The translations under genes were made by a program, and so were the position numbers. A stretch of 64,000 nucleotides of DNA from contig JAXMKZ010000051.1 in NCBI GenBank assembly GCA_034370385.1, positions 1 through 64,000 on the forward strand, given 5' to 3'. The notes beneath the pieces are model-generated. The model made no database searches, was not told the origin of the DNA, and was given only the letters and a program-made list of their open reading frames with translations. Numbering within the stretch: position 1 is the first letter of the stretch; each line of letters starts with the position of its first letter. The DNA comes from Coriobacteriia bacterium. GTDB taxonomy: Bacteria; Actinomycetota; Coriobacteriia; Anaerosomatales; PHET01. Shown piece by piece: positions 1-64,000 of the stretch.

Positions 1-763
1 CGAGGCGTGTCACCCCAAGGAGTTCGACCTGATGCCGGCCAACCATACGATGGGCTTCATCAAGAAGACCCACGCCAAGCGCGCCGACGCCGACCCGGCC
101 TACTGTGCCATGTGCCACCCCTCGGACTTCTGCGTGGGGTGCCACCGCGGCAAGGCCGTGAGCCCCAACGCCCCCGGCTACCAGATCATCCCCGATGACC
201 ACAAGAAGAAAGAATGGCAGACGGGTCACGGCCCGCTCTACCTCGACGGCAAGGGTGCCTGCGGCTCGTGCCACGACGACGCCAGCTGTAAACGCTGCCA
301 CAAGACCGTCATGCCGCACCCGCTGGGATGGATCGAGGAGCATGCTCCTGACCCGGGCGTGCCCAAAGATGACTGCAACATCTGCCACACGGACCGCAGT
401 TCGTGCCAAGACTGTCACCATACGGGCGTCGATCGCTCGGAGCTGACACGCAAGAACTGCACTCCGTGCCACGATGAGATGAAGCAGGTGCCGGCCACCG
501 GTATCAAGCACAAATCCTTCGCCGAGCATGCGGTCCACTTCGACGTCAAAGAGAAGAAGGGAAGATACTACCGGTGCGATGATTGCCACATAGGATTCGG
601 CAGCGTCGGCACCGGTCAGAAGAAGGAGGGCCTGCCCGAGGCCACGCACGAGTTGAGGCTCTGCTTCGGGTGTCACGGAAACCTGGACTACCAGAACCGG
701 GAGATCGCCCCGTGGACGGGGCGCGAGTTGTGCATCAGGTGCCATACCGACCTCTATCTCTAG
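1..763 (+). CDS. Multiheme c-type cytochrome, C-terminal part (5' end outside window)
   Basis: The reading frame is open from the first bases and ends at TAG 761-763, so only the C-terminal ~253 residues are seen. Ten complete CxxCH heme-binding motifs are visible (CAMCH, CVGCH, CGSCH, CKRCH, CNICH, CQDCH, CTPCH, CDDCH, CFGCH, CIRCH), and an eleventh (CEACH) is cut by the window edge. Extra histidines between motifs (HTMGF, HKKKEW, HAVHF) can serve as distal ligands. The spacing and the pattern CHPxxFCVxCHxGKxVxP recur in the 24-heme cytochrome at 32388, so the two are related. An extracytoplasmic electron-transfer role is inferred from the family; substrate or partner cannot be told. It precedes the TPR and NHL genes, which have their own promoter. 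Confidence 0.93.
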   Translation, partial: EACHPKEFDLMPANHTMGFIKKTHAKRADADPAYCAMCHPSDFCVGCHRGKAVSPNAPGYQIIPDDHKKKEWQTGHGPLYLDGKGACGSCHDDASCKRCHKTVMPHPLGWIEEHAPDPGVPKDDCNICHTDRSSCQDCHHTGVDRSELTRKNCTPCHDEMKQVPATGIKHKSFAEHAVHFDVKEKKGRYYRCDDCHIGFGSVGTGQKKEGLPEATHELRLCFGCHGNLDYQNREIAPWTGRELCIRCHTDLYL

Positions 764-826
764 TCGCAGGTTGGCAGGTTGGTCGCTTGTGCTTGACGAG
801 GGACCGGAAATGACATCCTCGGGCAT

Positions 827-855
827 TTGACACCCGCGGCGTTCGTCCGTAGATT
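827..855 (+). promoter_or_regulatory. Sigma-70-type promoter for the TPR/NHL gene pair
   Basis: TTGACA (827-832) is separated by 17 bp from TAGATT (850-855), close to consensus. The predicted transcription start falls near 862. This makes the upstream GTG at 862 an unlikely translation start and supports the GTG at 925. Confidence 0.65.
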
Positions 856-924
856 CGCCCAGTGACCCTATGGCGTCGAAAGAACAGCCCCGGCAGGCTC
901 CGACGTCTCGCAAGGGAGTATCGA

Positions 925-1929
925 GTGTTGGACTTCAAGCGTGTCAGGCCGCTCGACGCGGCCATCGTCGCCCTCGTCGTGGTAGTTGCTATCCTCGGCG
1001 GCTATCTGGGCTACACCGTGTGGCAGAACAGCCGCCAGGTCGTGGGGTCTTCGCCCGTCTCGCGTGGCATCGAGGACCTCGTGGCTTCGGTTCGCCAGAA
1101 CCCCGACAACCTGCCCATGCGCATGCGGTTGGCGCAGGCCTACATGCTCGCTGGGCGTCGCAACGAGGCCGTGGACCAGTACGAGACCATTCTCAAGGCA
1201 AGCAAGGACTACGCGCCTGCGCTAGCCGGTCTGGGCACGTTGGCGCTGCGCGAGGGTGATTTCGCGACGGCCGAGGGCTACTTCCGTCGGGCGTCGGAGC
1301 TGTTCGCCAAGCAGCCGGGCGCGGCGGGCTCGCAGGCACTTGAGCAGTCGTACTTCTACCTAGGCACCGCCCTGCTCGAGCAGAAGGAGTACGAGGAGGC
1401 GTCAAGCTACTTCAAAGCCGCATTGCGCATCAAGCGCGACTCGTCCACGACGCACTATCTGCTCGCGGTCTCTTTGCGCGAGATGGGTCTTGGCTCCGCG
1501 TACCGTGAGGCCCTCGGCAACACGCTGCTGTTCGATCCGAAGCATCCGGAGGCCAACTACGACTACGGTAGGCTCCTCCTCGCAGACGGGGATGAAGCGT
1601 CGGCGGCCGAGCACTTCCGCACGTCGGCGGATTCGGCACCGGGCGTGGATTTCCCGATGGACGCCCTCAATGACATGGGGACCGTCGAGGAGCGCGTGGC
1701 GGCGGCTCGCAAGCTTGCCGCCTCCGACCCGGGGCAGGCGCTCATCGAGGCGCGAGTAGCAGTCGCGATGGATCCGAAGTCGGTTCCGGCGTTCCTGGTG
1801 CTTGGTGACCTGTACGCGGAAGCCGGCAACGAGAACCGAGCGCGCGATGCGTACCGCAAGGTGCTCACGCTGGATGCGGCCAACGATGCGGCGAAGGCCG
1901 GCTTGGAGCGAGTGGGCGATGGATCCTAA
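925..1929 (+). CDS. Membrane-anchored tetratricopeptide-repeat protein
   Basis: 334 residues from GTG 925, chosen because AGGGAG (913-918) lies 6 nt upstream; the in-frame GTG at 862 coincides with the predicted transcription start and has no ribosome-binding site. An N-terminal transmembrane helix (about residues 12-32, rich in V/A/I/L) is followed by TPR-type repeats to the C-terminus, for example segments ending in LRIKRDSSTTHYLLAVSLRE and AGNENRARDAYRKVLTLD. TPR domains scaffold protein complexes; the orientation after one N-terminal helix would place the repeats outside the cytoplasm. The stop overlaps the start of the NHL gene, indicating translational coupling. TPR/NHL pairs beside multiheme cytochromes suggest an assembly or scaffolding role for cytochrome complexes, which is inference. 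Confidence 0.85.
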   Translation: MLDFKRVRPLDAAIVALVVVVAILGGYLGYTVWQNSRQVVGSSPVSRGIEDLVASVRQNPDNLPMRMRLAQAYMLAGRRNEAVDQYETILKASKDYAPALAGLGTLALREGDFATAEGYFRRASELFAKQPGAAGSQALEQSYFYLGTALLEQKEYEEASSYFKAALRIKRDSSTTHYLLAVSLREMGLGSAYREALGNTLLFDPKHPEANYDYGRLLLADGDEASAAEHFRTSADSAPGVDFPMDALNDMGTVEERVAAARKLAASDPGQALIEARVAVAMDPKSVPAFLVLGDLYAEAGNENRARDAYRKVLTLDAANDAAKAGLERVGDGS

Positions 1930-3481
1930 GGACCCGATGGGCAACGTGCCCCAGATACCGGATCCGGTGCATGGCAGCCCGCTCGACGTGGAGCAGGCCA
2001 GGCGCGACGAGTCCGGCCCGCGCAAGCTCACGAGAAAAGAGCGACGCCGCCGCTGGTGGCTGCTGGGACTGCTGCTGGTTCTGCTCGCCCTGCTCGCCTA
2101 CAGCACCTACTACTACTTCCAGAATCGCCGCCTTCCGCTGGTGGGCATCGAGGCGCCGGAGGTTACCGAGCCGCCGCGCTACCTGTACTCGATCACCGGC
2201 ACCGGCAAGAACGAGCTGCAGATCCCCCTTGGCGTCGGTGTCGGCCCCGATGGCCGGGTCTACGTCGTCGACTTCGGCAAACGCCGCGTGAGTGTTTTCA
2301 CCAACGCCGGCCGCTATCTCTTTGCTTTCAAGGAGATCAGCGACGGTGAGGAGCTTCAGAATCCCGTCCAGATCACCATCCAGGGCGAAGAAGTCTGGGT
2401 CACCGACAGGCGGCTGCGCAGCATCGAGATCTTCGATCTGGAGGGCGAGCACCTGCGCACCTTTGAGCCAGTGGGCGAGGAGCTCGATTGGTCGCCGTTG
2501 GCCGTCGGTTTCGCCGCTGACGGTGGCTTCGTGGTCACGGACGTGGGCAACACCGAGAAACATCGCGTGCACTACTTCACAGCGGAGGGCAGCCGCACGG
2601 CCACCTTCGGACGCACCTTCCAGGCCAACGCCCCAGAGGAAGAGCCGGGCTCATTCTTCTTCCCGACCGGTGTGGCCATCGCCAAGGACGGAAGCGTCTA
2701 CATCGCTGATGGCAACAACCGTCGCGTTCAGGTGTTCGACTCCGCTGGCGCGTTCAAGCGGTTCGTCGACACATCAGGCGTGCCGCGCGGGATCATCATC
2801 GATGCCGTGGAGCGCTTTTACGTGGTTGATGCAATCGCGCATGCGATCGATGTCTACGACCTTGAAGGCGCGCTGATCACGCAGTTCGGCGGGCGAGGCC
2901 TCGGTATCGGGCAGTTCAACTACCCCAACTACATCGCGCTTGACCCCAAGGGCAAGATCTTCGTCTCCGATCGAGAGAACGACCAGGTGCAGGTCTGGGG
3001 ATGGCCGACGCTTGAGCCACCGGCCATCGTGGTGCCCAAGTCGCCGTGGGGCTGGCTTGCGTGCTTGGCCCCGCTGCTGCTTCTGCCGTTGCTCCTGCTG
3101 CGCAAGCGCCGCGTTGTCGTGACACCGGAGTTCATGGAGACGCTCATCGACATGGAGGAGATTGCGCATGCCTCTGAAAAGCGCCGACTGCGTCTGGTCG
3201 CGCCGGTGGCGGATCGGCATCTCTATGCAGGTCGGGTCGTTCAAGACGTCGATCTCGAGCAGCTTCTGTCGTTTGAGGACTACTCGGAGCCTGACGCCCG
3301 GGCGATGGCGGACAAGTACCAGCTGAACGAGCGCGAGGCGATGCTCTTCACGATGGCCGAGCGCGCCAAGGCACTTGCGACCCAAGACATCGAGCTCCGC
3401 CGACTTGCCGCGGTGGCTGACGTACGCACCGTCGACGCCGAGGAGTTCCTCCAGATCTACTTGGGCATCCATGACAAGTGA
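1919..3481 (+). CDS. NHL-repeat protein with two transmembrane helices
   Basis: 520 residues from ATG 1919, overlapping the previous stop by 11 nt. A basic segment (ERRRR) precedes TM1 (about residues 46-66). Residues ~80-370 form repeated NHL units (GVGPDGRVYVVDFGKRRVSVF, GVAIAKDGSVYIADGNNRRVQVF, YIALDPKGKIFVSDREN), expected to fold as a beta-propeller. TM2 (about 377-395, WLACLAPLLLLPLLLL) is followed by a ~125-residue hydrophilic tail on the cytoplasmic side. The topology thus places the propeller outside and both termini inside. NHL propellers bind proteins or ligands and no catalytic residues can be named. The context beside a multiheme cytochrome and a TPR protein suggests a docking platform for a cytochrome complex. 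Function is not established. Confidence 0.88.
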   Translation: MDPKDPMGNVPQIPDPVHGSPLDVEQARRDESGPRKLTRKERRRRWWLLGLLLVLLALLAYSTYYYFQNRRLPLVGIEAPEVTEPPRYLYSITGTGKNELQIPLGVGVGPDGRVYVVDFGKRRVSVFTNAGRYLFAFKEISDGEELQNPVQITIQGEEVWVTDRRLRSIEIFDLEGEHLRTFEPVGEELDWSPLAVGFAADGGFVVTDVGNTEKHRVHYFTAEGSRTATFGRTFQANAPEEEPGSFFFPTGVAIAKDGSVYIADGNNRRVQVFDSAGAFKRFVDTSGVPRGIIIDAVERFYVVDAIAHAIDVYDLEGALITQFGGRGLGIGQFNYPNYIALDPKGKIFVSDRENDQVQVWGWPTLEPPAIVVPKSPWGWLACLAPLLLLPLLLLRKRRVVVTPEFMETLIDMEEIAHASEKRRLRLVAPVADRHLYAGRVVQDVDLEQLLSFEDYSEPDARAMADKYQLNEREAMLFTMAERAKALATQDIELRRLAAVADVRTVDAEEFLQIYLGIHDK

Positions 3482-3501
3482 CAGCCTTAACGAACTGGTG
3501 G

Positions 3502-3530
3502 TTGACCTCGCATACGCAGGGGAGTATGGT
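3502..3530 (+). promoter_or_regulatory. Promoter of the formate dehydrogenase operon
   Basis: TTGACC (3502-3507), 17-bp spacer, TATGGT (3525-3530). Predicted transcription start is around 3537. The Rex-type operator begins a few bases further on and the first substantial gene starts only at 3992, so the transcript has a ~450-nt leader. Confidence 0.65.
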
Positions 3531-3543
3531 GTTTGTGTGGGAC

Positions 3544-3561
3544 TTGTAACGCTTGTTACAA
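3544..3561. promoter_or_regulatory. Rex operator (ROP box) in front of the formate dehydrogenase operon
   Basis: TTGTAACGCTTGTTACAA is a perfect 7-4-7 inverted repeat with the architecture of Rex boxes (TTGTGAA-N4-TTCACAA type). It covers about +7 to +24 of the predicted transcript, a position where a bound repressor would block transcription. A near-identical sequence sits in the promoter of the rex gene in this same window (40827-40844), which strongly supports the assignment. Repression when NADH/NAD+ is low and relief when NADH is high is the known Rex behaviour. Confidence 0.8.
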
Positions 3562-3645
3562 GGAGGTTCTAGTCCGGCAACGTGGAACCGCCCGCGATTG
3601 ATATGAACGCGAAACATCGAGATCTCCGAGCTCCTCTGACCTAAC

Positions 3646-3745
3646 GCACCGCCCGCGGTGCCACGGTCGCCGAGCCGCCTAGGGTGTCACGGGAAACGGT
3701 GGCGCCTCCCTCCTTGGAAAGGAGATCGCAGTGCGACGGCCTCAT
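3646..3745 (+). promoter_or_regulatory. Molybdenum-cofactor (Moco/Tuco) riboswitch-like leader
   Basis: The leader of the molybdoenzyme operon folds into a compact structure. Outer stem GTCGC (3666-3670) pairs with GCGAC (3733-3737), stem GCCGCC (674-679 of the 3000 block) pairs with GGTGGC (3698-3703), and then GCCTCCC is followed by CTCC-TTGGAAA-GGAG (3710-3724). The GCCUCCC...UGGAAAGG segment resembles the conserved 3' part of the E. coli moaA Moco RNA as I remember it. A further small hairpin CCTCA-tgcg-TGAGG (3740-3753) follows. The location upstream of a molybdopterin enzyme fits Moco RNAs. Assignment rests on motif recall and location; a covariance-model search would decide. Confidence 0.58.
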
Positions 3746-3801
3746 GCGTGAGGATTCCGTCGTTTCTGCGTCGTTCCAAGGGTAAGGGAGGCGTTACGCA
3801 T

Positions 3802-4002
3802 ATGGGTTACCTGACCGGTACATTGCCTCCGAACGATTTCGGGCTGTGTGCCGGTCTTTTCGTTGTCTGCTCTCGTTCGAACGAAGTCCCGGCGTGGAAG
3901 GAGAAGCACTTCGATTCGTTCGTCATGACCCCGGTGAGGGGTGGGAGCGCGAAGTTTCTGTCCGAAAACCTCGATCAGGAAGGAACGAGGTATGGCAACT
4001 AG
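3802..4002 (+). CDS. Possible 66-residue leader ORF upstream of and overlapping fdhA
   Basis: ATG 3802 is preceded by AGGGAGG (3785-3791) at 10 nt, and the frame stays open to TAG 4000-4002, which overlaps the fdhA start at 3992. The product (MGYLTGTLPPND... SENLDQEG) has no recognisable domain. Translation could couple leader events to fdhA initiation. It may equally be chance openness in GC-rich DNA, and the family is not recognised. Confidence 0.3.
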   Translation: MGYLTGTLPPNDFGLCAGLFVVCSRSNEVPAWKEKHFDSFVMTPVRGGSAKFLSENLDQEGTRYGN

Positions 4003-7000
4003 AGACACCGGGCAGCCGGCGTCGGGGATCACGAGACGTGATTTCCTCAAGACGACCGCTGCTGCCACCGCGGTGGCCGGTTGTGGACTCGAGTTCATGT
4101 ACGATCCCGCCAAGGCGGCGGCGTACGAGTCGAGTCCCCTACACACGGTCACCTTCACCACCTGCCCGTACTGCTCCGCCAGCTGCGGTCAGCGGGTCGT
4201 CAAGGAGAACGCCTCAGGCAAGGTCGTCGACATCTACGGCGACTTCCAGTCCCCCTGGAACTCCGGCGGACTGTGCTCCAAGGGCGCAGGCACGCTCCAG
4301 CTCGTGAACAACCCGCGCCGCATCGGCGCATGGACCGGTGCTGAGCTCCAGGAGATGACCGGCAGCACCGATCACCCGGTCAACAACGTCTTCAAGGCGA
4401 CCGGCAGCGACGTGGCCTACAAGCGCGCGGGCAACGACCCCTGGACCGCAGTCCCGCTCGCAGAGGCGATGGAGGACATCGCTGAAGGACTTGTGGCGGC
4501 TCGCGGTGCGCTGAGCACTACGACATACAACCAGAAGAACGTCGCGTTCTTCGGCTCGTCGCATATGAACAACGAGCAGAACTACCTCTACCGCAAGCTG
4601 ATCGCGACGTTCGGCTCGAGCAACGTCGAGCATCAGGCCCGTATATGACACTCGTCCACGGTGGCCGGTCTGGCCGCCGCATTCGGACGTGGTGCAATGA
4701 CGAACAACTGGGCCGACATCGGCAACACGACACTCGTCATGGTCATGGGCGCGAATCCGGTTGAGAACCACCCTGCGTGCATCGCGCACATCAACAGGGC
4801 GCGCTTCCCGAAGGACTACTTCGCCTCCACTGATCCTCGGTCGAACAAGAAGCCGGCCGATCTCATCGTTGTCGACCCCCGGAAGACGCGCACCGCGCTT
4901 CAGGTCGATCCGAACCGACCGGGCGATCGTTACGTCCGTATTCGCCCTGGCACTGACATCGCCTTCGTCAATGGTGTCATCCGCGCAATCATCGCTGAGA
5001 TGGAGACACGCCTAGCAGGGGATCCGGTTCGCGATAAGTTCTACGCGTTCCTGAACCAGGGCGCGAATCCTGCTGCAGCGACGATTCCCGCGTGGTCGCG
5101 CCAGTCCTTCTTCCCCAACAAGTCGACCGGCGGCAGCGGCTTCGGTGCACCGATCTCTGGTGCGGTTGACGGCGGTTCGAAGTACACGGATGCGCGCTTC
5201 ATCATCCGTGGCGACGGCAATGACTACGATCGCGAGGATGTGGGCCTCACGGGCGCTGCGCTGGTCGGCGGCGAGACTCCCGCACAGATCATCTACGGCT
5301 TCCCGAAGAAGGCAGCCACCGTGCTCGGTGATCCCAACACGGTGTACAACCGCCTCAAGGCTCACGTCGATCCGTACACGCAGGCCACCGTCGCCGACAT
5401 CTGCGGCTGCACTACGGCTGACGTACGGTTCGTGGCTGATGCCTACATCGCCAACAGCCGCTGCTCGAGCGGCGCGACACCTGACCCCGACGGCAACTGG
5501 CCCGGTAACGGCCCGACCGGCGTCGGCACTGCGGGTGAGGATCCCCGTAACGCCTCGTATCGTGCCACGACCATGCTCTATGCGATGGGCTTGACGCAGC
5601 ACACGTGCGGAGGCCAGAACGTCAAGTCGTTCGCCGTCCTGCAGACGCTCATGGGCAACCTGGGTCGTGCCGGAGGCGGCATCAATGCCCTGCGTGGTAT
5701 CCACAACGTCCAAGGCTCGACCGACATGGGCGTTCTCTATCACCTGATTCCTGCGTACTCGGGCAATCCGTCGACGCAGGTGACGGCGATTCCGGACACG
5801 ACCACCAACGCGTTCGGTAAGTACATGGACAACCTGTGGGGTTTGCCGTTGTCCGGTACCGGTACTCGCACGGACATGAACGGTTCGTACGACGATGCCT
5901 ACTACACCGCGCGTGGCGCGTTGCAGCAGGCCGGCTTCCTGAACATGACGCGTTTTTGGTTCGGTCCCACGGCTGACGGCACCACTCCCCACATAGCCGA
6001 TGGCGATCGCACCAAGATCGATGCGGCGTACTCGCTGTGGCCGAAGGGCAACGGCGACAACCACGTCCTCATGTTCCGCAAGATGGCGAGTGGTGACACG
6101 AAGGCGGCCGTCGTCTGGGGACAGAACCCCGCGGTCACCGAGCCCAACCAGAGCAAGATCCGGGAAGGCTTCTACAATCTCGATCTGCTTGTTGTCACGG
6201 ATCTCTTCGAGACCGAGACCGCGGGCGTGGACCGTAAGCCCGCCGGTGTGACCTTCCTGCTGCCCTCGTGCTCACATGTGGAGAAGGCAGGCTCGTCGGC
6301 CAACTCCGGTCGCGTGCTGCAGTGGCGCTATCAGTCGACCCTTCCCAGGGGAGCCAGCAAGGACGACACGCACCTGCTGCTGATGCTCGCCAAGGCGCTC
6401 GACGTCAATGTGGTCGGAGGCAGCGCGTTCTCGCACATCAAGGCCGTTTGGGACACCGGTGCGTACGGGTTCACCTACACGGGTTCCGTCTACGACAACC
6501 TGTTCGGCCGCCAGTACGGCTGGGACGGCGCGAGTGACTTCAATGCTGTCTCGCTCGTCGGTGACTACGTGGCCCCGCTGGGCACGACCGTCGACGCCGC
6601 GCCCGGGATCGACACCGGCAAAACGCTGACCGGTTCGGAGGCCGTTGCGGAGTACATGTACCAGCAGATGAGCCGTGCAACCGGTGGCGCAGGTACTCCG
6701 GGAACCGGGTGCATCTGGATCTACACGAACGGTTATTCGACTGGCAAGACCACGAACAAGCATGCCGGCCAGTCCGACTGGGCTGTCTCGAACCGCGCCA
6801 AGTCCCGCAGCCGCTGGGACGGCAACGGCACGTTCGCGTTCCCCGGCTGGGGCTACTCGTGGCTCGTCAACCGCCGCGTACTGTACAACCAGGGCGAGAT
6901 CCCTGGCGACATCAACGACTGGTTCATGAGTGCTGAGTCGCAGTCCAGGATGTTCAATGCGGTTGCCGGCTCCGCACCCGCCCTGCTCAACTACTCTCGC

Positions 7001-7693
7001 TGGTATCGCACGTATCACATGCTGTCGGACACCCCTCGTGGCGACGACAACCTCGTGCCGGCGATACACAAGCAGGGACCGGGCGGCGCGGAGAGCTCAC
7101 GTCGCTTCCCCGGGCATACCGAACCGTACGAGAGTCCTCGCGAGGACCTGGTGGCAACGTGGGGCAAGAACGCGTCTGCCACGGGCGCTCTGGGCACTGG
7201 CACGGCGAACACCTATGAGAACCTGCTGATGAGCGGCACCGCGAAGGGTGCGGTCGCGAGCTTCCCGCTGGTGCTCACCACCATCCGGTGCGTCGAGCAC
7301 TTCCAGGGCGGTCCGATCACGCGCAACAACTGGTGGAATGTCGAGCAGGAGCCCGAGCCGTGGGTCGAGATCAACTCGGCGGACGCGCTGCTGTACGGCA
7401 TCAACGACGGCGACATGGTGAACGTCACCACCGCCCGTTCGAACTCGACGAGCAACCAGGAAGGACGCACCGTGGGCGCTGCCGGATTCGCGAAGGGCTT
7501 CCGCGCACGCGTGGGTGGCGGCCTGCAGGCCAACCAGCGTGTTGGCCGGGGCGTCGTCGCGATTCCGTGGCACTGGGGTGACCGTGGCCTTTCGGCCGGC
7601 TCCCGAGCGAACGACCTCTGTATCGATGCGGGTGATGCGAATACCTACATCCCTGAGTACAAGGCCTGTCTGTGCAAGATCGAGAAGCTGTAA
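3992..7693 (+). CDS. fdhA: Formate dehydrogenase alpha subunit, selenocysteine- and molybdopterin-containing, Tat-exported
   Basis: One 1233-residue protein read through an in-frame UGA at 4646-4648 (Sec219). Annotated without readthrough it would wrongly appear as two ORFs. ATG 3992 follows AGGAAGGA (3977-3984). Twin-arginine signal RRDFLK starts at residue 15. The [4Fe-4S] ligands are C58, C61, C65 and C95 in CPYCSASC...GLCSKG. Around the active site the sequence reads QARI-U-HSSTVAGLA...FGRGAMTNNW, the FdnG/FdoG signature (NQARV-U-H in E. coli), with the catalytic His directly after Sec. The C-terminus has the molybdopterin-dinucleotide binding domain. The enzyme oxidises formate to CO2 outside the membrane. 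It is ~220 residues longer than E. coli FdnG. It is followed by FeS and heme subunits in the same operon, under Rex and Moco-like control. Confidence 0.95.
4646..4678 (+). promoter_or_regulatory. Selenocysteine codon and SECIS hairpin in fdhA
   Basis: UGA 4646-4648 is followed after 11 nt by GGTGGCCGGTCTGGCCGCC (4660-4678). This forms a 7-bp stem (one G-U pair) capped by the pentaloop GGUCU. The E. coli fdhF element as I recall it has the same 11-nt spacing and the same GGUCU apex recognised by SelB. This is direct structural support for Sec insertion rather than a stop. Confidence 0.9.
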
Positions 7694-7707
7694 AGGAGGT
7701 GTGACCG

Positions 7708-8616
7708 ATGACTGTGATGGCAATCCTTCAAGAAGTCGACAAGTGCATGCGCTGCAACGGCTGCGTCGTCGCCTGCAAGCGCGTATGGGAAACGAAGCTC
7801 CCCGAGGACATCGAGGACGTTAAGCCGTTCCGTGCGGTCGTCAAGGCCAATCAGCGCCTGGCGATCAAGTCCAACCGTCGTGGCGACATGGGTCCGTTCG
7901 TCCGCTTCACGTGTTGGCACTGTCCTGATCCGCCCTGTGCGGGGTCGTGCCCCTTCAGCGCGATCGTCAAGCAGGAGAACGGCGCTGTGAGCGTCGACAA
8001 CACCAAGTGCGATCCGGATGCCTGCAACCCGAACGCTGGGCTCGGCGCACCGTACCCGTGCGAGGTTTCTTGTCAGCGCGGCGGTTATCCGAAGACCGGC
8101 TTCGCCTATCAGGCTACTCCGGACGTCGTCAAGATGAACAAGTGCACGCTGTGCAATGGTCGCGCCGGTTCCGACGCGCAGATCACCGCTGTCGGCGGCG
8201 ATCCGCTCCTCGGCCTTCCGACCCGTGCTACGTCTGCTGAAATCGGCGATGTGCCGGAGAAGAAGCATGAGCCGGCCTGCGTCAGTAGCTGCCCGGCAAA
8301 GGCGATGATGTGGGACACGCGGGAGAACATCCTCGAGTACCTCAACACCGCTGCCAACGGCTACTACAATCCCGCCACCGGTTGGCGCGGATGGGCGGGT
8401 TCCGGTTCCATCTACTGGGCCAGCCGTAGCAACCGCTTCACCCCGCCGAAGGCCGACCCGTTCATCGAGGATCACGTAGCCCCGATGGCGTCGAGCCTGC
8501 TGAGCGGCTCCAAGTTGCTCCTGCCGACGATCGTCATCGGCGGACTGGCCGCGATCTCTGCGCGCCGAACCAGCAACGAAGAAGAAGCATCGATGATCGA
8601 AGGGGGTGTGAAGTGA
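7708..8616 (+). CDS. fdhB: Formate dehydrogenase iron-sulfur (beta) subunit with C-terminal membrane anchor
   Basis: 302 residues; ATG 7708 follows a perfect AAAGGAGGTG, 15 nt after fdhA ends. Ferredoxin-type cysteine groups are CMRCNGCVVAC, CWHCPDPPCAGSC, CDPDAC...CEVSC and CTLCN...CVSSCPAK, consistent with four [4Fe-4S] clusters as in FdnH/FdoH. A hydrophobic helix near residues 268-285 (LLLPTIVIGGLAAI) is the likely anchor. It carries no signal peptide, so it would be exported by hitch-hiking with the Tat-targeted alpha subunit. Electrons pass from the molybdenum site through these clusters. No FdnI-type cytochrome b follows; a c-type cytochrome does, overlapping by one base. Confidence 0.93.
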   Translation: MTVMAILQEVDKCMRCNGCVVACKRVWETKLPEDIEDVKPFRAVVKANQRLAIKSNRRGDMGPFVRFTCWHCPDPPCAGSCPFSAIVKQENGAVSVDNTKCDPDACNPNAGLGAPYPCEVSCQRGGYPKTGFAYQATPDVVKMNKCTLCNGRAGSDAQITAVGGDPLLGLPTRATSAEIGDVPEKKHEPACVSSCPAKAMMWDTRENILEYLNTAANGYYNPATGWRGWAGSGSIYWASRSNRFTPPKADPFIEDHVAPMASSLLSGSKLLLPTIVIGGLAAISARRTSNEEEASMIEGGVK

Positions 8617-9896
8617 TGAGAAGGCTATCAATCCTCATCGCGAGCGCTGCCTTCGTGGCAATCGTGCTTCCGGCCACCGCGATGGCGAACTTCGCCATCC
8701 ACGGCAACTACGCCACTGACACCGACGCATGCGCCGGCTGTCACCGTGCACACACGTCGTACAGCTCGGTCACGTGGACCGATAATCTGGGCAACGACCA
8801 GAGTGCACTGCTCATCGGCGGCACCACCGAAGTGTGGGAGTTCTGCTACGTCTGCCACGGCGCTGACGCTCCGGGTGCAGATACCAACGTAGAGGACGGC
8901 GTCTACGAGGGCACGCTGTACGGCGAGCCCGGTGGCGACCTCAACGGTGGCGGCTTCGGTCGCCCCGGCTTTGAAGACGGCACGTGGTCTTCGACCCACA
9001 TGTCCGCTGGTTCGTGGGGCGCCTTCGGCGGCGGCATCACGGGCATGGACGTGGACTCGTACGACCTAGGCACCGGCCCCGAGGTCCAGATGGGATGCGG
9101 CGCCTGCCACGATCCTCACGGCAGCGCGAACTATCGCATCCTGAAGGGCTCGCTCGCAGTCGGCGACTACTCGGTCAACGTGGGTGGTTACGGCCCCGGC
9201 GGTACGCCTCTTGATCCCGACCCGAACGGCTTCGTCTCGTCCGTCGAGACCGGCTTCCCTGAGGGCGGATTCAGGCTCAGCACCGAGTACCCGAACTATC
9301 AGCCGAACTACACCACGGCCAAGTACGCCAAGGGCTACGATCAGCCGGACATGGACGCTGGCAACGGCGCCCTCGGCATCAACGAGAGCAAGGGCATGAG
9401 CGGTTGGTGCTCCGGATGTCATACGCAGTACAGCGCGTACGACAACGCAGATCCGAACACCCCGAGCCGTGGAGCCACGGTCGCCGCGTCCTTCTCGACG
9501 ACCTATGCGGCAGGCGAGTGGGTCGGCGGTACGCCTTCGAACCTGATGGTGCGCCACCGTCACCCGATGAACGTCGAGCTCGACAACTACCAGGGCCCCG
9601 ACCGCGACATGCTGTTGGGTGCGATCCCGAGTCTCGAGCCGACGCTTCCCCTCGCTCACGATTTCGATGAGCGTGGAGCGGCCCAGGCCCCGGAGGCCTC
9701 GGACTGGATCGAGTGCTTGACGTGCCACCGTGCCCACGGCACGAAGGCGACCATGACCGGGTTCGCGTCTGAGGCCGGCATGAATTCCGTCGTTGACGAG
9801 ACCGGATTCCCGACGAACCCGTACGTGGGTAACGAGGCTTCCGCGCTGCTCCGCGTCAACAACCGCGGCGTGTGCCAGGGCTGCCACAGCAAGTAG
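8616..9896 (+). CDS. Exported hexaheme c-type cytochrome of the formate dehydrogenase operon
   Basis: 426 residues from ATG 8616, which overlaps the fdhB stop (ATGA-type coupling). An in-frame GTG three bases earlier is less likely. The signal peptide is MRRLSILIASAAFVAIVLP...AMA. Six CxxCH motifs are CAGCH, CYVCH, CGACH, CSGCH, CLTCH and CQGCH, several in the form CHxxH (CHRAH, CHDPHG), as in doubled-CxxCH domain proteins. It probably takes electrons from FdhB on the outer face of the membrane. It replaces the usual cytochrome b subunit, which suggests wiring into a periplasmic or cell-wall cytochrome network (inference). Last gene before the terminator at 9932. Confidence 0.92.
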   Translation: MRRLSILIASAAFVAIVLPATAMANFAIHGNYATDTDACAGCHRAHTSYSSVTWTDNLGNDQSALLIGGTTEVWEFCYVCHGADAPGADTNVEDGVYEGTLYGEPGGDLNGGGFGRPGFEDGTWSSTHMSAGSWGAFGGGITGMDVDSYDLGTGPEVQMGCGACHDPHGSANYRILKGSLAVGDYSVNVGGYGPGGTPLDPDPNGFVSSVETGFPEGGFRLSTEYPNYQPNYTTAKYAKGYDQPDMDAGNGALGINESKGMSGWCSGCHTQYSAYDNADPNTPSRGATVAASFSTTYAAGEWVGGTPSNLMVRHRHPMNVELDNYQGPDRDMLLGAIPSLEPTLPLAHDFDERGAAQAPEASDWIECLTCHRAHGTKATMTGFASEAGMNSVVDETGFPTNPYVGNEASALLRVNNRGVCQGCHSK

Positions 9897-9931
9897 CAGT
9901 CTCGCTCGTTGCAGGTGTTTCAGGTACTGTC

Positions 9932-9967
9932 GGAAGGGCCGGGGAGCAAGAACCCCGGCCCTTCCTT
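9932..9967 (+). terminator. Rho-independent terminator of the formate dehydrogenase operon
   Basis: GGAAGGGCCGGGG (9932-9944) pairs perfectly with CCCCGGCCCTTCC (9953-9965) across an 8-nt loop, followed by TTAT. A 13-bp GC-rich stem right after the cytochrome stop marks the end of the transcript. Confidence 0.85.
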
Positions 9968-9992
9968 ATCGGGTGGACGCGAAGGGAGCGGT

Positions 9993-11435
9993 GTGATCCA
10001 AAGCAGGCTCCGGGACATCGGCCTCCTTCTGGTCGCGCTTGTCGGCGCTTCTGGCTGGTTCGTGTCCTCAACGGTGCTGATGGAAGAGCTGCCGGACGCG
10101 TTTCTCGTGCTGGCTGCATGCGTAGGGGCGCTCGCGTTCGCGCTGGCGCTAGCGGGGGTGCGGCGCACATTCGCGCTCTTGCGCCGAGGTGGCGCTGACG
10201 TGTACGCCGCGCTCGCAGGCGGAGCCGCCGCCTTCGCCGTTGCTCCACTGCTGGTGCTGTCACAGCGCGCGAGCGACGCCCCCCCCGGTACCGAGGTTCT
10301 GCTTTTCACGACATCAGCTTGGGCGCTCATCGCATGCGTGGCGGTCTACGCCGTCCGGCCGCGGCCGCGCAGCTCTATCGGCTTCTCGGCCTCGCTTCTC
10401 GGTCTGTTTGGCGGCCTCGTGATACTGGCCAACTGGGAGCGGCCAAGCTCGCTCTCTCCCTTCGTACGCTTCCCTGAGCAGCATCTGATCATGCTCGTGG
10501 CGGGCGTTATCTTCGCTGCCGGCGCTTACGCGCTCTGGGGCGCATCGCGGCGGCTCACGGCCACCCAGACCGCGGCGCTCGCGACGGTCGCGGCGGCGTT
10601 CGTGGCGCTGATCGCCGCCATTCCTGCAGCTCCGAGTGCTATGGGTGCGCTCCCCAGAACGTGGAGCGCCCTTCTGGTATTGGGCGTGTTCGGAGCGCTG
10701 CTCGCGATCGGCTGGATCCATCTCGCTGCGTCGACGGGACTCGTCGGGGCATCCGGTTCGCTCCTGCTGGTGCCTGCAACACTCACGGGACTCTCGATTC
10801 TCGAGCGTTCGCTCAGTGTGTACGGTCCGGACCCGATCCAATGGGAGCCGGTGCTTGCGGGGATCGCGCTGAGTGTCGGGGCGGTGTCCGCGCAGTGGCT
10901 CACTCTGGAATCACCTGCGACGGTGACCCCCGTGCGAGCTCTTGCTCGCAGTTGGCCCGTCCGAGTAGCTGCAGTCGCCACGCTGGGCCTGGCGGCTGCA
11001 TCCGCCGTCACGCCGGGCATCACGGTCGTGGTCGCCGGAGCGTTCGGCGAGGAGTACCGGGCGGCATGGGTCATGCCTGGCATCGAGGTCGCAGTGGGTT
11101 GGCTTGCGATCGGTGTGGCTGCTCTGGCAACGACCGCACTGCTGGACGCGGCTGCAGGCCGGCGACGCAGCGCTATCGTCGCCGGAGCGCTTGCTGTCTG
11201 CGCGCCCCTGGTGTATCCGATGATCGCGAACACGCCGCTGCGCACCGCCACTAAGTGGATTCCGGCCGACGTGTCGCAGACGCTCGGCACGGAGTATGCT
11301 CGAATCACCTTCGCCGCCGTTCTCGACCCGGTGAGAGTGGCATCAATCGTCGTGTCGGTTGCGGTGGCCATCGTGGCGATCACCCTAGCCGCGCGCAGCA
11401 GACCCGATGCGGTCATGTCGGAAGGAACACCATGA
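9993..11435 (+). CDS. Polytopic membrane protein of unknown function
   Basis: 480 residues from GTG 9993, with AAGGGAG ending 4 nt upstream; the frame upstream runs through the terminator hairpin and is not used. Roughly a dozen hydrophobic helices span the sequence (for example GLLLVALVGASGWFV, LLVLGVFGALLAIGWIHLAA, ASIVVSVAVAIVAITLAA). Loops are short and without recognisable motifs. No family could be named. It is translationally coupled (ATGA overlap) to the lipoprotein that follows, so the two probably act together at the membrane. Confidence 0.75.
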   Translation: MIQSRLRDIGLLLVALVGASGWFVSSTVLMEELPDAFLVLAACVGALAFALALAGVRRTFALLRRGGADVYAALAGGAAAFAVAPLLVLSQRASDAPPGTEVLLFTTSAWALIACVAVYAVRPRPRSSIGFSASLLGLFGGLVILANWERPSSLSPFVRFPEQHLIMLVAGVIFAAGAYALWGASRRLTATQTAALATVAAAFVALIAAIPAAPSAMGALPRTWSALLVLGVFGALLAIGWIHLAASTGLVGASGSLLLVPATLTGLSILERSLSVYGPDPIQWEPVLAGIALSVGAVSAQWLTLESPATVTPVRALARSWPVRVAAVATLGLAAASAVTPGITVVVAGAFGEEYRAAWVMPGIEVAVGWLAIGVAALATTALLDAAAGRRRSAIVAGALAVCAPLVYPMIANTPLRTATKWIPADVSQTLGTEYARITFAAVLDPVRVASIVVSVAVAIVAITLAARSRPDAVMSEGTP

Positions 11436-12280
11436 GGCGCTCTGTGTGGACCGCGGCGCTACTGGCCGCTCTCGTTCTTGCCGTGGGAGGGCTGTCGGGC
11501 TGCCAGCGCACGGTCGAAGTTCAGACGGGCGTACGAGTCGAGTGCCCGTACGGTCACGTGGACAACTCCGAGGTCACGTCCGTCGAGGTGCCGGCGAAGA
11601 CCGCTGCTGCGTACCGCGTGCGGACCGAGAAGCGCGTCTGCGACCGTCATGTGGCGTTGGAGGAGCTCTATGCCGAGGCGCAGACCGCACTGGCGGCCGG
11701 TGATGTGAAGACCGCGCAAGCCAAGCTCGAGGCCGTTTCGGCCGAGGACGCCGGGTTCAGGCAGACGGCGACGCAACTCCAGGCTATCGCCAAGGGCGAG
11801 AAGCCCAAGCCTGACACGGGCGAGGGCTCCCCGGAGCCCTCAGTGCCGGCTACGGTGACGCCTAAGCCGGGAGAGGGCGACACCTCGGGGCCTGTGGGCT
11901 CGCTCAAGAAGTACACGCCGGACGAGCTCGACGGGTTCACCGCGCGATCGCCATCGATCGATGGGTTCTCGATTGCTCGCCAGTACGCGCCGTCGGGCTC
12001 GTCGGATGCGGCGTCACTCGTGATCGTCGCCGAGCAGTTCCGAACGCCAGCGGAGGCGAAGCGGGCGCTTGACGCCCAGATGACGGGTTACTCTCAGGAC
12101 GCTGCGACCCAGAAGCTCAACGGCCATGATGTCGTGTCGGGGAATGACGGCAGGACGTTTCTCTCTGCCGGCTTCACCGAGGGTTCCGTATTCGTCGTAC
12201 TGGAGATGGCCGCTAAGGCGGGCACGGATCCCCAGGACCTGAAGTCGTCGATTCTCGACGCTATCAAGCAGCTTCCCTAG
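11432..12280 (+). CDS. Lipoprotein of unknown function
   Basis: 282 residues. ATG 11432 overlaps the previous stop, with GAAGGAA 5-10 nt upstream. Signal peptide with lipobox LSGC (Cys24). A Cys/His pair CPYGH soon after the lipobox and a second VCDRH could bind metal. A TPR-like helical hairpin follows (ALEELYAEAQTALAAGDVKTAQAKLEAV). Then comes a Pro/Gly/Glu/Thr linker and a C-terminal domain with FTARSPSIDGFSI...ILDAIKQL. No family recognised. It sits tail-to-tail with the L,D-transpeptidase, only 18 bp apart. Confidence 0.8.
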   Translation: MRRSVWTAALLAALVLAVGGLSGCQRTVEVQTGVRVECPYGHVDNSEVTSVEVPAKTAAAYRVRTEKRVCDRHVALEELYAEAQTALAAGDVKTAQAKLEAVSAEDAGFRQTATQLQAIAKGEKPKPDTGEGSPEPSVPATVTPKPGEGDTSGPVGSLKKYTPDELDGFTARSPSIDGFSIARQYAPSGSSDAASLVIVAEQFRTPAEAKRALDAQMTGYSQDAATQKLNGHDVVSGNDGRTFLSAGFTEGSVFVVLEMAAKAGTDPQDLKSSILDAIKQLP

Positions 12281-12298
12281 GAGCGTTTGACCGCCGCG

Positions 12299-13357
12299 CT
12301 ACGGGACGATGTGGACCGGGGTCCCGACCTCGACGCGCTCGTAGAAGTCCTCGATGTCTTCACGAAGCATCCGCATGCAGCCGTGGCTTGCAGCCGAGCC
12401 GATCGAGTAGCGCTTGGTCGTTCCATGGAAGCGGATTCCCGCGGCGTTGATGTTGAGCGCGCGCGTTCCGAGCGGGTTGCTCGGGCCTGGCCCGATGTAG
12501 GCCGGCATGTCCTTGCCCCAGCCGTTGGGTGCCGGGTTCGACCACGTCGGCATGAATCGCTTGAGGACGATCTCGAACTGCCCCTGCGGGGTGGGGTAGC
12601 CGGGCGTGCCGATTGCGCACGAGTACTTCTTCTCGATCTTGACCCCGTTGTACAGGCGAATGCTCCTCTCCGAGAGGTCCACCACGATCGTCTTGCCCAT
12701 GGACTTCTCAGTCACCTTGGGCTTGAGCGTCTTCACGGGAAGTTCGACGGCACGCGCTCCGTCCGCGAGCGCCTTGTCGGTTGCGAACGCCGCCGAAAGC
12801 GCATCGACGGCCGCGGTCCCGTCCACTGACCGGCCGGTTCGGGACTTGGTGATCTTGACCGTGCTACCGACAACGGTGAGAGAAGCGTCGATGGAAGGCC
12901 GATCTACGCTGTCGGCCACACCTGCGAGCCACGTTGAGATCGCCGCTTCGTCGACGGTGTAGGTCGGCTCGACGTCCTTCGTGAACGGCGTACCGATCAC
13001 GTCGTGTCCGAGTCGCGCCAGGTAGGAAGCCGTGCGCCGGGGCGCGTAAGCCTCGGCGATCATCGCGTCCACATCGACGCTCACCGTACCGCGCGGGTCG
13101 AAGTAGAAGGTGCGGCCATCGCCCTCGACGGCTACCGGCCGCAGCAAAGGCGCGACGACGGCCTTCTCGATGGCGTCGCGGGCCTGCGCCTCGGACAGCC
13201 CGGACAGATCGGTGCCGGCCACACTCACGCCGCTTGGCACGTAGCCGCGGGAGCTGTAGTCGTTGACGGTGGCCCAGGCCATCGTCGCCGAGAGCGCGAG
13301 CAGACTCGCCGCAAGCAACACTATGAGAACGCGTTGTGACGTGCTGGGGGCTTTCAT
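12299..13357 (-). CDS. L,D-transpeptidase (YkuD) with PG_binding_4 domain
   Basis: 352 residues on the minus strand. An N-terminal signal anchor (VLIVLLAASLLALSATMAWA) is followed by a PG_binding_4-type domain (YVPSGVSVAGTDLSGLSEAQARDAI). The C-terminal YkuD catalytic domain begins at KTIVVDLSERSIRLY. The catalytic motif is complete: FHGT (His311) and SIGSAASHGCMRM (His325, Cys327). Such enzymes make 3-3 peptide cross-links in peptidoglycan or attach proteins to it, acting outside the membrane. It is transcribed alone from the promoter at 13407-13435. Confidence 0.93.
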   Translation of the reverse strand: MKAPSTSQRVLIVLLAASLLALSATMAWATVNDYSSRGYVPSGVSVAGTDLSGLSEAQARDAIEKAVVAPLLRPVAVEGDGRTFYFDPRGTVSVDVDAMIAEAYAPRRTASYLARLGHDVIGTPFTKDVEPTYTVDEAAISTWLAGVADSVDRPSIDASLTVVGSTVKITKSRTGRSVDGTAAVDALSAAFATDKALADGARAVELPVKTLKPKVTEKSMGKTIVVDLSERSIRLYNGVKIEKKYSCAIGTPGYPTPQGQFEIVLKRFMPTWSNPAPNGWGKDMPAYIGPGPSNPLGTRALNINAAGIRFHGTTKRYSIGSAASHGCMRMLREDIEDFYERVEVGTPVHIVP

Positions 13358-13406
13358 GGCGTGAGGATTCTTTCTCGAAAGGCGCTAGTGGGACCTAACG
13401 GCTACT

Positions 13407-13435
13407 ATTATAGACGCATCGGGAAGCAAGTCATC
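13407..13435 (-). promoter_or_regulatory. Promoter of the L,D-transpeptidase gene
   Basis: On the minus strand a perfect TATAAT (+ coordinates 13407-13412) lies 17 bp from GATGAC (13430-13435), a weak -35. It points toward the start at 13357 and lies between this gene and divergent cheR. Confidence 0.55.
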
Positions 13436-13460
13436 TGCCGACTGCCATTTTGTGCGATTC

Positions 13461-14318
13461 ATGGGGGTACACCGCTTGGCAGAACCTAGGTCCGAGCAGG
13501 CCTACCGAGGTAGCATCGACAAACTCATCGGCAAGATCGGCGCGGCGCGCGGCATCGATCTGGGCAACTATCGGCGTTCCTATCTGGAGCGCCGCGTCGC
13601 CGCTCGCCTGAGAGTGGTCGGTCTTCACTCGTACCGACAGTACGCAGACCTGCTCGATTCGAACCCGGCTGAGTACGACGAGCTCATGGGAACGATCACG
13701 ATCAACGTCACCGACTTCTTTCGGGACAAGGTCGTGTGGGACATGCTGCGCCCCGTGCTCAAGCAGCTGATCGAGCAGAAGCGTCACGGCAGGAGCCGGA
13801 CGCTGCGCGTATGGTCGGCGGGGTGCTCGACCGGGGAGGAGCCGTACTCCATCGCCATGCTCCTTCTCGACCTGCTTGGTGAGCATGCATCCGACTTCAT
13901 CGTGTCGGTGACCGCGACCGACCTCGACCCAGACGTCTTGGCGGTCGCAGAGCGCGGCATCTACGATAATGAAAGACTCCGTCACATTCCGCCCGCCTAT
14001 CAGGTACGATTCATGCGTAAGCTGGACGCGAAGCGGTTTGAAATCGCACCGGAGGTCAAGCGCCTCGTCAGGTTTCGGGAACAGAGCCTCTTCGAGCCGG
14101 CTCCCTTTCGCGTCATTGATCTGGTGATGTGCAGGAACGTGTTCATCTACTTTGACCGGGAGCAGCAAGAGCGGGTGCTTGAGAACTTCTGGTGCTCGTT
14201 GACGCGCGGTGGATACTTGGTCTTGGGTAGGAGCGAGAAGTTGGCCCCGGCGGCGGCGGCGCGATTCGAGGCTGTTGTCGGGCGCGAACGGATCTATCGC
14301 AGGCCTACTCGGGCGTGA
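13461..14318 (+). CDS. cheR: Chemotaxis protein methyltransferase CheR
   Basis: About 285 residues. The start is uncertain: ATG 13461 is used, while TTG 13476 preceded by GGGGG and GTG 13452 are alternatives. The N-terminal CheR helical domain ([18 protein letters not shown]) is followed by the SAM-binding domain with [17 protein letters not shown], then [18 protein letters not shown] and [10 protein letters not shown], all standard CheR motifs. The enzyme methylates receptor glutamates using SAM. It is the first gene of the chemosensory operon and lies 40 bp before the receptor. Confidence 0.93.
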
Positions 14319-14358
14319 AGGCGGCGTCGTTGCCGTCTTCGGAAGGGGAGTGAGGGGA

Positions 14359-15672
14359 TTGACCGAGCACAGGCGCAGTGAGGTGCGGCGAGGGTTGTCG
14401 TTCTGGTTCACCGTGCTGACATGGCTGACTATCGGCCCCGCGGTCGCAGTCGGCCTGCTTGTCACGGCGGTTTTCGCGTGGTGGTACCTCGAGTTGACAC
14501 CGAGCGACATGCTGCCGGTGATGGCGCTCGGTGCCTTCGCCATGCTCATCGCGGGAATCCCGGGAACGCTCCTGTGGCGTTGGCAGTTCAAGGACAGGGT
14601 ACTGCGACCCTTGCGCGACGTCGGCGGAGTGATGGAGGCGGCCGGCAATGGGGACATGACGGTCCGGGCCGAGGTCATGCGCGACGACGAGATCGGAGTC
14701 TTGGCCACGGAGTGCAACGGCTTGATCGCCTCACTCGGGGATATCGCCGCGCAGGTGCGGCGTTCTGCGGAGTCCGTCTCCGCAGCAGCCTCTCAGCTAT
14801 CGGCCTCGTCACAGGAGATCAACTCCTCAACCATCGAGATCTCGTCGTCGGTCCAGCAGATTGCGCACGGTGCCGAACTGCAGTCTCGCAAGGTCGATGA
14901 GACCTCGCGCTCCATGGAGATCATCTCGAGCACCACCGAGCGCGTAGCCACGCAGGCCGTCGATGCGGCGCGGACCTCGGACGAGGCTGCGAGCATCGCG
15001 CGTCGGGGCGAGGAGGCGGCCAGCGAGGCGATTCTCAAGATCAATGAGGTCCAGCAGGCCATCGAGACGCTCGCGGAGTCCATCGACGTGCTCGGCAAGC
15101 GGAGCGACAAGATCGGCGGCATCGTCGACGTGATCACGAGCATCGCCGACCAGACCAACCTGCTCTCGCTCAACGCAGCGATCGAAGCGGCGCGCGCCGG
15201 TGAGTCGGGGCGCGGGTTCTCAGTGGTCGCCGAGGAGGTCCGCAAGCTGGCTGAGGGCTCCGGGCGGGCGGCGGAACAGATCGGCGAGCTCATCAAGGAA
15301 GTCCAGGCTGAGACCGCCAAGGCCGTTCGCTATATGGAGATCGGATCACGAGAAGTCGAGATGGGCAGCGACGTCGTCAGCAAGTCGAGCAGTGCGCTGC
15401 GCCTCATCACCGAGGCCGTGGAGCGCACCAATAGCATCTCAGAGCAGATCGCCCAGCAGATGTCCGAGCAGTCGAAGCGCACCAGCGAGGTCGATCGCGC
15501 GATGCACGAGATAGCTGCGGTCGTCGAACAGAATGCGGCGTCTGCGGAAGAGACAGCAGCGGCCGCCGAAGAACAGACCGCGTGTATGGAGGAGGTCACA
15601 GCGTCGGCGCAGGACCTCTCCGACATGGCGCACAGGCTCGACGAGACGGTTCGTCGCTTCCGAGTGGAATAG
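14359..15672 (+). CDS. Methyl-accepting chemotaxis protein without a ligand-binding domain
   Basis: 437 residues from TTG 14359, with GGAAGGGG (14341-14348) about 10 nt upstream; GTG 14350 is an alternative. Two TM helices ([21 protein letters not shown] and [19 protein letters not shown]) are joined by only about ten residues, so no extracellular sensor domain exists. A HAMP-like segment ([17 protein letters not shown]) leads to a signalling coiled coil with the hairpin tip [21 protein letters not shown] and [13 protein letters not shown]. It must sense through the membrane, HAMP region or a partner. Encoded between cheR and cheW, it is the operon's own receptor. Confidence 0.9.
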
Positions 15673-15681
15673 GGAGGTCGC

Positions 15682-16173
15682 GTGTCCGAAGTGAGTGGGG
15701 CCGGCTACGTCATCTTCCGGCTGGGTGAAGAGGAGTACGGGCTGCCGGTGACCTCGGTCAGCGGCATCATCCGCTATGAGGAAGCCACGCCGGTCCCCCG
15801 GTCCCCTGTGGCGGTTCTCGGTGTGGTCAATCTGCGCGGCCGGGTGATTCCCGTGGTGGATCTTCGCATGCGCTTTCGCGGGGTCGCTTTCGAGCCAGGC
15901 CCGACGTCACGTATCGTCGTCACGGAGGGGGCCGCCGGACCCGTAGGCATTGCGGTTGATGCGGCAAGCGAGGTGGCGAGTATCGACGGGAGTCTGGTGC
16001 GACCGGTGCCTGAGGGAGTCTTGGCTCCTGAGACGGCCCGCGCCTTCTCAGGCGTCGTCGAGCGCGGCGGCGCGCTCACCATACTGCTTGATCTGGATCA
16101 TGCCGTACCGCGATCTGAGTATGCGGGCGCGGTCGCACTCGAGGACGAGAAGATCGGAGAGGCCGATGCCTAA
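15682..16173 (+). CDS. cheW: Chemotaxis adaptor CheW
   Basis: 163 residues from GTG 15682, preceded by AGGGAGG. Single CheW domain (YVIFRLGEEEYGLPVTSVSGI, VVNLRGRVIPVVDLRMRF). It couples the receptor to CheA. Its 3' end overlaps cheY by 8 nt. Confidence 0.93.
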   Translation: MSEVSGAGYVIFRLGEEEYGLPVTSVSGIIRYEEATPVPRSPVAVLGVVNLRGRVIPVVDLRMRFRGVAFEPGPTSRIVVTEGAAGPVGIAVDAASEVASIDGSLVRPVPEGVLAPETARAFSGVVERGGALTILLDLDHAVPRSEYAGAVALEDEKIGEADA

Positions 16174-16537
16174 GTCGATTCTCGTTGTCGATGATGCGGC
16201 GTTCATGCGCATGATGATCCGCGACATCCTGATCAAGGAAGGGTATGAGATCCATGAGGCCGTGAACGGACGTGACGCCATTGAGAAGTACCGCGAGGTC
16301 CAACCCGACCTCGTCACGATGGACATCACCATGCCCGAAGTTGACGGCATCACGGCACTTCGTGAGATCCGTGGATCCGATCCGAGCGCCCGCGTGCTGA
16401 TGGTGAGCGCCATGGGCCAGCAGAAGATGATCGTCGAGGCCCTTGAGGCCGGTGCGATCGACTTCCTCGTCAAGCCGTTCCAACCGACAAAGGTGCTTGA
16501 GACCGTCAAGAAGTGCCTCGACAGCGCCCCTTCCTGA
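16166..16537 (+). CDS. cheY: Response regulator CheY
   Basis: 123 residues from ATG 16166, overlapping the end of cheW; the frame is open further upstream but that part is inside cheW. Single receiver domain: acidic pair in LVVDDAAFMR, phospho-acceptor Asp in LVTMDITMPEVDG, switch residue in VLMVSAMGQQ, and Lys in LVKPFQ. There is no output domain, so it acts by binding a target. No flagellar motor genes are seen here, so the target may be a pilus system. Confidence 0.93.
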   Translation: MPKSILVVDDAAFMRMMIRDILIKEGYEIHEAVNGRDAIEKYREVQPDLVTMDITMPEVDGITALREIRGSDPSARVLMVSAMGQQKMIVEALEAGAIDFLVKPFQPTKVLETVKKCLDSAPS

Positions 16538-16550
16538 GGCGGCGGGGACG

Positions 16551-17633
16551 TTGTCCAGAATCATCCGGGTGCTCGTGGTCGACGACTCGGCGTTGATTCG
16601 TCAGATGCTGACCCGTGCGCTGGCTATGGATCCACGCGTCGAGATCGTCGGCACCGCGAAGACCGGCGTTGAGGCCATCGAGCGCGCACGCGAGCTGAGG
16701 CCGGACGTGGTCACCCTGGACATCGAGATGCCTGAGCTCAGCGGGCTCGAAGCGCTGCCGCACATTCGGAAGCACACCGATGCACGCGTCGTGGTGCTGT
16801 CATCGCTCGACGATCCGGACACTACGTATCGCGCTCTGGCCAAGGGCGCGATCGACTTCATCGCGAAACCCTCGACCGGTGTCGCGAGTTCTATCACCGA
16901 GCTGTCAGAGCGCTTGCTCAAAGTCATAAAGACGGCTCACCGGGTACTCCCGGAGCGAATAGCCGCCTCACTGCATGACGCCGCCGAACCGGCGGGAAGG
17001 CCCGGCGCTGACTACTCGAACGCGCCCCAGTCGCGGATAGCGGCGTGTGTCGCCATCGCTGCCTCGACTGGCGGCCCTCCCGCCCTTGAGCGCGTGTTCG
17101 CGGGCCTGGCGGCGTCGCTTCCCGCGAGCTACCTCGTAGTCCAGCATCTGCCGGCCGGATTCGCGACCTCGCTCGCGCGCCGACTGTCGCAGGCAGGGGA
17201 GATCGAAGTCGTCGAGGCGGCCGATGGTGACTCCCTTGAGCCGGCCAGAGCGCTCCTTGCCCCGTACGGTAGCCACATGGTGATCGAGCAGAACGGAACG
17301 AATCGTTGTGTCCGGCTCATCGACGACGAACCGATCCACGGGGTGCGCCCCGCCGGTGACGTCACACTCAAGAGCGTCGCGCGCACGTTCGGTAACCGCT
17401 CCGTCGGAGTCGTGCTCACCGGGATGGGAGCGGACGGCGCCGAAGGTGCCAAGGCCATCAAGCTCGCCGGGGGCGACATCGTGGTCCAGGACGAACAGAC
17501 CAGTGTGGTCTGGGGTATGCCAAGAGCCGCCATCAATGCCGGTGCGGCTACGCGGGTGGTTCCGGTGGGGCTCATCGCCGCGGAGATTCGGCGGGCGATC
17601 AGGTCCAGAGCCGATCGGAGGGCTGCCGAGTGA
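16551..17633 (+). CDS. cheB: Protein-glutamate methylesterase CheB
   Basis: 360 residues from TTG 16551, 14 nt after cheY; the upstream ribosome-binding site is weak (GGCGGGG). Receiver domain with VLVVDDSALIRQ and Asp in VVTLDIEMPELSG, then the CheB esterase domain with the Ser-His-Asp set in IAASTGGPPALE, VVQHLPAGF and LTGMGADGAEGA. It removes receptor methyl groups and opposes CheR. Its end overlaps cheA by 4 nt. Confidence 0.94.
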   Translation: MSRIIRVLVVDDSALIRQMLTRALAMDPRVEIVGTAKTGVEAIERARELRPDVVTLDIEMPELSGLEALPHIRKHTDARVVVLSSLDDPDTTYRALAKGAIDFIAKPSTGVASSITELSERLLKVIKTAHRVLPERIAASLHDAAEPAGRPGADYSNAPQSRIAACVAIAASTGGPPALERVFAGLAASLPASYLVVQHLPAGFATSLARRLSQAGEIEVVEAADGDSLEPARALLAPYGSHMVIEQNGTNRCVRLIDDEPIHGVRPAGDVTLKSVARTFGNRSVGVVLTGMGADGAEGAKAIKLAGGDIVVQDEQTSVVWGMPRAAINAGAATRVVPVGLIAAEIRRAIRSRADRRAAE

Positions 17634-19588
17634 GCGATATGGACCAGTACCGCGACGTCTTCTTAGCCGAGAGCGCGGACTACATGCTGCAGATCGTGGA
17701 CGGCCTGCTTGCGCTCGAGTCGGCTCCTCACGACCTTGGACCCGTCGAGACCGTCTTTCGCGGGGCCCATTCCCTGAAGGGGATGTCGGCCGCGATGGGC
17801 TATGAGAAGACCGCAAACCTGACCCATCGAATGGAAAGCCTGATGGATCGCGTTCGCAAAGGCGAAGTCGTGATCACATCCGATGTCGTGAACCTCATGC
17901 TCGCGGCCGTGGACCTCGTGAAAGAGATGATCGATGACGAGTCGGCGGGCGCGGGTCGTCTCGATCCGTCTGAGATGATTCAAGCTCTCGATGGCGTCGT
18001 GTCGGATGCCGTTGCGCCTGCCGATAAACCCTCGGATGTGCGTGGTGCCCAGGCGGGTGCCGAGGGTGCCGTGGAGGCCGTCGCGGGAGCAGGGACACTG
18101 ATCGTGACCGTCAGGCTCGACGAATCCTGCGTTCTCAAGGCCGTCCGCGCGTACATGGTGATCAAGCGGCTCGCCCACATGGGTCGGGTCGTCGAGACCC
18201 GGCCATCAGCACAAGACATCGAGGACGAGAAGTTCGGTCGCAGTTTCCAGATCGTTCTCGAGACAGTTTCGAGCGAGCCTGAGGTGCGCGAAGCGGCCAC
18301 TCATGTCAACGAAGTCGTCGAGGTGGTCATCGAACCGCTCGACGTCGAGCCCAGTGCGCCGGCACCGCCGGCTCCAAGCGGACAGTCCACCAATGCGCGC
18401 AGGCGCGACTTGCCGAAGCTGTCTCAGACGCAGACGGTTCGCGTGGCTATCGGGCATCTGGACACGCTCGTTGACCTTGTGGGCGAGCTGGTGATCTTGC
18501 GATCGCGTCTGGAGCGGCTCGTCGCCGGGCTGCCGGACGCCGAGATTGTCGAGACCGTGGATGAGCTCCAGCGCATCTCCACCGATCTGCAGTACGAAGT
18601 GATGCAGACCCGCATGGTTCCCGTCGGCAACATCTTCAACCGCTTTCCGCGCATGGTTCGCGACCTTGCGGACGAACTCGGCAAGAAGATCGAGTTCTGC
18701 ATGGACGGCCTCGATATCGAGCTCGATCGCACCGTACTCGACGAGATCGGTGATCCGTTGGTGCACCTTCTGCGCAACTGCATCGATCACGGTATCGAGT
18801 CCAGCGACAGTAGGCTTGCCGCGGGCAAGCCAGAGATAGGGCGCATCTCGTTGACGGCGTCGCGCGAGCGAGATCACGTCGCCATCGTCGTGAGTGACGA
18901 CGGCAAGGGCATGGACGTGGAGCGGGTCTGGTCCAAAGCGGTGCAGCGGGGCCTTGTGACAGAGGCTGAGCGCTGTGACTACGATGATTCAGAGATCTTG
19001 GACATGACGTGCCTGCCGGGCTTCACGACGATGGATGCGACGAGCAGGGTGTCAGGCCGAGGCGTGGGCATGGATGTGGTCAAGGGCAAGGTGGAGCACC
19101 TCGGTGGAACGGTGCAGATTCTCTCGGTCCATGGGGCCGGCACCGAGTTCATCCTGCGTCTTCCGCTCACCCTTGCCATCGTGCAGGCCTTGCTCGTGGA
19201 GGCGAACCAGCACGTGTTCGCGATGCCACTGGCCTCCGTGGACGAGGTGCTCTCCGCAGAGGATGTCAGAATCGAGACGGTCGACGGCTCGTTGGTGGTT
19301 GTCCTACGAGACGGCGAGGTGGTACCACTCCAGCGGCTCGATGCGATCCTGTACGATGCGTCACCGGCGACGCTTCCAGAGCCGCGTTCCGCGGTCGTGT
19401 TGGTGCAGTCGGGCGCCCAGCAAAGGGCGCTGCACGTCGACGGCATCGTCGGGCGCCGAGAGATCGTGGTCAAACCGCTGTCAGGGCTTTTCCGCGACCA
19501 ACGCGGCTTCTCCGGTGCGACGATACTCGGGGATGGCAGCGTGATTCTCATCCTCGACCTCCGCGTGCTCTCCTCAACCGAAGGATGA
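17630..19588 (+). CDS. cheA: Chemotaxis histidine kinase CheA
   Basis: 652 residues from GTG 17630 (GTGA overlap with cheB). The P1 phosphotransfer domain has the phospho-accepting His47 in RGAHSLKGMSAAMG. A linker/P2 region of low similarity follows, then the P3 dimerisation helix pair (LVDLVGELVILRSRLERL), the P4 ATPase with N box (LVHLLRNCIDHGIE) and G boxes (VSDDGKGMDV, GRGVGMDVVK), and a C-terminal CheW-like P5 domain. All catalytic motifs are intact. It receives signals through CheW and phosphorylates CheY and CheB. Confidence 0.95.
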   Translation: MSDMDQYRDVFLAESADYMLQIVDGLLALESAPHDLGPVETVFRGAHSLKGMSAAMGYEKTANLTHRMESLMDRVRKGEVVITSDVVNLMLAAVDLVKEMIDDESAGAGRLDPSEMIQALDGVVSDAVAPADKPSDVRGAQAGAEGAVEAVAGAGTLIVTVRLDESCVLKAVRAYMVIKRLAHMGRVVETRPSAQDIEDEKFGRSFQIVLETVSSEPEVREAATHVNEVVEVVIEPLDVEPSAPAPPAPSGQSTNARRRDLPKLSQTQTVRVAIGHLDTLVDLVGELVILRSRLERLVAGLPDAEIVETVDELQRISTDLQYEVMQTRMVPVGNIFNRFPRMVRDLADELGKKIEFCMDGLDIELDRTVLDEIGDPLVHLLRNCIDHGIESSDSRLAAGKPEIGRISLTASRERDHVAIVVSDDGKGMDVERVWSKAVQRGLVTEAERCDYDDSEILDMTCLPGFTTMDATSRVSGRGVGMDVVKGKVEHLGGTVQILSVHGAGTEFILRLPLTLAIVQALLVEANQHVFAMPLASVDEVLSAEDVRIETVDGSLVVVLRDGEVVPLQRLDAILYDASPATLPEPRSAVVLVQSGAQQRALHVDGIVGRREIVVKPLSGLFRDQRGFSGATILGDGSVILILDLRVLSSTEG

Positions 19589-20199
19589 CGATGCAGCTCG
19601 ACAGTCTCACTCCCCTACAGCTGGATGCGCTGCGCGAGATCGGCGGCATCGGTGCAGGTCACGCGGCCACAGCGTTATCGCAGCTCGTTGACCGGCCGGT
19701 GGCCTTGGAGGTCCCGCGGCTGGACATACTGAAGCTTGCTGAGGTGCCGTATCTGTTCGGCGGACCCGAGCGACTCGTGGGCGCGGTGTACGCGCAACTG
19801 CTCGGCGACCTCACCGGAGGCATACTGTTCATGGCTGAGCGTGACAACGCGCTCTCGGTGGTGGACCTGATGCATGGCCATCCGGTCGGCACGGCGAAGT
19901 CGATGGGGAAGGACGAAGAAGCGCTGTTCAGTCATGTCGCATCCATCCTCATCGCGGCGTACCTTGCTGCGGTGGCGCGCATGACCGACATCGACGTGCT
20001 TCCCTCGGGCCCGGCAATGGCGTTCGACATGGCCGGCGCGCTTCTCGAGGCGGTGATCACCGAGGTGGGGATGGAGGCCACGGAGGCGGTCGTGGTCCGC
20101 ACTGCCTTCATCGACGAGCAGCACTCTGTGGAGGCAGCCCTGTTCTTCGTGCCGAACCCGGATAGTCTCATGGTCATCTTGAGGCGGCTGGGTCTGTGA
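19585..20199 (+). CDS. cheC: CheC-family protein with altered phosphatase sites
   Basis: 204 residues from ATG 19585 (overlaps the cheA stop). The fold signature is clear (LDALREIGGIGAGHAATALSQL), but catalytic CheC usually reads E-I-G-N-I-G-x-G-N. Here the first site has Glu18 with Gly21 in place of Asn, and His26 in place of the second Asn. The second site, normally E-x-x-N-I-L-x-G-S, reads H-V-A-S-I-L-I-A-A. CheC dephosphorylates CheY-P and binds CheD in Bacillus and Thermotoga. This copy may retain binding but have lost or changed catalysis. Confidence 0.88.
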   Translation: MTMQLDSLTPLQLDALREIGGIGAGHAATALSQLVDRPVALEVPRLDILKLAEVPYLFGGPERLVGAVYAQLLGDLTGGILFMAERDNALSVVDLMHGHPVGTAKSMGKDEEALFSHVASILIAAYLAAVARMTDIDVLPSGPAMAFDMAGALLEAVITEVGMEATEAVVVRTAFIDEQHSVEAALFFVPNPDSLMVILRRLGL

Positions 20200-20729
20200 C
20201 GAGGGTGGACTCGCCTTTCCCGGATAGCGTGTTCCCGCTGAACCGCGACCCCGACATCATTGAGATTGGAATCGGTGAGATCGGGATGGGTCAGGCCCCG
20301 AAGCGCCTGTTGACGCCAGCGCTGGGCTCGTGTGTTGCCGTGGCGCTGCACGACCCCTTCATGCGCCGTGGTTGTCTTGCTCACGTGATGCTGCCCAACG
20401 CCCCCGAGAACGGCGGGGCTCAGTTTGAGCCCGGCAGGTTCGCCGACACGGCTATTGTGGCCATGATCGAGATGCTTCGGAGAGAGGGGACTCTGAAGCG
20501 ACGTTTGCAGGCCAAGATCGCCGGCGGCGCCGCGATGTTTCGCGGAGAAACCGCCATCGCGGGCATCGGAGGCCGCAACGTGTCCGAGGTGAAACGCCAG
20601 CTTGCGCTCATGTCGATCCCCCTACTGGCCGAAGATACCGGGGAAGCGCACGCCAGAACCGTCGAGTTCTTTCTGGAGACCGGAGAAGTGCTCGTGCGCA
20701 GCTATCAGTTCGGCATCATCCGACTCTGA
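20196..20729 (+). CDS. cheD: Chemoreceptor glutamine deamidase CheD
   Basis: 177 residues from GTG 20196 (GTGA overlap with cheC). The catalytic triad expected for CheD is present: Thr40, Cys46 in LTPALGSCVAV and His63 in GCLAHVMLPNA. It deamidates receptor glutamines and is sequestered by CheC. Its N-terminal ~20 residues are longer than usual. Last che gene; the GGDEF gene starts 18 bp later. Confidence 0.94.
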   Translation: MTRVDSPFPDSVFPLNRDPDIIEIGIGEIGMGQAPKRLLTPALGSCVAVALHDPFMRRGCLAHVMLPNAPENGGAQFEPGRFADTAIVAMIEMLRREGTLKRRLQAKIAGGAAMFRGETAIAGIGGRNVSEVKRQLALMSIPLLAEDTGEAHARTVEFFLETGEVLVRSYQFGIIRL

Positions 20730-20747
20730 AGACTGGTTGCTAGTACT

Positions 20748-22250
20748 ATGACGATCATGGACAGCATGGATATCCATTCCGGTGCACCGGCAGGCGGTGT
20801 CACACGGCGCTTGGCGATTGCAGTCGTCGGCGGCGGCTCCCGTGCGGCCTCGATGCTTCGATTGATGAACGATCTGGACAACGTCGACGTGCTTGCGGTC
20901 TGCTCCCCCTTCTCGACGTTGCCGTGCATGCGGCTTGCGGCAGACCTCGGCATCTACTCGACTACCGACCTGACCGAGCTCTTCCAGGTCCCGGGTCTGG
21001 ATCTGATCGTGGACCTGTCCGAGGATGCGCGCGCACGCGCCCAGCTCGAATCGAATCGTCCGGATAGCGTGGCCATAGTGAGCGCCGCAGGATCTGAGCT
21101 GGTGTGGGACCTGCTCGTCGCCAAGAAGCGCGGCGAGGAGCAGGAGAAGCTGTTCGTCGAGCTCCAGGTCGCCTACGACAAGATCCGCAGCCACGAGCGG
21201 CGCCTTCAGTCATCCAAGGAGGCGCTCGAGCGCGCGAACCAGGAGCTCGAGAGTCGTCTGGCCGAGATATTCTTCACCCACGAGTTCTTCAAGGCGCTGA
21301 CCAGCTACACCTCCGTCAGCGACGTGTGCTCGCTCATCGTCGACGGCTGCAACGGCATTCTCGGTGCTGAGATCAGTTGTGTGTATCTGTTCAGACGCTT
21401 GGATTGGACGCTTCACCTCAAGGCCTCTCAAGGGCGACCCGAGTCCGCGTTCCGCTCCGTGGTTCCCGTCGCAGAGACACTGCTTGGGCGCGTCTTCCGT
21501 GATGGGCCCGCGCTGATGACCGACGTGGACCCGGGGTCGGAGGAGGCGGCATGGGTCTTGGATCCCGGCAACGCCGTGAGCCAGGCCGCCGTTCCGTTGC
21601 GTGCCGGGCAGAACGTATTCGGAGTGATGATCATGTCCTCCGCTACGCGCAGAGAGCTCACTCCGGCAGAGTTCGAGCGCCTGCAGGTACTGGGAAACCA
21701 GAGTTCCTTGTCGCTGCAGAATGCGTTGCTTCATGGCGAGCTCGAGCGGCTGTCGGTGACCGATCGCCTGACCGAGATGTACAACCATGGCTACTTCCAG
21801 CAGCGCCTCGAGGAGGAGTTCAAGCGCGCGCGGCGTTTCGGGCACACGCTCGCGGTGATCATGCTCGATATCGATGACTTCAAGATCTTCAATGACACGT
21901 GTGGGCATATCCAGGGTGACGACGTGCTCAAACGGGTGGCAGGCGTGATCGGCCAGAACCTGAGAGAGATGGACATCGCCGCGCGATACGGCGGTGAGGA
22001 GTTCGTGGTGCTGCTGCCCGAGACCGACTGTCAGGGCGCCCACGCTGTCGCGGAGCGCATCAGACGCGAAGTCGAGGAGCTTCATGCTGACGAGTCCTGC
22101 GCGAAAAGCGCGGGACGAACGGTGTCCATCGGCGTTGCGGCCTTCCCGCTCAACGCTCAGTCCGCGATACGGCTGCTCGACGAGGCCGATGCTGCGATGT
22201 ATCGGGCGAAGCGAGCAGGCAAGAACAGGGTCGAGTCGGCTACCTGCTAG
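20748..22250 (+). CDS. Rossmann-like / GAF / GGDEF diguanylate cyclase
   Basis: 500 residues from ATG 20748. Residues ~20-125 look like the NAD(P)-binding half of an oxidoreductase: LAIAVVGGGSRAASML with a glycine-rich loop, then VDVLAVCS and LDLIVDLS. A coiled coil follows (VELQVAYDKIRSHERRLQSS to ~185), then a GAF domain (~190-335). The C-terminal GGDEF domain has an intact active site GGEEF (415-419) and the inhibitory I-site RxxD (R406-D409) five residues before it. It should make c-di-GMP with product inhibition. The position 18 bp after cheD suggests co-transcription with the chemosensory genes. The N-terminal domain points to control by a nucleotide or redox cofactor (inference). Confidence 0.88.
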   Translation: MTIMDSMDIHSGAPAGGVTRRLAIAVVGGGSRAASMLRLMNDLDNVDVLAVCSPFSTLPCMRLAADLGIYSTTDLTELFQVPGLDLIVDLSEDARARAQLESNRPDSVAIVSAAGSELVWDLLVAKKRGEEQEKLFVELQVAYDKIRSHERRLQSSKEALERANQELESRLAEIFFTHEFFKALTSYTSVSDVCSLIVDGCNGILGAEISCVYLFRRLDWTLHLKASQGRPESAFRSVVPVAETLLGRVFRDGPALMTDVDPGSEEAAWVLDPGNAVSQAAVPLRAGQNVFGVMIMSSATRRELTPAEFERLQVLGNQSSLSLQNALLHGELERLSVTDRLTEMYNHGYFQQRLEEEFKRARRFGHTLAVIMLDIDDFKIFNDTCGHIQGDDVLKRVAGVIGQNLREMDIAARYGGEEFVVLLPETDCQGAHAVAERIRREVEELHADESCAKSAGRTVSIGVAAFPLNAQSAIRLLDEADAAMYRAKRAGKNRVESATC

Positions 22251-22287
22251 AGCCGGCGTACACTCGATCGTCGAGGGAGATGCAGGG

Positions 22288-22638
22288 ATGAGCCTGCGTC
22301 AGGCGCTTGCCATACTGGCCGATGACCGCGATACCGCCCTAGCGGCTCGTGACGTCATCTCCTTCTTCGACCGGCATCGCGATGAGGTCGTCCCGGCACC
22401 CGCTGTCGGTCGGGCGACCGGTCTGTCCGCCTCCAGCGTCGCACCGCTGCTGACTGCGTTCGCTCAGGCCCGCGTGATAGACTGCGACGGCGATCCGTGC
22501 CTCGACGGGTGCCGCTACCATCCGGATCAGGTGCTCGATCTCGAGGTCCGGCGATTCTTGCGCGATGCGACGCGCATCGACGGCGCCTTGCGAAGACGGG
22601 TGGATCGGTTCAGGGGTAGCTACGGCCCCGGGCGCTGA
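22288..22638 (+). CDS. Hypothetical protein, possible winged-helix domain
   Basis: 116 residues from ATG 22288, with GAGGGAGA 7 nt upstream. A helix-turn-helix-like stretch (PAPAVGRATGLSASSVAPLLTAFAQARVIDCDGD) resembles winged-helix proteins. A small Cys cluster (DGDPCLDGCRYHPDQ) follows. No known family recognised. It lies between the diguanylate cyclase and a peptidoglycan-binding protein, all on the same strand. Confidence 0.6.
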   Translation: MSLRQALAILADDRDTALAARDVISFFDRHRDEVVPAPAVGRATGLSASSVAPLLTAFAQARVIDCDGDPCLDGCRYHPDQVLDLEVRRFLRDATRIDGALRRRVDRFRGSYGPGR

Positions 22639-22659
22639 AAGACGAGGGGGACTCTGACG

Positions 22660-23553
22660 TTGAACCCAATCCGACCGGGCGATCGTGGCCCGGCCGTTCA
22701 GGACATACAGAGGCGTTTGCGAGCGCTGGGATACGATCTCGGCCCGACGGGTGTGGACGGGGTGTTCCTCGGCCAGACCGAGGCGGCGCTCCGAGCCTTC
22801 CAGGACAGCGCGGGTATCGCGGAGGACGCCGTCGTGGGGCCCCAAACCTGGTCGGCCCTTGTGGACGCCACGTTCACTCTGGGCGATCGCGTTTTGTACC
22901 TTCGCCTGCCATCCTTTCATGGGCGCGATGTCGCAACGTTGCAAGGCGCCCTCAGTGCGCTCGGATTCGCGTGTGGCGAACTCGATGGCATCTTCGGGTC
23001 TTTTACGGAACGCGCGCTCGTCGAGTTCCAGAAGAACGCAGGTCTGGTTCCGGACGGAATCGCCGGCGACGACACCGTCGGTGCGCTCATGGCGCTGCGA
23101 CATGTGTGGGATGGCAAGGATCAGCGGTCGCATTCTGCCGCGCGGCCCGCAGCGGCACGGGCCGCTGCGGTGCTCGAGGGCCTCGTGTTCGCCGTCGCCG
23201 GGTTCGACTCGACGGGCGCTCTCATCGCCGAGCGCATCGTGAACCTTGCGGTTGCCACCGCCCCCGAATCGCGCTGCATCCTGCTCGATCCGGGCGAAAA
23301 CGCATCGGCAGATGCGCGTCTGGTGCTGCGGTTGTGCACGAGCGGCATGGTAGATGCTGATGAGCGTCGTCCGATCGTGCATGTGGACGGCACCGGGACC
23401 CTCGCATCGCGATTGGCGGTTGCCCTGAGGAGCGATCCGAGAGCCACCCCTGAGGTGGTGATGGAGATTCCTGAGGCCATCCGGCTCAGCGAACATGAAC
23501 TGCAGCGGGCCGCCGTGAGGGTGCTCGATGCCGTGTGCGTCGTGTTCGACTGA
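22660..23553 (+). CDS. Two peptidoglycan-binding domains plus a degenerate amidase-like domain
   Basis: 297 residues from TTG 22660, with AGGGGG 9 nt upstream. Two PG_binding_1 repeats are clear (DIQRRLRALGYDLGPTGVDG and TLQGALSALGFACGELDGIFG). The C-terminal half contains SRCILLDPGENASAD, which recalls the first strand of N-acetylmuramoyl-L-alanine amidases (LDPGHGG) but with Glu where the zinc His should be. No signal peptide is seen. It may be a non-catalytic cell-wall binding protein. Confidence 0.72.
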   Translation: MNPIRPGDRGPAVQDIQRRLRALGYDLGPTGVDGVFLGQTEAALRAFQDSAGIAEDAVVGPQTWSALVDATFTLGDRVLYLRLPSFHGRDVATLQGALSALGFACGELDGIFGSFTERALVEFQKNAGLVPDGIAGDDTVGALMALRHVWDGKDQRSHSAARPAAARAAAVLEGLVFAVAGFDSTGALIAERIVNLAVATAPESRCILLDPGENASADARLVLRLCTSGMVDADERRPIVHVDGTGTLASRLAVALRSDPRATPEVVMEIPEAIRLSEHELQRAAVRVLDAVCVVFD

Positions 23554-23615
23554 GGCGTCATCATGATAGAATCTCACGGGCGCAACTGCGCCCGAACAGC
23601 CAGGGAGGAAACGAA

Positions 23616-24632
23616 CTGACTACCCGCCGCACCTCGATAGTCGCACTCGCACTCGCGTGCGCGATGCTTATCTCAACAGTCCCCGCATCTGCCGTTCCTG
23701 CCAGCAAGATGGATCAGGCGAGGGCGGTCAAGTCGCAGGTGGACAACCTCGATCTTCGCGTCGAGGTGGCCGCTGAGCGCTACAACGAGGCGTCGTCGCG
23801 GCATGGTTCCCTCGTGGCGCAGAAGCGCACTGCGACCAAGCGACTCGCGAAGGTCAAGAAGCGCATGGGTGTCGTTCAACGGCATCTGAACCAGCGCGCG
23901 AACAGCATGTACCGCCAAGGACAACTTGGTTTCGTGACCGTGCTCTTCGGAACGGAGTCTTTCGAGGAGTTCGCGTCGACCTGGGACATACTCAAGGATC
24001 TCAATACGAGCGACGCGGAGTCGATCTCTGAGCTCAAGGGGCTCCGTGTCAAGGCGAAGAAGGCGCGCGACCAGGTCGCCGCAAAGGAGCGTGCCGCGGC
24101 CAAGCAGGTCGCGGTGATGAAGGCCAACAAGCGCTCGATTGAGAGTCAGCTGGCCGAGCGCAAGGCCAAACTGCGCGGTCTTGAAGCTGAGATCGCCGCA
24201 CTCCGGGCCGCAGAGGAGGCGGCTCGCCGCGTCCAGGCCTCCTCTTTCGTGAGCCAGCCCGATCGCAGCTTCCCCCCGCCGACGCGGGCCCCTCGCAGCG
24301 AGGTCGTCGCTATCGCGAAGCGCTACCTTGGTGCGCCTTACGTGTGGGCGGCCAACGGGCCGAACTCGTTCGACTGCTCGGGCCTGACCTCGTTCGTGTA
24401 TCGCCAGGTCGGTGTCTCGTTGCCCCGCACCTCCCGCGCACAGATCCACGCCGGTGAGCGTGTCAGCCGATCCGATCTGCAACCCGGCGACCTCGTCTTC
24501 TTCGGCTCGCCGATCCGTCACGTGGGCATGTACGTCGGCGGCGGGATGTACATTCATGCGCCGCGGACCGGCGACGTCGTCAAGATCTCGTCAATGGCGC
24601 GCGGGGACTACGCGGGGGCCTGTCGCCCGTAG
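23616..24632 (+). CDS. Secreted coiled-coil NlpC/P60 endopeptidase, probable CTG start
   Basis: 338 residues if translation begins at CTG 23616. AGGGAGG (23602-23608) lies exactly 7 nt upstream and the signal peptide (TTRRTSIVALALACAML...ASA) begins at once. The only standard in-frame start is GTG 23535, inside the previous gene and without a ribosome-binding site. A long coiled coil (about residues 30-215) leads to the NlpC/P60 domain with catalytic Cys in NSFDCSGLTSFVY and His in RHVGMYVGGG and YIHAPR. Such proteins cut peptidoglycan stem peptides during division or growth. Confidence 0.88.
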   Translation: MTTRRTSIVALALACAMLISTVPASAVPASKMDQARAVKSQVDNLDLRVEVAAERYNEASSRHGSLVAQKRTATKRLAKVKKRMGVVQRHLNQRANSMYRQGQLGFVTVLFGTESFEEFASTWDILKDLNTSDAESISELKGLRVKAKKARDQVAAKERAAAKQVAVMKANKRSIESQLAERKAKLRGLEAEIAALRAAEEAARRVQASSFVSQPDRSFPPPTRAPRSEVVAIAKRYLGAPYVWAANGPNSFDCSGLTSFVYRQVGVSLPRTSRAQIHAGERVSRSDLQPGDLVFFGSPIRHVGMYVGGGMYIHAPRTGDVVKISSMARGDYAGACRP

Positions 24633-24750
24633 CGACCGCCGTCGCCCGCGAGTCGGTCCTGCGCCTGAACTCTCTGGCGCGCATTCGGGCTTCCTGGGCT
24701 AGACTAGATGGTGCCCTGTGCCGCCGCTCAGATCCGGGAGATGACATCCG

Positions 24751-25854
24751 ATGGCGGAGATTGACGCGCTGCTCAAATACATGGCTGACCTCGGAAGCTC
24801 GGACCTGCATGTGAAGGCAGGGTCACCGCCAGCCGTCCGGCTCAACGGCAAGTTGGTTGTCATCAGCGAGATGGACCCCCTGTCGCCTGAGCAGACGCAC
24901 ATGCTCGCGACAGGCATGATGGACGAACTGCAGCAACGTTCGTTCGAGAACCACTGCGAGATCGATTTCGCCTACTCGCTGTCCGGTGTAGGGCGCTTCC
25001 GTGTGAACGTCTTTCATCAGCGGGGGAGTGTCGGCATCACCATGCGTCGGGTCGCAACCGATCGCGCGTCGTTCGAAGATCTTGGCCTGCCCCCCGTCAT
25101 CCGTCGGCTTGCTGACGAGGCGCGCGGACTGATCCTCGTGACCGGTACCGCGGGATCCGGCAAGACCACCACCCTCGCCGCGATGATCGATCACATCAAC
25201 AGCACCCGCGAGGGTCACATCGTGACGATCGAAGATCCCATCGAGGTCATGCACGAGGACAAGAAGTGCATCGTCAATCAACGTGAGATCGGCATCGACA
25301 CCGACAGTTACTCCGACGCCTTGCGCCATGTGGTCCGTCAGGATCCGGACGTGATCCTCATTGGCGAGATGCGTGACCATGAGACCGTGTCAGCCGCTTT
25401 GACCGCGGCCGAGATCGGCAACCTAGTTCTGTCGACGCTGCATACGATAGATGCCACCGAGACCATCAACAGAATCATCGACTTCTTCCCGCCGTACCAG
25501 CAGAAGCAGGTTCGTCTCATGATGGCGGCGACCATCAAGGGAATCGTCTCGTTGCGGCTCATCCCGTCGATATCCGGCGGGCTCGTGCCGGCGGTCGAGG
25601 TCTTGGTCATGACGGGCACCATCCGCGAGTACATCACCGATCCTGAGAAGTCGTACCTGATCCGCGATGCCATGGAAGAGGGCGACTACTACGGGATGCA
25701 GACGTTCGACCAGTCACTTCTCACGCTGTACCAGGATCGGCGAATCACGCTCGACGACGCTGTCGCCATGGCGAACAACGCGCACGACTTCAAGATCAAA
25801 GTCAGGCACCTCGGGATAGATCCGCATTCCGCCGCCGAGAGCGGCGTCTACTGA
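24751..25854 (+). CDS. pilT: Type IV pilus retraction ATPase PilT
   Basis: 367 residues from ATG 24751. The N-terminal PilT PAS-like domain (SSDLHVKAGSPPAVRLNG) leads to the ATPase core: Walker A GTAGSGKTTT (about residue 131), Asp box TIEDPIE, Walker B VILIGEMRD and His box LSTLHTIDA. C-terminal helices are typical of PilT. It powers retraction of type IV pili at the inner face of the membrane. No other pilus gene is in the window. A TAGACT -10-like sequence lies upstream near 24702. Confidence 0.94.
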   Translation: MAEIDALLKYMADLGSSDLHVKAGSPPAVRLNGKLVVISEMDPLSPEQTHMLATGMMDELQQRSFENHCEIDFAYSLSGVGRFRVNVFHQRGSVGITMRRVATDRASFEDLGLPPVIRRLADEARGLILVTGTAGSGKTTTLAAMIDHINSTREGHIVTIEDPIEVMHEDKKCIVNQREIGIDTDSYSDALRHVVRQDPDVILIGEMRDHETVSAALTAAEIGNLVLSTLHTIDATETINRIIDFFPPYQQKQVRLMMAATIKGIVSLRLIPSISGGLVPAVEVLVMTGTIREYITDPEKSYLIRDAMEEGDYYGMQTFDQSLLTLYQDRRITLDDAVAMANNAHDFKIKVRHLGIDPHSAAESGVY

Positions 25855-26261
25855 TCTGGTCTACGCCTGTGGCGCCATGCAGTGACGCTGCTGACGATCG
25901 CCACGGCGACAAGCGCGCCGGCCGTATCGGCAAGCCAGTCCAGCGGGTCGGTCGAGCGCCCGGGTACGAAGAACTGGTGAATCTCATCGGTAACGGCGTA
26001 CGCGGACGCTAGGGCGATCGCGACAAGCGCGCGTCCGACGGGATCTCTCCGGCGGCCGAGCCCCACCGCGAGCAGTGCTCCCAGCACTCCGTACTCAACG
26101 AAGTGGGCCAGGTAGCCGAAACGCCCGGGAACGTTCGAGCCGGGAACCGAAGACACGGCGAAGATGGCTGCGGCCCAGAGCGCTGAAGCCGCCATCGGCC
26201 AGCGCAAAGAGCGGTCGTGTGGTCGCGGCAACGCGTCCTGGGTTTCAGGCGAGTGATTCAC
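25848..26261 (-). CDS. VanZ-like membrane protein
   Basis: 137 residues on the minus strand; its last bases overlap the end of pilT (convergent). VanZ-family hallmarks are HFVEYGVLGALLAVG and TDEIHQFFVPGRSTDPLDWLADTAGA, with three to four TM helices. The biochemical role of the family is poorly defined; vanZ itself affects teicoplanin resistance. A housekeeping membrane role is more likely here than drug resistance. Confidence 0.85.
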   Translation of the reverse strand: MNHSPETQDALPRPHDRSLRWPMAASALWAAAIFAVSSVPGSNVPGRFGYLAHFVEYGVLGALLAVGLGRRRDPVGRALVAIALASAYAVTDEIHQFFVPGRSTDPLDWLADTAGALVAVAIVSSVTAWRHRRRPDQ

Positions 26262-26355
26262 CGCGCGAGTCTACCACCCTGCTTGACGCGATGTCGTCGA
26301 GGTGCGAGCGTTGCGTGGCTTTCCGTTCTGCGTGCTAGGAAGAGGGGTACTGCGC

Positions 26356-27270
26356 GTGTCGCGTCGTTGGAGCCTTGTCGCGGTGGTCGTATCGGCAGCC
26401 TGCTTCGGCACGCTCGCGATTCTCACGCCGCTTGCGTACGACTCGGGCGCACTGCCGCTCCCTCTGCTTGCCTGGCGCTTCGTGATCGCCGCAGCACTCC
26501 TTGCGACGGTGGCGCAGATCCGCGATCCGGGTTCCCTCAGGGTCCCGGCTGGCGACGTCGGCAGATTCGCGGCGCTTGCGCTGACCGGGTACGGAGCGGC
26601 TTCGGTGTGCTTCTTCTTCGCGCTGCTGTATGCGGATGCCGCGGTGGTGGCGGTGTTGCTCTACGCGTATCCCGCGTTCGTGACCATCGCGGGCTGGGCG
26701 TTTCTGGGCGAACGACCGACTCGGGCCGCGACGTTGGCCGTGTGTGCCACCTTCGCCGGGTGCGCTCTTGTGTTGGGGGTCGGGAGCGGGGATATCTATG
26801 CGTCGCTGCCCGGGATACTGTTGGGGCTGGGCGCTGCCGTGGGCTACACGCTGTTCAACCTGCTGTCGCATCGATGGCTTCCCGGCCGCTCGCGGCTGAC
26901 GATGATGGCCTACACATTCGGAATCGCAGCCGTTCTGCCAGCGGCCCTCGCCGTTGGGGGCGGAGGGCTGGCGGCGCTCTCCACCTCTGAGTGGTCGACC
27001 ATCACGTGGGCGCTGCTCGCGGCCATCGTGCTGGTGCCCACGTTCGCGGCGATCGTCTTGTATCTGGAGGGCATTCGCGGGCTTGGGCCCTCCCAGGCTG
27101 CGGTCGTGTCGACGCTCGAGCCCATCTTCACGATAGTCCTTGCGAGGGTCTTTCTGCCGGAGCAGTCCGCGCTCGAACCGCTGCAGCTGGTGGGCGTGGC
27201 GCTCGTCATCGGCGGGGTGGTGGTGGCTGAGATCGGTGCTCGCGCAACGATCGAGCCGGCACCGGTGTAG
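26356..27270 (+). CDS. EamA/DMT-family transporter
   Basis: 304 residues from GTG 26356, with GAGGGG about 9 nt upstream; the frame extends to 26302 without a better start. Ten hydrophobic helices are arranged as two EamA repeats (ACFGTLAILTPLAYDSG...FLGERPT and LGLGAAVGYTLFNLLSHRW...RVFLPEQSALEPLQLVGVALVI). It is probably a metabolite exporter of the inner membrane; the substrate is unknown. It converges with the next minus-strand gene, 8 bp apart. Confidence 0.88.
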   Translation: MSRRWSLVAVVVSAACFGTLAILTPLAYDSGALPLPLLAWRFVIAAALLATVAQIRDPGSLRVPAGDVGRFAALALTGYGAASVCFFFALLYADAAVVAVLLYAYPAFVTIAGWAFLGERPTRAATLAVCATFAGCALVLGVGSGDIYASLPGILLGLGAAVGYTLFNLLSHRWLPGRSRLTMMAYTFGIAAVLPAALAVGGGGLAALSTSEWSTITWALLAAIVLVPTFAAIVLYLEGIRGLGPSQAAVVSTLEPIFTIVLARVFLPEQSALEPLQLVGVALVIGGVVVAEIGARATIEPAPV

Positions 27271-27278
27271 CCGATCCG

Positions 27279-27857
27279 CTACTCGGCCAGCAGCAGGGCG
27301 ACCCAGGCGTTGCGCGCGAACCAGGCGATGATGACGATGGCCGCGTGTGCTCCCCACGCCCATCCGACCGCACGCCACGCATCGGGTGCCGTCACCAGGC
27401 GGCCGCGAAGTACCCGATAGGTGACGACCCCGGAGGCCGCCCACGCCACAGCTGCCAGTACCGGGCCGACCGCCGCAATCCAGGGGATGAGACCGCACGA
27501 CCATGCGAAGCGGATGTCAGCCAAGGGGGTGGTTCGTCTGCGCAGCGTCAGCGCAAGCAGGGCGTAGCGTCCGATTGCCAGGACAACCGAAGTCAGGGCC
27601 GCGATAGTGGCGAGCGCGGTGCTCGGACCCGGGTCGGCCATCAGCATACGAGCGAGTGCCCCGGCAACCAGACACGTCACTCCCCCGATGAGCATGCGGG
27701 TGTCGGCTGTGGGGGGTCGTTGCGTTTGTGCGCCCGCAGAGCGGTAGACTCTCGCGGGCAGGTTCAAGACGCTCGTCAACCAGCGGCGCCACGCCTGAAA
27801 ACCGCGGGCCACAAGGGCCCGCGCGGGCGGTTCGGCACCCTCTTTGCGTGCTACCAT
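27279..27857 (-). CDS. Hypothetical membrane protein
   Basis: 192 residues if read from the ATG at 27857 on the minus strand; the frame continues upstream but into the divergent PBP promoter region. No good ribosome-binding site is seen. An amphipathic N-terminus (GFQAWRRWLTSVLNLPARVY) precedes four or five TM helices (MLIGGVTCLVAGALARMLM, LATIAALTSVVLAIGRYALL, GLIPWIAAVGPVLAAVAWAAS). No family recognised. Confidence 0.6.
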   Translation of the reverse strand: MVARKEGAEPPARALVARGFQAWRRWLTSVLNLPARVYRSAGAQTQRPPTADTRMLIGGVTCLVAGALARMLMADPGPSTALATIAALTSVVLAIGRYALLALTLRRRTTPLADIRFAWSCGLIPWIAAVGPVLAAVAWAASGVVTYRVLRGRLVTAPDAWRAVGWAWGAHAAIVIIAWFARNAWVALLLAE

Positions 27858-27958
27858 ACTCGGGCCGTCTCTGCCGACCTGCGCGGCTGCCCACGGGCGT
27901 TGCGCGCGGCGTCCATGACTATCGACGGCAAGTGTACCCGACGTGAACGGAGGAGCCG

Positions 27959-29929
27959 ATGTCGCTGTCACAGCGCGTCGGCACGGCACTCAAGGTGACC
28001 GCTGGCGTGCTCGTCGCGACGGTGGTGATCACGCTGACCCTCGCCGTCTACCTGTTCAACGTCTCGCAGACGCTCCCGAATCTGGAGGTTGACCCCCGAG
28101 CGCTCGACACGCCCCAGACGTCTGTGGTGTACGCATCAGACGGCACGGTGATCGCGGAATGGCATGGCGAGCAGGATCGAACCATCGTCAGCTACAAGGA
28201 CATGCCGATACACCTCCGCAATGCCGTTGTGGCAGCCGAGGATCGCAGGTTCTGGGAGCACAACGGGGTCGACGTGGAGGGCATAATCCGGGCACTCCGA
28301 GCCAATACGCAGGCAGGGGAGGTTCGGCAGGGCGGCAGCACTATCACCCAGCAGTTGGTGAAGCTGCTCTTCACCGAAGGGGAGCGCACCCTCGACCGTA
28401 AGGTCCGCGAAGCGTTGCTCGCCTACGAGTTCGAGGCCCGTGCGGACAAGGATCGCGTGCTCGAGACGTACCTGAACACGGTGTACTTCGGCAACGGAGC
28501 CTATGGCGTCGAGAGTGCTGCGCGCCGGTACTTCGGTCAGAGCACCTCCGCGCTGAGTCTGGCCGAGAGCGCGACGCTCGCGGGAATCATTCGGTCACCG
28601 ACGCGCTACGACCCGACGAACGATCCTGAAGCGGCACGGCGTCGGCGGGACCTGGTTCTGACATTGATGCGCGAACAGGGGTACATCACGCGCGACGAGC
28701 TACAGGGCGCGCGCAAGGACGGCGTCAAGCTTGCGCCGAAGGCGGATGTACCGACGGTCGCGCCGCATTTCGTCGAGTACGTGAAGCGCGACCTGGTCGA
28801 GAGGCTTGGTTCAGAACGGGTGTTCGCGGGCGGACTGAGGGTCCACACGACGCTCGAGCCCTCGCTGCAGCGGCTTGCGGAGAAGAGCGCACGACTTCTG
28901 AACCGTCCCGATGACCCGGAGACGGCCATCGTCGCGCTGCGCCACTCGGACGGCAGCGTCCTTGCCATGGTGGGCGGTCGCGACTTCTCGAAGAGCCAGT
29001 TCAACCTAGCTACCCAGGGGCGTCGTCAGCCCGGTTCTGCCTTCAAGACGTTCGTTCTCGTGGCGGCACTCGAGAAGGGTGTGAATCCTCAGAAGGTGTA
29101 CAGCGCCGCGCCCTACTCTGTCCGCGTCAAAGACGGAGTCTGGAGAGTGCAGAACTACGAGAACGCGCGGACGAGCGGCAAGCTGACTTTGAGGGCGGCG
29201 ACGAGCTGGTCGGTCAACGCGGTGTATGCGCGTCTCATCATGGAGGTCGGGCCCAAGAAGGTCGTCGAGGTCGCGAAGCGTCTCGGAATCACCACCCCGC
29301 TGAACGCGGACCCGGCGATTGCGCTGGGTGGGTTGAAGACAGGTGTCTCGCCGCTGGAGATGGCGTCCGCGTACGGCACCCTCGCCAACGGTGGGATGAG
29401 GGTTGCGCCAAGCGGCGTGACCAAGGTCACCGACGATCAGGGGGCTGTCATCTATGAGCCAGACGCCGTGGCCGAACGGGTCGTCGACAGTGAGGTAGCC
29501 CTCAAGACCGCCCTCATACTGCACGACGTGATCGAGAAGGGTACCGGCACGTCGGCCAAGATAGGTGCATGGGCGGCCGGCAAGACCGGGACGACACAGT
29601 CCCACCGCGATGCGTGGTTCGTGGGATGGTCGGGGGATGTGTCGACGGCCGTCTGGGTCGGGTACCCTGATGCGCAGGTGGACATGACCAACGTTCACGG
29701 AACTCGCGTGACAGGCGGTAGCTTCCCCGCGAAGATATGGGCTGCATTCATGCGAGGCGTGAAGAAGAACCGTTCGGCTCCGATAGTCACGGCGCCCAGC
29801 GTGGGCAACCAGGTGAGGGTCACCGTGTGCACGGACTCGATGAACATCGCGAACCGTCGATGCCCTCGGCCCGTTGAGATATACCTCGAGCCGGGTCGGG
29901 TTCCGGGAGAAAACTGCACGCTGCACTGA
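27959..29929 (+). CDS. Class A penicillin-binding protein (PBP1A type)
   Basis: 656 residues from ATG 27959 (upstream ACGGAGGAG). One N-terminal TM helix leads to the glycosyltransferase 51 domain with EDRRFWEHNGVD, GGSTITQQLVK and YLNTVYFGNGAYGVE. The transpeptidase domain has SxxK in PGSAFKTF, SxN in SWSVN and KTGT near residue 542. All catalytic motifs are intact. It polymerises and cross-links peptidoglycan outside the membrane. The J-domain gene starts within 32 bp of its stop. Confidence 0.95.
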   Translation: MSLSQRVGTALKVTAGVLVATVVITLTLAVYLFNVSQTLPNLEVDPRALDTPQTSVVYASDGTVIAEWHGEQDRTIVSYKDMPIHLRNAVVAAEDRRFWEHNGVDVEGIIRALRANTQAGEVRQGGSTITQQLVKLLFTEGERTLDRKVREALLAYEFEARADKDRVLETYLNTVYFGNGAYGVESAARRYFGQSTSALSLAESATLAGIIRSPTRYDPTNDPEAARRRRDLVLTLMREQGYITRDELQGARKDGVKLAPKADVPTVAPHFVEYVKRDLVERLGSERVFAGGLRVHTTLEPSLQRLAEKSARLLNRPDDPETAIVALRHSDGSVLAMVGGRDFSKSQFNLATQGRRQPGSAFKTFVLVAALEKGVNPQKVYSAAPYSVRVKDGVWRVQNYENARTSGKLTLRAATSWSVNAVYARLIMEVGPKKVVEVAKRLGITTPLNADPAIALGGLKTGVSPLEMASAYGTLANGGMRVAPSGVTKVTDDQGAVIYEPDAVAERVVDSEVALKTALILHDVIEKGTGTSAKIGAWAAGKTGTTQSHRDAWFVGWSGDVSTAVWVGYPDAQVDMTNVHGTRVTGGSFPAKIWAAFMRGVKKNRSAPIVTAPSVGNQVRVTVCTDSMNIANRRCPRPVEIYLEPGRVPGENCTLH

Positions 29930-29960
29930 GGTGCGGCTGCCTGAAGAGAGGCTCGAGCGC

Positions 29961-30257
29961 GTGGACCACTATCGCACGCTCCAGGTGACACGCGATGCCG
30001 AGCCCGAGGTCATCGAGCGTGCGTACAAGGCGCTGTCGCTGAAGTATCACCCCGATGTGAATCCGGGGGCGGGGCGGAGTGCCACGCGTCGGATGCAGCG
30101 TCTCAATGAGGCGTACGCGGTACTTCGGGACCCTCGTCTGAGGCGTGACTACGACGCTGGCTTGGCGCCCGAGGGCTCCAACGGCTGGGACCGATTCCTC
30201 GACGACGGCCTGATCGGGCTTTTCAGGGACCGGATCGCAGCGCGCACCGACGTCTGA
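29961..30257 (+). CDS. Small J-domain protein (DnaJ-like)
   Basis: 98 residues from GTG 29961 (VDHYRTLQV is the usual J-domain beginning); GTG 29931 is an alternative. Intact HPD motif in LKYHPDVNPG, then RMQRLNEAYAVLRDPRLRRDYD. It lacks the G/F, zinc-finger and substrate-binding regions of full DnaJ, so it could only stimulate an Hsp70 or serve a specific partner. It is probably co-transcribed with the PBP gene. Confidence 0.85.
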   Translation: MDHYRTLQVTRDAEPEVIERAYKALSLKYHPDVNPGAGRSATRRMQRLNEAYAVLRDPRLRRDYDAGLAPEGSNGWDRFLDDGLIGLFRDRIAARTDV

Positions 30258-30281
30258 TGGCTACTTCCCGTGACCGGACGG

Positions 30282-30629
30282 TCAGGCTTGCGCGAGCTCC
30301 GCGCGCTCGGCCACCTTGTTCTGGACTGCGCGCATGATCGCGGGGTAGCTGACGGCCCCATCGTAGACAAGCACTCCGTCGACCGAAGTCACGGGGTACA
30401 TCAGTCCGCGTTGCTCGATCTGGGCAACCACCTCGGAGTGCTCAGCGCGTTCGTCAGCCAGCTGTACGTTGTGGTACAGAACCCGAGCTTCATCGCCGTA
30501 GCGCCGCTCGAGTTCGGTGCGGATGATGGCTGTGATCTCCTCCGGAGACCAAGAGGGGCCTCAACCGCCGGAGAAACAGTCAGCGGGGGAGGGCACGTCG
30601 TACACCTCGACGATGATGGGTTCAGTCAC
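30282..30629 (-). CDS. ArsD-like thioredoxin-fold selenoprotein (C-x4-Sec)
   Basis: 115 residues on the minus strand, GTG start at 30629, stop TGA 30282-30284, with one in-frame UGA at 30561-30563 read as Sec23. AGGAG lies 7 nt before the GTG and the ferredoxin stop is 13 bp upstream. The product runs MTEPIIVEVYDVPSPADCFS, then GG-Sec-GPSWSPEEITAII. A first beta strand thus leads to Cys18-F-S-G-G-Sec23, placed like the Cys13-x4-Cys18 metalloid site of ArsD. A strand/turn with YPVTSVDGVLVYDG and a final helix complete a thioredoxin-like fold, also recalling YuzD. A redox or metal(loid)-handling role is inferred. A pseudogene with a nonsense mutation is the alternative, but everything else is intact and the genome demonstrably uses Sec. 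Confidence 0.78.
30539..30563 (-). promoter_or_regulatory. Sec codon and SECIS-like hairpin of the small selenoprotein
   Basis: On the minus strand UGA (30563-30561) is followed by GGCC and then CCTCTTGGTCTCCGGAGG (30556-30539). This forms a stem of about seven pairs with one bulged U and the sequence GGUCU at its apex, as in E. coli-type SECIS elements. The apex is only 10 nt from the UGA versus 18 nt in fdhA, so the geometry is unusual. Confidence 0.5.
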
Positions 30630-30642
30630 GTTGACGCTCCTG

Positions 30643-30846
30643 TCAGTTGAAGCGGACGGCTCCGCCTGCACAGACCCGCATGCAGATTCCGCAACCGGCG
30701 CATTTCTCATCTATGACGGTGTACCCGTTGGCGCCGGGATACGATCCTCCTGCAAGAGGAACGATAGCATCCTTGGGGCAGACGCGACGGGCGGGGCACC
30801 CGGGGGACCGGTCACACGATGTGTTCTCGATACTGATCGCTGGCAT
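30643..30846 (-). CDS. Small ferredoxin-like [4Fe-4S] protein
   Basis: 67 residues on the minus strand from ATG at 30846, chosen because AAAGGA lies 9 nt upstream; the ATG at 30855 is too close to that site. Cysteines form two groups, CDRSPGCPARRVCPKDAI and CAGCGICMRVC. The second is a canonical ferredoxin CxxCxxCxxxC. The first is spaced more widely, so one or two [4Fe-4S] clusters are possible. It is the first gene of a two-gene operon with the selenoprotein and is a plausible electron donor for it (inference). Confidence 0.87.
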   Translation of the reverse strand: MPAISIENTSCDRSPGCPARRVCPKDAIVPLAGGSYPGANGYTVIDEKCAGCGICMRVCAGGAVRFN

Positions 30847-30890
30847 CCGGGGCATTCCTTTCGGGAAGAGGGCGGAGCTCCTAGGTGAGC

Positions 30891-30920
30891 ATAATACCCC
30901 ATGGGGTATGCCATGTGCAA
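30891..30920 (-). promoter_or_regulatory. Promoter with CsoR/CstR-like palindromic operator
   Basis: On the minus strand TTGCAC (30920-30915), an 18-bp spacer and TATTAT (30896-30891) form a promoter toward the ferredoxin gene. The spacer and the edge of the -10 contain the perfect 16-bp palindrome ATACCCCATGGGGTAT (30894-30909). An A/T-flanked C-tract facing a G-tract is the operator type of CsoR, CstR, RcnR and FrmR repressors. No such repressor gene is in the window, so the signal (copper, persulfide, formaldehyde, other metal) is open. Confidence 0.65.
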
Positions 30921-31014
30921 CCCGCGGCACGCATTTCCTTGGCGCACCTTATCCGTCGCTTCGCGTGCTGGTAGTATGTCTCCGAGTGGGATGTACGGCG
31001 GACTGGAGGTCTGC

Positions 31015-32175
31015 GTGGCACGAACGAGCAGGTTGGGCTCGACCCGGCGCAAGCTCATGCTCTACATGGGCGGCGCCGGCGTCGTGGTAGGAATCGCTTT
31101 CCCCCTGTTCGCCAGCTTCTTCGTGGAGCCGAAGAGCACTGCGGCAAACATCACCTTCTGGTTGATGTGCATCGCCGCCGGTGTGCTGCTGGGCGTCGGA
31201 TGCGCGCTGGTCGCCGCGAAGGTCGGCGAGGGCATGTTTCGACAGGTCCTCGACGGCGCTCGCGAGCGATTCGGCATCGATGTGACGTGCGAAGGTGATT
31301 GCGAGGACATGCAGGGCGAGGTCTTGCGCCTGCTCGGTGAGGTCACTGGCATGCTCGGTCAGGCCAAAGCGGTCAACAACGACGTGCGAGCATTGACGTC
31401 GCAGGTGCTGGCCGCGACCGAAGAGCAGGCCTCCGGGTCCGCGCAGCAGGCCGCGGCCGTGAGTGAGACCAGCGCCACGGTCGAAGAGCTCGCGCAGACA
31501 TCCAAGCAGATCGCGGACAACTCTCAGAACGTGGCTGCCGTGGCCGAACGCACGCTGGCCAGTGCCGAAGAGGGAATGCAGGCGGTGGCCGACACGGCAG
31601 CCGGTATCGAGGAGATCCGTGAGTCCACGCAGGCATCGTCAGACCGCATTCTCCAGTTGGGTGAGCGTAGCCAGGAGATCGGTCGCGTGCTCGTCATCAT
31701 CGACGAGATCGCAGAGCAGACGAAGATCTTGGCCCTGAACGCCGCCATCGAGGCGGCTCGTGCGGGCGAGGCGGGCAAGGGATTCGCCGTGGTCGCGGAG
31801 GAGATTCGCAAGCTTGCGGACTCCGTCACCGAGTCGACCTCTGAGATCGGCCGGGTCGTTCGGGAGATCCAGTCGAGCGCAAGCGCCCTCGTCATGTCGA
31901 CCGAGCGAGCCCAGAAGAAGGTCGAAGAGGGCAAGATGCTGGCTCGGCGCACGGCGGGCTCACTGGACAAGATCGTTCAGCAGGTCGAGGAGACCACCGA
32001 CTCGGCCAAGCAGATCTCGATAGCCACCCAGCAGCAGCGGACCGCATCCGATCAGGTCGTCATCTCGATGCGTGAGATGGCCCAGGTCTCGACGCAGGCA
32101 GCAGAAGCATCGAGGCAGATCCAAGGCGCCATCTCAGAGCTCAATCGGCTGGCCGACACGCTGCTCGTGCACTAG
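31015..32175 (+). CDS. Methyl-accepting chemotaxis protein, sensor-less type
   Basis: 386 residues from GTG 31015, with TGGAGG 5 nt upstream; the open frame further upstream overlaps the divergent promoter. Two TM helices ([22 protein letters not shown] and [23 protein letters not shown]) are joined by only about a dozen residues, so no external ligand domain is present. A small segment with two Cys ([13 protein letters not shown]) follows TM2. The signalling domain has the tip [21 protein letters not shown]. It lies apart from the che operon and could feed the same CheA. The Cys pair might give redox or metal sensitivity (speculative). Confidence 0.88.
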
Positions 32176-32387
32176 TTCGGCAGGTTCAGAAGCGCACGAC
32201 AGCCTCGGCGGCCGTGCCTAGAAGTCGAGTGCTTTTGGCAGGACGTTTCGACGACGCGTCGAAGCCAGAGGGATGTCGCGTTGATTCTTGGTTGTTCACG
32301 CGGTCAGGTTCTTATAGAGTTTCTGTGAATTGGGGCTTGGAGGGGGCATGCGCTGCCGGCGCTGTCCGACGGAGTTAGGAGACGCGT

Positions 32388-34628
32388 ATGCCCAAGATCT
32401 CGCTGGCCGGGTTCAAGGACCCGGTGCGCCGACCGCGCTTCATCATCTGGACAGGCGTTGCTGTCCTGGTGCTTGCAGCGGTCATGATCGTTGCACTGGG
32501 GGTGACTTCTACCCGGTGGTTCTGTGCCGAGGTGTGCCACAAGGTTCAGGACGACTCGATCATCGCGTATCAGCGTTCGTCACACTCTGAGGTCTCGTGC
32601 ATGGCATGTCACATGCCCGTGAACGCGGATCCGGTGACGTTCATCCTCCACAAGGCAGAGGCACTCGGTGAGTTGTACCTGACGGTGACGGACAACTTCC
32701 ACTTGCCGCTCAACGCAGAGTCCCATGTCGCTCTGTCGATGGCATCCAAGCAGTGCACGCAGTGCCACAACTTGAAGAACCGCGTGATCACGCCGTCGAA
32801 GGGCATCAAGATCGAGCACGAGCCCCACGCCGAGGTCAACGCGGCGTGTTCTGTGTGCCACAACCGCATCGCGCATCGTGAGGACTTCGAGCTCACGCTG
32901 ACCGACCCCGGTACAGGCAAGCCGAACCAGAAGCACGATGACTTCATGTCGATGACGGCGTGTTTCCGCTGCCACGACCTGGGCAAGGATGCTGCGGCAC
33001 CAGGAGCGTGCGTGGCCTGTCATCCGGCGGACTTCGAGCTCAAGCCGGACAATCACAAGGAGAAGGGCTTCTATCCTGCGGGCCATGCAGAGATGGCCCT
33101 GGAGATGAAGGCTGAGTCCGACGCCGCCGCGAGTGGCCATGAGGGCGAAGAGGGCGAAGAGGGCGAAGAGGGCGAAGAGGGCGAAGAGGGCGAAGAGGGC
33201 TCGAAGGAGAGCACCGAGAGCACTGCCCCTGCAGAGGAGAAGGAGGGCAGCTTCCTGACCCCTGAGAAGGCCTATGCCAGCGGGGGCGCGGTGCACGAGT
33301 CAGTCACGAAGGAGGAGGTGCCGGGGGTTCTCGAGGCACAGAAGGAGCACGGCAACAGCGACAGCGAGAGCGTCGGCGGCTTCCTTCCGAAGGTCGACTC
33401 CATCTTCTACTGCGGCACGTGCCACGTCGAGACATTCTGCACCAACTGTCACGGCATGGAGATGCCGCACCCGGATGAGTTCAGAGAGCCCAAGGAGCCC
33501 AAGGACAAGGCGGGCCACCCGGTCATCTCCGAGGCCAAGCCCGAGAAGTGCGTCTTGTGCCACGGCAAGAACGAGAAGACCGCCTTCTGCGACAGCTGTC
33601 ACCACGGAACCGCAGTTGGGTGGGAGTTCAGCAAGACCCAGCCCTGGACCCAGAAGCAGCACCCGCTGGCCGTTGCCAAGTCGGGCGTGAAGCCGTGCCT
33701 TGACTGCCACCCGAAGAAGTTCTGCGTGGATTGCCACACGGGCAAGAACGTCGTGCCCGACTCGCACAACGCGCAGTACTGGACGAAGCCGAAGTACCCC
33801 GGCGCGCTCACCACGTTCGGCGAGAAGCCCGCAGCGGCTTCGGCGAAGCACGCACTCGATGCGCAGAAGTCGATCGAGTCGTGTGAGGTCTGCCACGGCG
33901 ACGGTGGAACCAAGGCACCGTTCTGCAAGGCCTGCCACAAGACGGAGATCCCGCACGCCGCCGAGTTCAAGACGAACCACGTCAGCTCCAAGAAGAACCC
34001 GAAACCGTGCGTCCAATGCCACGCGTGGCCTGAGCTGTGCAGCAACTGCCACCATATCGATTCGTCGACGACGAAGTCGTGGATGTCGCTGCACGGAACT
34101 TCGGTCAACACGAACAAGCCTGCGGGATGCATCGAGAAATGCCATGAGAAGAACGACTGTGTGAAGTGCCACCAGCAGCGCAAGGTGGTTCCCGCTTCCC
34201 ACAAGAACAGCAAGTTCACTCGTGACTTCTCGTCCAAGGACGCTCAGCACGTTGCTCTGTACAAGAAGGACGGAGAGATCTGCACGTACTGCCACGCCGG
34301 CGCTGCGGCAGAGCTCCCGAACTCGAAGTTCTGCAAGAGCTGTCATAAGCTCGAGATGCCGCACAAGATCAACGATGCGGAGAAGCAGAAGTTCATGCAC
34401 AAGGATCAGTTCGAGAAGAAGCAGTACAACAAGAAGCAGTGCGCGAACTGCCACCGCGACTCCTTCTGTAACGACTGTCACCACGAGGGCAACAGCCCCG
34501 ATAAGCCGTGGGTACGCTATCACCCGAACCTGGTGAAGAAGAACGGTGCTGAGCCGTGCTTCGAGTGTCACCAGCCGACCTTCTGCGCCAACTGCCACGT
34601 GAACCTGGCGAAGAAGGGTCTCATGTAA
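32388..34628 (+). CDS. 24-heme cytochrome c with NrfH/NapC-like membrane anchor
   Basis: 746 residues from ATG 32388. A TM helix (residues ~19-41) is followed by a four-heme NapC/NrfH-like segment (CAEVCH, CMACH, CTQCH, CSVCH) and then by many more hemes. I count 22 CxxCH and two CxxxCH (CAEVCH, CIEKCH). Residues ~252-272 are a Glu-Gly repeat encoded by a 9-bp tandem repeat, separating the six-heme N-terminal part from the 18-heme C-terminal part. The NrfH/NapC family takes electrons from quinol, so this protein may fuse quinol oxidation to a long heme wire outside the cell membrane (inference). It is preceded by a 212-bp intergenic stretch and followed by a terminator. Confidence 0.93.
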   Translation: MPKISLAGFKDPVRRPRFIIWTGVAVLVLAAVMIVALGVTSTRWFCAEVCHKVQDDSIIAYQRSSHSEVSCMACHMPVNADPVTFILHKAEALGELYLTVTDNFHLPLNAESHVALSMASKQCTQCHNLKNRVITPSKGIKIEHEPHAEVNAACSVCHNRIAHREDFELTLTDPGTGKPNQKHDDFMSMTACFRCHDLGKDAAAPGACVACHPADFELKPDNHKEKGFYPAGHAEMALEMKAESDAAASGHEGEEGEEGEEGEEGEEGEEGSKESTESTAPAEEKEGSFLTPEKAYASGGAVHESVTKEEVPGVLEAQKEHGNSDSESVGGFLPKVDSIFYCGTCHVETFCTNCHGMEMPHPDEFREPKEPKDKAGHPVISEAKPEKCVLCHGKNEKTAFCDSCHHGTAVGWEFSKTQPWTQKQHPLAVAKSGVKPCLDCHPKKFCVDCHTGKNVVPDSHNAQYWTKPKYPGALTTFGEKPAAASAKHALDAQKSIESCEVCHGDGGTKAPFCKACHKTEIPHAAEFKTNHVSSKKNPKPCVQCHAWPELCSNCHHIDSSTTKSWMSLHGTSVNTNKPAGCIEKCHEKNDCVKCHQQRKVVPASHKNSKFTRDFSSKDAQHVALYKKDGEICTYCHAGAAAELPNSKFCKSCHKLEMPHKINDAEKQKFMHKDQFEKKQYNKKQCANCHRDSFCNDCHHEGNSPDKPWVRYHPNLVKKNGAEPCFECHQPTFCANCHVNLAKKGLM
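33141..33200 (+). repeat. 9-bp tandem repeat (gagggcgaa) inside the 24-heme cytochrome gene
   Basis: Six full copies of gagggcgaa plus gagggc, with no mismatches. It encodes EGE repeats in the linker between heme blocks. Because the unit is a multiple of three, copy-number change by slippage would alter linker length without breaking the frame. Confidence 0.95.
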
Positions 34629-34654
34629 CCAAAGCGCAGGGTGTTCGCTCTGAG

Positions 34655-34692
34655 GGGGGCCTGGCCGCTTCGGCAGCCAGGCCCCCATTCTT
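34655..34692 (+). terminator. Rho-independent terminator after the 24-heme cytochrome
   Basis: GGGGGCCTGGC (34655-34665) pairs with GCCAGGCCCCC (34676-34686) over a 10-nt loop, followed by ATTCTT. Confidence 0.8.
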
Positions 34693-34737
34693 CGGGGTTG
34701 GCGTGCCTCGAAGGGCGTGCTAGCATAGCGCCTCGTC

Positions 34738-34814
<77 letters not shown>

Positions 34815-34877
34815 TCGAAACTGGCGGCGGGCCGCAGCGGCGGCCCGCCGTTCCCGTTTCCAGGGAGGAGTGTTTCG

Positions 34878-35564
34878 GTGCTCGAGGAGTTTCTTCAATG
34901 GCTGGGTTACGGCCTATGCCACCAGCTTCCCGAGCGGTCCTTCTTCGGCGGAGGCGTTCAGGTCCCCGTCTGTGCGCGAGACACCGGCATCTACGTCGGA
35001 TTCATCGTGTCATTCGTCGTTCTCGCCGCGCTTCATCGCCATCGCCCACGGATCTTCCCCGGAACCGTGGGCTGGGTGGTCACGGCTGCTGCGGTGGCGT
35101 TCATGGGATGGGACGGCCTGACGTCCTACGCAGGTGTACGTGAGACCACGAACCTGCTCAGACTCACGAGCGGCTGGGGGGTCGGCTACGTGTGCGCTGC
35201 GCTCATCCTGCCCATGCTCAACGATGTACTCTGGGCCAAGCCATCGGCCGAGCGACTCCTGGATCCTTGGTGGAGGCTCGCCGTATGGCTCGTGAGCGCC
35301 GGGGCGGCTGTGCCCCTGCTATGGCGATTCGGGTCGCGACTCGGTGTCGGGTATCCGATTCTGGTCGTGTTTGCGATCCTCGGAACCCTGACAGCCATCA
35401 ACCTTGTCATCGTCGGGATGTTCCCCGCGTTCGACAGGGCGGCGCACCGCTACCGTGACCTTGTGGTGCCTTCGGCCATCGCGTTTGGTCTTGCCGTTCT
35501 CGAGGTGTGGATCGCCGGAGTGGGTCGCGGACTCCTGGAAGCAGCGGCGCGCTCCGTCGGGTGA
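34878..35564 (+). CDS. DUF2085-type membrane protein
   Basis: 228 residues from GTG 34878 (upstream AGGGAGGAG). The N-terminus carries the DUF2085 pattern GLCHQLPERSFFGGG...VPVCARDTGIYVGF, with conserved Cys/His suited to metal binding. About six TM helices follow. Molecular role unknown. It stands alone between tRNA-Pro and a small hypothetical gene. Confidence 0.85.
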   Translation: MLEEFLQWLGYGLCHQLPERSFFGGGVQVPVCARDTGIYVGFIVSFVVLAALHRHRPRIFPGTVGWVVTAAAVAFMGWDGLTSYAGVRETTNLLRLTSGWGVGYVCAALILPMLNDVLWAKPSAERLLDPWWRLAVWLVSAGAAVPLLWRFGSRLGVGYPILVVFAILGTLTAINLVIVGMFPAFDRAAHRYRDLVVPSAIAFGLAVLEVWIAGVGRGLLEAAARSVG

Positions 35565-35629
35565 CGCCCTTTCGTTCGTGGGCAGCTTGCGATAGATTCG
35601 AAGCGGATTCGCGACGTAAGGGGGAAACG

Positions 35630-35869
35630 GTGCAGGCATCGAAGGACAAGATTCGGTGTGTCTTGGTCATCGGCTCATGGCGCGTGGTCGGGGATGTCCA
35701 CGTACTCGCCGGGAGCCGACTCACCGATACGCTCAACGCCAAGGTGAAGGGATTCTTTCCCGTGACGGATGTCGTCGTCACCGATCTTTGCTCAGGCGAG
35801 GAGCTCTTCACGCCCGGCTACATGGCAGTCAATCGTGACTTAGTGGCGGCGGTCTTCCCCTTCGAGTAG
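35630..35869 (+). CDS. Small conserved hypothetical protein
   Basis: 79 residues from GTG 35630, with AAGGGGG upstream. Beta-rich sequence with VVGDVHVLAGSRLTDTLNAK and FFPVTDVVVTDL. This resembles small single-domain proteins sometimes labelled DUF6812; that label is uncertain. Function unknown. Confidence 0.65.
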   Translation: MQASKDKIRCVLVIGSWRVVGDVHVLAGSRLTDTLNAKVKGFFPVTDVVVTDLCSGEELFTPGYMAVNRDLVAAVFPFE

Positions 35870-35925
35870 CGATGTCAGAGCCCGGGGCTATGCTTCTGCG
35901 AACACTTGTTCGTAGGGAGGCAGCA

Positions 35926-36309
35926 ATGGGCGACACGCGTTTCGTGGTATCGGTGCGGCAGGAGTTGGATTGCGTCTGTGACGCAGCCAGCCGCAAGCAC
36001 CGAGTTCCGACGGAGATCATCGATCGAGCCGCGCGGGCGACGTTCGAAGCGATGACGAGGTGCCCGTCGCGGTCCGGTGAGGCAGTTCGGCTTCGCACGC
36101 GCCGGTACTTCTGGGCGGTCGTGCGGCGAGAGGCGAGTCGCACCGGCTCCCGAGACGTTTCGGCACGGTTCGTACTGAAGGCGGTCATCGACGACCTGAC
36201 GGCATCGGGTCGAGACCCCCGAGCGGTGTGGGAGCAGATCGATCGCGACTGGGCGCGGGTGTTCCCGCTAGACGTGCTCGAGGACTATCGGCGCCAGCTC
36301 TGTGCCTGA
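35926..36309 (+). CDS. Hypothetical protein
   Basis: 127 residues from ATG 35926, with AGGGAGG 5 nt upstream (preferred over ATG 35872, which lacks a site). Soluble, Arg-rich, alpha-helical sequence (VVSVRQELDCVCDAASRKHR, AVIDDLTASGRDPRAVWEQI). No recognised domain. It converges on the lipoprotein gene, 2 bp away. Confidence 0.62.
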   Translation: MGDTRFVVSVRQELDCVCDAASRKHRVPTEIIDRAARATFEAMTRCPSRSGEAVRLRTRRYFWAVVRREASRTGSRDVSARFVLKAVIDDLTASGRDPRAVWEQIDRDWARVFPLDVLEDYRRQLCA

Positions 36310-36311
36310 CG

Positions 36312-36764
36312 TCAGAGAAGCGTGGACAGGATCACGTCTCCGTCGAGCCTCAAGACCCACAGCCGGCGCCCTGAAAGCGTGCCGTCCTTCGGCCCGCGTG
36401 CCTCGAGCACCAGCCACGCATCCTCACCCTCATACGTAGCCCGTTCGACGTAATAGGGAACACCGATCGTGGCGGCGGTGAACGTTGCAGTGAGCAACTC
36501 GGCCGCTTCGGCGGAGACGCCACCCTGACCGCGCAGGTCGGTCAACGCGGCCTGTCGAAGCCTGGCCGCATCCCGGACATCAGCCGAAGCCAGTGAGGCG
36601 GGTACGGCGACGTCGAACAGTTGCATGACCGACTCCGCGTCGTAGGCCTGATCGTCCTCCACGAATCGTATTTCTGTGGATCGGCAGCCCGAGGCGAGCA
36701 CAGCAGCTCCAAGAACGAGCGATACGATGGCAATCAGCGGTAACCTGATTCTCGCAAACGGCAC
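36312..36764 (-). CDS. Small lipoprotein of unknown function
   Basis: 150 residues on the minus strand from GTG at 36764, with a strong AAGGAGG 6 nt upstream; longer frames upstream have no site. Signal peptide RIRLPLIAIVSLVLGAAVLASGC with a lipobox ending at Cys. The mature part has a helical region with a TFTAATIGVPYYVERATYEG strand segment and ends LRLDGDVILSTLL. No family named. It is divergent from the SAM hydrolase gene. Confidence 0.75.
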   Translation of the reverse strand: MPFARIRLPLIAIVSLVLGAAVLASGCRSTEIRFVEDDQAYDAESVMQLFDVAVPASLASADVRDAARLRQAALTDLRGQGGVSAEAAELLTATFTAATIGVPYYVERATYEGEDAWLVLEARGPKDGTLSGRRLWVLRLDGDVILSTLL

Positions 36765-36832
36765 GGCGCGCCTCCTTATCGGGTACCACGATACTATGGA
36801 GTTGCTCGGACCGCTCGGCTTGGGGGGTAGTT

Positions 36833-37639
36833 GTGCAGGCATTGATCTGCTTCGTATCCGATTTCGGGCTCGATGACACGTGGGTGGGCGTGTGTCATGC
36901 CGTGATACATCGAGCGTGTCCCCAGGCACATGTCGTGGACATGGCGCACCACATTCGCCCGTTTGACATCAGGCAAGGCGCTGCCGTCGCGACCTCCAGC
37001 GTCCACCAGGTCCCTGATGCGATCCATCTGATCGTGGTGGACCCGGGCGTTGGAGGCGGGCGGCGCGACGTCTGTGTCCAGGCGCAGTCCGGCACGCTCC
37101 TCGTGGGTCCGGACAACGGCGTTTTGATTCCTGCCGCCCGTCGCCAGGGTGGTGTCGCACATGCCTTCGTCATCGATTCCTCGAAGGTCGATTTTCGCAG
37201 CCCGCTCGCGACGTTTCACGCGCGCGATATCCTAGCGCCGGTGGCGGCGGCACTCGCCTGCGGCGTCGATCCAGGTTCATTGGGTGACGCCGTCGCGCCG
37301 GAGTCGCTCGTGGCCGCTCCGTTCGAAGAGGCTTGCCGTGAGGGCGACACCGTCGCTGCCGAGGTTCTTGACATCGACCGTTTCGGTTCGATTCGAACCA
37401 ATGTGGCGGCCGACCAGGTCGAGACACTCGGGCTCAAGGCCGACGTGCTCGAGCTGAGTATCGGGCACAACACCTTTCTCGCGAGGACGGGGCTGACGTT
37501 CTCGGATGCGCTCGATGGCGAGCCGGTCGCGCTCGTGGATTCGTCCGGATGGCTCACGCTCGCACTCAACCGAGCAAGTGCAGCCGATCGGTTCAGAGTC
37601 AAGGCGGGCGCGTCGGTCAGGATCAAGGCCGCCGGCTGA
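36833..37639 (+). CDS. SAM hydroxide adenosyltransferase (S-adenosylmethionine hydrolase, DUF62 family)
   Basis: 268 residues from GTG 36833. Family motifs are all present: CFVSDFGLDDTWVGVCHAVI, DPGVGGGRR, LLVGPDNGVLIPA, FHARDILAPVAAALA, and C-terminal DIDRFGSIRTN and FSDALDGEPVALVDSSGWLTLA. The family cleaves SAM to adenosine and methionine. Methionine and purine salvage steps are encoded nearby (MTA phosphorylase at 38775), though with a nuclease in between. Confidence 0.92.
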   Translation: MQALICFVSDFGLDDTWVGVCHAVIHRACPQAHVVDMAHHIRPFDIRQGAAVATSSVHQVPDAIHLIVVDPGVGGGRRDVCVQAQSGTLLVGPDNGVLIPAARRQGGVAHAFVIDSSKVDFRSPLATFHARDILAPVAAALACGVDPGSLGDAVAPESLVAAPFEEACREGDTVAAEVLDIDRFGSIRTNVAADQVETLGLKADVLELSIGHNTFLARTGLTFSDALDGEPVALVDSSGWLTLALNRASAADRFRVKAGASVRIKAAG

Positions 37640-37699
37640 AGCGTGTCAGAGCTGCTTGCTACCTTCCTCGTTGAACCATTCAGGAGAGGAGGGGTAGCG

Positions 37700-38698
37700 A
37701 TGAAGGCGAAGTACCTGACAGAACTGACTCTCGGAGCGCGGACCGATTCCGTTGCGCTCGTTCGTTCCAAAGAGGTGCGTGTCGCACGCAACGGAGACGC
37801 GTACTTGGCGCTTGAGCTGGCGGACAGGACGGGCTCCATGCCAGCCGTGCTCTTTCGTCCAGGGCCCGCAGCGTCCGAGATTCCTGTCGGGGCGGTGGCC
37901 CGGGTAACGGGCGTGGTGACCTCCTACCGAGGTATCAAGCGCCTTGCCATGGATTCGCTCGTTCCCGCCGCCACGTGGGACTCCTCGGACCTGTTGCCCG
38001 TCGGGCCGCGTGACGGAGATGAACTCAAATCTGAGTTCGTCAGGATCACGAAGTCGATCACGCAGTCGGGACTTCGCAGGTTGCTGCGAGCGGTATTCGT
38101 CGAACCGGGGCTCTTCGACCGCTTCTGCGTCGCTCCGGCATCCCAATCCAGCCACCATGCATACGTCACGGGCCTGCTAGAGCACACGGTGGCTGTTGCG
38201 GGGCTCTGCTCCCAGCTTGCTGCCTGCTACGAGGGCGCGGACCACGATCTGCTCGTCACAGCCGCCCTGCTCCACGACATCGGCAAGCTCGATGAGCTGG
38301 TCGCCGGGAGCGGGATCTCCTACACGGACGAAGGTCGCCTCCTGGGGCACGTGGTACTCGGGCACCAGCGGGTCTTGAAGGCGGCGCAGAACGCGAGGCT
38401 GGAGCCTGCAGTGCTCCTGCGGTTGGGGCATGTGATGCTGTCTCACCACGGCGAACTCGAGTGGGGGTCACCGAAGCGCCCGGCGACATTGGAGGCGCTG
38501 CTGCTTCATCACGTCGACAATCTCGACGCCAAGGCCGCCGGTCTGTCGACGATCCTGGCAGGTGCGACGCGCGCAGATGAGACGTGGACGGATGCCTCGA
38601 ACCTGTTCAGGCGCCCTCTCCACGCGCCGCGTGCCGTCGAGGACGATCGTCCGTACCGGGCGACAGAGGACGATCTCGAGGTTCGTCGCAGCGCCTGA
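37700..38698 (+). CDS. YhaM-like 3'-5' exoribonuclease (OB fold + HD domain)
   Basis: 332 residues from ATG 37700, with AGGAGGGG 5 nt upstream; GTG 37643 is weaker. The N-terminal OB fold (ELTLGARTDSVALVRSKEVRVA...YLALELADRTGSMPAVLF) is followed by an HD domain with SHHAYVTGLLEHTVAVA, LLHDIGKLDEL, GHVVLGH and MLSHHGELEWGSPKRP, as in YhaM/CbfA. It probably degrades RNA (and ssDNA) with metal ions. Confidence 0.88.
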   Translation: MKAKYLTELTLGARTDSVALVRSKEVRVARNGDAYLALELADRTGSMPAVLFRPGPAASEIPVGAVARVTGVVTSYRGIKRLAMDSLVPAATWDSSDLLPVGPRDGDELKSEFVRITKSITQSGLRRLLRAVFVEPGLFDRFCVAPASQSSHHAYVTGLLEHTVAVAGLCSQLAACYEGADHDLLVTAALLHDIGKLDELVAGSGISYTDEGRLLGHVVLGHQRVLKAAQNARLEPAVLLRLGHVMLSHHGELEWGSPKRPATLEALLLHHVDNLDAKAAGLSTILAGATRADETWTDASNLFRRPLHAPRAVEDDRPYRATEDDLEVRRSA

Positions 38699-38774
38699 TC
38701 GCACAAAGGTGGGACCGTCGGGTATCGTCTAGAATCACAACGGACCAACCGAGGACGTCAGGAGGACGAGCGCG

Positions 38775-39572
38775 ATGGTGGAGCTTCCCCGCATTGAGGT
38801 CGGAGTGTTCGGCGGTAGTGGGTTCTACGAGCTGCTGGACAACCCGAAGGAGTATCGAGTCAACACGCCGTTCGGCGCGCCGTCAGCGCCGGTCATGGTG
38901 GGTGAGATCGGGGGTCGCAGCGTCGGGTTCCTGCCCCGGCATGGAGCGGCGCATCAGCTGCCTCCGCACATGATCAACTTCCGCGCGAACGTCTGGGCGA
39001 TGAAGGAGCTTGGCGCAAGCCGGATCGTGGGTCCCAACGCATGCGGCTCGCTTCAGAAGCACGTTGAGCCCGGACACTTCGTGATCTGCGACCAGTTCGT
39101 GGATCGCACGTGGGGCCGCAAGGACACGTTCTTCGACGGCCCCATCACCACGCACGTCTCTTCGGCAGACCCGTACTGTCCCGTCATGCGCGAGACCGCG
39201 ATCTCATGCGCCAACGATCTGGGGATCACCGCTCATCCGACGGGGACGGTCGTCGTGATCCAAGGACCGCGATTCTCTACACGAGCCGAATCGAAGTGGT
39301 TTGCCGCGCAGGGATGGGAGGTCATCAACATGACCCAGTACCCGGAAAGCTATCTGGCCCGCGAACAGGAGATGTGCTACCTCAACATCTCGCTCATAAC
39401 CGACTACGACGCGGGGATGGATGGCGTGCCTCCCGTCACCAACGAGGAAGTGGTGCGGGTCTTCAACGAGAACAACAGCAAGGTGAAGAGCCTCATCTAT
39501 GGGCTGATTCCGCGGCTACCTTCGACGTCGACCTGCGGATGCGGATCCGCCCTGGACGGCGCGGCATTCTGA
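38775..39572 (+). CDS. S-methyl-5'-thioadenosine phosphorylase (or MTI phosphorylase)
   Basis: 265 residues from ATG 38775 (upstream AGGAGGA). PNP-family type 2 motifs: FGGSGFYELL, PRHGAAHQLPPHMINFRAN, GPNACGSLQ, GPRFSTRAESKWF, NMTQYPES and ITDYDAG. The two Asp of DYD are the base-recognition residues in human MTAP and favour methylthioadenosine over inosine. It recycles MTA to adenine and methylthioribose-1-phosphate. The C-terminus CGCGSALD adds three clustered cysteines. Confidence 0.88.
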   Translation: MVELPRIEVGVFGGSGFYELLDNPKEYRVNTPFGAPSAPVMVGEIGGRSVGFLPRHGAAHQLPPHMINFRANVWAMKELGASRIVGPNACGSLQKHVEPGHFVICDQFVDRTWGRKDTFFDGPITTHVSSADPYCPVMRETAISCANDLGITAHPTGTVVVIQGPRFSTRAESKWFAAQGWEVINMTQYPESYLAREQEMCYLNISLITDYDAGMDGVPPVTNEEVVRVFNENNSKVKSLIYGLIPRLPSTSTCGCGSALDGAAF

Positions 39573-39621
39573 CCAAGGCGACCGCTCGTGCCCCGATGGC
39601 CAGGAAGGCGGACCGAGCAAC

Positions 39622-40749
39622 GTGTTCGACATTCCGTCGGTAAGGATCGGCAGGGTCTTCGGCATCCCCATCGAGATCAACCTGAGTTGGCTCGTCATAT
39701 TCGGACTGGTTGCCTTCTCCCTCGCCACAGCGGTCTTTCCGGCGATCGAGGAGTCGGCGGGGGCGCCGCGCTGGCTGTTCGCCGTGGTCGGCGCTACTAC
39801 CGCTCTGCTCTTCTTCGCATCCATACTCGCGCACGAGCTGTGCCACTCGCTCGTGGCCAAAGCAGAGGGCGGCAGCGTCGAGAAGATCACCCTGTTCATC
39901 TTCGGCGGCGTTGCCCAGATCGACGAGGAGCCCCGTTCGCCGGGCAAGGAGTTCCTGATGGCGGCCGCGGGTCCGGGGATGAGCCTGCTGATCGCCGGCG
40001 CGTCGTTCTATGGCTACGTGGCTCTGGTGGCCGGTGGGGCGGCATGGTGGGCTTGGGCGCCGCTCGAGTACCTCGCGGGCATCAACCTCTTCGTCGCGCT
40101 GTTCAACCTGCTGCCGGGCTTCCCCCTCGATGGCGGTCGGGTCTTGCGCTCGATGCTGTGGGCTGCGACCGGCGATGTTCTGAAGGCGACCCGATGGGCC
40201 TCGCGCTCAGGCCAGTTCATCGGCTGGACGATGGTCGTCTGGGCGGTGGTCGGCGTCGTCGGCGGGCAGTCCGGCCTGATCTGGTTCGGTCTTGTAGGGT
40301 GGTTTATCGCCTCCCTTGCGGGTCAGGCCTATCGCCAGCAACTCGTGCGCTCGCGCGTCGAAGGCGTAACAGTCGCCGAGGTCATGACCCCGAACCCGGA
40401 GTACGTGTCCGGTGACCTGACCCTGGACGAGTTGGTACACAATCACTTCCTCGGTGGACACCATGCCCGGTACCCGGTGATCTCCGAGGGATCGATCGTC
40501 GGTCTCGTGACCCTGCCCGAGGTCAAGAGCGTGGACCGCGCCGACTGGCCGTTCGTCAAGACCATCGACGTCACGAATCGGGATTTGAACGCGCTCGTGG
40601 TTCCGAGCGATGCGCCCGTCGAGGCGCTGGTTCCGCGGCTTGCGGGGGACCGACCCGGGGCACTGATCGTCTCGGGTGGGGGGCGCCTTGTGGGCATCGT
40701 GACCCGAGCGGATGTGATCGCACTCATCGAGGGCCCGCCGTCCGGCTGA
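39622..40749 (+). CDS. Site-2 protease family membrane metallopeptidase with two CBS domains
   Basis: 375 residues from GTG 39622. Zinc motif HExxH in LAHELCHSLVAKAEGG and third-ligand motif NLLPGFPLDGGRVLRS, within six TM helices. CBS pair from about residue 250 (VAEVMTPNPEYVSGDLTLDEL and LIVSGGGRLVGIVTRADVIALI). Intramembrane cleavage of an unknown substrate, with adenine-nucleotide control through CBS, is the family expectation. rex follows on the same strand from its own promoter. Confidence 0.9.
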   Translation: MFDIPSVRIGRVFGIPIEINLSWLVIFGLVAFSLATAVFPAIEESAGAPRWLFAVVGATTALLFFASILAHELCHSLVAKAEGGSVEKITLFIFGGVAQIDEEPRSPGKEFLMAAAGPGMSLLIAGASFYGYVALVAGGAAWWAWAPLEYLAGINLFVALFNLLPGFPLDGGRVLRSMLWAATGDVLKATRWASRSGQFIGWTMVVWAVVGVVGGQSGLIWFGLVGWFIASLAGQAYRQQLVRSRVEGVTVAEVMTPNPEYVSGDLTLDELVHNHFLGGHHARYPVISEGSIVGLVTLPEVKSVDRADWPFVKTIDVTNRDLNALVVPSDAPVEALVPRLAGDRPGALIVSGGGRLVGIVTRADVIALIEGPPSG

Positions 40750-40816
40750 CGTACGTAGCCTGCTTGGTCGCGCGGCGCGATAGGCTTCGAGGATCGGCGA
40801 ACGGCTCCTCCCGAGG

Positions 40817-40845
40817 TTGTTCAATTATGTAACAGTTGTTACTAT
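40817..40845 (+). promoter_or_regulatory. rex promoter with embedded Rex operator
   Basis: TTGTTC (40817-40822), 17-bp spacer, TACTAT (40840-40845). ATGTAACAGTTGTTACTA (40827-40844) fills the spacer and -10 and matches the box before fdhA in 14 of 18 positions with the same 7-4-7 layout. Binding here would exclude RNA polymerase, so rex is probably autoregulated. Confidence 0.78.
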
Positions 40846-40882
40846 GTCAGGGCGCCCTCTAGCATACGAGGAGACACTCGAC

Positions 40883-41557
40883 GTGGCCGACGGTTCCCAC
40901 CCAAAAGCGATACCTCAGGGGGTCGTAGAGCGTCTGCCGCAGTACCTGAACGCCCTGCTCCACTTGAGGCACGAGGGTGAGCAGACCGTCTCGTCGGCTC
41001 AGCTTTCTTCGCTTGCGGAGGTCAATGCGGCCCAGATTCGCCGAGATCTGACCTACTTCGGTTCGTTCGGCACGCGCGGTGTCGGCTATGACGTGTCGCA
41101 GTTGATCGACCGTATTCAGACCATTCTCGGCTCCGATCACGCGCACCGCGTCGCCATTCTGGGCGCAGGCAATCTAGGCTCTGCCATCGCAAGTTACGAC
41201 GGCCTCCGTGCACGCGGCTTCATCGTCGCGGGGCTTTTCGACACCGACCCGCGCAAGGTGGGGCAACGGGTGGCCGACCTGATCGTTCGGGATGTTTCGG
41301 AGTTGCCGCGCGTGGTCTCGCAGCAGAACATCCGCTTCGGTGTCATCGCCGTTCCGCCCGAATCCGCTCAAGCGGCAGCGGACCAGCTGTGCGAAGCGGG
41401 AATCCGTGTGATTCTCAACTATTCGCCGGCCTTCGTGAACGTTCCGGCAGAGGTGACGATCCACAACACGGATCCGGTTCGAGAGTTGCTCCATACCCTG
41501 TACTATCTGTCGCGCGCAGAAGGCGTGGCGGCACCATCGACTCAGGTGGTACGCTAA
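40883..41557 (+). CDS. rex: Redox-sensing transcriptional repressor Rex
   Basis: 224 residues from GTG 40883, chosen because GAGGAG (40868-40873) lies 9 nt upstream; the longer frame starting at TTG 40817 would run through the promoter. Winged helix: IPQGVVERLPQYLNALLHL and VNAAQIRRDLTYFGSFGTRGVGYDV. Rossmann NAD(H) domain: VAILGAGNLGSAIASYDG, VAGLFDTDPRKVG. The C-terminal swapped helix ends the protein. It represses at low NADH/NAD+ and lets go when NADH binds. Probable targets in this window are itself and fdhA. Confidence 0.95.
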   Translation: MADGSHPKAIPQGVVERLPQYLNALLHLRHEGEQTVSSAQLSSLAEVNAAQIRRDLTYFGSFGTRGVGYDVSQLIDRIQTILGSDHAHRVAILGAGNLGSAIASYDGLRARGFIVAGLFDTDPRKVGQRVADLIVRDVSELPRVVSQQNIRFGVIAVPPESAQAAADQLCEAGIRVILNYSPAFVNVPAEVTIHNTDPVRELLHTLYYLSRAEGVAAPSTQVVR

Positions 41558-41623
41558 CGCTGGTACTCACGCGGTCGCCCGGCATGCGGCCGTTATCCGA
41601 TTTCGACTGGAGGTCTGACGAGT

Positions 41624-41875
41624 ATGTTGCGAAGCATCGGCTGGCAGGAACTGGTCATCGTCTTGGTGATCGTTCTGATTCTGTTCGGCCCCAAGCGTCT
41701 TCCCCAGTTGGGCAAGACCATCGGCAAGACCATGCGTTCCATCCGCGACGGCGTCGACGGCAAGTTCGGCGACAACGACGATGAAGACGAGGCCGCCGTT
41801 CCTGGGAAGGACGAGGCCGAGGTCAAGACCGAGGGCGACACCAAGGTCAAGAGCGAGGACAACGCCAAGGTGTAG
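41624..41875 (+). CDS. tatA: Sec-independent translocase subunit TatA
   Basis: 83 residues from ATG 41624. Classic layout: short N-terminus, TM helix (ELVIVLVIVLILF), hinge FGPKRLPQLGKTIG, amphipathic helix, acidic/charged tail (DNDDEDEAAVPGKDE). It forms the Tat pore that would export the Tat-targeted formate dehydrogenase. tatC is not in the window. Confidence 0.93.
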   Translation: MLRSIGWQELVIVLVIVLILFGPKRLPQLGKTIGKTMRSIRDGVDGKFGDNDDEDEAAVPGKDEAEVKTEGDTKVKSEDNAKV

Positions 41876-41929
41876 CCCGGCACGAGGCGCCCTTCTCGGG
41901 CCCTTCACCTGCCAGCGGCGGGGTGCGGG

Positions 41930-42000
41930 TTGCTATCGATGATGCTTCGGCTATACTCTCGTGGACATTCGACGGGCTGCCCGTGAACTCAGGGCAGCCC
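41930..42000 (+). promoter_or_regulatory. greA promoter and leader hairpin
   Basis: TTGCTA (41930-41935), 16-bp spacer, TATACT (41952-41957). In the leader GGGCTGCCC (41974-41982) pairs with GGGCAGCCC (41992-42000). No T-tract follows, so it is a pause or attenuation structure rather than a plain terminator. Confidence 0.5.
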
Positions 42001-42056
42001 GTACGGTTACCCTCGAGCCCCGCCGCATGCGCGGCACCGTCCACAGGAGTCGCTTA

Positions 42057-42533
42057 ATGCACAAGGAGATCGCCCTTACGCCTGAAGGCCAGACGAAGCT
42101 CGAGGATGAGCTTCGTCACCTTGAGACGGTTCGTCGCCGTGAGGTGGGGGAGCGCATCAAGGAGGCCAAGGAGTTCGGAGACATCTCGGAGAACTCCGAG
42201 TACGACGATGCGAAGAACGAGCAGGCATGGGTGGAGAGCCGGATCATTGAGATCAACGTGATTCTTGCCCATGCGACGATCATCGCCAAGCCGAAGAGCG
42301 CGCCGAGCAAAGTCATGCTCGGGTGCCACGTTGAACTCAAGGACATCGAGACCGGCGATGTTCACAACTACCAGGTCGTGGGTTCGGCCGAGGCTGACCC
42401 GACCAAGGGCAGCATCAGCAACGAGTCCCCGGTCGGGCAGGCCATCATCGGTCACAAGAAGGGCGAGACGGTTCAGGTGACCACGCCGCGAGGCTCGGTC
42501 ATTGAGTACGAGATCATCAAGATCTCCCGCTGA
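42057..42533 (+). CDS. greA: Transcription elongation factor GreA
   Basis: 158 residues from ATG 42057, with CAGGAG 8 nt upstream; the longer frame is unsupported. N-terminal coiled coil with tip acidic residues in GDISENSEYDDAKNEQ, then the C-terminal globular domain (SPVGQAIIGHKKGETVQVTTPRGSV given in part: GQAIIGHKKGE). It stimulates transcript cleavage in backtracked RNA polymerase. lysS starts 5 bp after the stop. Confidence 0.95.
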   Translation: MHKEIALTPEGQTKLEDELRHLETVRRREVGERIKEAKEFGDISENSEYDDAKNEQAWVESRIIEINVILAHATIIAKPKSAPSKVMLGCHVELKDIETGDVHNYQVVGSAEADPTKGSISNESPVGQAIIGHKKGETVQVTTPRGSVIEYEIIKISR

Positions 42534-42537
42534 CGCC

Positions 42538-44037
42538 ATGGCCGACGAGCCGATCGAACCCCTTGCACCGGAAGATGACCCTTTCGTAGTGCGCCGTGCG
42601 AAGCTTGATGCGTTGCGCGCTTCTGGCACGCAAGCCTATGTCGACGGGTTCGAGGTTTCGACGCATGTGGCCGACCTGGTGCGCGACTATGCTGAGCTCG
42701 TTCCGGGCGGCGAGACCGAGGACGTCGTGACGGTGGCCGGGCGTCTGGTCGCGAAGCGAGATCAGGGCAAGCTCGCGTTCCTTGTCCTGCGCGATGGGAC
42801 AGGCGAGATCCAGCTCTTCTGTCGCATCAATGTGCTGGGTGACGAAGGATTCGAGTTCGCCAAGGATCTGGACTTGGGCGACTGGGTCGGCGCGACGGGT
42901 ACGGTGCTTCGATCAAGGCGCGGGGAACTGTCGATCCAGCCAACGAAGGTCACGCTTCTTTCGAAGTCGCTTGCGCCGCTGCCCGAGAAGTTCCATGGGC
43001 TCACGGACACCGAGACGCGCTATCGCCGGCGGTATGTGGATCTGATCGCGAACCCCGAGGTGCGCGCCGTCTTCGAGACGCGCTTTCGCACTATCGCCGC
43101 GATTCGCCGCCATATGGAAGGGGCGGGGTATCTCGAGGTCGAGACTCCCATGCTTCAGCCCATTCCGGGTGGCGCTTCGGCCCGACCGTTCGTGACCCAC
43201 CACAACGCGCTCGATATGCCGCTGTACCTGCGGATCGCGCCCGAGCTCTACCTGAAGCGCCTCCTTGTGGGGGGTTTCGAGCGCGTCTACGAGATCAACC
43301 GCTCGTTCCGCAACGAGGGCATGAGTCCCCGCCACAATCCCGAGTTCACGATGCTTGAGGCCTATCAGGCGTTCGGCAATATGGCATCGATGCTCGAACT
43401 CACCGAGTCGATCATCACGGCCGCCGCCCGCGAGGTGCTCGGCACTCTTGAGTTGAGCTACCAGGGAGTCGATGTCTCGCTGGAGCGCCCGTGGCGCCGC
43501 GCTCCGATGGCCGAACTGGTGAGCGAGGCCGCGGGGCGCGAACTTTCGGTGCATACGCCGGTCGCAGACCTGCTCGCCGAATGCGACAAGCACGGCGTCT
43601 CAGTCGAGAAGGGCTGGGGCCCCGGGAAGCTTCTGACCGAGCTGTTTGAGAAGCTCGTCGAGCACACCTTGGTCCAGCCGACGTTCGTGACGATGCATCC
43701 AGCAGAGACGTCGCCGCTGGCGCGTCGAAACGATGACGATCCGGAGTTGACGGACCGGTTCGAGCTCATCATCACCGGGAGGGAGTTCGCCAACGCGTTC
43801 TCAGAGCTGGTGGACCCGGTAGACCAGCGCGCGCGCTTCGAGGCACAGGCGGCCGCGAAGGAGGCGGGCGACGTCGAGGCGATGTGGGTCGATGAAGACT
43901 ACCTCCGGGCGCAGGAGTACGGCATGCCTCCTGCGGGCGGGCTCGGTATCGGAATCGATCGTCTCGTCATGCTGCTCACGGACCGGGCCTCCATCCGGGA
44001 CGTTCTGCTCTTCCCGCACATGCGCTCCGAAGGCTGA
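42538..44037 (+). CDS. lysS: Lysyl-tRNA synthetase, class II
   Basis: 499 residues from ATG 42538. OB anticodon-binding domain (VAGRLVAKRDQGKLAFLVLRD) and class II motifs 1-3: FRTIAAIRRHMEGAGYLEVETPML (in part GYLEVETPML), FRNEGMSPRHNPEFTMLE, and GGLGIGIDRLVMLLTD. Charges tRNA-Lys. It is coupled closely to greA. Confidence 0.95.
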   Translation: MADEPIEPLAPEDDPFVVRRAKLDALRASGTQAYVDGFEVSTHVADLVRDYAELVPGGETEDVVTVAGRLVAKRDQGKLAFLVLRDGTGEIQLFCRINVLGDEGFEFAKDLDLGDWVGATGTVLRSRRGELSIQPTKVTLLSKSLAPLPEKFHGLTDTETRYRRRYVDLIANPEVRAVFETRFRTIAAIRRHMEGAGYLEVETPMLQPIPGGASARPFVTHHNALDMPLYLRIAPELYLKRLLVGGFERVYEINRSFRNEGMSPRHNPEFTMLEAYQAFGNMASMLELTESIITAAAREVLGTLELSYQGVDVSLERPWRRAPMAELVSEAAGRELSVHTPVADLLAECDKHGVSVEKGWGPGKLLTELFEKLVEHTLVQPTFVTMHPAETSPLARRNDDDPELTDRFELIITGREFANAFSELVDPVDQRARFEAQAAAKEAGDVEAMWVDEDYLRAQEYGMPPAGGLGIGIDRLVMLLTDRASIRDVLLFPHMRSEG

Positions 44038-44055
44038 TCGGCGACCTCCGCGACA

Positions 44056-44078
44056 ATCTGAGTGTCGCACACTCAGAT
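44056..44078. repeat. Perfect 10-bp inverted repeat between lysS and clpC
   Basis: ATCTGAGTGT (44056-44065) and ACACTCAGAT (44069-44078) with a 3-nt centre. Only a weak T-rich stretch follows (TGTCTTGCTCC), so it could be the lysS terminator or an operator for clpC. A TATACT -10-like element lies at 44138-44143 before clpC. Confidence 0.6.
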
Positions 44079-44199
44079 GTGTGGCATCTGTCTTGCTCCT
44101 GTTCGCCGTACGGAGTCCCCGTGTCACGAGGCACGGGTATACTCACCTCAGACACCCATCGGCTGGCAGCAACCGGCCGTGTGACCAAGGGGAGCACTC

Positions 44200-46761
<2,562 letters not shown>

Positions 46762-46764
46762 TCC

Positions 46765-48102
46765 GTGGCCAAGGCGCGGACGACGTGGCGATGCCAGACC
46801 TGCGGTGCCAGTGCTCCCCGCTGGATCGGGCGCTGCGGTGATTGCGGCGACTACGGTACGTTCGTCGAGGAGATAGAGCGCGCTGCGGGAGGACCCCCGG
46901 CTTCGCGAGCGCGGGCAAGCCAGGTACACCTCGATGAGGTCGGCGCCGCCGATGTAGCTCGCGTCTCGACCGGAGTACCCGAGCTTGACCTTGTGCTTGG
47001 CGGTGGGCTCGTACCCGGATCGCTTGTGCTGCTGGGTGGCGAGCCGGGAATCGGCAAGTCGACCCTGCTCCTGCAGGTGGCCGACTCCCTGGGACGCCAA
47101 GGATCGCACGTGCTCTACGTGTGCGGGGAGGAGTCTCCGCAGCAGGTCGGACTCAGAGCCAAACGTCTTGGTGCCACGTCCCATAACGTGGTTCTGCTCC
47201 CGGAACTCGATGTGACCGCTGTCGAGGAGCACGTCAGATCGTCTCATCCCGACATCCTTGTCCTGGACTCGATTCAGACGGCGTTCGACCCCGAGCTCGC
47301 CGGTGCCCCCGGCAGCGTCGGACAGGTGCGGGCGTGCACGGCACGGCTGACCAGGATCGCGAAGGACCTTGGCGTCACGACGCTGATCGTCGGGCATGTG
47401 ACCAAGGACGGGGCGATAGCCGGCCCCCGCGTGCTCGAGCATATGGTGGACGCGGTTTTGTACTTCGAGGGCGATCGCGATCATGCCTTCCGAGTGGTCC
47501 GAGCTGTGAAGAACCGCTTCGGGTCGGCAAGCGAGGTAGGGGTGTTCGAGATGACTCAGGACGGCCTGCTCGGGGTGGGTTCGCCGTCGGCGGCGCTTCT
47601 GGCTGAGCGATCGGAGGCCACACCCGGGTCGGCGGTCATGGTCACCGTGGAAGGATCTCGTCCCTTGCTGGTCGAGGTACAGGCGCTCGTCACCTCGAGC
47701 TACCTGCCGGCCCCGCGGCGACTGGCTACGGGTATCGAGACGGCGCGGCTTCTCCAGGTCATCGCAGTGCTCGAGAGGCGCGCAGGCGTCTCCTTCGCGG
47801 GACTGGATGTTCTGGTCAGCGTCGCTGGTGGTCTGCGGGTGGGCGAGCCGGCGGTGGACCTGCCGCTTGCGCTGGCCCTTGCATCAGCGGCTCGGGATAC
47901 CGTTGTGCCGACCGCCCTCGCCGCGTTCGGCGAGATCGGCCTCACGGGGCATGTGCGACCGGTTCCGCACGCAGCAGCTCGCGTGAAGGAGGCCGCGCGC
48001 TTTGGCTTCGAGACGGTGGTGGGAGCCGTGCCTACCACCGGTGGCGTGACCGGCATGCGTGGCGTCGACACGGTAGGTGAGGCACTCGGTCTACTCGCCT
48101 GA
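46765..48102 (+). CDS. radA: DNA repair protein RadA (Sms)
   Basis: 445 residues from GTG 46765, 3 bp after clpC. Zinc finger CQTCGASAPRWIGRCGDC, RecA-like ATPase with Walker A GEPGIGKSTL, the RadA-specific KNRFGS motif, and a Lon-like C-terminal domain. It promotes branch migration in recombination. Confidence 0.95.
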   Translation: MAKARTTWRCQTCGASAPRWIGRCGDCGDYGTFVEEIERAAGGPPASRARASQVHLDEVGAADVARVSTGVPELDLVLGGGLVPGSLVLLGGEPGIGKSTLLLQVADSLGRQGSHVLYVCGEESPQQVGLRAKRLGATSHNVVLLPELDVTAVEEHVRSSHPDILVLDSIQTAFDPELAGAPGSVGQVRACTARLTRIAKDLGVTTLIVGHVTKDGAIAGPRVLEHMVDAVLYFEGDRDHAFRVVRAVKNRFGSASEVGVFEMTQDGLLGVGSPSAALLAERSEATPGSAVMVTVEGSRPLLVEVQALVTSSYLPAPRRLATGIETARLLQVIAVLERRAGVSFAGLDVLVSVAGGLRVGEPAVDLPLALALASAARDTVVPTALAAFGEIGLTGHVRPVPHAAARVKEAARFGFETVVGAVPTTGGVTGMRGVDTVGEALGLLA

Positions 48103-48164
48103 GTTCCGTTGAGGCGGCTTCTCTGGCAGAATCCAAGCAAGCCACACAACCAAGGGAGCCGGCT

Positions 48165-49229
48165 GTGACCGACGAGAGAGTCCTCCAAGAGATCATGCGA
48201 ACCGAGCTTCGCAAGGTCGCACCGGGCACTCGGCTTCGCGAGGCGCTCGACATGATCATCTCCGCGCGCATGGGTGCCCTCGTGGTGGTGGGCGACGCCG
48301 ATGAGGTCGAGCCGCTGTGCAATGACGGCTTTGTGTTGAACGTCACCTTCACGCCCCAACGTCTGTTCGAGCTGTCCAAGATGGACGGTGCAATCGTGCT
48401 CGACGCGGAGTGTGACCACATCGTGCGCGCCAACACCCATCTCGTGCCCGACCCGGCCCTGCTCACCTGCGAGACCGGGATGCGGCATCGAACGGCCGAG
48501 CGCTTGAGCCGACAGTCGAACGCGCTCGCGATAGCGATCTCGGGCAGGCGCAACACGGTCAGCCTGTACCTGCTCGGTCGCCGGATACAACTCGAGGACA
48601 TCGAGGTCCTGCTTGCCAAAGCCAATCAGGCGATTCAGACGCTCCAGAACTACCGCCAGCGGCTCGACGAGATGCTCGAACGCCTCACACTGCTTGAGTT
48701 CGAGGATCTCGTCACGCTCGGAGACATCACCGAAGTCGTGAGCAGGTTCGAGATGCTGTTGCGCGTGTCACGCGAGGTGTCTCGCTACATCATCCAGCTG
48801 GGCACGGAGGGCAGGCTCGTGCGGATGCAGTCCGACGAGTTCACATCGGGGGTGATGGAGCAGTACACCCTCGTGCTTCGCGACTATTCCGACTCACCGC
48901 GTACCCGACGTGTGAACTCGATTCGTGACCGCCTCGCGGGACTGCCTTCGGAGCGACTGCTCGAGCCGGAGGTCATCGCTCACGAACTCGGGCTGACCTC
49001 CGCAGAGCAGGCGGAGCAGCATCTGCGCTCGCGCGGGCACCGTGCGCTCGCCCAGATACCGATGCTTCCCGGCACCGTCGTGGGCCGGATTGTCGAGAGG
49101 TTCGGGACGTTGCCCGCCATCGTGCGCGCGTCGACCGCGGAACTCGACGCGGTGGACGGCGTGGGCGAGCGTCGTGCTCGTTCGATTGCGAACGGTCTGG
49201 CGCGGGTCAAGGCGCACGTCTCCGTGTAG
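48165..49229 (+). CDS. disA: DNA integrity scanning diadenylate cyclase DisA
   Basis: 354 residues from GTG 48165 (upstream AAGGGAG). DAC domain with LSKMDGAIVLD (DGA) and TGMRHRTAER (RHR), then a helical spine and C-terminal HhH domain (LPAIVRASTAELDAVDGVGERRAR given in part: DGVGERRARSI). It synthesises c-di-AMP while scanning DNA. Next to radA as in Bacillus, where RadA modulates DisA. Confidence 0.95.
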   Translation: MTDERVLQEIMRTELRKVAPGTRLREALDMIISARMGALVVVGDADEVEPLCNDGFVLNVTFTPQRLFELSKMDGAIVLDAECDHIVRANTHLVPDPALLTCETGMRHRTAERLSRQSNALAIAISGRRNTVSLYLLGRRIQLEDIEVLLAKANQAIQTLQNYRQRLDEMLERLTLLEFEDLVTLGDITEVVSRFEMLLRVSREVSRYIIQLGTEGRLVRMQSDEFTSGVMEQYTLVLRDYSDSPRTRRVNSIRDRLAGLPSERLLEPEVIAHELGLTSAEQAEQHLRSRGHRALAQIPMLPGTVVGRIVERFGTLPAIVRASTAELDAVDGVGERRARSIANGLARVKAHVSV

Positions 49230-49351
49230 CGGCAGCATGCGGGTCCGAAGCTGTCAGGTGTGCTACCATCCCCACCAACGGGGGCCCTTGGGGGGCAGAT
49301 TCGGTAAGGAGGTGAGGGCGAGGCGGCGCTGAGGCCGTTCACGCCACAACC

Positions 49352-50419
49352 ATGATTGAGGCAATCACGCGCTTCGTACTTGTCGCGGCGGGATTGCTCG
49401 GCGGGTACGCCATCACGCAGTCGTTCAACTGGCAAGCGGAGCTCGGACTCGACCCCAATTACGTCATCTTTCTCTTCGTCATTCTGGGGGGCGCGAGCGG
49501 GTTCGTTCTCGGCGGGATCGTCGGGCGCGAGTTGGACACGGCATGGGGGCGTCTCGAGGCTAGGCTCGGCGAGGTCGCTCTCGCGGAGCTCATCCTCGGT
49601 ACCGTCGGGCTGATCGTCGGACTGACCATAGCGTTCTTCGCGGCGCAGCCGCTGCGGCTTCTTGAGCCCGTGTGGCTTGCGATTGCGGTGACAGCATTAC
49701 TCTCCATCGTCGCCGGATACCTGGGAATCAGTCTGGCGATGACCCGCCGCAAGGAGTTCGGGGCGCTGTTTCCCCGGTTCGCATCGACCGCTTCCGAGAC
49801 CTCTTCGGCCATGCTCGCTCTGGACACGAGCACCGTGATCGATGGCCGGTTCCCGGAGATGCGCGAACTCGGATTCCTCACGGGGGAACTCCGCGTGCCG
49901 CGCTTCGTTCTGGCCGAGCTACAGACACTCGCTGACTCAGCGGACGACGGGCGTCGCTCGCGTGGTCGCCGCGGGCTCGATCTGCTGGTCACGCTCCCCG
50001 CCGAGCGCGCCGTTTCGGTGTTGGAGGTCGACTACTCTGACCTTGCGGGGGTGGACGAGAAGTTGATGAGACTGGCGACCGAATCGGGAGCGACGATCGT
50101 CACCGTCGATCACAATCTGTCCCAGGTCGCCCGTGTTCGCGGGATTCGGGTGCTGAATCTCAACGAGGCTGCAGCCGCTCTGCGCCCGACTTTCCTGCCC
50201 GGAGACGGTTTGAGGCTCCGCGTGGCGAAGGCCGGCAAGGAAGCGGGGCAGGGTGTCGGCTATCTTGAGGACGGCACGATGGTGGTCGTCCATGATGGAC
50301 AGCCGCTCATCGGCCAAGACGCTCTCTTAGAGGTCACCTCTGTGCTGCAGACCGCGGGCGGTCGGATGATCTTCGCCCGACCCACAGAGCCTGTTGACCC
50401 TCAGGGGCATCCTGAGTGA
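49352..50419 (+). CDS. PIN-TRAM membrane protein (YacL family)
   Basis: 355 residues from ATG 49352. Four N-terminal TM helices (FVLVAAGLLGGYAIT to LSIVAGYLGISLA), then a PIN domain with acidic residues in ALDTSTVIDGRFPEM, AELQTLADSADD, VDEKLMRLA and VTVDHNL, and a C-terminal TRAM domain (AGKEAGQGVGYLEDGTMVVV). A membrane-bound ribonuclease is predicted. A strong AAGGAGGTGAGG at 49304-49315 lies too far upstream to serve this ATG. Confidence 0.92.
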   Translation: MIEAITRFVLVAAGLLGGYAITQSFNWQAELGLDPNYVIFLFVILGGASGFVLGGIVGRELDTAWGRLEARLGEVALAELILGTVGLIVGLTIAFFAAQPLRLLEPVWLAIAVTALLSIVAGYLGISLAMTRRKEFGALFPRFASTASETSSAMLALDTSTVIDGRFPEMRELGFLTGELRVPRFVLAELQTLADSADDGRRSRGRRGLDLLVTLPAERAVSVLEVDYSDLAGVDEKLMRLATESGATIVTVDHNLSQVARVRGIRVLNLNEAAAALRPTFLPGDGLRLRVAKAGKEAGQGVGYLEDGTMVVVHDGQPLIGQDALLEVTSVLQTAGGRMIFARPTEPVDPQGHPE

Positions 50420-51129
50420 GCGCGCCAACCGCAGGCGCCATAGTCGTGGCCGGTGGGGCCGGCGAGCGTCTGGGCCGCCCCGGAGGCAAGCAGCTGGCAG
50501 AGCTCGCGGGGCGGCCGGTTCTCGCATGGGCAGTCGAGTCACTCGACGCCTCGCCGGCGATCGGGTTCATCGTCATCGTGTGCCACCCGGAGCGGGTCGA
50601 TACGTATCGCCTCGCGGTGGAGGCAGCCATCAGGATCGACAAGCCTCACGTGTTCGTCGCCGGCGGAGATACGCGTCAGGCCTCTGTGGCGGCGGGGCTC
50701 GCGCAGATCCCATCCCCGATCGAGATCGTCGTTGTGCACGATGGGGCGCGTCCGATCGTGTCGCCGGACCTGTTCTCCGATGCGATCGCAAAGCTGCGAT
50801 CGGTGACGGCAGACGGCCTTGTCGTGGGGTATCCGAGTGCTGATACGATCAAGCAGGTCGATGGCGACGTGGTGATCGGGACTCCGGACAGGGCACGACT
50901 GTGGGCGGTTCAGACCCCGCAGGTCTTTCGGGCAGAAAGCCTGCGTCGCGCGCATCGCGCTGCGGCCAGTAGCGGGTACACCGGAACGGATGACGCTTCG
51001 CTGGTGGAGCACGATGGCGGCACGGTCATCGTGTTTCAGGGTCCCCGCGACAACCTGAAGGTGACCGTGACCGATGACCTGGCACTCGCCGAGGCGCTCA
51101 TGGCGCTCAGGCACGAGGGGGAGCAGTGA
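50416..51129 (+). CDS. ispD: 2-C-methyl-D-erythritol 4-phosphate cytidylyltransferase IspD
   Basis: 237 residues from GTG 50416 (4-nt overlap with the previous stop). Nucleotide-binding AGGAGERLGRPGGKQLAELAG, VVHDGARPIVS, and TDDASLVEHDGG. Third step of the MEP isoprenoid pathway. It overlaps ispF by 4 nt. Confidence 0.95.
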   Translation: MSAPTAGAIVVAGGAGERLGRPGGKQLAELAGRPVLAWAVESLDASPAIGFIVIVCHPERVDTYRLAVEAAIRIDKPHVFVAGGDTRQASVAAGLAQIPSPIEIVVVHDGARPIVSPDLFSDAIAKLRSVTADGLVVGYPSADTIKQVDGDVVIGTPDRARLWAVQTPQVFRAESLRRAHRAAASSGYTGTDDASLVEHDGGTVIVFQGPRDNLKVTVTDDLALAEALMALRHEGEQ

Positions 51130-51608
51130 GACTTCGAATCGGTCTAGGGTACGACGTTCATGCGTTCGCGGCTGGGCGCAGACTCGTGCTGGGGGGCGTC
51201 GAGATCGCTCATGATCGAGGCCTTGCCGGGCACTCGGACGCGGATGTTGTCGCCCACGCAGTGGCTGACGGGCTGCTCGGCGCACTGCGGGAGGGCGACA
51301 TCGGGCAGCACTTCCCCGACACCGACCCGGCGTGGGCGGATGCAGACTCGCTGGGGTTGCTCGGCACCGTGGCCGATCTGGTGCGAAGCAGGGGCTTTGA
51401 GGTGCTTGATGTGGACTGTGTCGTGATAGCCGAGCAGCCCAAGATCGCTCCGTACCGGGATGCTATGCGTTCGAATCTGGCCCGGGCGATGGGGGTTGGT
51501 GTGGACTGCGTCGGTGTCAAAGCCACCACGACGGAGGGCCTCGGGTTCGAAGGCCGCGGCGAAGGGATCGGCGTGCAGGCGGTTGTCCTGATCCAAGCGA
51601 GCAGCTAG
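51126..51608 (+). CDS. ispF: 2-C-methyl-D-erythritol 2,4-cyclodiphosphate synthase IspF
   Basis: 160 residues from GTG 51126. Metal motif [40 protein letters not shown], and [17 protein letters not shown]. Makes the cyclodiphosphate of the MEP pathway; coupled with ispD. Confidence 0.96.
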
Positions 51609-51700
51609 AGCCGGGTTGCCCCCTGCGGCCGGGTGATAGACTGTGTGCGCTACGCTGGGAAGCGCTCGTGCGAACGGGCCTCGACCGAAGACCGGGGAGC

Positions 51701-52393
51701 ATGTTCGGGCGCATCAGAGAAGATATCCGTGCCGTCAAGGAGCGCGATCCTGCTGCTACCTCGACCGTGTCGGTCCTCGTCAACTACCCCGGCCTGCATG
51801 CGCTGTGGTCCCATCGCGTCAATCACTGGTTGTGGAACCGTGGGCGCCACGGCGTCGCACGCTTCCTGTCGCAGGTGACACGGTGGTTCACGGGAGTGGA
51901 GATCCATCCGGGAGCCTCCATCGGCGAGCGCTTCTTCATCGACCACGGCATGGGCGTTGTGATCGGGGAGACGACGGTCATCGGCGATGATGTGACGCTG
52001 TACCAGGGCGTCACCCTCGGCGGAACGGGCAAGGAAGCGGGCAAGCGGCACCCGACACTGGATGACTGTGTCGTCGTGGGCGTCGGCTCTGCGGTGCTGG
52101 GCAACATCACCGTGGGGCGCGGAAGCAAGGTCGGTGCAGGCGCTGTCGTGATCGAGGACGTGCCGCCCAACAGCACCGCAGTGGGCATCCCGGGGCGCGT
52201 TGTCGTGCGGGCCGGTGCGCGGGTCGAGGCCATCGATCTGCATCATGAGGACCTGCCCGACCCCGTGATCGAGATGTTCACCACGCTCACGCGCCGTGTG
52301 GAACGGCTTGAGCGGGGCTTGTCACGCGATGAAGGACTGTCGGAGGAACGCGGGGAACCCACCGGCGCCAACGAGACGAACAGTGTCGACTGA
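51701..52393 (+). CDS. cysE: Serine O-acetyltransferase CysE
   Basis: 230 residues from ATG 51701, where the family start ([19 protein letters not shown]) begins. GTG 51668 has better ribosome-site spacing and would add 11 residues. Left-handed beta-helix motifs [32 protein letters not shown] and KVGAGAVV. Makes O-acetylserine for cysteine synthesis; precedes cysS as in Bacillus. Confidence 0.94.
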
Positions 52394-52451
52394 GCGGGCA
52401 CTGCAGACGAATGAGAAGTCTGCGCCTGTGCGGCGCGGAGAGGAACGATCG

Positions 52452-53936
52452 ATGCGCGTCTACAACACCATGACTCGTACGAAAGAGGAGTTCTGTCCGG
52501 TCAGGCCGGGTGAGGTGTCGATGTACGTCTGCGGCCCCACTGTCTACAACCACATCCACATCGGCAACGCGCGGACCTTCCTGTCGTTCGATGTGATCAG
52601 ACGGTACCTGGAGTGGAAGGGCCTCAAGGTCACCTTCGTCCAGAACATCACTGATGTCGACGACAAGATCATCAACCGCGCCAACGAGGAGGGTCGCCCA
52701 GCCGCCGACGTGGCGCGCGAGTACACACACGCCTTCATCCAGGGTATGCGTGCTCTCGGCGTTGCCGACCCGACGGTGCGTCCGCTGTGCACGGAGACGA
52801 TTCCGCAGATGATCGAGATGATCGAACGTCTCATCGCCCAGGGGAGTGCGTACGCCGTCGATGGCGACGTCTACTTCGCCGTACGCAGCTTTCCCGCCTA
52901 CGGCAAGCTGTCCGGACGCGATATCGATGAGATGCATTCGGGCGCCCGGGTCGAGGTCGACGAGCGCAAGACCGACCCGCTCGACTTCGCGCTGTGGAAG
53001 TCCGCGAAGCCCGGCGAGCCGCACTGGCCCAGCCCGTGGGGTGACGGGCGCCCCGGGTGGCACATCGAGTGCAGCGTGATGAGTGAGGAGCAGCTCGGGC
53101 TTCCGTTCGACATTCACGGCGGCGGCGCCGATCTCATCTTCCCCCATCATGAGAACGAACTCGCCCAGTCAGAAGCGGCAACAGGCGCTCAGTTCGTCCG
53201 GTACTGGCTCCACGGCGGCATGCTCCAGGTGAACGCCGAGAAGATGAGCAAGTCACAGGGCAACTTCTTGCTCCTCAAAGAGGTGCTCGAGCGCTATGAC
53301 CCGAACGTCGTTCGTCTCCTCATGCTCCAGACGCACTACCGCAGCCCGCTCGACTTCTCGGACTCGCGTCTCGACGACACGATTCACGCGTTCGACAGGC
53401 TTGCCAATATCGTTCGCAATCTTGGGTGGGCGCGTACGCTCGCGGCGACGGGGACCGGTGCACCGGCTGAGGTGTGTTCGGGACTCAAGCTTCACGTGGA
53501 TACGGCTCGGCACAAGTTCGAGGTCGAGATGGACGACGACTTCAACACGGCGGCAGCACTCGCATCGGTATTCGAGCTTGCCAAGGCAGCCAACGTGTTT
53601 CTCTCCGAGTACCAAGTGGACCTGTGTGTCGAGGACAAGCTCGCCATCTCTGAAGCGGAAGCCACGGTGATCGAGCTGCTCGGGGTGCTGGGAATCCACG
53701 TGCCTGAGCCACGGGAGTGCTGCTACCCACCCGAGGTCGTGGATCTGGCTCGTGACCTTGCGGGGTACCAGGGCCAGGACGCCGAGGCGGCGATCGAGGC
53801 GCTGTTGAAGACTCGGACCGCTGCGCGCACTGAGCGCAACTGGGCACTGGCCGATGGCGTCCGCGATGGCCTTTCGAGATTGAACTTCTCCGTCGAGGAC
53901 ACGCCGCAGGGCGCGCGTGTCGTCTTCCACGGGTAG
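52452..53936 (+). CDS. cysS: Cysteinyl-tRNA synthetase
   Basis: 494 residues from ATG 52452, with GGAGAGGA upstream; the frame is open further 5' inside cysE. HIGH-type motif YNHIHIGNAR, zinc ligands in YVCGPT, HIECSVMS and FPHHENE, and KMSKS in AEKMSKSQGNF. Charges tRNA-Cys. Confidence 0.96.
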   Translation: MRVYNTMTRTKEEFCPVRPGEVSMYVCGPTVYNHIHIGNARTFLSFDVIRRYLEWKGLKVTFVQNITDVDDKIINRANEEGRPAADVAREYTHAFIQGMRALGVADPTVRPLCTETIPQMIEMIERLIAQGSAYAVDGDVYFAVRSFPAYGKLSGRDIDEMHSGARVEVDERKTDPLDFALWKSAKPGEPHWPSPWGDGRPGWHIECSVMSEEQLGLPFDIHGGGADLIFPHHENELAQSEAATGAQFVRYWLHGGMLQVNAEKMSKSQGNFLLLKEVLERYDPNVVRLLMLQTHYRSPLDFSDSRLDDTIHAFDRLANIVRNLGWARTLAATGTGAPAEVCSGLKLHVDTARHKFEVEMDDDFNTAAALASVFELAKAANVFLSEYQVDLCVEDKLAISEAEATVIELLGVLGIHVPEPRECCYPPEVVDLARDLAGYQGQDAEAAIEALLKTRTAARTERNWALADGVRDGLSRLNFSVEDTPQGARVVFHG

Positions 53937-53940
53937 AGGC

Positions 53941-54675
53941 ATGCACATCGAGGGCAAGCACGCCGTGCTCGAAGCCCTTCGTGCCGGCATGCCGCTTGAA
54001 CGCATACTCGTGGCGGAGGGGGCCAAGCCTGACCGCGGAGTCGACGAGATCCGCAGACTGGCGAGCGCCGATGGCGTGCGGGTGGATGTGGTGGCTCGCA
54101 AGGAGCTCGATCGATTGAGCGAGCGAGGCGCACATCAGGGCATCGTCGCCGCCGCACGACCGTTCGACTACGCCTCACTCGACACGGTGATTCGGGAGTC
54201 GGCCGATGACCGGTGGTCACTCGTGATCGCGCTCGATCACATCACCGACCCAGGTAACCTCGGCGCGATCGCCCGTACGGCAGAGGTCATCGGCGCAGCG
54301 GCTGTTCTGGTGCCCGGCAGGCGTAGCGCGGGTGTGACACCAGCGGCCTGGAAAGCGGCTGCAGGAGCGCTCGCTCACGTGCCGCTTGTGCAAGAGACGA
54401 ACCTCGTGCGATCGCTAGTCAGGCTCAAGGAGGCGGGCTACTGGGTGGCAGGCGCGTCCGAGTGCGCCGACCAGTCGGTATGGGACGCGGCACTTGAGGG
54501 CAGGATCGTCCTCGTGATGGGCTCAGAAGGCGAGGGGCTCTCACGACTGACGCGCGAGACGTGCGACTTTCTTGTCAGCCTCCCGCAGGCGGGAAAGATC
54601 GGGTCGCTCAATGTGGCCCAGGCGACCACTGCGATCGCGTACGAGTGGGTACGTCGGCGTGAGGCGGCCCGGTGA
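53941..54675 (+). CDS. rlmB: SpoU-family rRNA 2'-O-methyltransferase (RlmB/TrmH type)
   Basis: 244 residues from ATG 53941, 4 bp after cysS. N-terminal substrate-binding domain (IEGKHAVLEALRAGMPLERILVAEG), then the SPOUT motifs LDHITDPGNLGAIARTAEVIG, LVMGSEGEGLSRLTRE and LPQAGKIGSLNVAQATTA. Probably methylates 23S rRNA ribose (G2251 in E. coli); the exact site is inferred. Confidence 0.92.
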   Translation: MHIEGKHAVLEALRAGMPLERILVAEGAKPDRGVDEIRRLASADGVRVDVVARKELDRLSERGAHQGIVAAARPFDYASLDTVIRESADDRWSLVIALDHITDPGNLGAIARTAEVIGAAAVLVPGRRSAGVTPAAWKAAAGALAHVPLVQETNLVRSLVRLKEAGYWVAGASECADQSVWDAALEGRIVLVMGSEGEGLSRLTRETCDFLVSLPQAGKIGSLNVAQATTAIAYEWVRRREAAR

Positions 54676-55187
54676 GTCAGGCCCGCCGACTTGTCGTGGA
54701 CGGCTACAACGTCATCCGTTCGACGCCCCCCTATCGCGAGCTCGCGCTCCGCGACCTCGAAGCCGCACGTGCGGCACTCGTCGGCGATGTGGCTGCCTAC
54801 GCTGGCGGCGACTGGGACGCGACGGTCGTGTTTGATGGGGGTGGAAACCCCCGCTCAGACGGCGAGCCGCATTCAATGTGGGGGGTGACGGTGCAGTTCT
54901 CACCTCATGGGGTGGACGCCGACGCCGTGATCGAGTCTCTCGCACGACGATGGCGAGAGAGCGGCGACTCGGTTGAAGTCGTCACGAGCGACGCACAGAC
55001 CCAGTGGGCCGTGATGGGAGGCTCGGTCGTGAGGCGCTCGGCGACGGAGTTCGCAGGCGAGCTGAGGGTGGCCGAGAGCGAGTGGCGCGAACACACGCCG
55101 AACGGGATGACGAAGGTGCGCATCGAAGAGCGCATCGATCCTGACATCCGAGCCACCCTCGACCGATGGGCGCGCGGGGACGGCTAG
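54672..55187 (+). CDS. NYN-domain ribonuclease-like protein (YacP/Rae1 family)
   Basis: 171 residues from GTG 54672 (4-nt overlap). Conserved acidic sites in LVVDGYNVIRS, VVFDGGG and VVTSDAQTQW, with C-terminal RIEERIDPDIRATLDRWARG. YacP of Bacillus (Rae1) is a ribosome-associated mRNA endonuclease; same role inferred. Confidence 0.92.
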   Translation: MSQARRLVVDGYNVIRSTPPYRELALRDLEAARAALVGDVAAYAGGDWDATVVFDGGGNPRSDGEPHSMWGVTVQFSPHGVDADAVIESLARRWRESGDSVEVVTSDAQTQWAVMGGSVVRRSATEFAGELRVAESEWREHTPNGMTKVRIEERIDPDIRATLDRWARGDG

Positions 55188-55302
55188 GCATGCGTGGCGC
55201 GCGCAGGACGTGTTCATGCTAGCCCTGAAGTGCGCTTTTGCAGATCGCAGCAGTCGAATTCATTCATACTAAGACAGGCTTCTTCAACAATTGCGAAACC
55301 CA

Positions 55303-55332
55303 TTGACCCGGGCCTTGGGCCAGGCATACGGT
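55303..55332 (+). promoter_or_regulatory. Promoter upstream of sigH
   Basis: TTGACC (55303-55308) with ATACGG/TACGGT around 55326-55332 at 17-18 bp. It lies in the 236-bp gap before the sigma factor gene, which holds no other feature I can support. Confidence 0.45.
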
Positions 55333-55423
55333 CACCTTGTTCGCTGTGTCCCGCGCCGTGCCGGCGGTGCCGTCCTTCCGAACATGTGGGCGATTAGGGA
55401 ACATCGATACCGGGGGTGTCGCA

Positions 55424-56077
55424 GTGGACCTCACGAGGCGCGCCCTCGCGCACCGCGTTCCATGCGGTCGCGAGGGTGAAATCAGGCTCGTTCATGCAGC
55501 TCAGTCGGGGGATCAGGCCGCAGGCGGGGAGTTGGTGCGCCGCTACCGTGGCCTCATTCGGAGCAAGGCCAGATCCTATTTCCTGGTCGGCGCTGACCGC
55601 GACGACATCATTCAGGAAGGCATGATCGGCCTGTTCAAGGCCATTCGGGACTACGACGCGTCACGACAGGCGAGCTTCCACTCGTTCGCCGAGCTCTGCG
55701 TCACCCGGCAGATCATCACCGCCGTCAAGTCGGCGACTCGACGCAAGCACACCCCGCTCAACGGGTACGTATCTCTTTCTCGTCCGGCTACGGCCGACGA
55801 GGAAGGGGAGCGGATTCTGTCAGACATCATCGCAGCTCGCGATATCTGTGACCCGGCAGAGATCGTCGTCAACGCCTGGGAGTCGGACTTCATCCGAAAA
55901 GGAATCGTCGAGACGCTTTCGCCGTTCGAGCACTGCGTCTTGAGGCTGTATACCGGCGGGAGTTCCTACCAGGAGATTGCGGACGAACTCGGGCGCCACA
56001 CGAAGGCGGTCGACAACGCGCTCCAGAGGATCAAGCGCAAGATGGAGACTCAGATCCAGCGCTGCCGGGCCTGCTGA
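55424..56077 (+). CDS. sigH: RNA polymerase sigma factor, SigH (sigma-30) type
   Basis: 217 residues from GTG 55424 (GGGGGTG about 7-12 nt upstream). Region 2 with RYRGLIRSKARSYFLVGADRDD (in part YFLVGADRDDIIQEGMIGLF), FAELCVTRQIITAVKSATRRKH and region 4 LSPFEHCVLRLYTGGSSYQEIADELGRHTKAV (in part SYQEIADELGRH). Same gene position as Bacillus sigH, after yacP. Target genes cannot be seen. Confidence 0.92.
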   Translation: MDLTRRALAHRVPCGREGEIRLVHAAQSGDQAAGGELVRRYRGLIRSKARSYFLVGADRDDIIQEGMIGLFKAIRDYDASRQASFHSFAELCVTRQIITAVKSATRRKHTPLNGYVSLSRPATADEEGERILSDIIAARDICDPAEIVVNAWESDFIRKGIVETLSPFEHCVLRLYTGGSSYQEIADELGRHTKAVDNALQRIKRKMETQIQRCRAC

Positions 56078-56130
56078 GAGAGGCGAGGCTTGGCACGTCG
56101 GCGAATGCACAGGTACACTTCTGCGCGTTT

Positions 56131-56206
56131 GCTGGCGTGGCGCAATTGGCAGCGCACCTGATTTGTAATCAGGGGGTTGGGGGTTCGAGTCCCCCCGCCA
56201 GCTCCA
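56131..56206 (+). tRNA. tRNA-Thr (anticodon TGT)
   Basis: Acceptor GCTGGCG/CGCCAGC, anticodon stem CCTGA/TCAGG with loop TTTGTAA (anticodon TGT), T loop TTCGAGT, encoded CCA 56204-56206. Confidence 0.96.
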
Positions 56207-56263
56207 CCGCACAGAACTGGTGACCCGGGCGCCCGTCGTCCGGGTCACCGTTACTTCGGGCCC

Positions 56264-57796
56264 CTAGTCTGCCGACTCCTGGCGCCACAGGATCTCAGAG
56301 ACCTGGACCGGTTTGGCGATGTTCTTCAGCTCGAACTCGCCAAGGGGCCGCGTGTCCACGGCGCCGGCGGCCTTGGACGCGACTTCAGCGGTTGCGTATG
56401 CCTGACCCCCGTCTGCCAGGTTCATGACCCGGGCCGCCAGGTTCAGCGCAGCTCCGATGAAGGGTCGGCCGCCCTTGTCGAGCACGACCTCACCGTCAGC
56501 GACCCCGATACGCACCGTCATCTCTCGTTCACCTGGGTGGCTTGCGTTGTGCGCGTCCAGTGTCCGCTGCATCTCGACCGCGGACCGCAGCGCGCCGGCG
56601 GGCTCCGCGAACGCCGCGACGAGCCCGTCGCCTCCGGTGGACTTCCCGTGGCCGCCGTGCCGCTCGATGATCGGCAGCAGAAGGTCGCGGTGGCGCTGGA
56701 TCGCTTTGGCCGTGAGAATGCTGCCGTCCTCTTCGGTCATCCGCGAGAAAGCCTTCATATCCGTGATCATCACGGTCTTCTGGGTCGTGTGGTCCGTGGC
56801 GAGCTTATCCTCGGCCGTCGAAATGAGGCGCAGAAGCTCATCGACGTCAGCGTCTTCCGCGGCCATCGTCGTGGGTCCGCCCGCAGCGGAATGCGCTTGA
56901 GCCACCACCTCGAGGGGGAAGTAACGGTCCCATGCCCAGGCGAACCCGACGGCGAGGAAGAGCGAGCTGGCCAAGGGGAGAGCAATCGCGCTGAGGCCGG
57001 CCGCAGGGCCGAGCACCAGAAGCGAGCCGACGGCCGGCACAGCGACTCCTGCGGCGCCCGCCGTCGCTGACAAGAGCGGACTCCTCCGGTGTCTCGCCGT
57101 CTTGGCTATCACTCCTGCTGCGACAGCGCCGGCCGCCCACAGTACCGGCTGAAGTGCGAGCATCGCGGGGAGAGCCGCGGCACCGAACGCCTCAGAGAAA
57201 CGATCGATGGCGGCGTTGTCGAGACCGGCGAAACTATCCTTGAGCCACGCCACGCCGAAGTAGGACTGCGGCAGGTTCTCACGTGCGAAGTCAAGAAGCT
57301 GCGTCGCTTCAGACCCTCCGGTGACCAGTCCGAAGAGCCGCTCGCGTCCCAGCATCAGCCCGATGACCTGAGCAGCGACGCAGGCGATGCCGGCCGCGAG
57401 CGCACCTTCACTGGCGCCAAGGACGCATCCCGCGATCGCGGGCACGACCCAGACCGGCCCGGCAAACGCGCCGATGACACCGGTGGCGATCAGCAGGGCG
57501 GCCCGCCCTCCGTCAGCACCAAGGTAGCGGATGCTGACCACTCCCACCGTGAGAAAGATGATGCCGACGATCGGGTTGGCGGCGGTGAGGGGGAGCGAGA
57601 CGGCGATCACCAAGGTGAGGACACCCAAGTCGGCGGCGGCCAGCGTGAGCAGTCCCGCTGCCAGCGCGAGCGCGACCACACCCCACAGGGGCTGGAACTG
57701 CGTGCCAAGCAGTGCCGCGAGCGTCGCGCCCGCCAAACCGAAGGCGGCCGCCCATCGCAGGAATCGACTGTTCTTACGCGCAACCCTCTGTGCCAC
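56264..57796 (-). CDS. Class III adenylate/guanylate cyclase with multi-TM N-terminus
   Basis: 510 residues on the minus strand from GTG at 57796, with GGGGAGG 4 nt upstream; the longer frame crosses the divergent promoter. About ten TM helices occupy residues ~10-340. The catalytic domain begins at VMITDMKAFSRMTEEDG (metal-binding Asp), continues with HGKSTGGDGLVAAFAEP (second metal Asp) and VRIGVADGEVV, and ends in a linker LGEFELKNIAKPVQV typical of bacterial cyclases. It should make cAMP or cGMP. A cNMP-binding protein is encoded divergently 137 bp away. Confidence 0.9.
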   Translation of the reverse strand: MAQRVARKNSRFLRWAAAFGLAGATLAALLGTQFQPLWGVVALALAAGLLTLAAADLGVLTLVIAVSLPLTAANPIVGIIFLTVGVVSIRYLGADGGRAALLIATGVIGAFAGPVWVVPAIAGCVLGASEGALAAGIACVAAQVIGLMLGRERLFGLVTGGSEATQLLDFARENLPQSYFGVAWLKDSFAGLDNAAIDRFSEAFGAAALPAMLALQPVLWAAGAVAAGVIAKTARHRRSPLLSATAGAAGVAVPAVGSLLVLGPAAGLSAIALPLASSLFLAVGFAWAWDRYFPLEVVAQAHSAAGGPTTMAAEDADVDELLRLISTAEDKLATDHTTQKTVMITDMKAFSRMTEEDGSILTAKAIQRHRDLLLPIIERHGGHGKSTGGDGLVAAFAEPAGALRSAVEMQRTLDAHNASHPGEREMTVRIGVADGEVVLDKGGRPFIGAALNLAARVMNLADGGQAYATAEVASKAAGAVDTRPLGEFELKNIAKPVQVSEILWRQESAD

Positions 57797-57933
57797 AGCG
57801 CCTCCCCATCGATAGTGACATCCAATCGTCACCGTTGACCATTCTGACGCATCCGCAGGCCGCGCGTCTGCGCTAAACTCAACGTTGTTGCTACGTGTTC
57901 CACGTTCGATCGATGAGTATGAGGGGGCCCGCC

Positions 57934-58347
57934 ATGGGGCACGAGGAGTTCTTGGCACGCGTTCCGATCTTCGGCAACTGCACGGCTACTGAGATCGGCG
58001 CCATCACGGCGGTGGCTCAGGACAGCTACTTCTCTCCCGGACAGATCATCGTCACTCAGGGGACTCCCGGGCAGGCGTTCTATCTCATTTTGTCGGGACG
58101 CGTGGAGATTCTGCGGGATGGCAAGTCCTTGGGCGCCTTCAGCCAAGGCGATTTCTTCGGCGAGATGTCGTTGCTGGACCAGGCGCCTCGTTCCGCTACC
58201 ATCAGGGCGATCGAGGAAACCCAGTGCCTCATGCTGTCGAGTTGGGATTTCAAGGCGCTTCTCGAGAAGTACCCGTCCATCGCGATCAAGCTCCTTGAGG
58301 TGCTCAGTCGTCGGTTGAGAGTCGCTGACGAACGTCTCGGTCGCTGA
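57934..58347 (+). CDS. Stand-alone cyclic-nucleotide-binding domain protein
   Basis: 137 residues from ATG 57934, with GAGGGGG 7 nt upstream. A single cNMP-binding domain with a complete phosphate-binding cassette, FGEMSLLDQAPRSATIRA (Glu and Arg both present), and no DNA-binding domain. It probably binds cAMP/cGMP made by the divergent cyclase and regulates a partner; the partner is unknown. Confidence 0.9.
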   Translation: MGHEEFLARVPIFGNCTATEIGAITAVAQDSYFSPGQIIVTQGTPGQAFYLILSGRVEILRDGKSLGAFSQGDFFGEMSLLDQAPRSATIRAIEETQCLMLSSWDFKALLEKYPSIAIKLLEVLSRRLRVADERLGR

Positions 58348-58381
58348 TGCGAGCCTCCCTAATCGAAAGGACCGGTCCCGA

Positions 58382-58996
58382 ATGAACGGTGCCCAACTGC
58401 TGCAGCGCGTCTCGGAGCGAGTGCTGGTTCGTTGGCTTACGAGCCAAGGCCGACTCGATGTTCACTTGACGGGCGGACTGGAATCGCTCGGTGGACGAGC
58501 GGTCGACCTGACCTACGCCTGGCAGGGCGGGCAGCAGCGGATCAAGGTCAAGGCAGACCCGTACTTCGGCACCGACGCTCGCAAGATCGCTGATCGCGGG
58601 CTCACCTTCTACCGCGGCGACGCATCGGCGTTCGCCTTCGAGGCGGTGGCCAACGCGGCCACCCGCGAACCGGGCTGGATGTTCGAGACCACGGCCAACG
58701 AGATCTACTACCACTATCTCGCGATCAATCAGCCCGAGGAAGAAGTCGCGGCTCTCTTGAACGAGCCGGACGAGGTGTTCTTTGCCGAGCTGGCTGTGGA
58801 GCGCGATGAGCTGGTCATCCTGCCCGTCAAAGAGACGCGCAGATGGTTCGAAACGAACTACGAGCAGTACACCCCACGACCGGTGATGAGTACCGGGGTG
58901 TCAGCGTGGTACCGGCTCGTGCCTCGCGTCGAAATCGAGCGGGCTGTCCCCGGGATTCGCAACGTTGGACCGGTGTTCGCGCGGCTGATGCGCTAG
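58382..58996 (+). CDS. Conserved hypothetical protein
   Basis: 204 residues from ATG 58382, 34 bp after the cNMP-binding gene, with AAAGGA upstream. Mixed alpha/beta sequence (AVDLTYAWQGGQQRIKVKAD, NEIYYHYLAINQPEEEVAAL, VVER-like ELAVERDELVILPVKETRRWF). I do not recognise a family. It may act with the cNMP-binding protein. Confidence 0.72.
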   Translation: MNGAQLLQRVSERVLVRWLTSQGRLDVHLTGGLESLGGRAVDLTYAWQGGQQRIKVKADPYFGTDARKIADRGLTFYRGDASAFAFEAVANAATREPGWMFETTANEIYYHYLAINQPEEEVAALLNEPDEVFFAELAVERDELVILPVKETRRWFETNYEQYTPRPVMSTGVSAWYRLVPRVEIERAVPGIRNVGPVFARLMR

Positions 58997-59063
58997 GGTG
59001 CAGGGCTGTCGACGCCGTCGCTTTCGTGTGGGCCAATGGACACGCCCGGCACCGTGTTAGGCG

Positions 59064-59093
59064 TTGACACGGGTTTCGGCGATGGAGTAGCAT
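59064..59093 (+). promoter_or_regulatory. Promoter of the tRNA/tuf transcription unit
   Basis: TTGACA (59064-59069), 18-bp spacer, TAGCAT (59088-59093), about 80 bp before tRNA-Tyr. The perfect -35 suits a highly expressed stable-RNA unit. Confidence 0.6.
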
Positions 59094-59176
59094 TCCCTCT
59101 GCTCTTGCCCTGCCGGGGGGCTCATTCTCGGCGTGCAACTTGAAAAGCGTACACAGGTTCTACTCATGCTCAACAT

Positions 59177-59261
59177 GGGGGTGTGCCCGAGTGGCTAAAG
59201 GGGACGGGCTGTAAACCCGTTGGCTACGCCTACGATGGTTCGAATCCATCCGCCCCCACCA
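59177..59261 (+). tRNA. tRNA-Tyr (anticodon GTA)
   Basis: Acceptor GGGGGTG/CGCCCCC, anticodon stem ACGGG/CCCGT with loop CTGTAAA (anticodon GTA), long variable arm, T loop TTCGAAT, encoded CCA 59259-59261. Confidence 0.96.
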
Positions 59262-59311
59262 TGCGCTTGACGCGCGCCGGAGTCCGATTGCGACGATCGG
59301 CCGCGCTACCC

Positions 59312-59387
<76 letters not shown>

Positions 59388-59431
59388 CAGACTCGATGTC
59401 CGTCGAGACGATTCGCGGACATCTTGAACAA

Positions 59432-59509
59432 GGCGGTGTAGCTCAGCTGGTTTAGAGCACACGGTTCATACCCGTGGAGTCGCTGGTTCGAGTCCAGCCA
59501 CCGCTACCA
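59432..59509 (+). tRNA. tRNA-Met (anticodon CAT), probably elongator
   Basis: Acceptor GGCGGTG/CACCGCT, anticodon stem CACGG/CCGTG with loop TTCATAC (anticodon CAT), T loop TTCGAGT, encoded CCA 59507-59509. The first base pair is G-U, not the mismatch of initiators, and the anticodon stem lacks three G-C pairs in a row, so elongator is preferred. Confidence 0.92.
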
Positions 59510-59654
59510 AGGCACCGCGCGCCGTACTCTGGCGCTGTTCACAGGTTCGAAGCACAGGGACGTGGAGAAGACACGCCCGCACGTACGAGCAGGAATCATC
59601 AGTCAGGCCGCGCGCCGCGCGGTCGCACGATGAGGTCCCCGAAGGAGGAGACTC

Positions 59655-60842
59655 ATGGCGAAGCAGAAGTTCGAGCGCACTAAGCCGCATGTCAACATCG
59701 GTACCATCGGTCACGTTGACCACGGCAAGACCACGCTGACCGCGGCAATCACGAAGCGCCAGGCCGAGAAGGGCTTCGCGGACTTCACGCCGTTCGATCA
59801 GATCGACAAGGCCCCCGAAGAGCGCGAGCGCGGCATCACGATCGCCATCGCGCACGTCGAGTACCAGACCGAGAATCGTCACTACGCCCACGTTGACTGC
59901 CCGGGTCACGCGGACTACGTCAAGAACATGATCACGGGTGCAGCGCAGATGGACGGCGCCATCCTCGTCATCGCCGCCACCGACGGCCCCATGGCGCAGA
60001 CCCGTGAGCACATCCTGCTCGCCCGCCAGGTCGGCGTTCCCTACATCGTCGTCTACCTCAACAAGTGCGACATGGTCGACGATCCCGAGCTCATCGAGCT
60101 CGTCGAGATGGAAGTCCGTGAGCTTCTCAGCGAGTACGAGTTCCCGGGCGACGACACCCCGATCATCCAGGGTTCGGCTCTCAAGTCGCTTGAGGGCGAT
60201 GAGGCATGGGTCGGCGGAATCGACGAGCTCATGGCCGCAGTCGACTCCTACATCCCGATGCCGGTTCGTGAGATCGACAAGCCGTTCCTCATGGCCATCG
60301 AGGACGTCTTCACCATCACCGGTCGCGGTACCGTGGCCACCGGTCGTGTCGAGCGCGGCGTCGTGCATGTGGGCGACGAGATCGAGATCGTCGGCATTCA
60401 CGACGAGACCAAGAAGACGGTCGTCACCGGTGTCGAGATGTTCCGCAAGCTGCTCGACGAGGCGCAGGCCGGCGACAACATCGGCGTTCTGCTCCGCGGC
60501 ATCGCCCGCACCGAGATCGAGCGCGGTCAGGTCCTGTGCAAGCCGGGCTCGGTCACGCCGCACACCGAGTTCATGGGCCAGGTCTACATCCTCACCAAGG
60601 AGGAGGGCGGCCGTCACACCCCGTTCTTCGACGGCTACCGCCCGCAGTTCTACTTCCGGACCACCGACGTGACCGGCGTCGCCCACCTTCCCGAGGGCAC
60701 CGAGATGGTCATGCCCGGCGACAACGTCGTGGTGCGCGGCGAGCTCATCAACCCGATCGCCATGGAGGACGGCCTCCGCTTCGCTATTCGTGAGGGCGGC
60801 CGCACCGTCGGTTCGGGTCGAGTCATCGAGATCCTCAAGTAG
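59655..60842 (+). CDS. tuf: Elongation factor Tu
   Basis: 395 residues from ATG 59655, with GAAGGAGGAG 5 nt upstream. G1 [11 protein letters not shown]3 [11 protein letters not shown]4 NKCDMV, and domains 2-3 intact. Delivers aminoacyl-tRNA to the ribosome. It lies outside the usual str operon, here joined to tRNA genes upstream and followed by a terminator. Confidence 0.98.
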
Positions 60843-60866
60843 AGCCTGCACGCTTGCGAATTCGGC

Positions 60867-60896
60867 GGGGTCCGGCCATGCGGTCGGGCCCCGTTT
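60867..60896 (+). terminator. Terminator after tuf
   Basis: GGGGTCCGGCC (60867-60877) pairs with GGTCGGGCCCC (60882-60892), with two G-U pairs, over loop ATGC, followed by GTTTCG. The T-run is short. Confidence 0.65.
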
Positions 60897-60924
60897 CGCC
60901 GCCGCTTGTGGGCGGTGGTCATGT

Positions 60925-60954
60925 TTGACACTGCTGAAAAACGGGTGCTACAGT
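60925..60954 (+). promoter_or_regulatory. Promoter of rpmG-tRNA-Trp-secE-nusG-rplK-rplA
   Basis: TTGACA (60925-60930), 18-bp spacer, TACAGT (60949-60954), about 55 bp before rpmG. Confidence 0.7.
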
Positions 60955-61008
60955 ACCCTACCGCGCCTGCGCCCTGACGGCGGGAGCGCGGTCCCCTGAG
61001 GAGGACCC

Positions 61009-61158
61009 ATGCGAACGCTGGTCACCCTGGCGTGCACCGAGTGCAAGCGCCGGAACTACACGACCAACAAGAACAAGCAGAATAACCCCGAGCGCATCGA
61101 GTTCAAGAAGTACTGCAAGTGGTGTAAGACCCACACGGTGCACAAGGAGACCCGCTAG
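61009..61158 (+). CDS. rpmG: 50S ribosomal protein L33
   Basis: 49 residues, ATG 61009 after GAGGAGG. Zinc-binding type: CTEC near the start ([14 protein letters not shown]) and CKWC ([16 protein letters not shown]). Ribosomal large subunit. Encoded directly before tRNA-Trp and secE. Confidence 0.96.
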
Positions 61159-61179
61159 TCGTTTGTGGCACGTTGACGA

Positions 61180-61256
61180 AGGCCAGTAGCTCCAATTGGT
61201 AGAGCGCCGGTCTCCAAAACCGGATGTTGGGGGTTCGAGTCCCTCCTGGCCTGCCA
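61180..61256 (+). tRNA. tRNA-Trp (anticodon CCA)
   Basis: Acceptor AGGCCAG/CTGGCCT, anticodon stem CCGGT/ACCGG with loop CTCCAAA (anticodon CCA), T loop TTCGAGT, encoded CCA 61254-61256. Inserted between rpmG and secE, as in many bacteria. Confidence 0.96.
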
Positions 61257-61344
61257 GACCACTTCCGCGTCGCGGCCGCTTGCCGCGACGTTTGCTGCGT
61301 GAAGCACGAGCTCGTGCCGTCACCCTGAACGGATTGATGAGGAC

Positions 61345-61623
61345 ATGGCGAAGACGATCGATGCCGAACTGAAGACCAAGCCGGGCAAGCCGGCGAAGGC
61401 TAAGTCCCCTAAGGCCGACAAGCCGAACCTGTTCGCGCGACTGGCGCAGTACCTGCGCGACGTGCGCTCCGAGATGAAGCGCGTCGTGTGGCCCGATCGT
61501 CCCGAGGTCATCAACTCAAGCCTCGTCGTGGTCGTGACGCTGCTGTTCTTCGTCGCGTTCACCTTCATCCTCGACAGCATCGTGGTGCAGGTGCTCGACG
61601 TGATCTCGAACATCGGCGGCTGA
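61345..61623 (+). CDS. secE: Preprotein translocase subunit SecE
   Basis: 92 residues from ATG 61345. Lys-rich N-terminal extension, then the SecE signature YLRDVRSEMKRVVWPDRPEV and one TM helix (SLVVVVTLLFFVAFTFILDSI). Clamps SecY in the membrane. Confidence 0.96.
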   Translation: MAKTIDAELKTKPGKPAKAKSPKADKPNLFARLAQYLRDVRSEMKRVVWPDRPEVINSSLVVVVTLLFFVAFTFILDSIVVQVLDVISNIGG

Positions 61624-61628
61624 CGCAG

Positions 61629-62159
61629 ATGGCAAAGCGCTGGTACGTCATCCACACGTACTCCGGGTACGAGAACAAGGTTCGCACGAACCTGCTCCAC
61701 CGCATCGAGTCCATGGGCATGCAGGAGAAGATCTTCGATGTGAAGATCCCGACGGAGACCGTCACCGACCTCAAGGAGGACGGCCGGCGGGTCACTTCCG
61801 AGAAGAAGGTGTTTCCCGGCTACATCCTGGTGCAGATGGAGTTGGACGACGAGTCCTGGTACGTCGTGCGCAACACGCCCGGAGTCACCGGTTTCGTCGG
61901 CAGCCAGGGCAAGCCGGTGCCGCTCAACCGGGATGAGTTCAACCGGATCATGAAGCGGACCCAAGCGGGTCCGAAAGCCAAGACGACCACCGAGTTCACC
62001 GAGGGAATGAACGTCAAGGTGACGTCTGGCCCCTTCGCCGAGTTCGATGGAACCATCGCCGAGGTCAATCTCGATCGCTCCACCCTCAAGGTCATGGTCA
62101 CGATCTTCGGGCGCGAGACGCCCGTGGAGCTCGAGTTCGGGCAGGTCGCCCGGCACTGA
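61629..62159 (+). CDS. nusG: Transcription termination/antitermination protein NusG
   Basis: 176 residues from ATG 61629, 5 bp after secE. NGN domain (RWYVIHTYSGYENKVRTNL, VFPGYILVQMELDDESWYVV in part) and C-terminal KOW (VKVTSGPFAEFDGTIAEV). Couples transcription and translation. Confidence 0.97.
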   Translation: MAKRWYVIHTYSGYENKVRTNLLHRIESMGMQEKIFDVKIPTETVTDLKEDGRRVTSEKKVFPGYILVQMELDDESWYVVRNTPGVTGFVGSQGKPVPLNRDEFNRIMKRTQAGPKAKTTTEFTEGMNVKVTSGPFAEFDGTIAEVNLDRSTLKVMVTIFGRETPVELEFGQVARH

Positions 62160-62296
62160 TAGAGGAAACGATCGGTCTTCATACAGCCGTGCCGGGGTGA
62201 ACCGGGGCTTCTCACGGCGGACCGTGACGATACGAGGAACGAAACGGACCAGCGGCCCGAAAGCCGCGTGAGACGACAGGGATGTGTCAGCCAAAG

Positions 62297-62722
62297 ATGG
62301 CCAAGAAGGTTGCAGGCTACATCAAGCTCCAGATCCCGGGCGGTCAGGCAAACCCGGCACCTCCGGTTGGCCCTGCGCTCGGTCAGCATCAGGTCAACAT
62401 CATGCAGTTCTGCCAAGCGTTCAACGCGGACACGCAGGACCGTCAGGGCATCGTGTTGCCCGTTGAGATCACGGTCTACGAGGACCGTAGCATCACGTAC
62501 ATCATCAAGAAGCCGCCCGCGGCGGTTCTGTTGAAGATGGCTGCGGGCATCGAGAGCGGCTCGGGTACGCCGAACCGCACCAAAGTGGCTACCATCACAA
62601 GCGATCAGCTCCGCGAGATCGCTGAGACCAAGATGGACGACCTGAACGCGAACGATGTCGAGGCGGCCATGAAGGTCATCGCCGGCACCGCTCGCTCGAT
62701 GGGCATCGAGATCGCCGGCTAG
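62297..62722 (+). CDS. rplK: 50S ribosomal protein L11
   Basis: 141 residues from ATG 62297, the family-typical start ([20 protein letters not shown]); ATG 62282 would add five residues. Proline-rich segment [19 protein letters not shown] is typical. The 137-nt gap after nusG may hold a leader but shows no structure I can name. Stringent-response and GTPase-centre protein. Confidence 0.97.
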
Positions 62723-62815
62723 CCTCGGCAAGCTCGATATGAAGGTGCGACCACGATGGTCGTGCCGTGGGAGGGCAACCGCGAGTTGCCCGCTACGACC
62801 ACAGGAGGTCAGGTA

Positions 62816-63523
62816 ATGGCTAAGGCAGGAAAGAAGTATCGCGATTCGATCGCACGGATCGAGAAGCACCGCATCTATACGCCGCTCGAGGCCATGCGCC
62901 TTGTCAAGGAGAGCGCGAAAGCCAACTTCGACGAGAGCGTGGAAGTCCATTTCCGTCTCGGTGTCGATACGCGGCAGGCCGATCAGCAGGTCCGTGGCAG
63001 CATCTCTTTGCCGCACGGTACCGGCAAGGATGTCAGGGTTGCCGTGTTCGCCGAAGGCGACAAAGCCCGTGAGGCTGAGGCCGCCGGCGCCGACATCGTC
63101 GGCAGCGACGACCTCGTGGCCAAGATCGAGGGCGGCTTTTTCGATTTCGATGCCGCCGTGGCCACGCCGGACATGATGGGCAAGGTCGGTAAGCTGGGTA
63201 AGGCGCTTGGCCCCCGGGGTCTCATGCCCAACCCGAAGCTTGGCACCGTTACCATGAACGTCGGTCAGATAATCGGCGAGCTCAAGGCGGGGCGTGTCGA
63301 GTATCGCGCTGACAAGTTCGGCATCGCGCACGTGCCGGTGGGCAAGGCCTCCTTCGACGAGGCGAAGCTTGTCGAGAACTACGGCGCACTGCTCGAGGAG
63401 TTGGTGCGCGTGAAGCCTTCCTCGTCGAAGGGCAAGTACCTCAAGTCGATCACCGTAGCCTCCACGATGGGGCCCGGCGTGAAGGTCGACGGCACCATCC
63501 AGCGCAACCTGCTCGAGGGCTAG
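62816..63523 (+). CDS. rplA: 50S ribosomal protein L1
   Basis: 235 residues from ATG 62816, with AGGAGG 8 nt upstream; the longer frame from 62756 is unsupported. Motifs [18 protein letters not shown] and [17 protein letters not shown]. Forms the L1 stalk and usually represses its own operon by binding mRNA. Confidence 0.97.
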
Positions 63524-63547
63524 ACGCCCCTGAGCGTGTGCGGTCGC

Positions 63548-63576
63548 TTGACAGCGGCAGGCGAGCACGCCAAAAT
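63548..63576 (+). promoter_or_regulatory. Promoter of the rplJ operon
   Basis: TTGACA (63548-63553), 17-bp spacer, CAAAAT (63571-63576), just upstream of the L10 leader. It lies in the 341-bp gap between rplA and rplJ, which is otherwise filled by the leader RNA. Confidence 0.6.
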
Positions 63577-63616
63577 GGCGCCTCGCGTTGAGAATCGAAG
63601 AGCGTTTCCATCCCGC

Positions 63617-63690
63617 TGCCGAAGACAGCCGGTGCCCGAAGAATCATCGTTCGGGCTCAAAGGGGTATTCGACCCCGCCTGCCGAGGTGG
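63617..63690 (+). promoter_or_regulatory. L10 ribosomal protein leader (rplJ autoregulatory RNA)
   Basis: TGCCGAAGACAGCCGGTG at 63617-63634 and CCTGCCGAGGTGG at 63678-63690 are the two conserved halves of L10 leaders (CCGAAGACAG...CCGAGGU). Between them lie the hairpins CCCGAA/TTCGGG and GGGGT/ACCCC. L10(L12)4 binds such RNA to control rplJL expression. Confidence 0.82.
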
Positions 63691-63747
63691 TCGCACACGA
63701 GCATGATGTAGCTATCGCTCGCGGCCTCCGATGCCTTCACGGCTCGG

Positions 63748-63794
63748 GGGCCGCGTTTTGTTTTCGGCTCGACATGCCGAAAACAGCGCGGCCC
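63748..63794 (+). other. Long two-part hairpin in the rplJ leader
   Basis: GGGCCGCG (63748-63755) pairs with CGCGGCCC (63787-63794), and inside it GTTTTCGGC (63760-63768) pairs with GCCGAAAAC (63776-63784), with TTTT/AG as internal loop. No T-tract follows, so it is not a plain intrinsic terminator. It probably takes part in L10-dependent control. Confidence 0.6.
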
Positions 63795-63864
63795 GACCGA
63801 AAGAGCGCCCGCAACCGCGGCGCTTGTCGGCCGGGTGTCGCGCTCATGGAAGGGAGGTGTGTGT

Positions 63865-64000
63865 ATGCCCACTGCAAACAAGGAAGCTCGCGTCGTCGAG
63901 ATCAAGGATCGCTTCGACAGCGCAGAGGCGGTCATCCTGATCGACTACCGCGGTCTTTCTGTACAGGAACTCGAGGACCTGCGTCGCAAGACCAGGGCCG
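63865..64000 (+). CDS. rplJ: 50S ribosomal protein L10, N-terminal part (3' end outside window)
   Basis: ATG 63865, with AAGGGAGGTG 6 nt upstream. The visible 45 residues (MPTANKEARVVEIKDRFDSA then VILIDYRGLSVQELEDLRRK) match L10. It anchors the L7/L12 stalk. Confidence 0.95.
   Translation, partial: MPTANKEARVVEIKDRFDSAEAVILIDYRGLSVQELEDLRRKTRA

Follow-up and report, generated by a model that had tools for sequence, protein, structure and literature searches.

The window, as the whole 64,000-nucleotide stretch of DNA analysed here is called, carries on its minus strand a ferredoxin gene closely followed by a second gene. The ferredoxin (30643-30846, 67 amino acids) contains two Cys4 motifs (C-x5-C-x5-CP and C-x2-C-x2-C-x3-C), matches Pfam Fer4 above cut-off, stands first in the predicted operon and recurs in most loci of the order. 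It ends at 30643, 13 nt ahead of the GTG start of the second gene (30629-30282), and a Shine-Dalgarno sequence AGGAG (30641-30637) lies 7 nt before this start. The second frame has 115 codons and closes with a TGA (30284-30282); its sole internal stop is a UGA at codon 23 (30561-30563), read here as selenocysteine (Sec). The predicted product has a thioredoxin-like fold and a Cys18-x4-Sec23-Gly-Pro motif. Upstream of both genes is a sigma-70-like promoter (TGCACA, 17 nt, TATTAT; 30920-30891, minus strand), with an operator-like palindrome of the CsoR/CstR type, ATACCC-CATG-GGGTAT (ATACCCnnnnGGGTAT; 30894-30909, given without strand), in its spacer.

The earlier note had reported the frame with its lone UGA, the ribosome-binding site and the tight spacing to the ferredoxin gene, and all of these are present in the sequence. 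Its statement that the gene would be invisible to gene finders was also borne out. Among minus-strand ORFs of 60 amino acids or more none covers the frame, and a 126-amino-acid antisense ORF overlies it, so that standard gene calling would miss the gene.

Relatives were sought in 84,980 species genomes. The 28 found, all from MAGs titled Actinomycetota and mostly Coriobacteriia/Anaerosomatales, have TGA at the identical codon (28/28, from named genomes). Within the class the gene was present in 63 of 398 genomes with an in-frame TGA in every match (63/63), the position being identical wherever the codon was read. The homologous UGA was retained in the further subfamilies f46, f48, f54, f98 and f88 of the phylum, including other classes. 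The C-x4-Sec motif described in the earlier note was found in the window gene, and is refined to C-x3-Sec in two subfamilies. The only invariant columns in an alignment of 23 representatives were Cys18, Gly22, Sec23, Gly24, Ser28, Glu31 and Tyr52. Changes 3′ of the UGA were mostly synonymous (dN/dS approximately 0.03-0.12 for close pairs and 0.13-0.37 for distant pairs). The conservation in relatives and these ratios rule out chance or sequencing error as the source of the UGA. General reassignment of UGA was rejected because the selenoprotein gene and the ferredoxin gene upstream both terminate in TGA.

The earlier note had suggested a search for homologues in which position 23 is Cys or Sec, and had named unrelated residues or other stops at this site as evidence against its reading. 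The relatives have Sec (UGA 28/28 and 63/63), and Cys stands in the same profile column in ArsD (Cys18) and YuzD (Cys22 of 1xg8), as it does at locus L165. Two further loci, L159 and L162, had been read as Cys homologues; this reading was dropped, because each turned out to be a Sec relative, with an in-frame TGA lying a few codons farther upstream. A search of plasmids for the gene family gave no match.

The sequence beyond the UGA was predicted to form a bacterial selenocysteine insertion element (bSECIS). The apical hairpin UGGUCUCC-GGA-GGAGAUCA (30551-30533, minus strand) presents its GGA loop (30541-30543) starting 17 nt past the UGA and folds with a minimum free energy (MFE) of -12.8 kcal/mol. 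The published bSECIS model describes a loop of 3-9 nt with G in the first two loop positions, placed 16-37 nt from the UGA, and an MFE of -7.5 or lower (PMC13188914), and all of these features are found in the window hairpin. Codons U+5 to U+9 (TCT CCG GAG GAG ATC) were synonymously identical in 29/29 genes (CCG in 28/29); the flanking codons showed the usual synonymous variation. The mean MFE in the order was -14.6 kcal/mol, and synonymous recodings averaged -9.5 kcal/mol. The 8-bp helix was fully paired (100% of cells) in 19 sequences drawn from the order and from f48, f54 and f17; its innermost pair varied between C-G, U-A and A-U, and the covariation score was reached by 0 of 500 shuffles. 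Subfamily f46 forms the same hairpin from another sequence, with a GGC-type loop, and the MFE fold differs in two f48 sequences. Single folds were not each significant against synonymous recoding (24/43 in the order, 1/7 in f48), and the case for the element is accordingly drawn from conservation and covariation rather than from individual fold significance.

The genes for selenocysteine insertion lie side by side on contig C11 of the source genome: tRNA-Sec (24924-25016, 69 bits), selB (25123-27012, 356 bits) and selA (27057-28412, 609 bits). The statement in the earlier note that the genome uses Sec in fdhA was upheld, as fdhA has a UGA at 4646-4648 (plus strand) within UHSSTV, followed by a stable hairpin of its own with the loop GGUCU. 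A molybdenum-cofactor riboswitch (3612-3740, plus strand; Rfam RF01055, 64 bits) was observed approximately 0.9 kb upstream of the fdhA UGA.

Across the order, selB or tRNA-Sec was detected in 53 of the 61 genomes that have the gene and in 4 of the 8 that do not (one-sided Fisher p 0.026). Counter to the Sec reading, eight MAGs retain the UGA gene while neither selB nor tRNA-Sec was found in them (G047, G051, G073, G111, G099, G115, G133 and G145); selA was likewise absent from the four of these tested (G047, G051, G073 and G111), and one of the eight is a 98% complete, 10-contig genome. Gaps in assembly or a recent loss may account for the missing genes. These MAGs are what could be cited for reading the UGA as a genuine stop, as damage in a pseudogene or as an error of sequencing. 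That explanation is hardly credible, because dozens of independent genomes share this UGA, selection is purifying before and after it, the SECIS covaries, and ArsD and YuzD have Cys at this position. The conserved UGA, the frozen and covarying hairpin, the Cys counterparts and the presence of selA, selB and tRNA-Sec lead us to predict that the window gene almost certainly encodes a selenoprotein.

The AF2 model of the protein is a thioredoxin fold (pLDDT 87.8, with lower confidence in the active-site loop, residues 11-30) in which the Cys-x(3,4)-Sec-Gly motif sits between beta1 and alpha1. Its best PDB match was 1xg8 of S. aureus (Foldseek E 2.3e-5, TM 0.61/0.64, rmsd 4.9), followed by matches that included ArsD (3ktb) and thioredoxins. 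The earlier note had proposed a thioredoxin-like fold with kinship to ArsD, which is supported by these matches and by the profile comparisons with ArsD and YuzD that it had suggested. The best Pfam match was DUF1462 (PF07315), at 29.5 bits against a gathering cut-off of 25, and DUF1462 was matched by 18 of 23 family members at E ≤ 0.01. Alignment of the family with ArsD by hhalign gave 97.2% (E 3.3e-11) and placed the Cys-x4-Cys18-Gly-Pro of ArsD on Cys-x4-Sec-Gly-Pro, at the matching position pointed out in the earlier note. On these comparisons the protein shares homology with ArsD, and its nearest family is YuzD/DUF1462. YuzD resembles it in the DUF1462 score, in 1xg8 being the best PDB match by both Foldseek and HMM, and in Cys22 occupying the Sec column; it differs in having neither Sec nor the C-x(3,4)-U-G-P context. 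We know of no ferredoxin operon or CsoR-type operator for YuzD, and the literature on the function of YuzD/DUF1462 yielded nothing useful beyond fold classification.

A bona fide ArsD was ruled out. The curated ArsD scores were not reached (PF06953, 18.8 against 27 bits; NF033727, 15.9 against 90). In ArsD the triad Cys12-Cys13-Cys18 is essential and forms the As(III) site (PMC4562236), whereas the adjacent Cys12/Cys13 pair is missing here and only Cys18 and Sec23 are present, both columns being invariant in the 23-member alignment. Full-length ArsA was absent from the source genome, which gave partial P-loop matches only. It was not matched in most relatives tested and was present in G485 and G621. 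The locus in the window also differs from ArsD loci in lacking an ars operon. Both soft metalloids and sulfur may have been ligands of the ancestor common to ArsD and the Sec family.

Gene neighbours were taken from targeted reading of the loci, as all-against-all ORF clustering was swamped by antisense ORFs of the GC-rich DNA. The ferredoxin gene lies directly upstream of the Sec gene in most loci of the order; in f46 it stands farther upstream, separated from the Sec gene by the gene for a small helical-looking protein. Ferredoxin was missing in several members of the order and in f17 among the loci read, and so cannot be the sole reductant. The Sec gene of f48 follows just downstream of a gene for a ThiI/MnmA-like PP-loop enzyme, and a 2-thiouracil desulfurase occurs in 2 of 3 wider f48 loci. 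In f54 the palindrome heads a pair formed by trxA and the Sec gene. Genome G621 (L178) has a diverged Sec relative within an arsD-arsR-arsA-arsA-FmdB-acr3 operon, a true ArsD standing beside it, and in G464 (L181) a Cys relative adjoins a likely arsM.

Of 60 distinct loci, 50 have the palindrome ATACCC-N(4,5)-GGGTAT no more than 700 nt upstream, distributed as 42/43 in the order, 7/7 in f46, 1/1 in f98, 0/7 in f48 and 0/2 in f17. Exact copies of its arms were found nowhere else in the remaining 356 kb of the same loci. It adjoined the Sec gene itself in 4 of 5 cases read among order loci without ferredoxin. The 2.69-Mb source genome contains seven sites and none of the reversed control, located at the Sec operon, a thioredoxin, a CcdA-type protein, a rhodanese, an ACR3-like transporter, a large FAD/Fe-S oxidoreductase and one position without a clear target. 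Elsewhere the palindrome occurs at csoR/trxA and at rhodaneses (G003, G016 and G075), at ccdA (G003), at a DsrE/DsrF/DsrH trio (G454) and at an oxidoreductase closest to sulfide:quinone reductase (G616). An ACR3-like SBF transporter behind the palindrome was observed in two genera (L117 2357-3349, minus strand; L170 1130-2239, minus strand), and the regulons of the source genome G000 and of G075 include such a transporter. Its substrate may be arsenite, sulfite or thiosulfate.

The source genome has a single CsoR-family gene (C59:94006-94236), whose promoter contains a similar site. The product of this gene contains Cys-x28-Cys, as in C31/C60 of CstR, and Ala replaces the copper-sensor His, as in 7mq3; because of this replacement copper-type CsoR control is disfavoured. 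CstR senses per- and polysulfides through C31 and C60 (PMC5480029). Inverted repeats of the TAC/GTA kind have been described as operators through which CsoR-family regulators control sulfur genes (PMC10318464). By its residues the lone regulator resembles the persulfide sensor CstR, and we infer that it acts at the palindrome. CstR systems (S. aureus cst; the CsoR-family TTHA1953 of Thermus) share with this putative regulon the Cys-x28-Cys spacing, the absence of the copper His, a predicted operator of the TAC/GTA inverted-repeat type, and rhodanese, thioredoxin and sulfide:quinone reductase-like targets. They differ in that the putative targets are here dispersed across the genome, a selenoprotein-ferredoxin pair being one of them.

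Read from its sequence, the locus comprises a predicted bSECIS selenoprotein with Cys-x(3,4)-Sec-Gly, placed in a two-gene operon with ferredoxin and under a putative CsoR-family operator at the promoter. The reading that we prefer, to which we assign a probability of roughly 0.55, is that the protein would serve as a Cys/Sec reductase or carrier of sulfane sulfur, coupled to ferredoxin or thioredoxin. Persulfides or polysulfides would oxidise the CstR-like CsoR-family repressor and thereby derepress the operon. Sec23 would then attack the sulfane sulfur of a protein or low-molecular-weight persulfide, a polysulfide or a trisulfide, and Cys18 would resolve the Sec-S intermediate, with sulfide being released or the sulfur passed on. 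The resulting selenenylsulfide would be reduced by the co-encoded ferredoxin or by a co-regulated thioredoxin/CcdA pathway. Selenocysteine may have been chosen for speed and for resistance to over-oxidation.

The main rival of this sulfane-sulfur model is metalloid handling, in which Cys18 and Sec23 would bind a soft metal such as As(III) or Sb(III) in the manner of ArsD and hand it on for efflux, for example by the ACR3-like transporter of the regulon. The homology to ArsD with Sec aligned to its Cys18, the Sec relative in the ars operon of G621, the Cys relative by the likely arsM of G464, and the ACR3-like transporters behind the palindrome in G000 and G075 all suit such a chaperone; the last three stand among the points against the sulfur model. 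The sulfur model also has to accommodate the Sec genes of f48 and f17, which have no palindrome. The reduction of the ArsD triad (PMC4562236) to Cys-x4-Sec, the missed ArsD cut-offs, the want of a full-length ArsA match in G000 and most relatives tested, and the true ArsD already standing beside the Sec gene in G621 nevertheless make a metalloid chaperone unlikely, as does a regulon made up mostly of rhodanese, thioredoxin, CcdA and DsrEFH. In this genome the ferredoxin partner, the CsoR/CstR-type operator and the bSECIS hairpin favour sulfane-sulfur or thiol chemistry. The selenium-containing redox or metalloid-handling protein proposed in the earlier note therefore stands as a selenoprotein with a thioredoxin-like fold; its metalloid part is less favoured here, with arsenic loci found around the relatives at L178 and L181.

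Two further functions would keep the chemistry of the Cys/Sec pair and change its setting. A general Sec enzyme acting as a thiol-disulfide oxidoreductase or peroxidase, supplied with electrons by ferredoxin or thioredoxin and bearing no particular relation to sulfane sulfur, would agree with the thioredoxin fold, the Cys/Sec pair and the operon partners, and most known selenoproteins are of this type (PMC13188914). We consider it improbable, as the operator is common to rhodaneses, DsrEFH and the sulfide:quinone reductase-like gene, and f48 is associated with genes for tRNA thiolation and thiouracil desulfuration. These same f48 neighbours, the PP-loop gene just upstream and the desulfurase in 2 of 3 wider loci, could instead indicate a carrier of sulfur (or selenium) to tRNA-thiolating enzymes, like TusA/TusBCD. 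This role is highly improbable, the neighbourhood being confined to f48 and such genes being absent from the order-level and f46 operons. Returning to the sulfane-sulfur model, the stronger proposal that a ferredoxin-driven Cys/Sec sulfane-sulfur reductase or carrier with a CstR-like switch and an origin shared with ArsD represents a new class of selenoenzyme is tentative, and falls somewhat short of even odds. If true, it would tie the use of Sec to reactive-sulfur homeostasis in anaerobic actinobacteria.

To our knowledge, no Sec form of the ArsD/DUF1462 branch has been known before. Neither an ArsD- or DUF1462-like family nor a C-x(3,4)-U-G motif is among the 119 prokaryotic selenoprotein families of the May 2026 catalogue (PMC13188914), and NCBIfam of June 2026 has no model that reaches its cut-off for this Sec family; novelty is claimed relative to these two sources. 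As the family is in neither, current annotation probably omits its UGA-containing genes or gives them in truncated form. Known thioredoxin-fold selenoproteins (Trx UxxC, Grx, DsrE-like UxxC, SaoT and CxxU AhpD-like) are similar in being small, mostly of thioredoxin fold, with Sec in a redox Cys pair and a bSECIS, and differ from the window protein in family and motif. The family adds to the prokaryotic selenoproteome, and the operon with its putative operator offers a way to test directly whether Sec is linked to ferredoxin and persulfide sensing.

Several minor observations were made at the loci read. The diverged Sec relative of L178 (approximately 7170-7490, plus strand; the same site as L159) reads GAGG-U-GPVCEPADCGP, with extra cysteines downstream of Sec, and the DNA past its UGA folds stably, as a candidate SECIS. 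The f46 genomes have a second diverged Sec paralogue, VVVVYSTLPSG-U-SSSGAAGGCGL (L162, approximately 962-1243, plus strand; L182, 4573-4857, minus strand), whose UGA is kept in two genomes. A gene for an FmdB-like small zinc-ribbon protein lies by a thioredoxin or Sec gene in unrelated families (L121 11374-11583, minus strand; L178 7533-7751; L180 5345-5578), and its product may also belong to the system. The small, charged, helical-looking protein ahead of the Sec gene is conserved in f46 and f98 (L093, approximately -375 to -78 relative to the UGA; L097, 5343-5699), and the L097 copy gave no Pfam match. Near the operon the window also encodes a multihaem cytochrome c of 746 amino acids (32388-34628, plus strand), relatives of which are found near the Sec gene in several further genomes.
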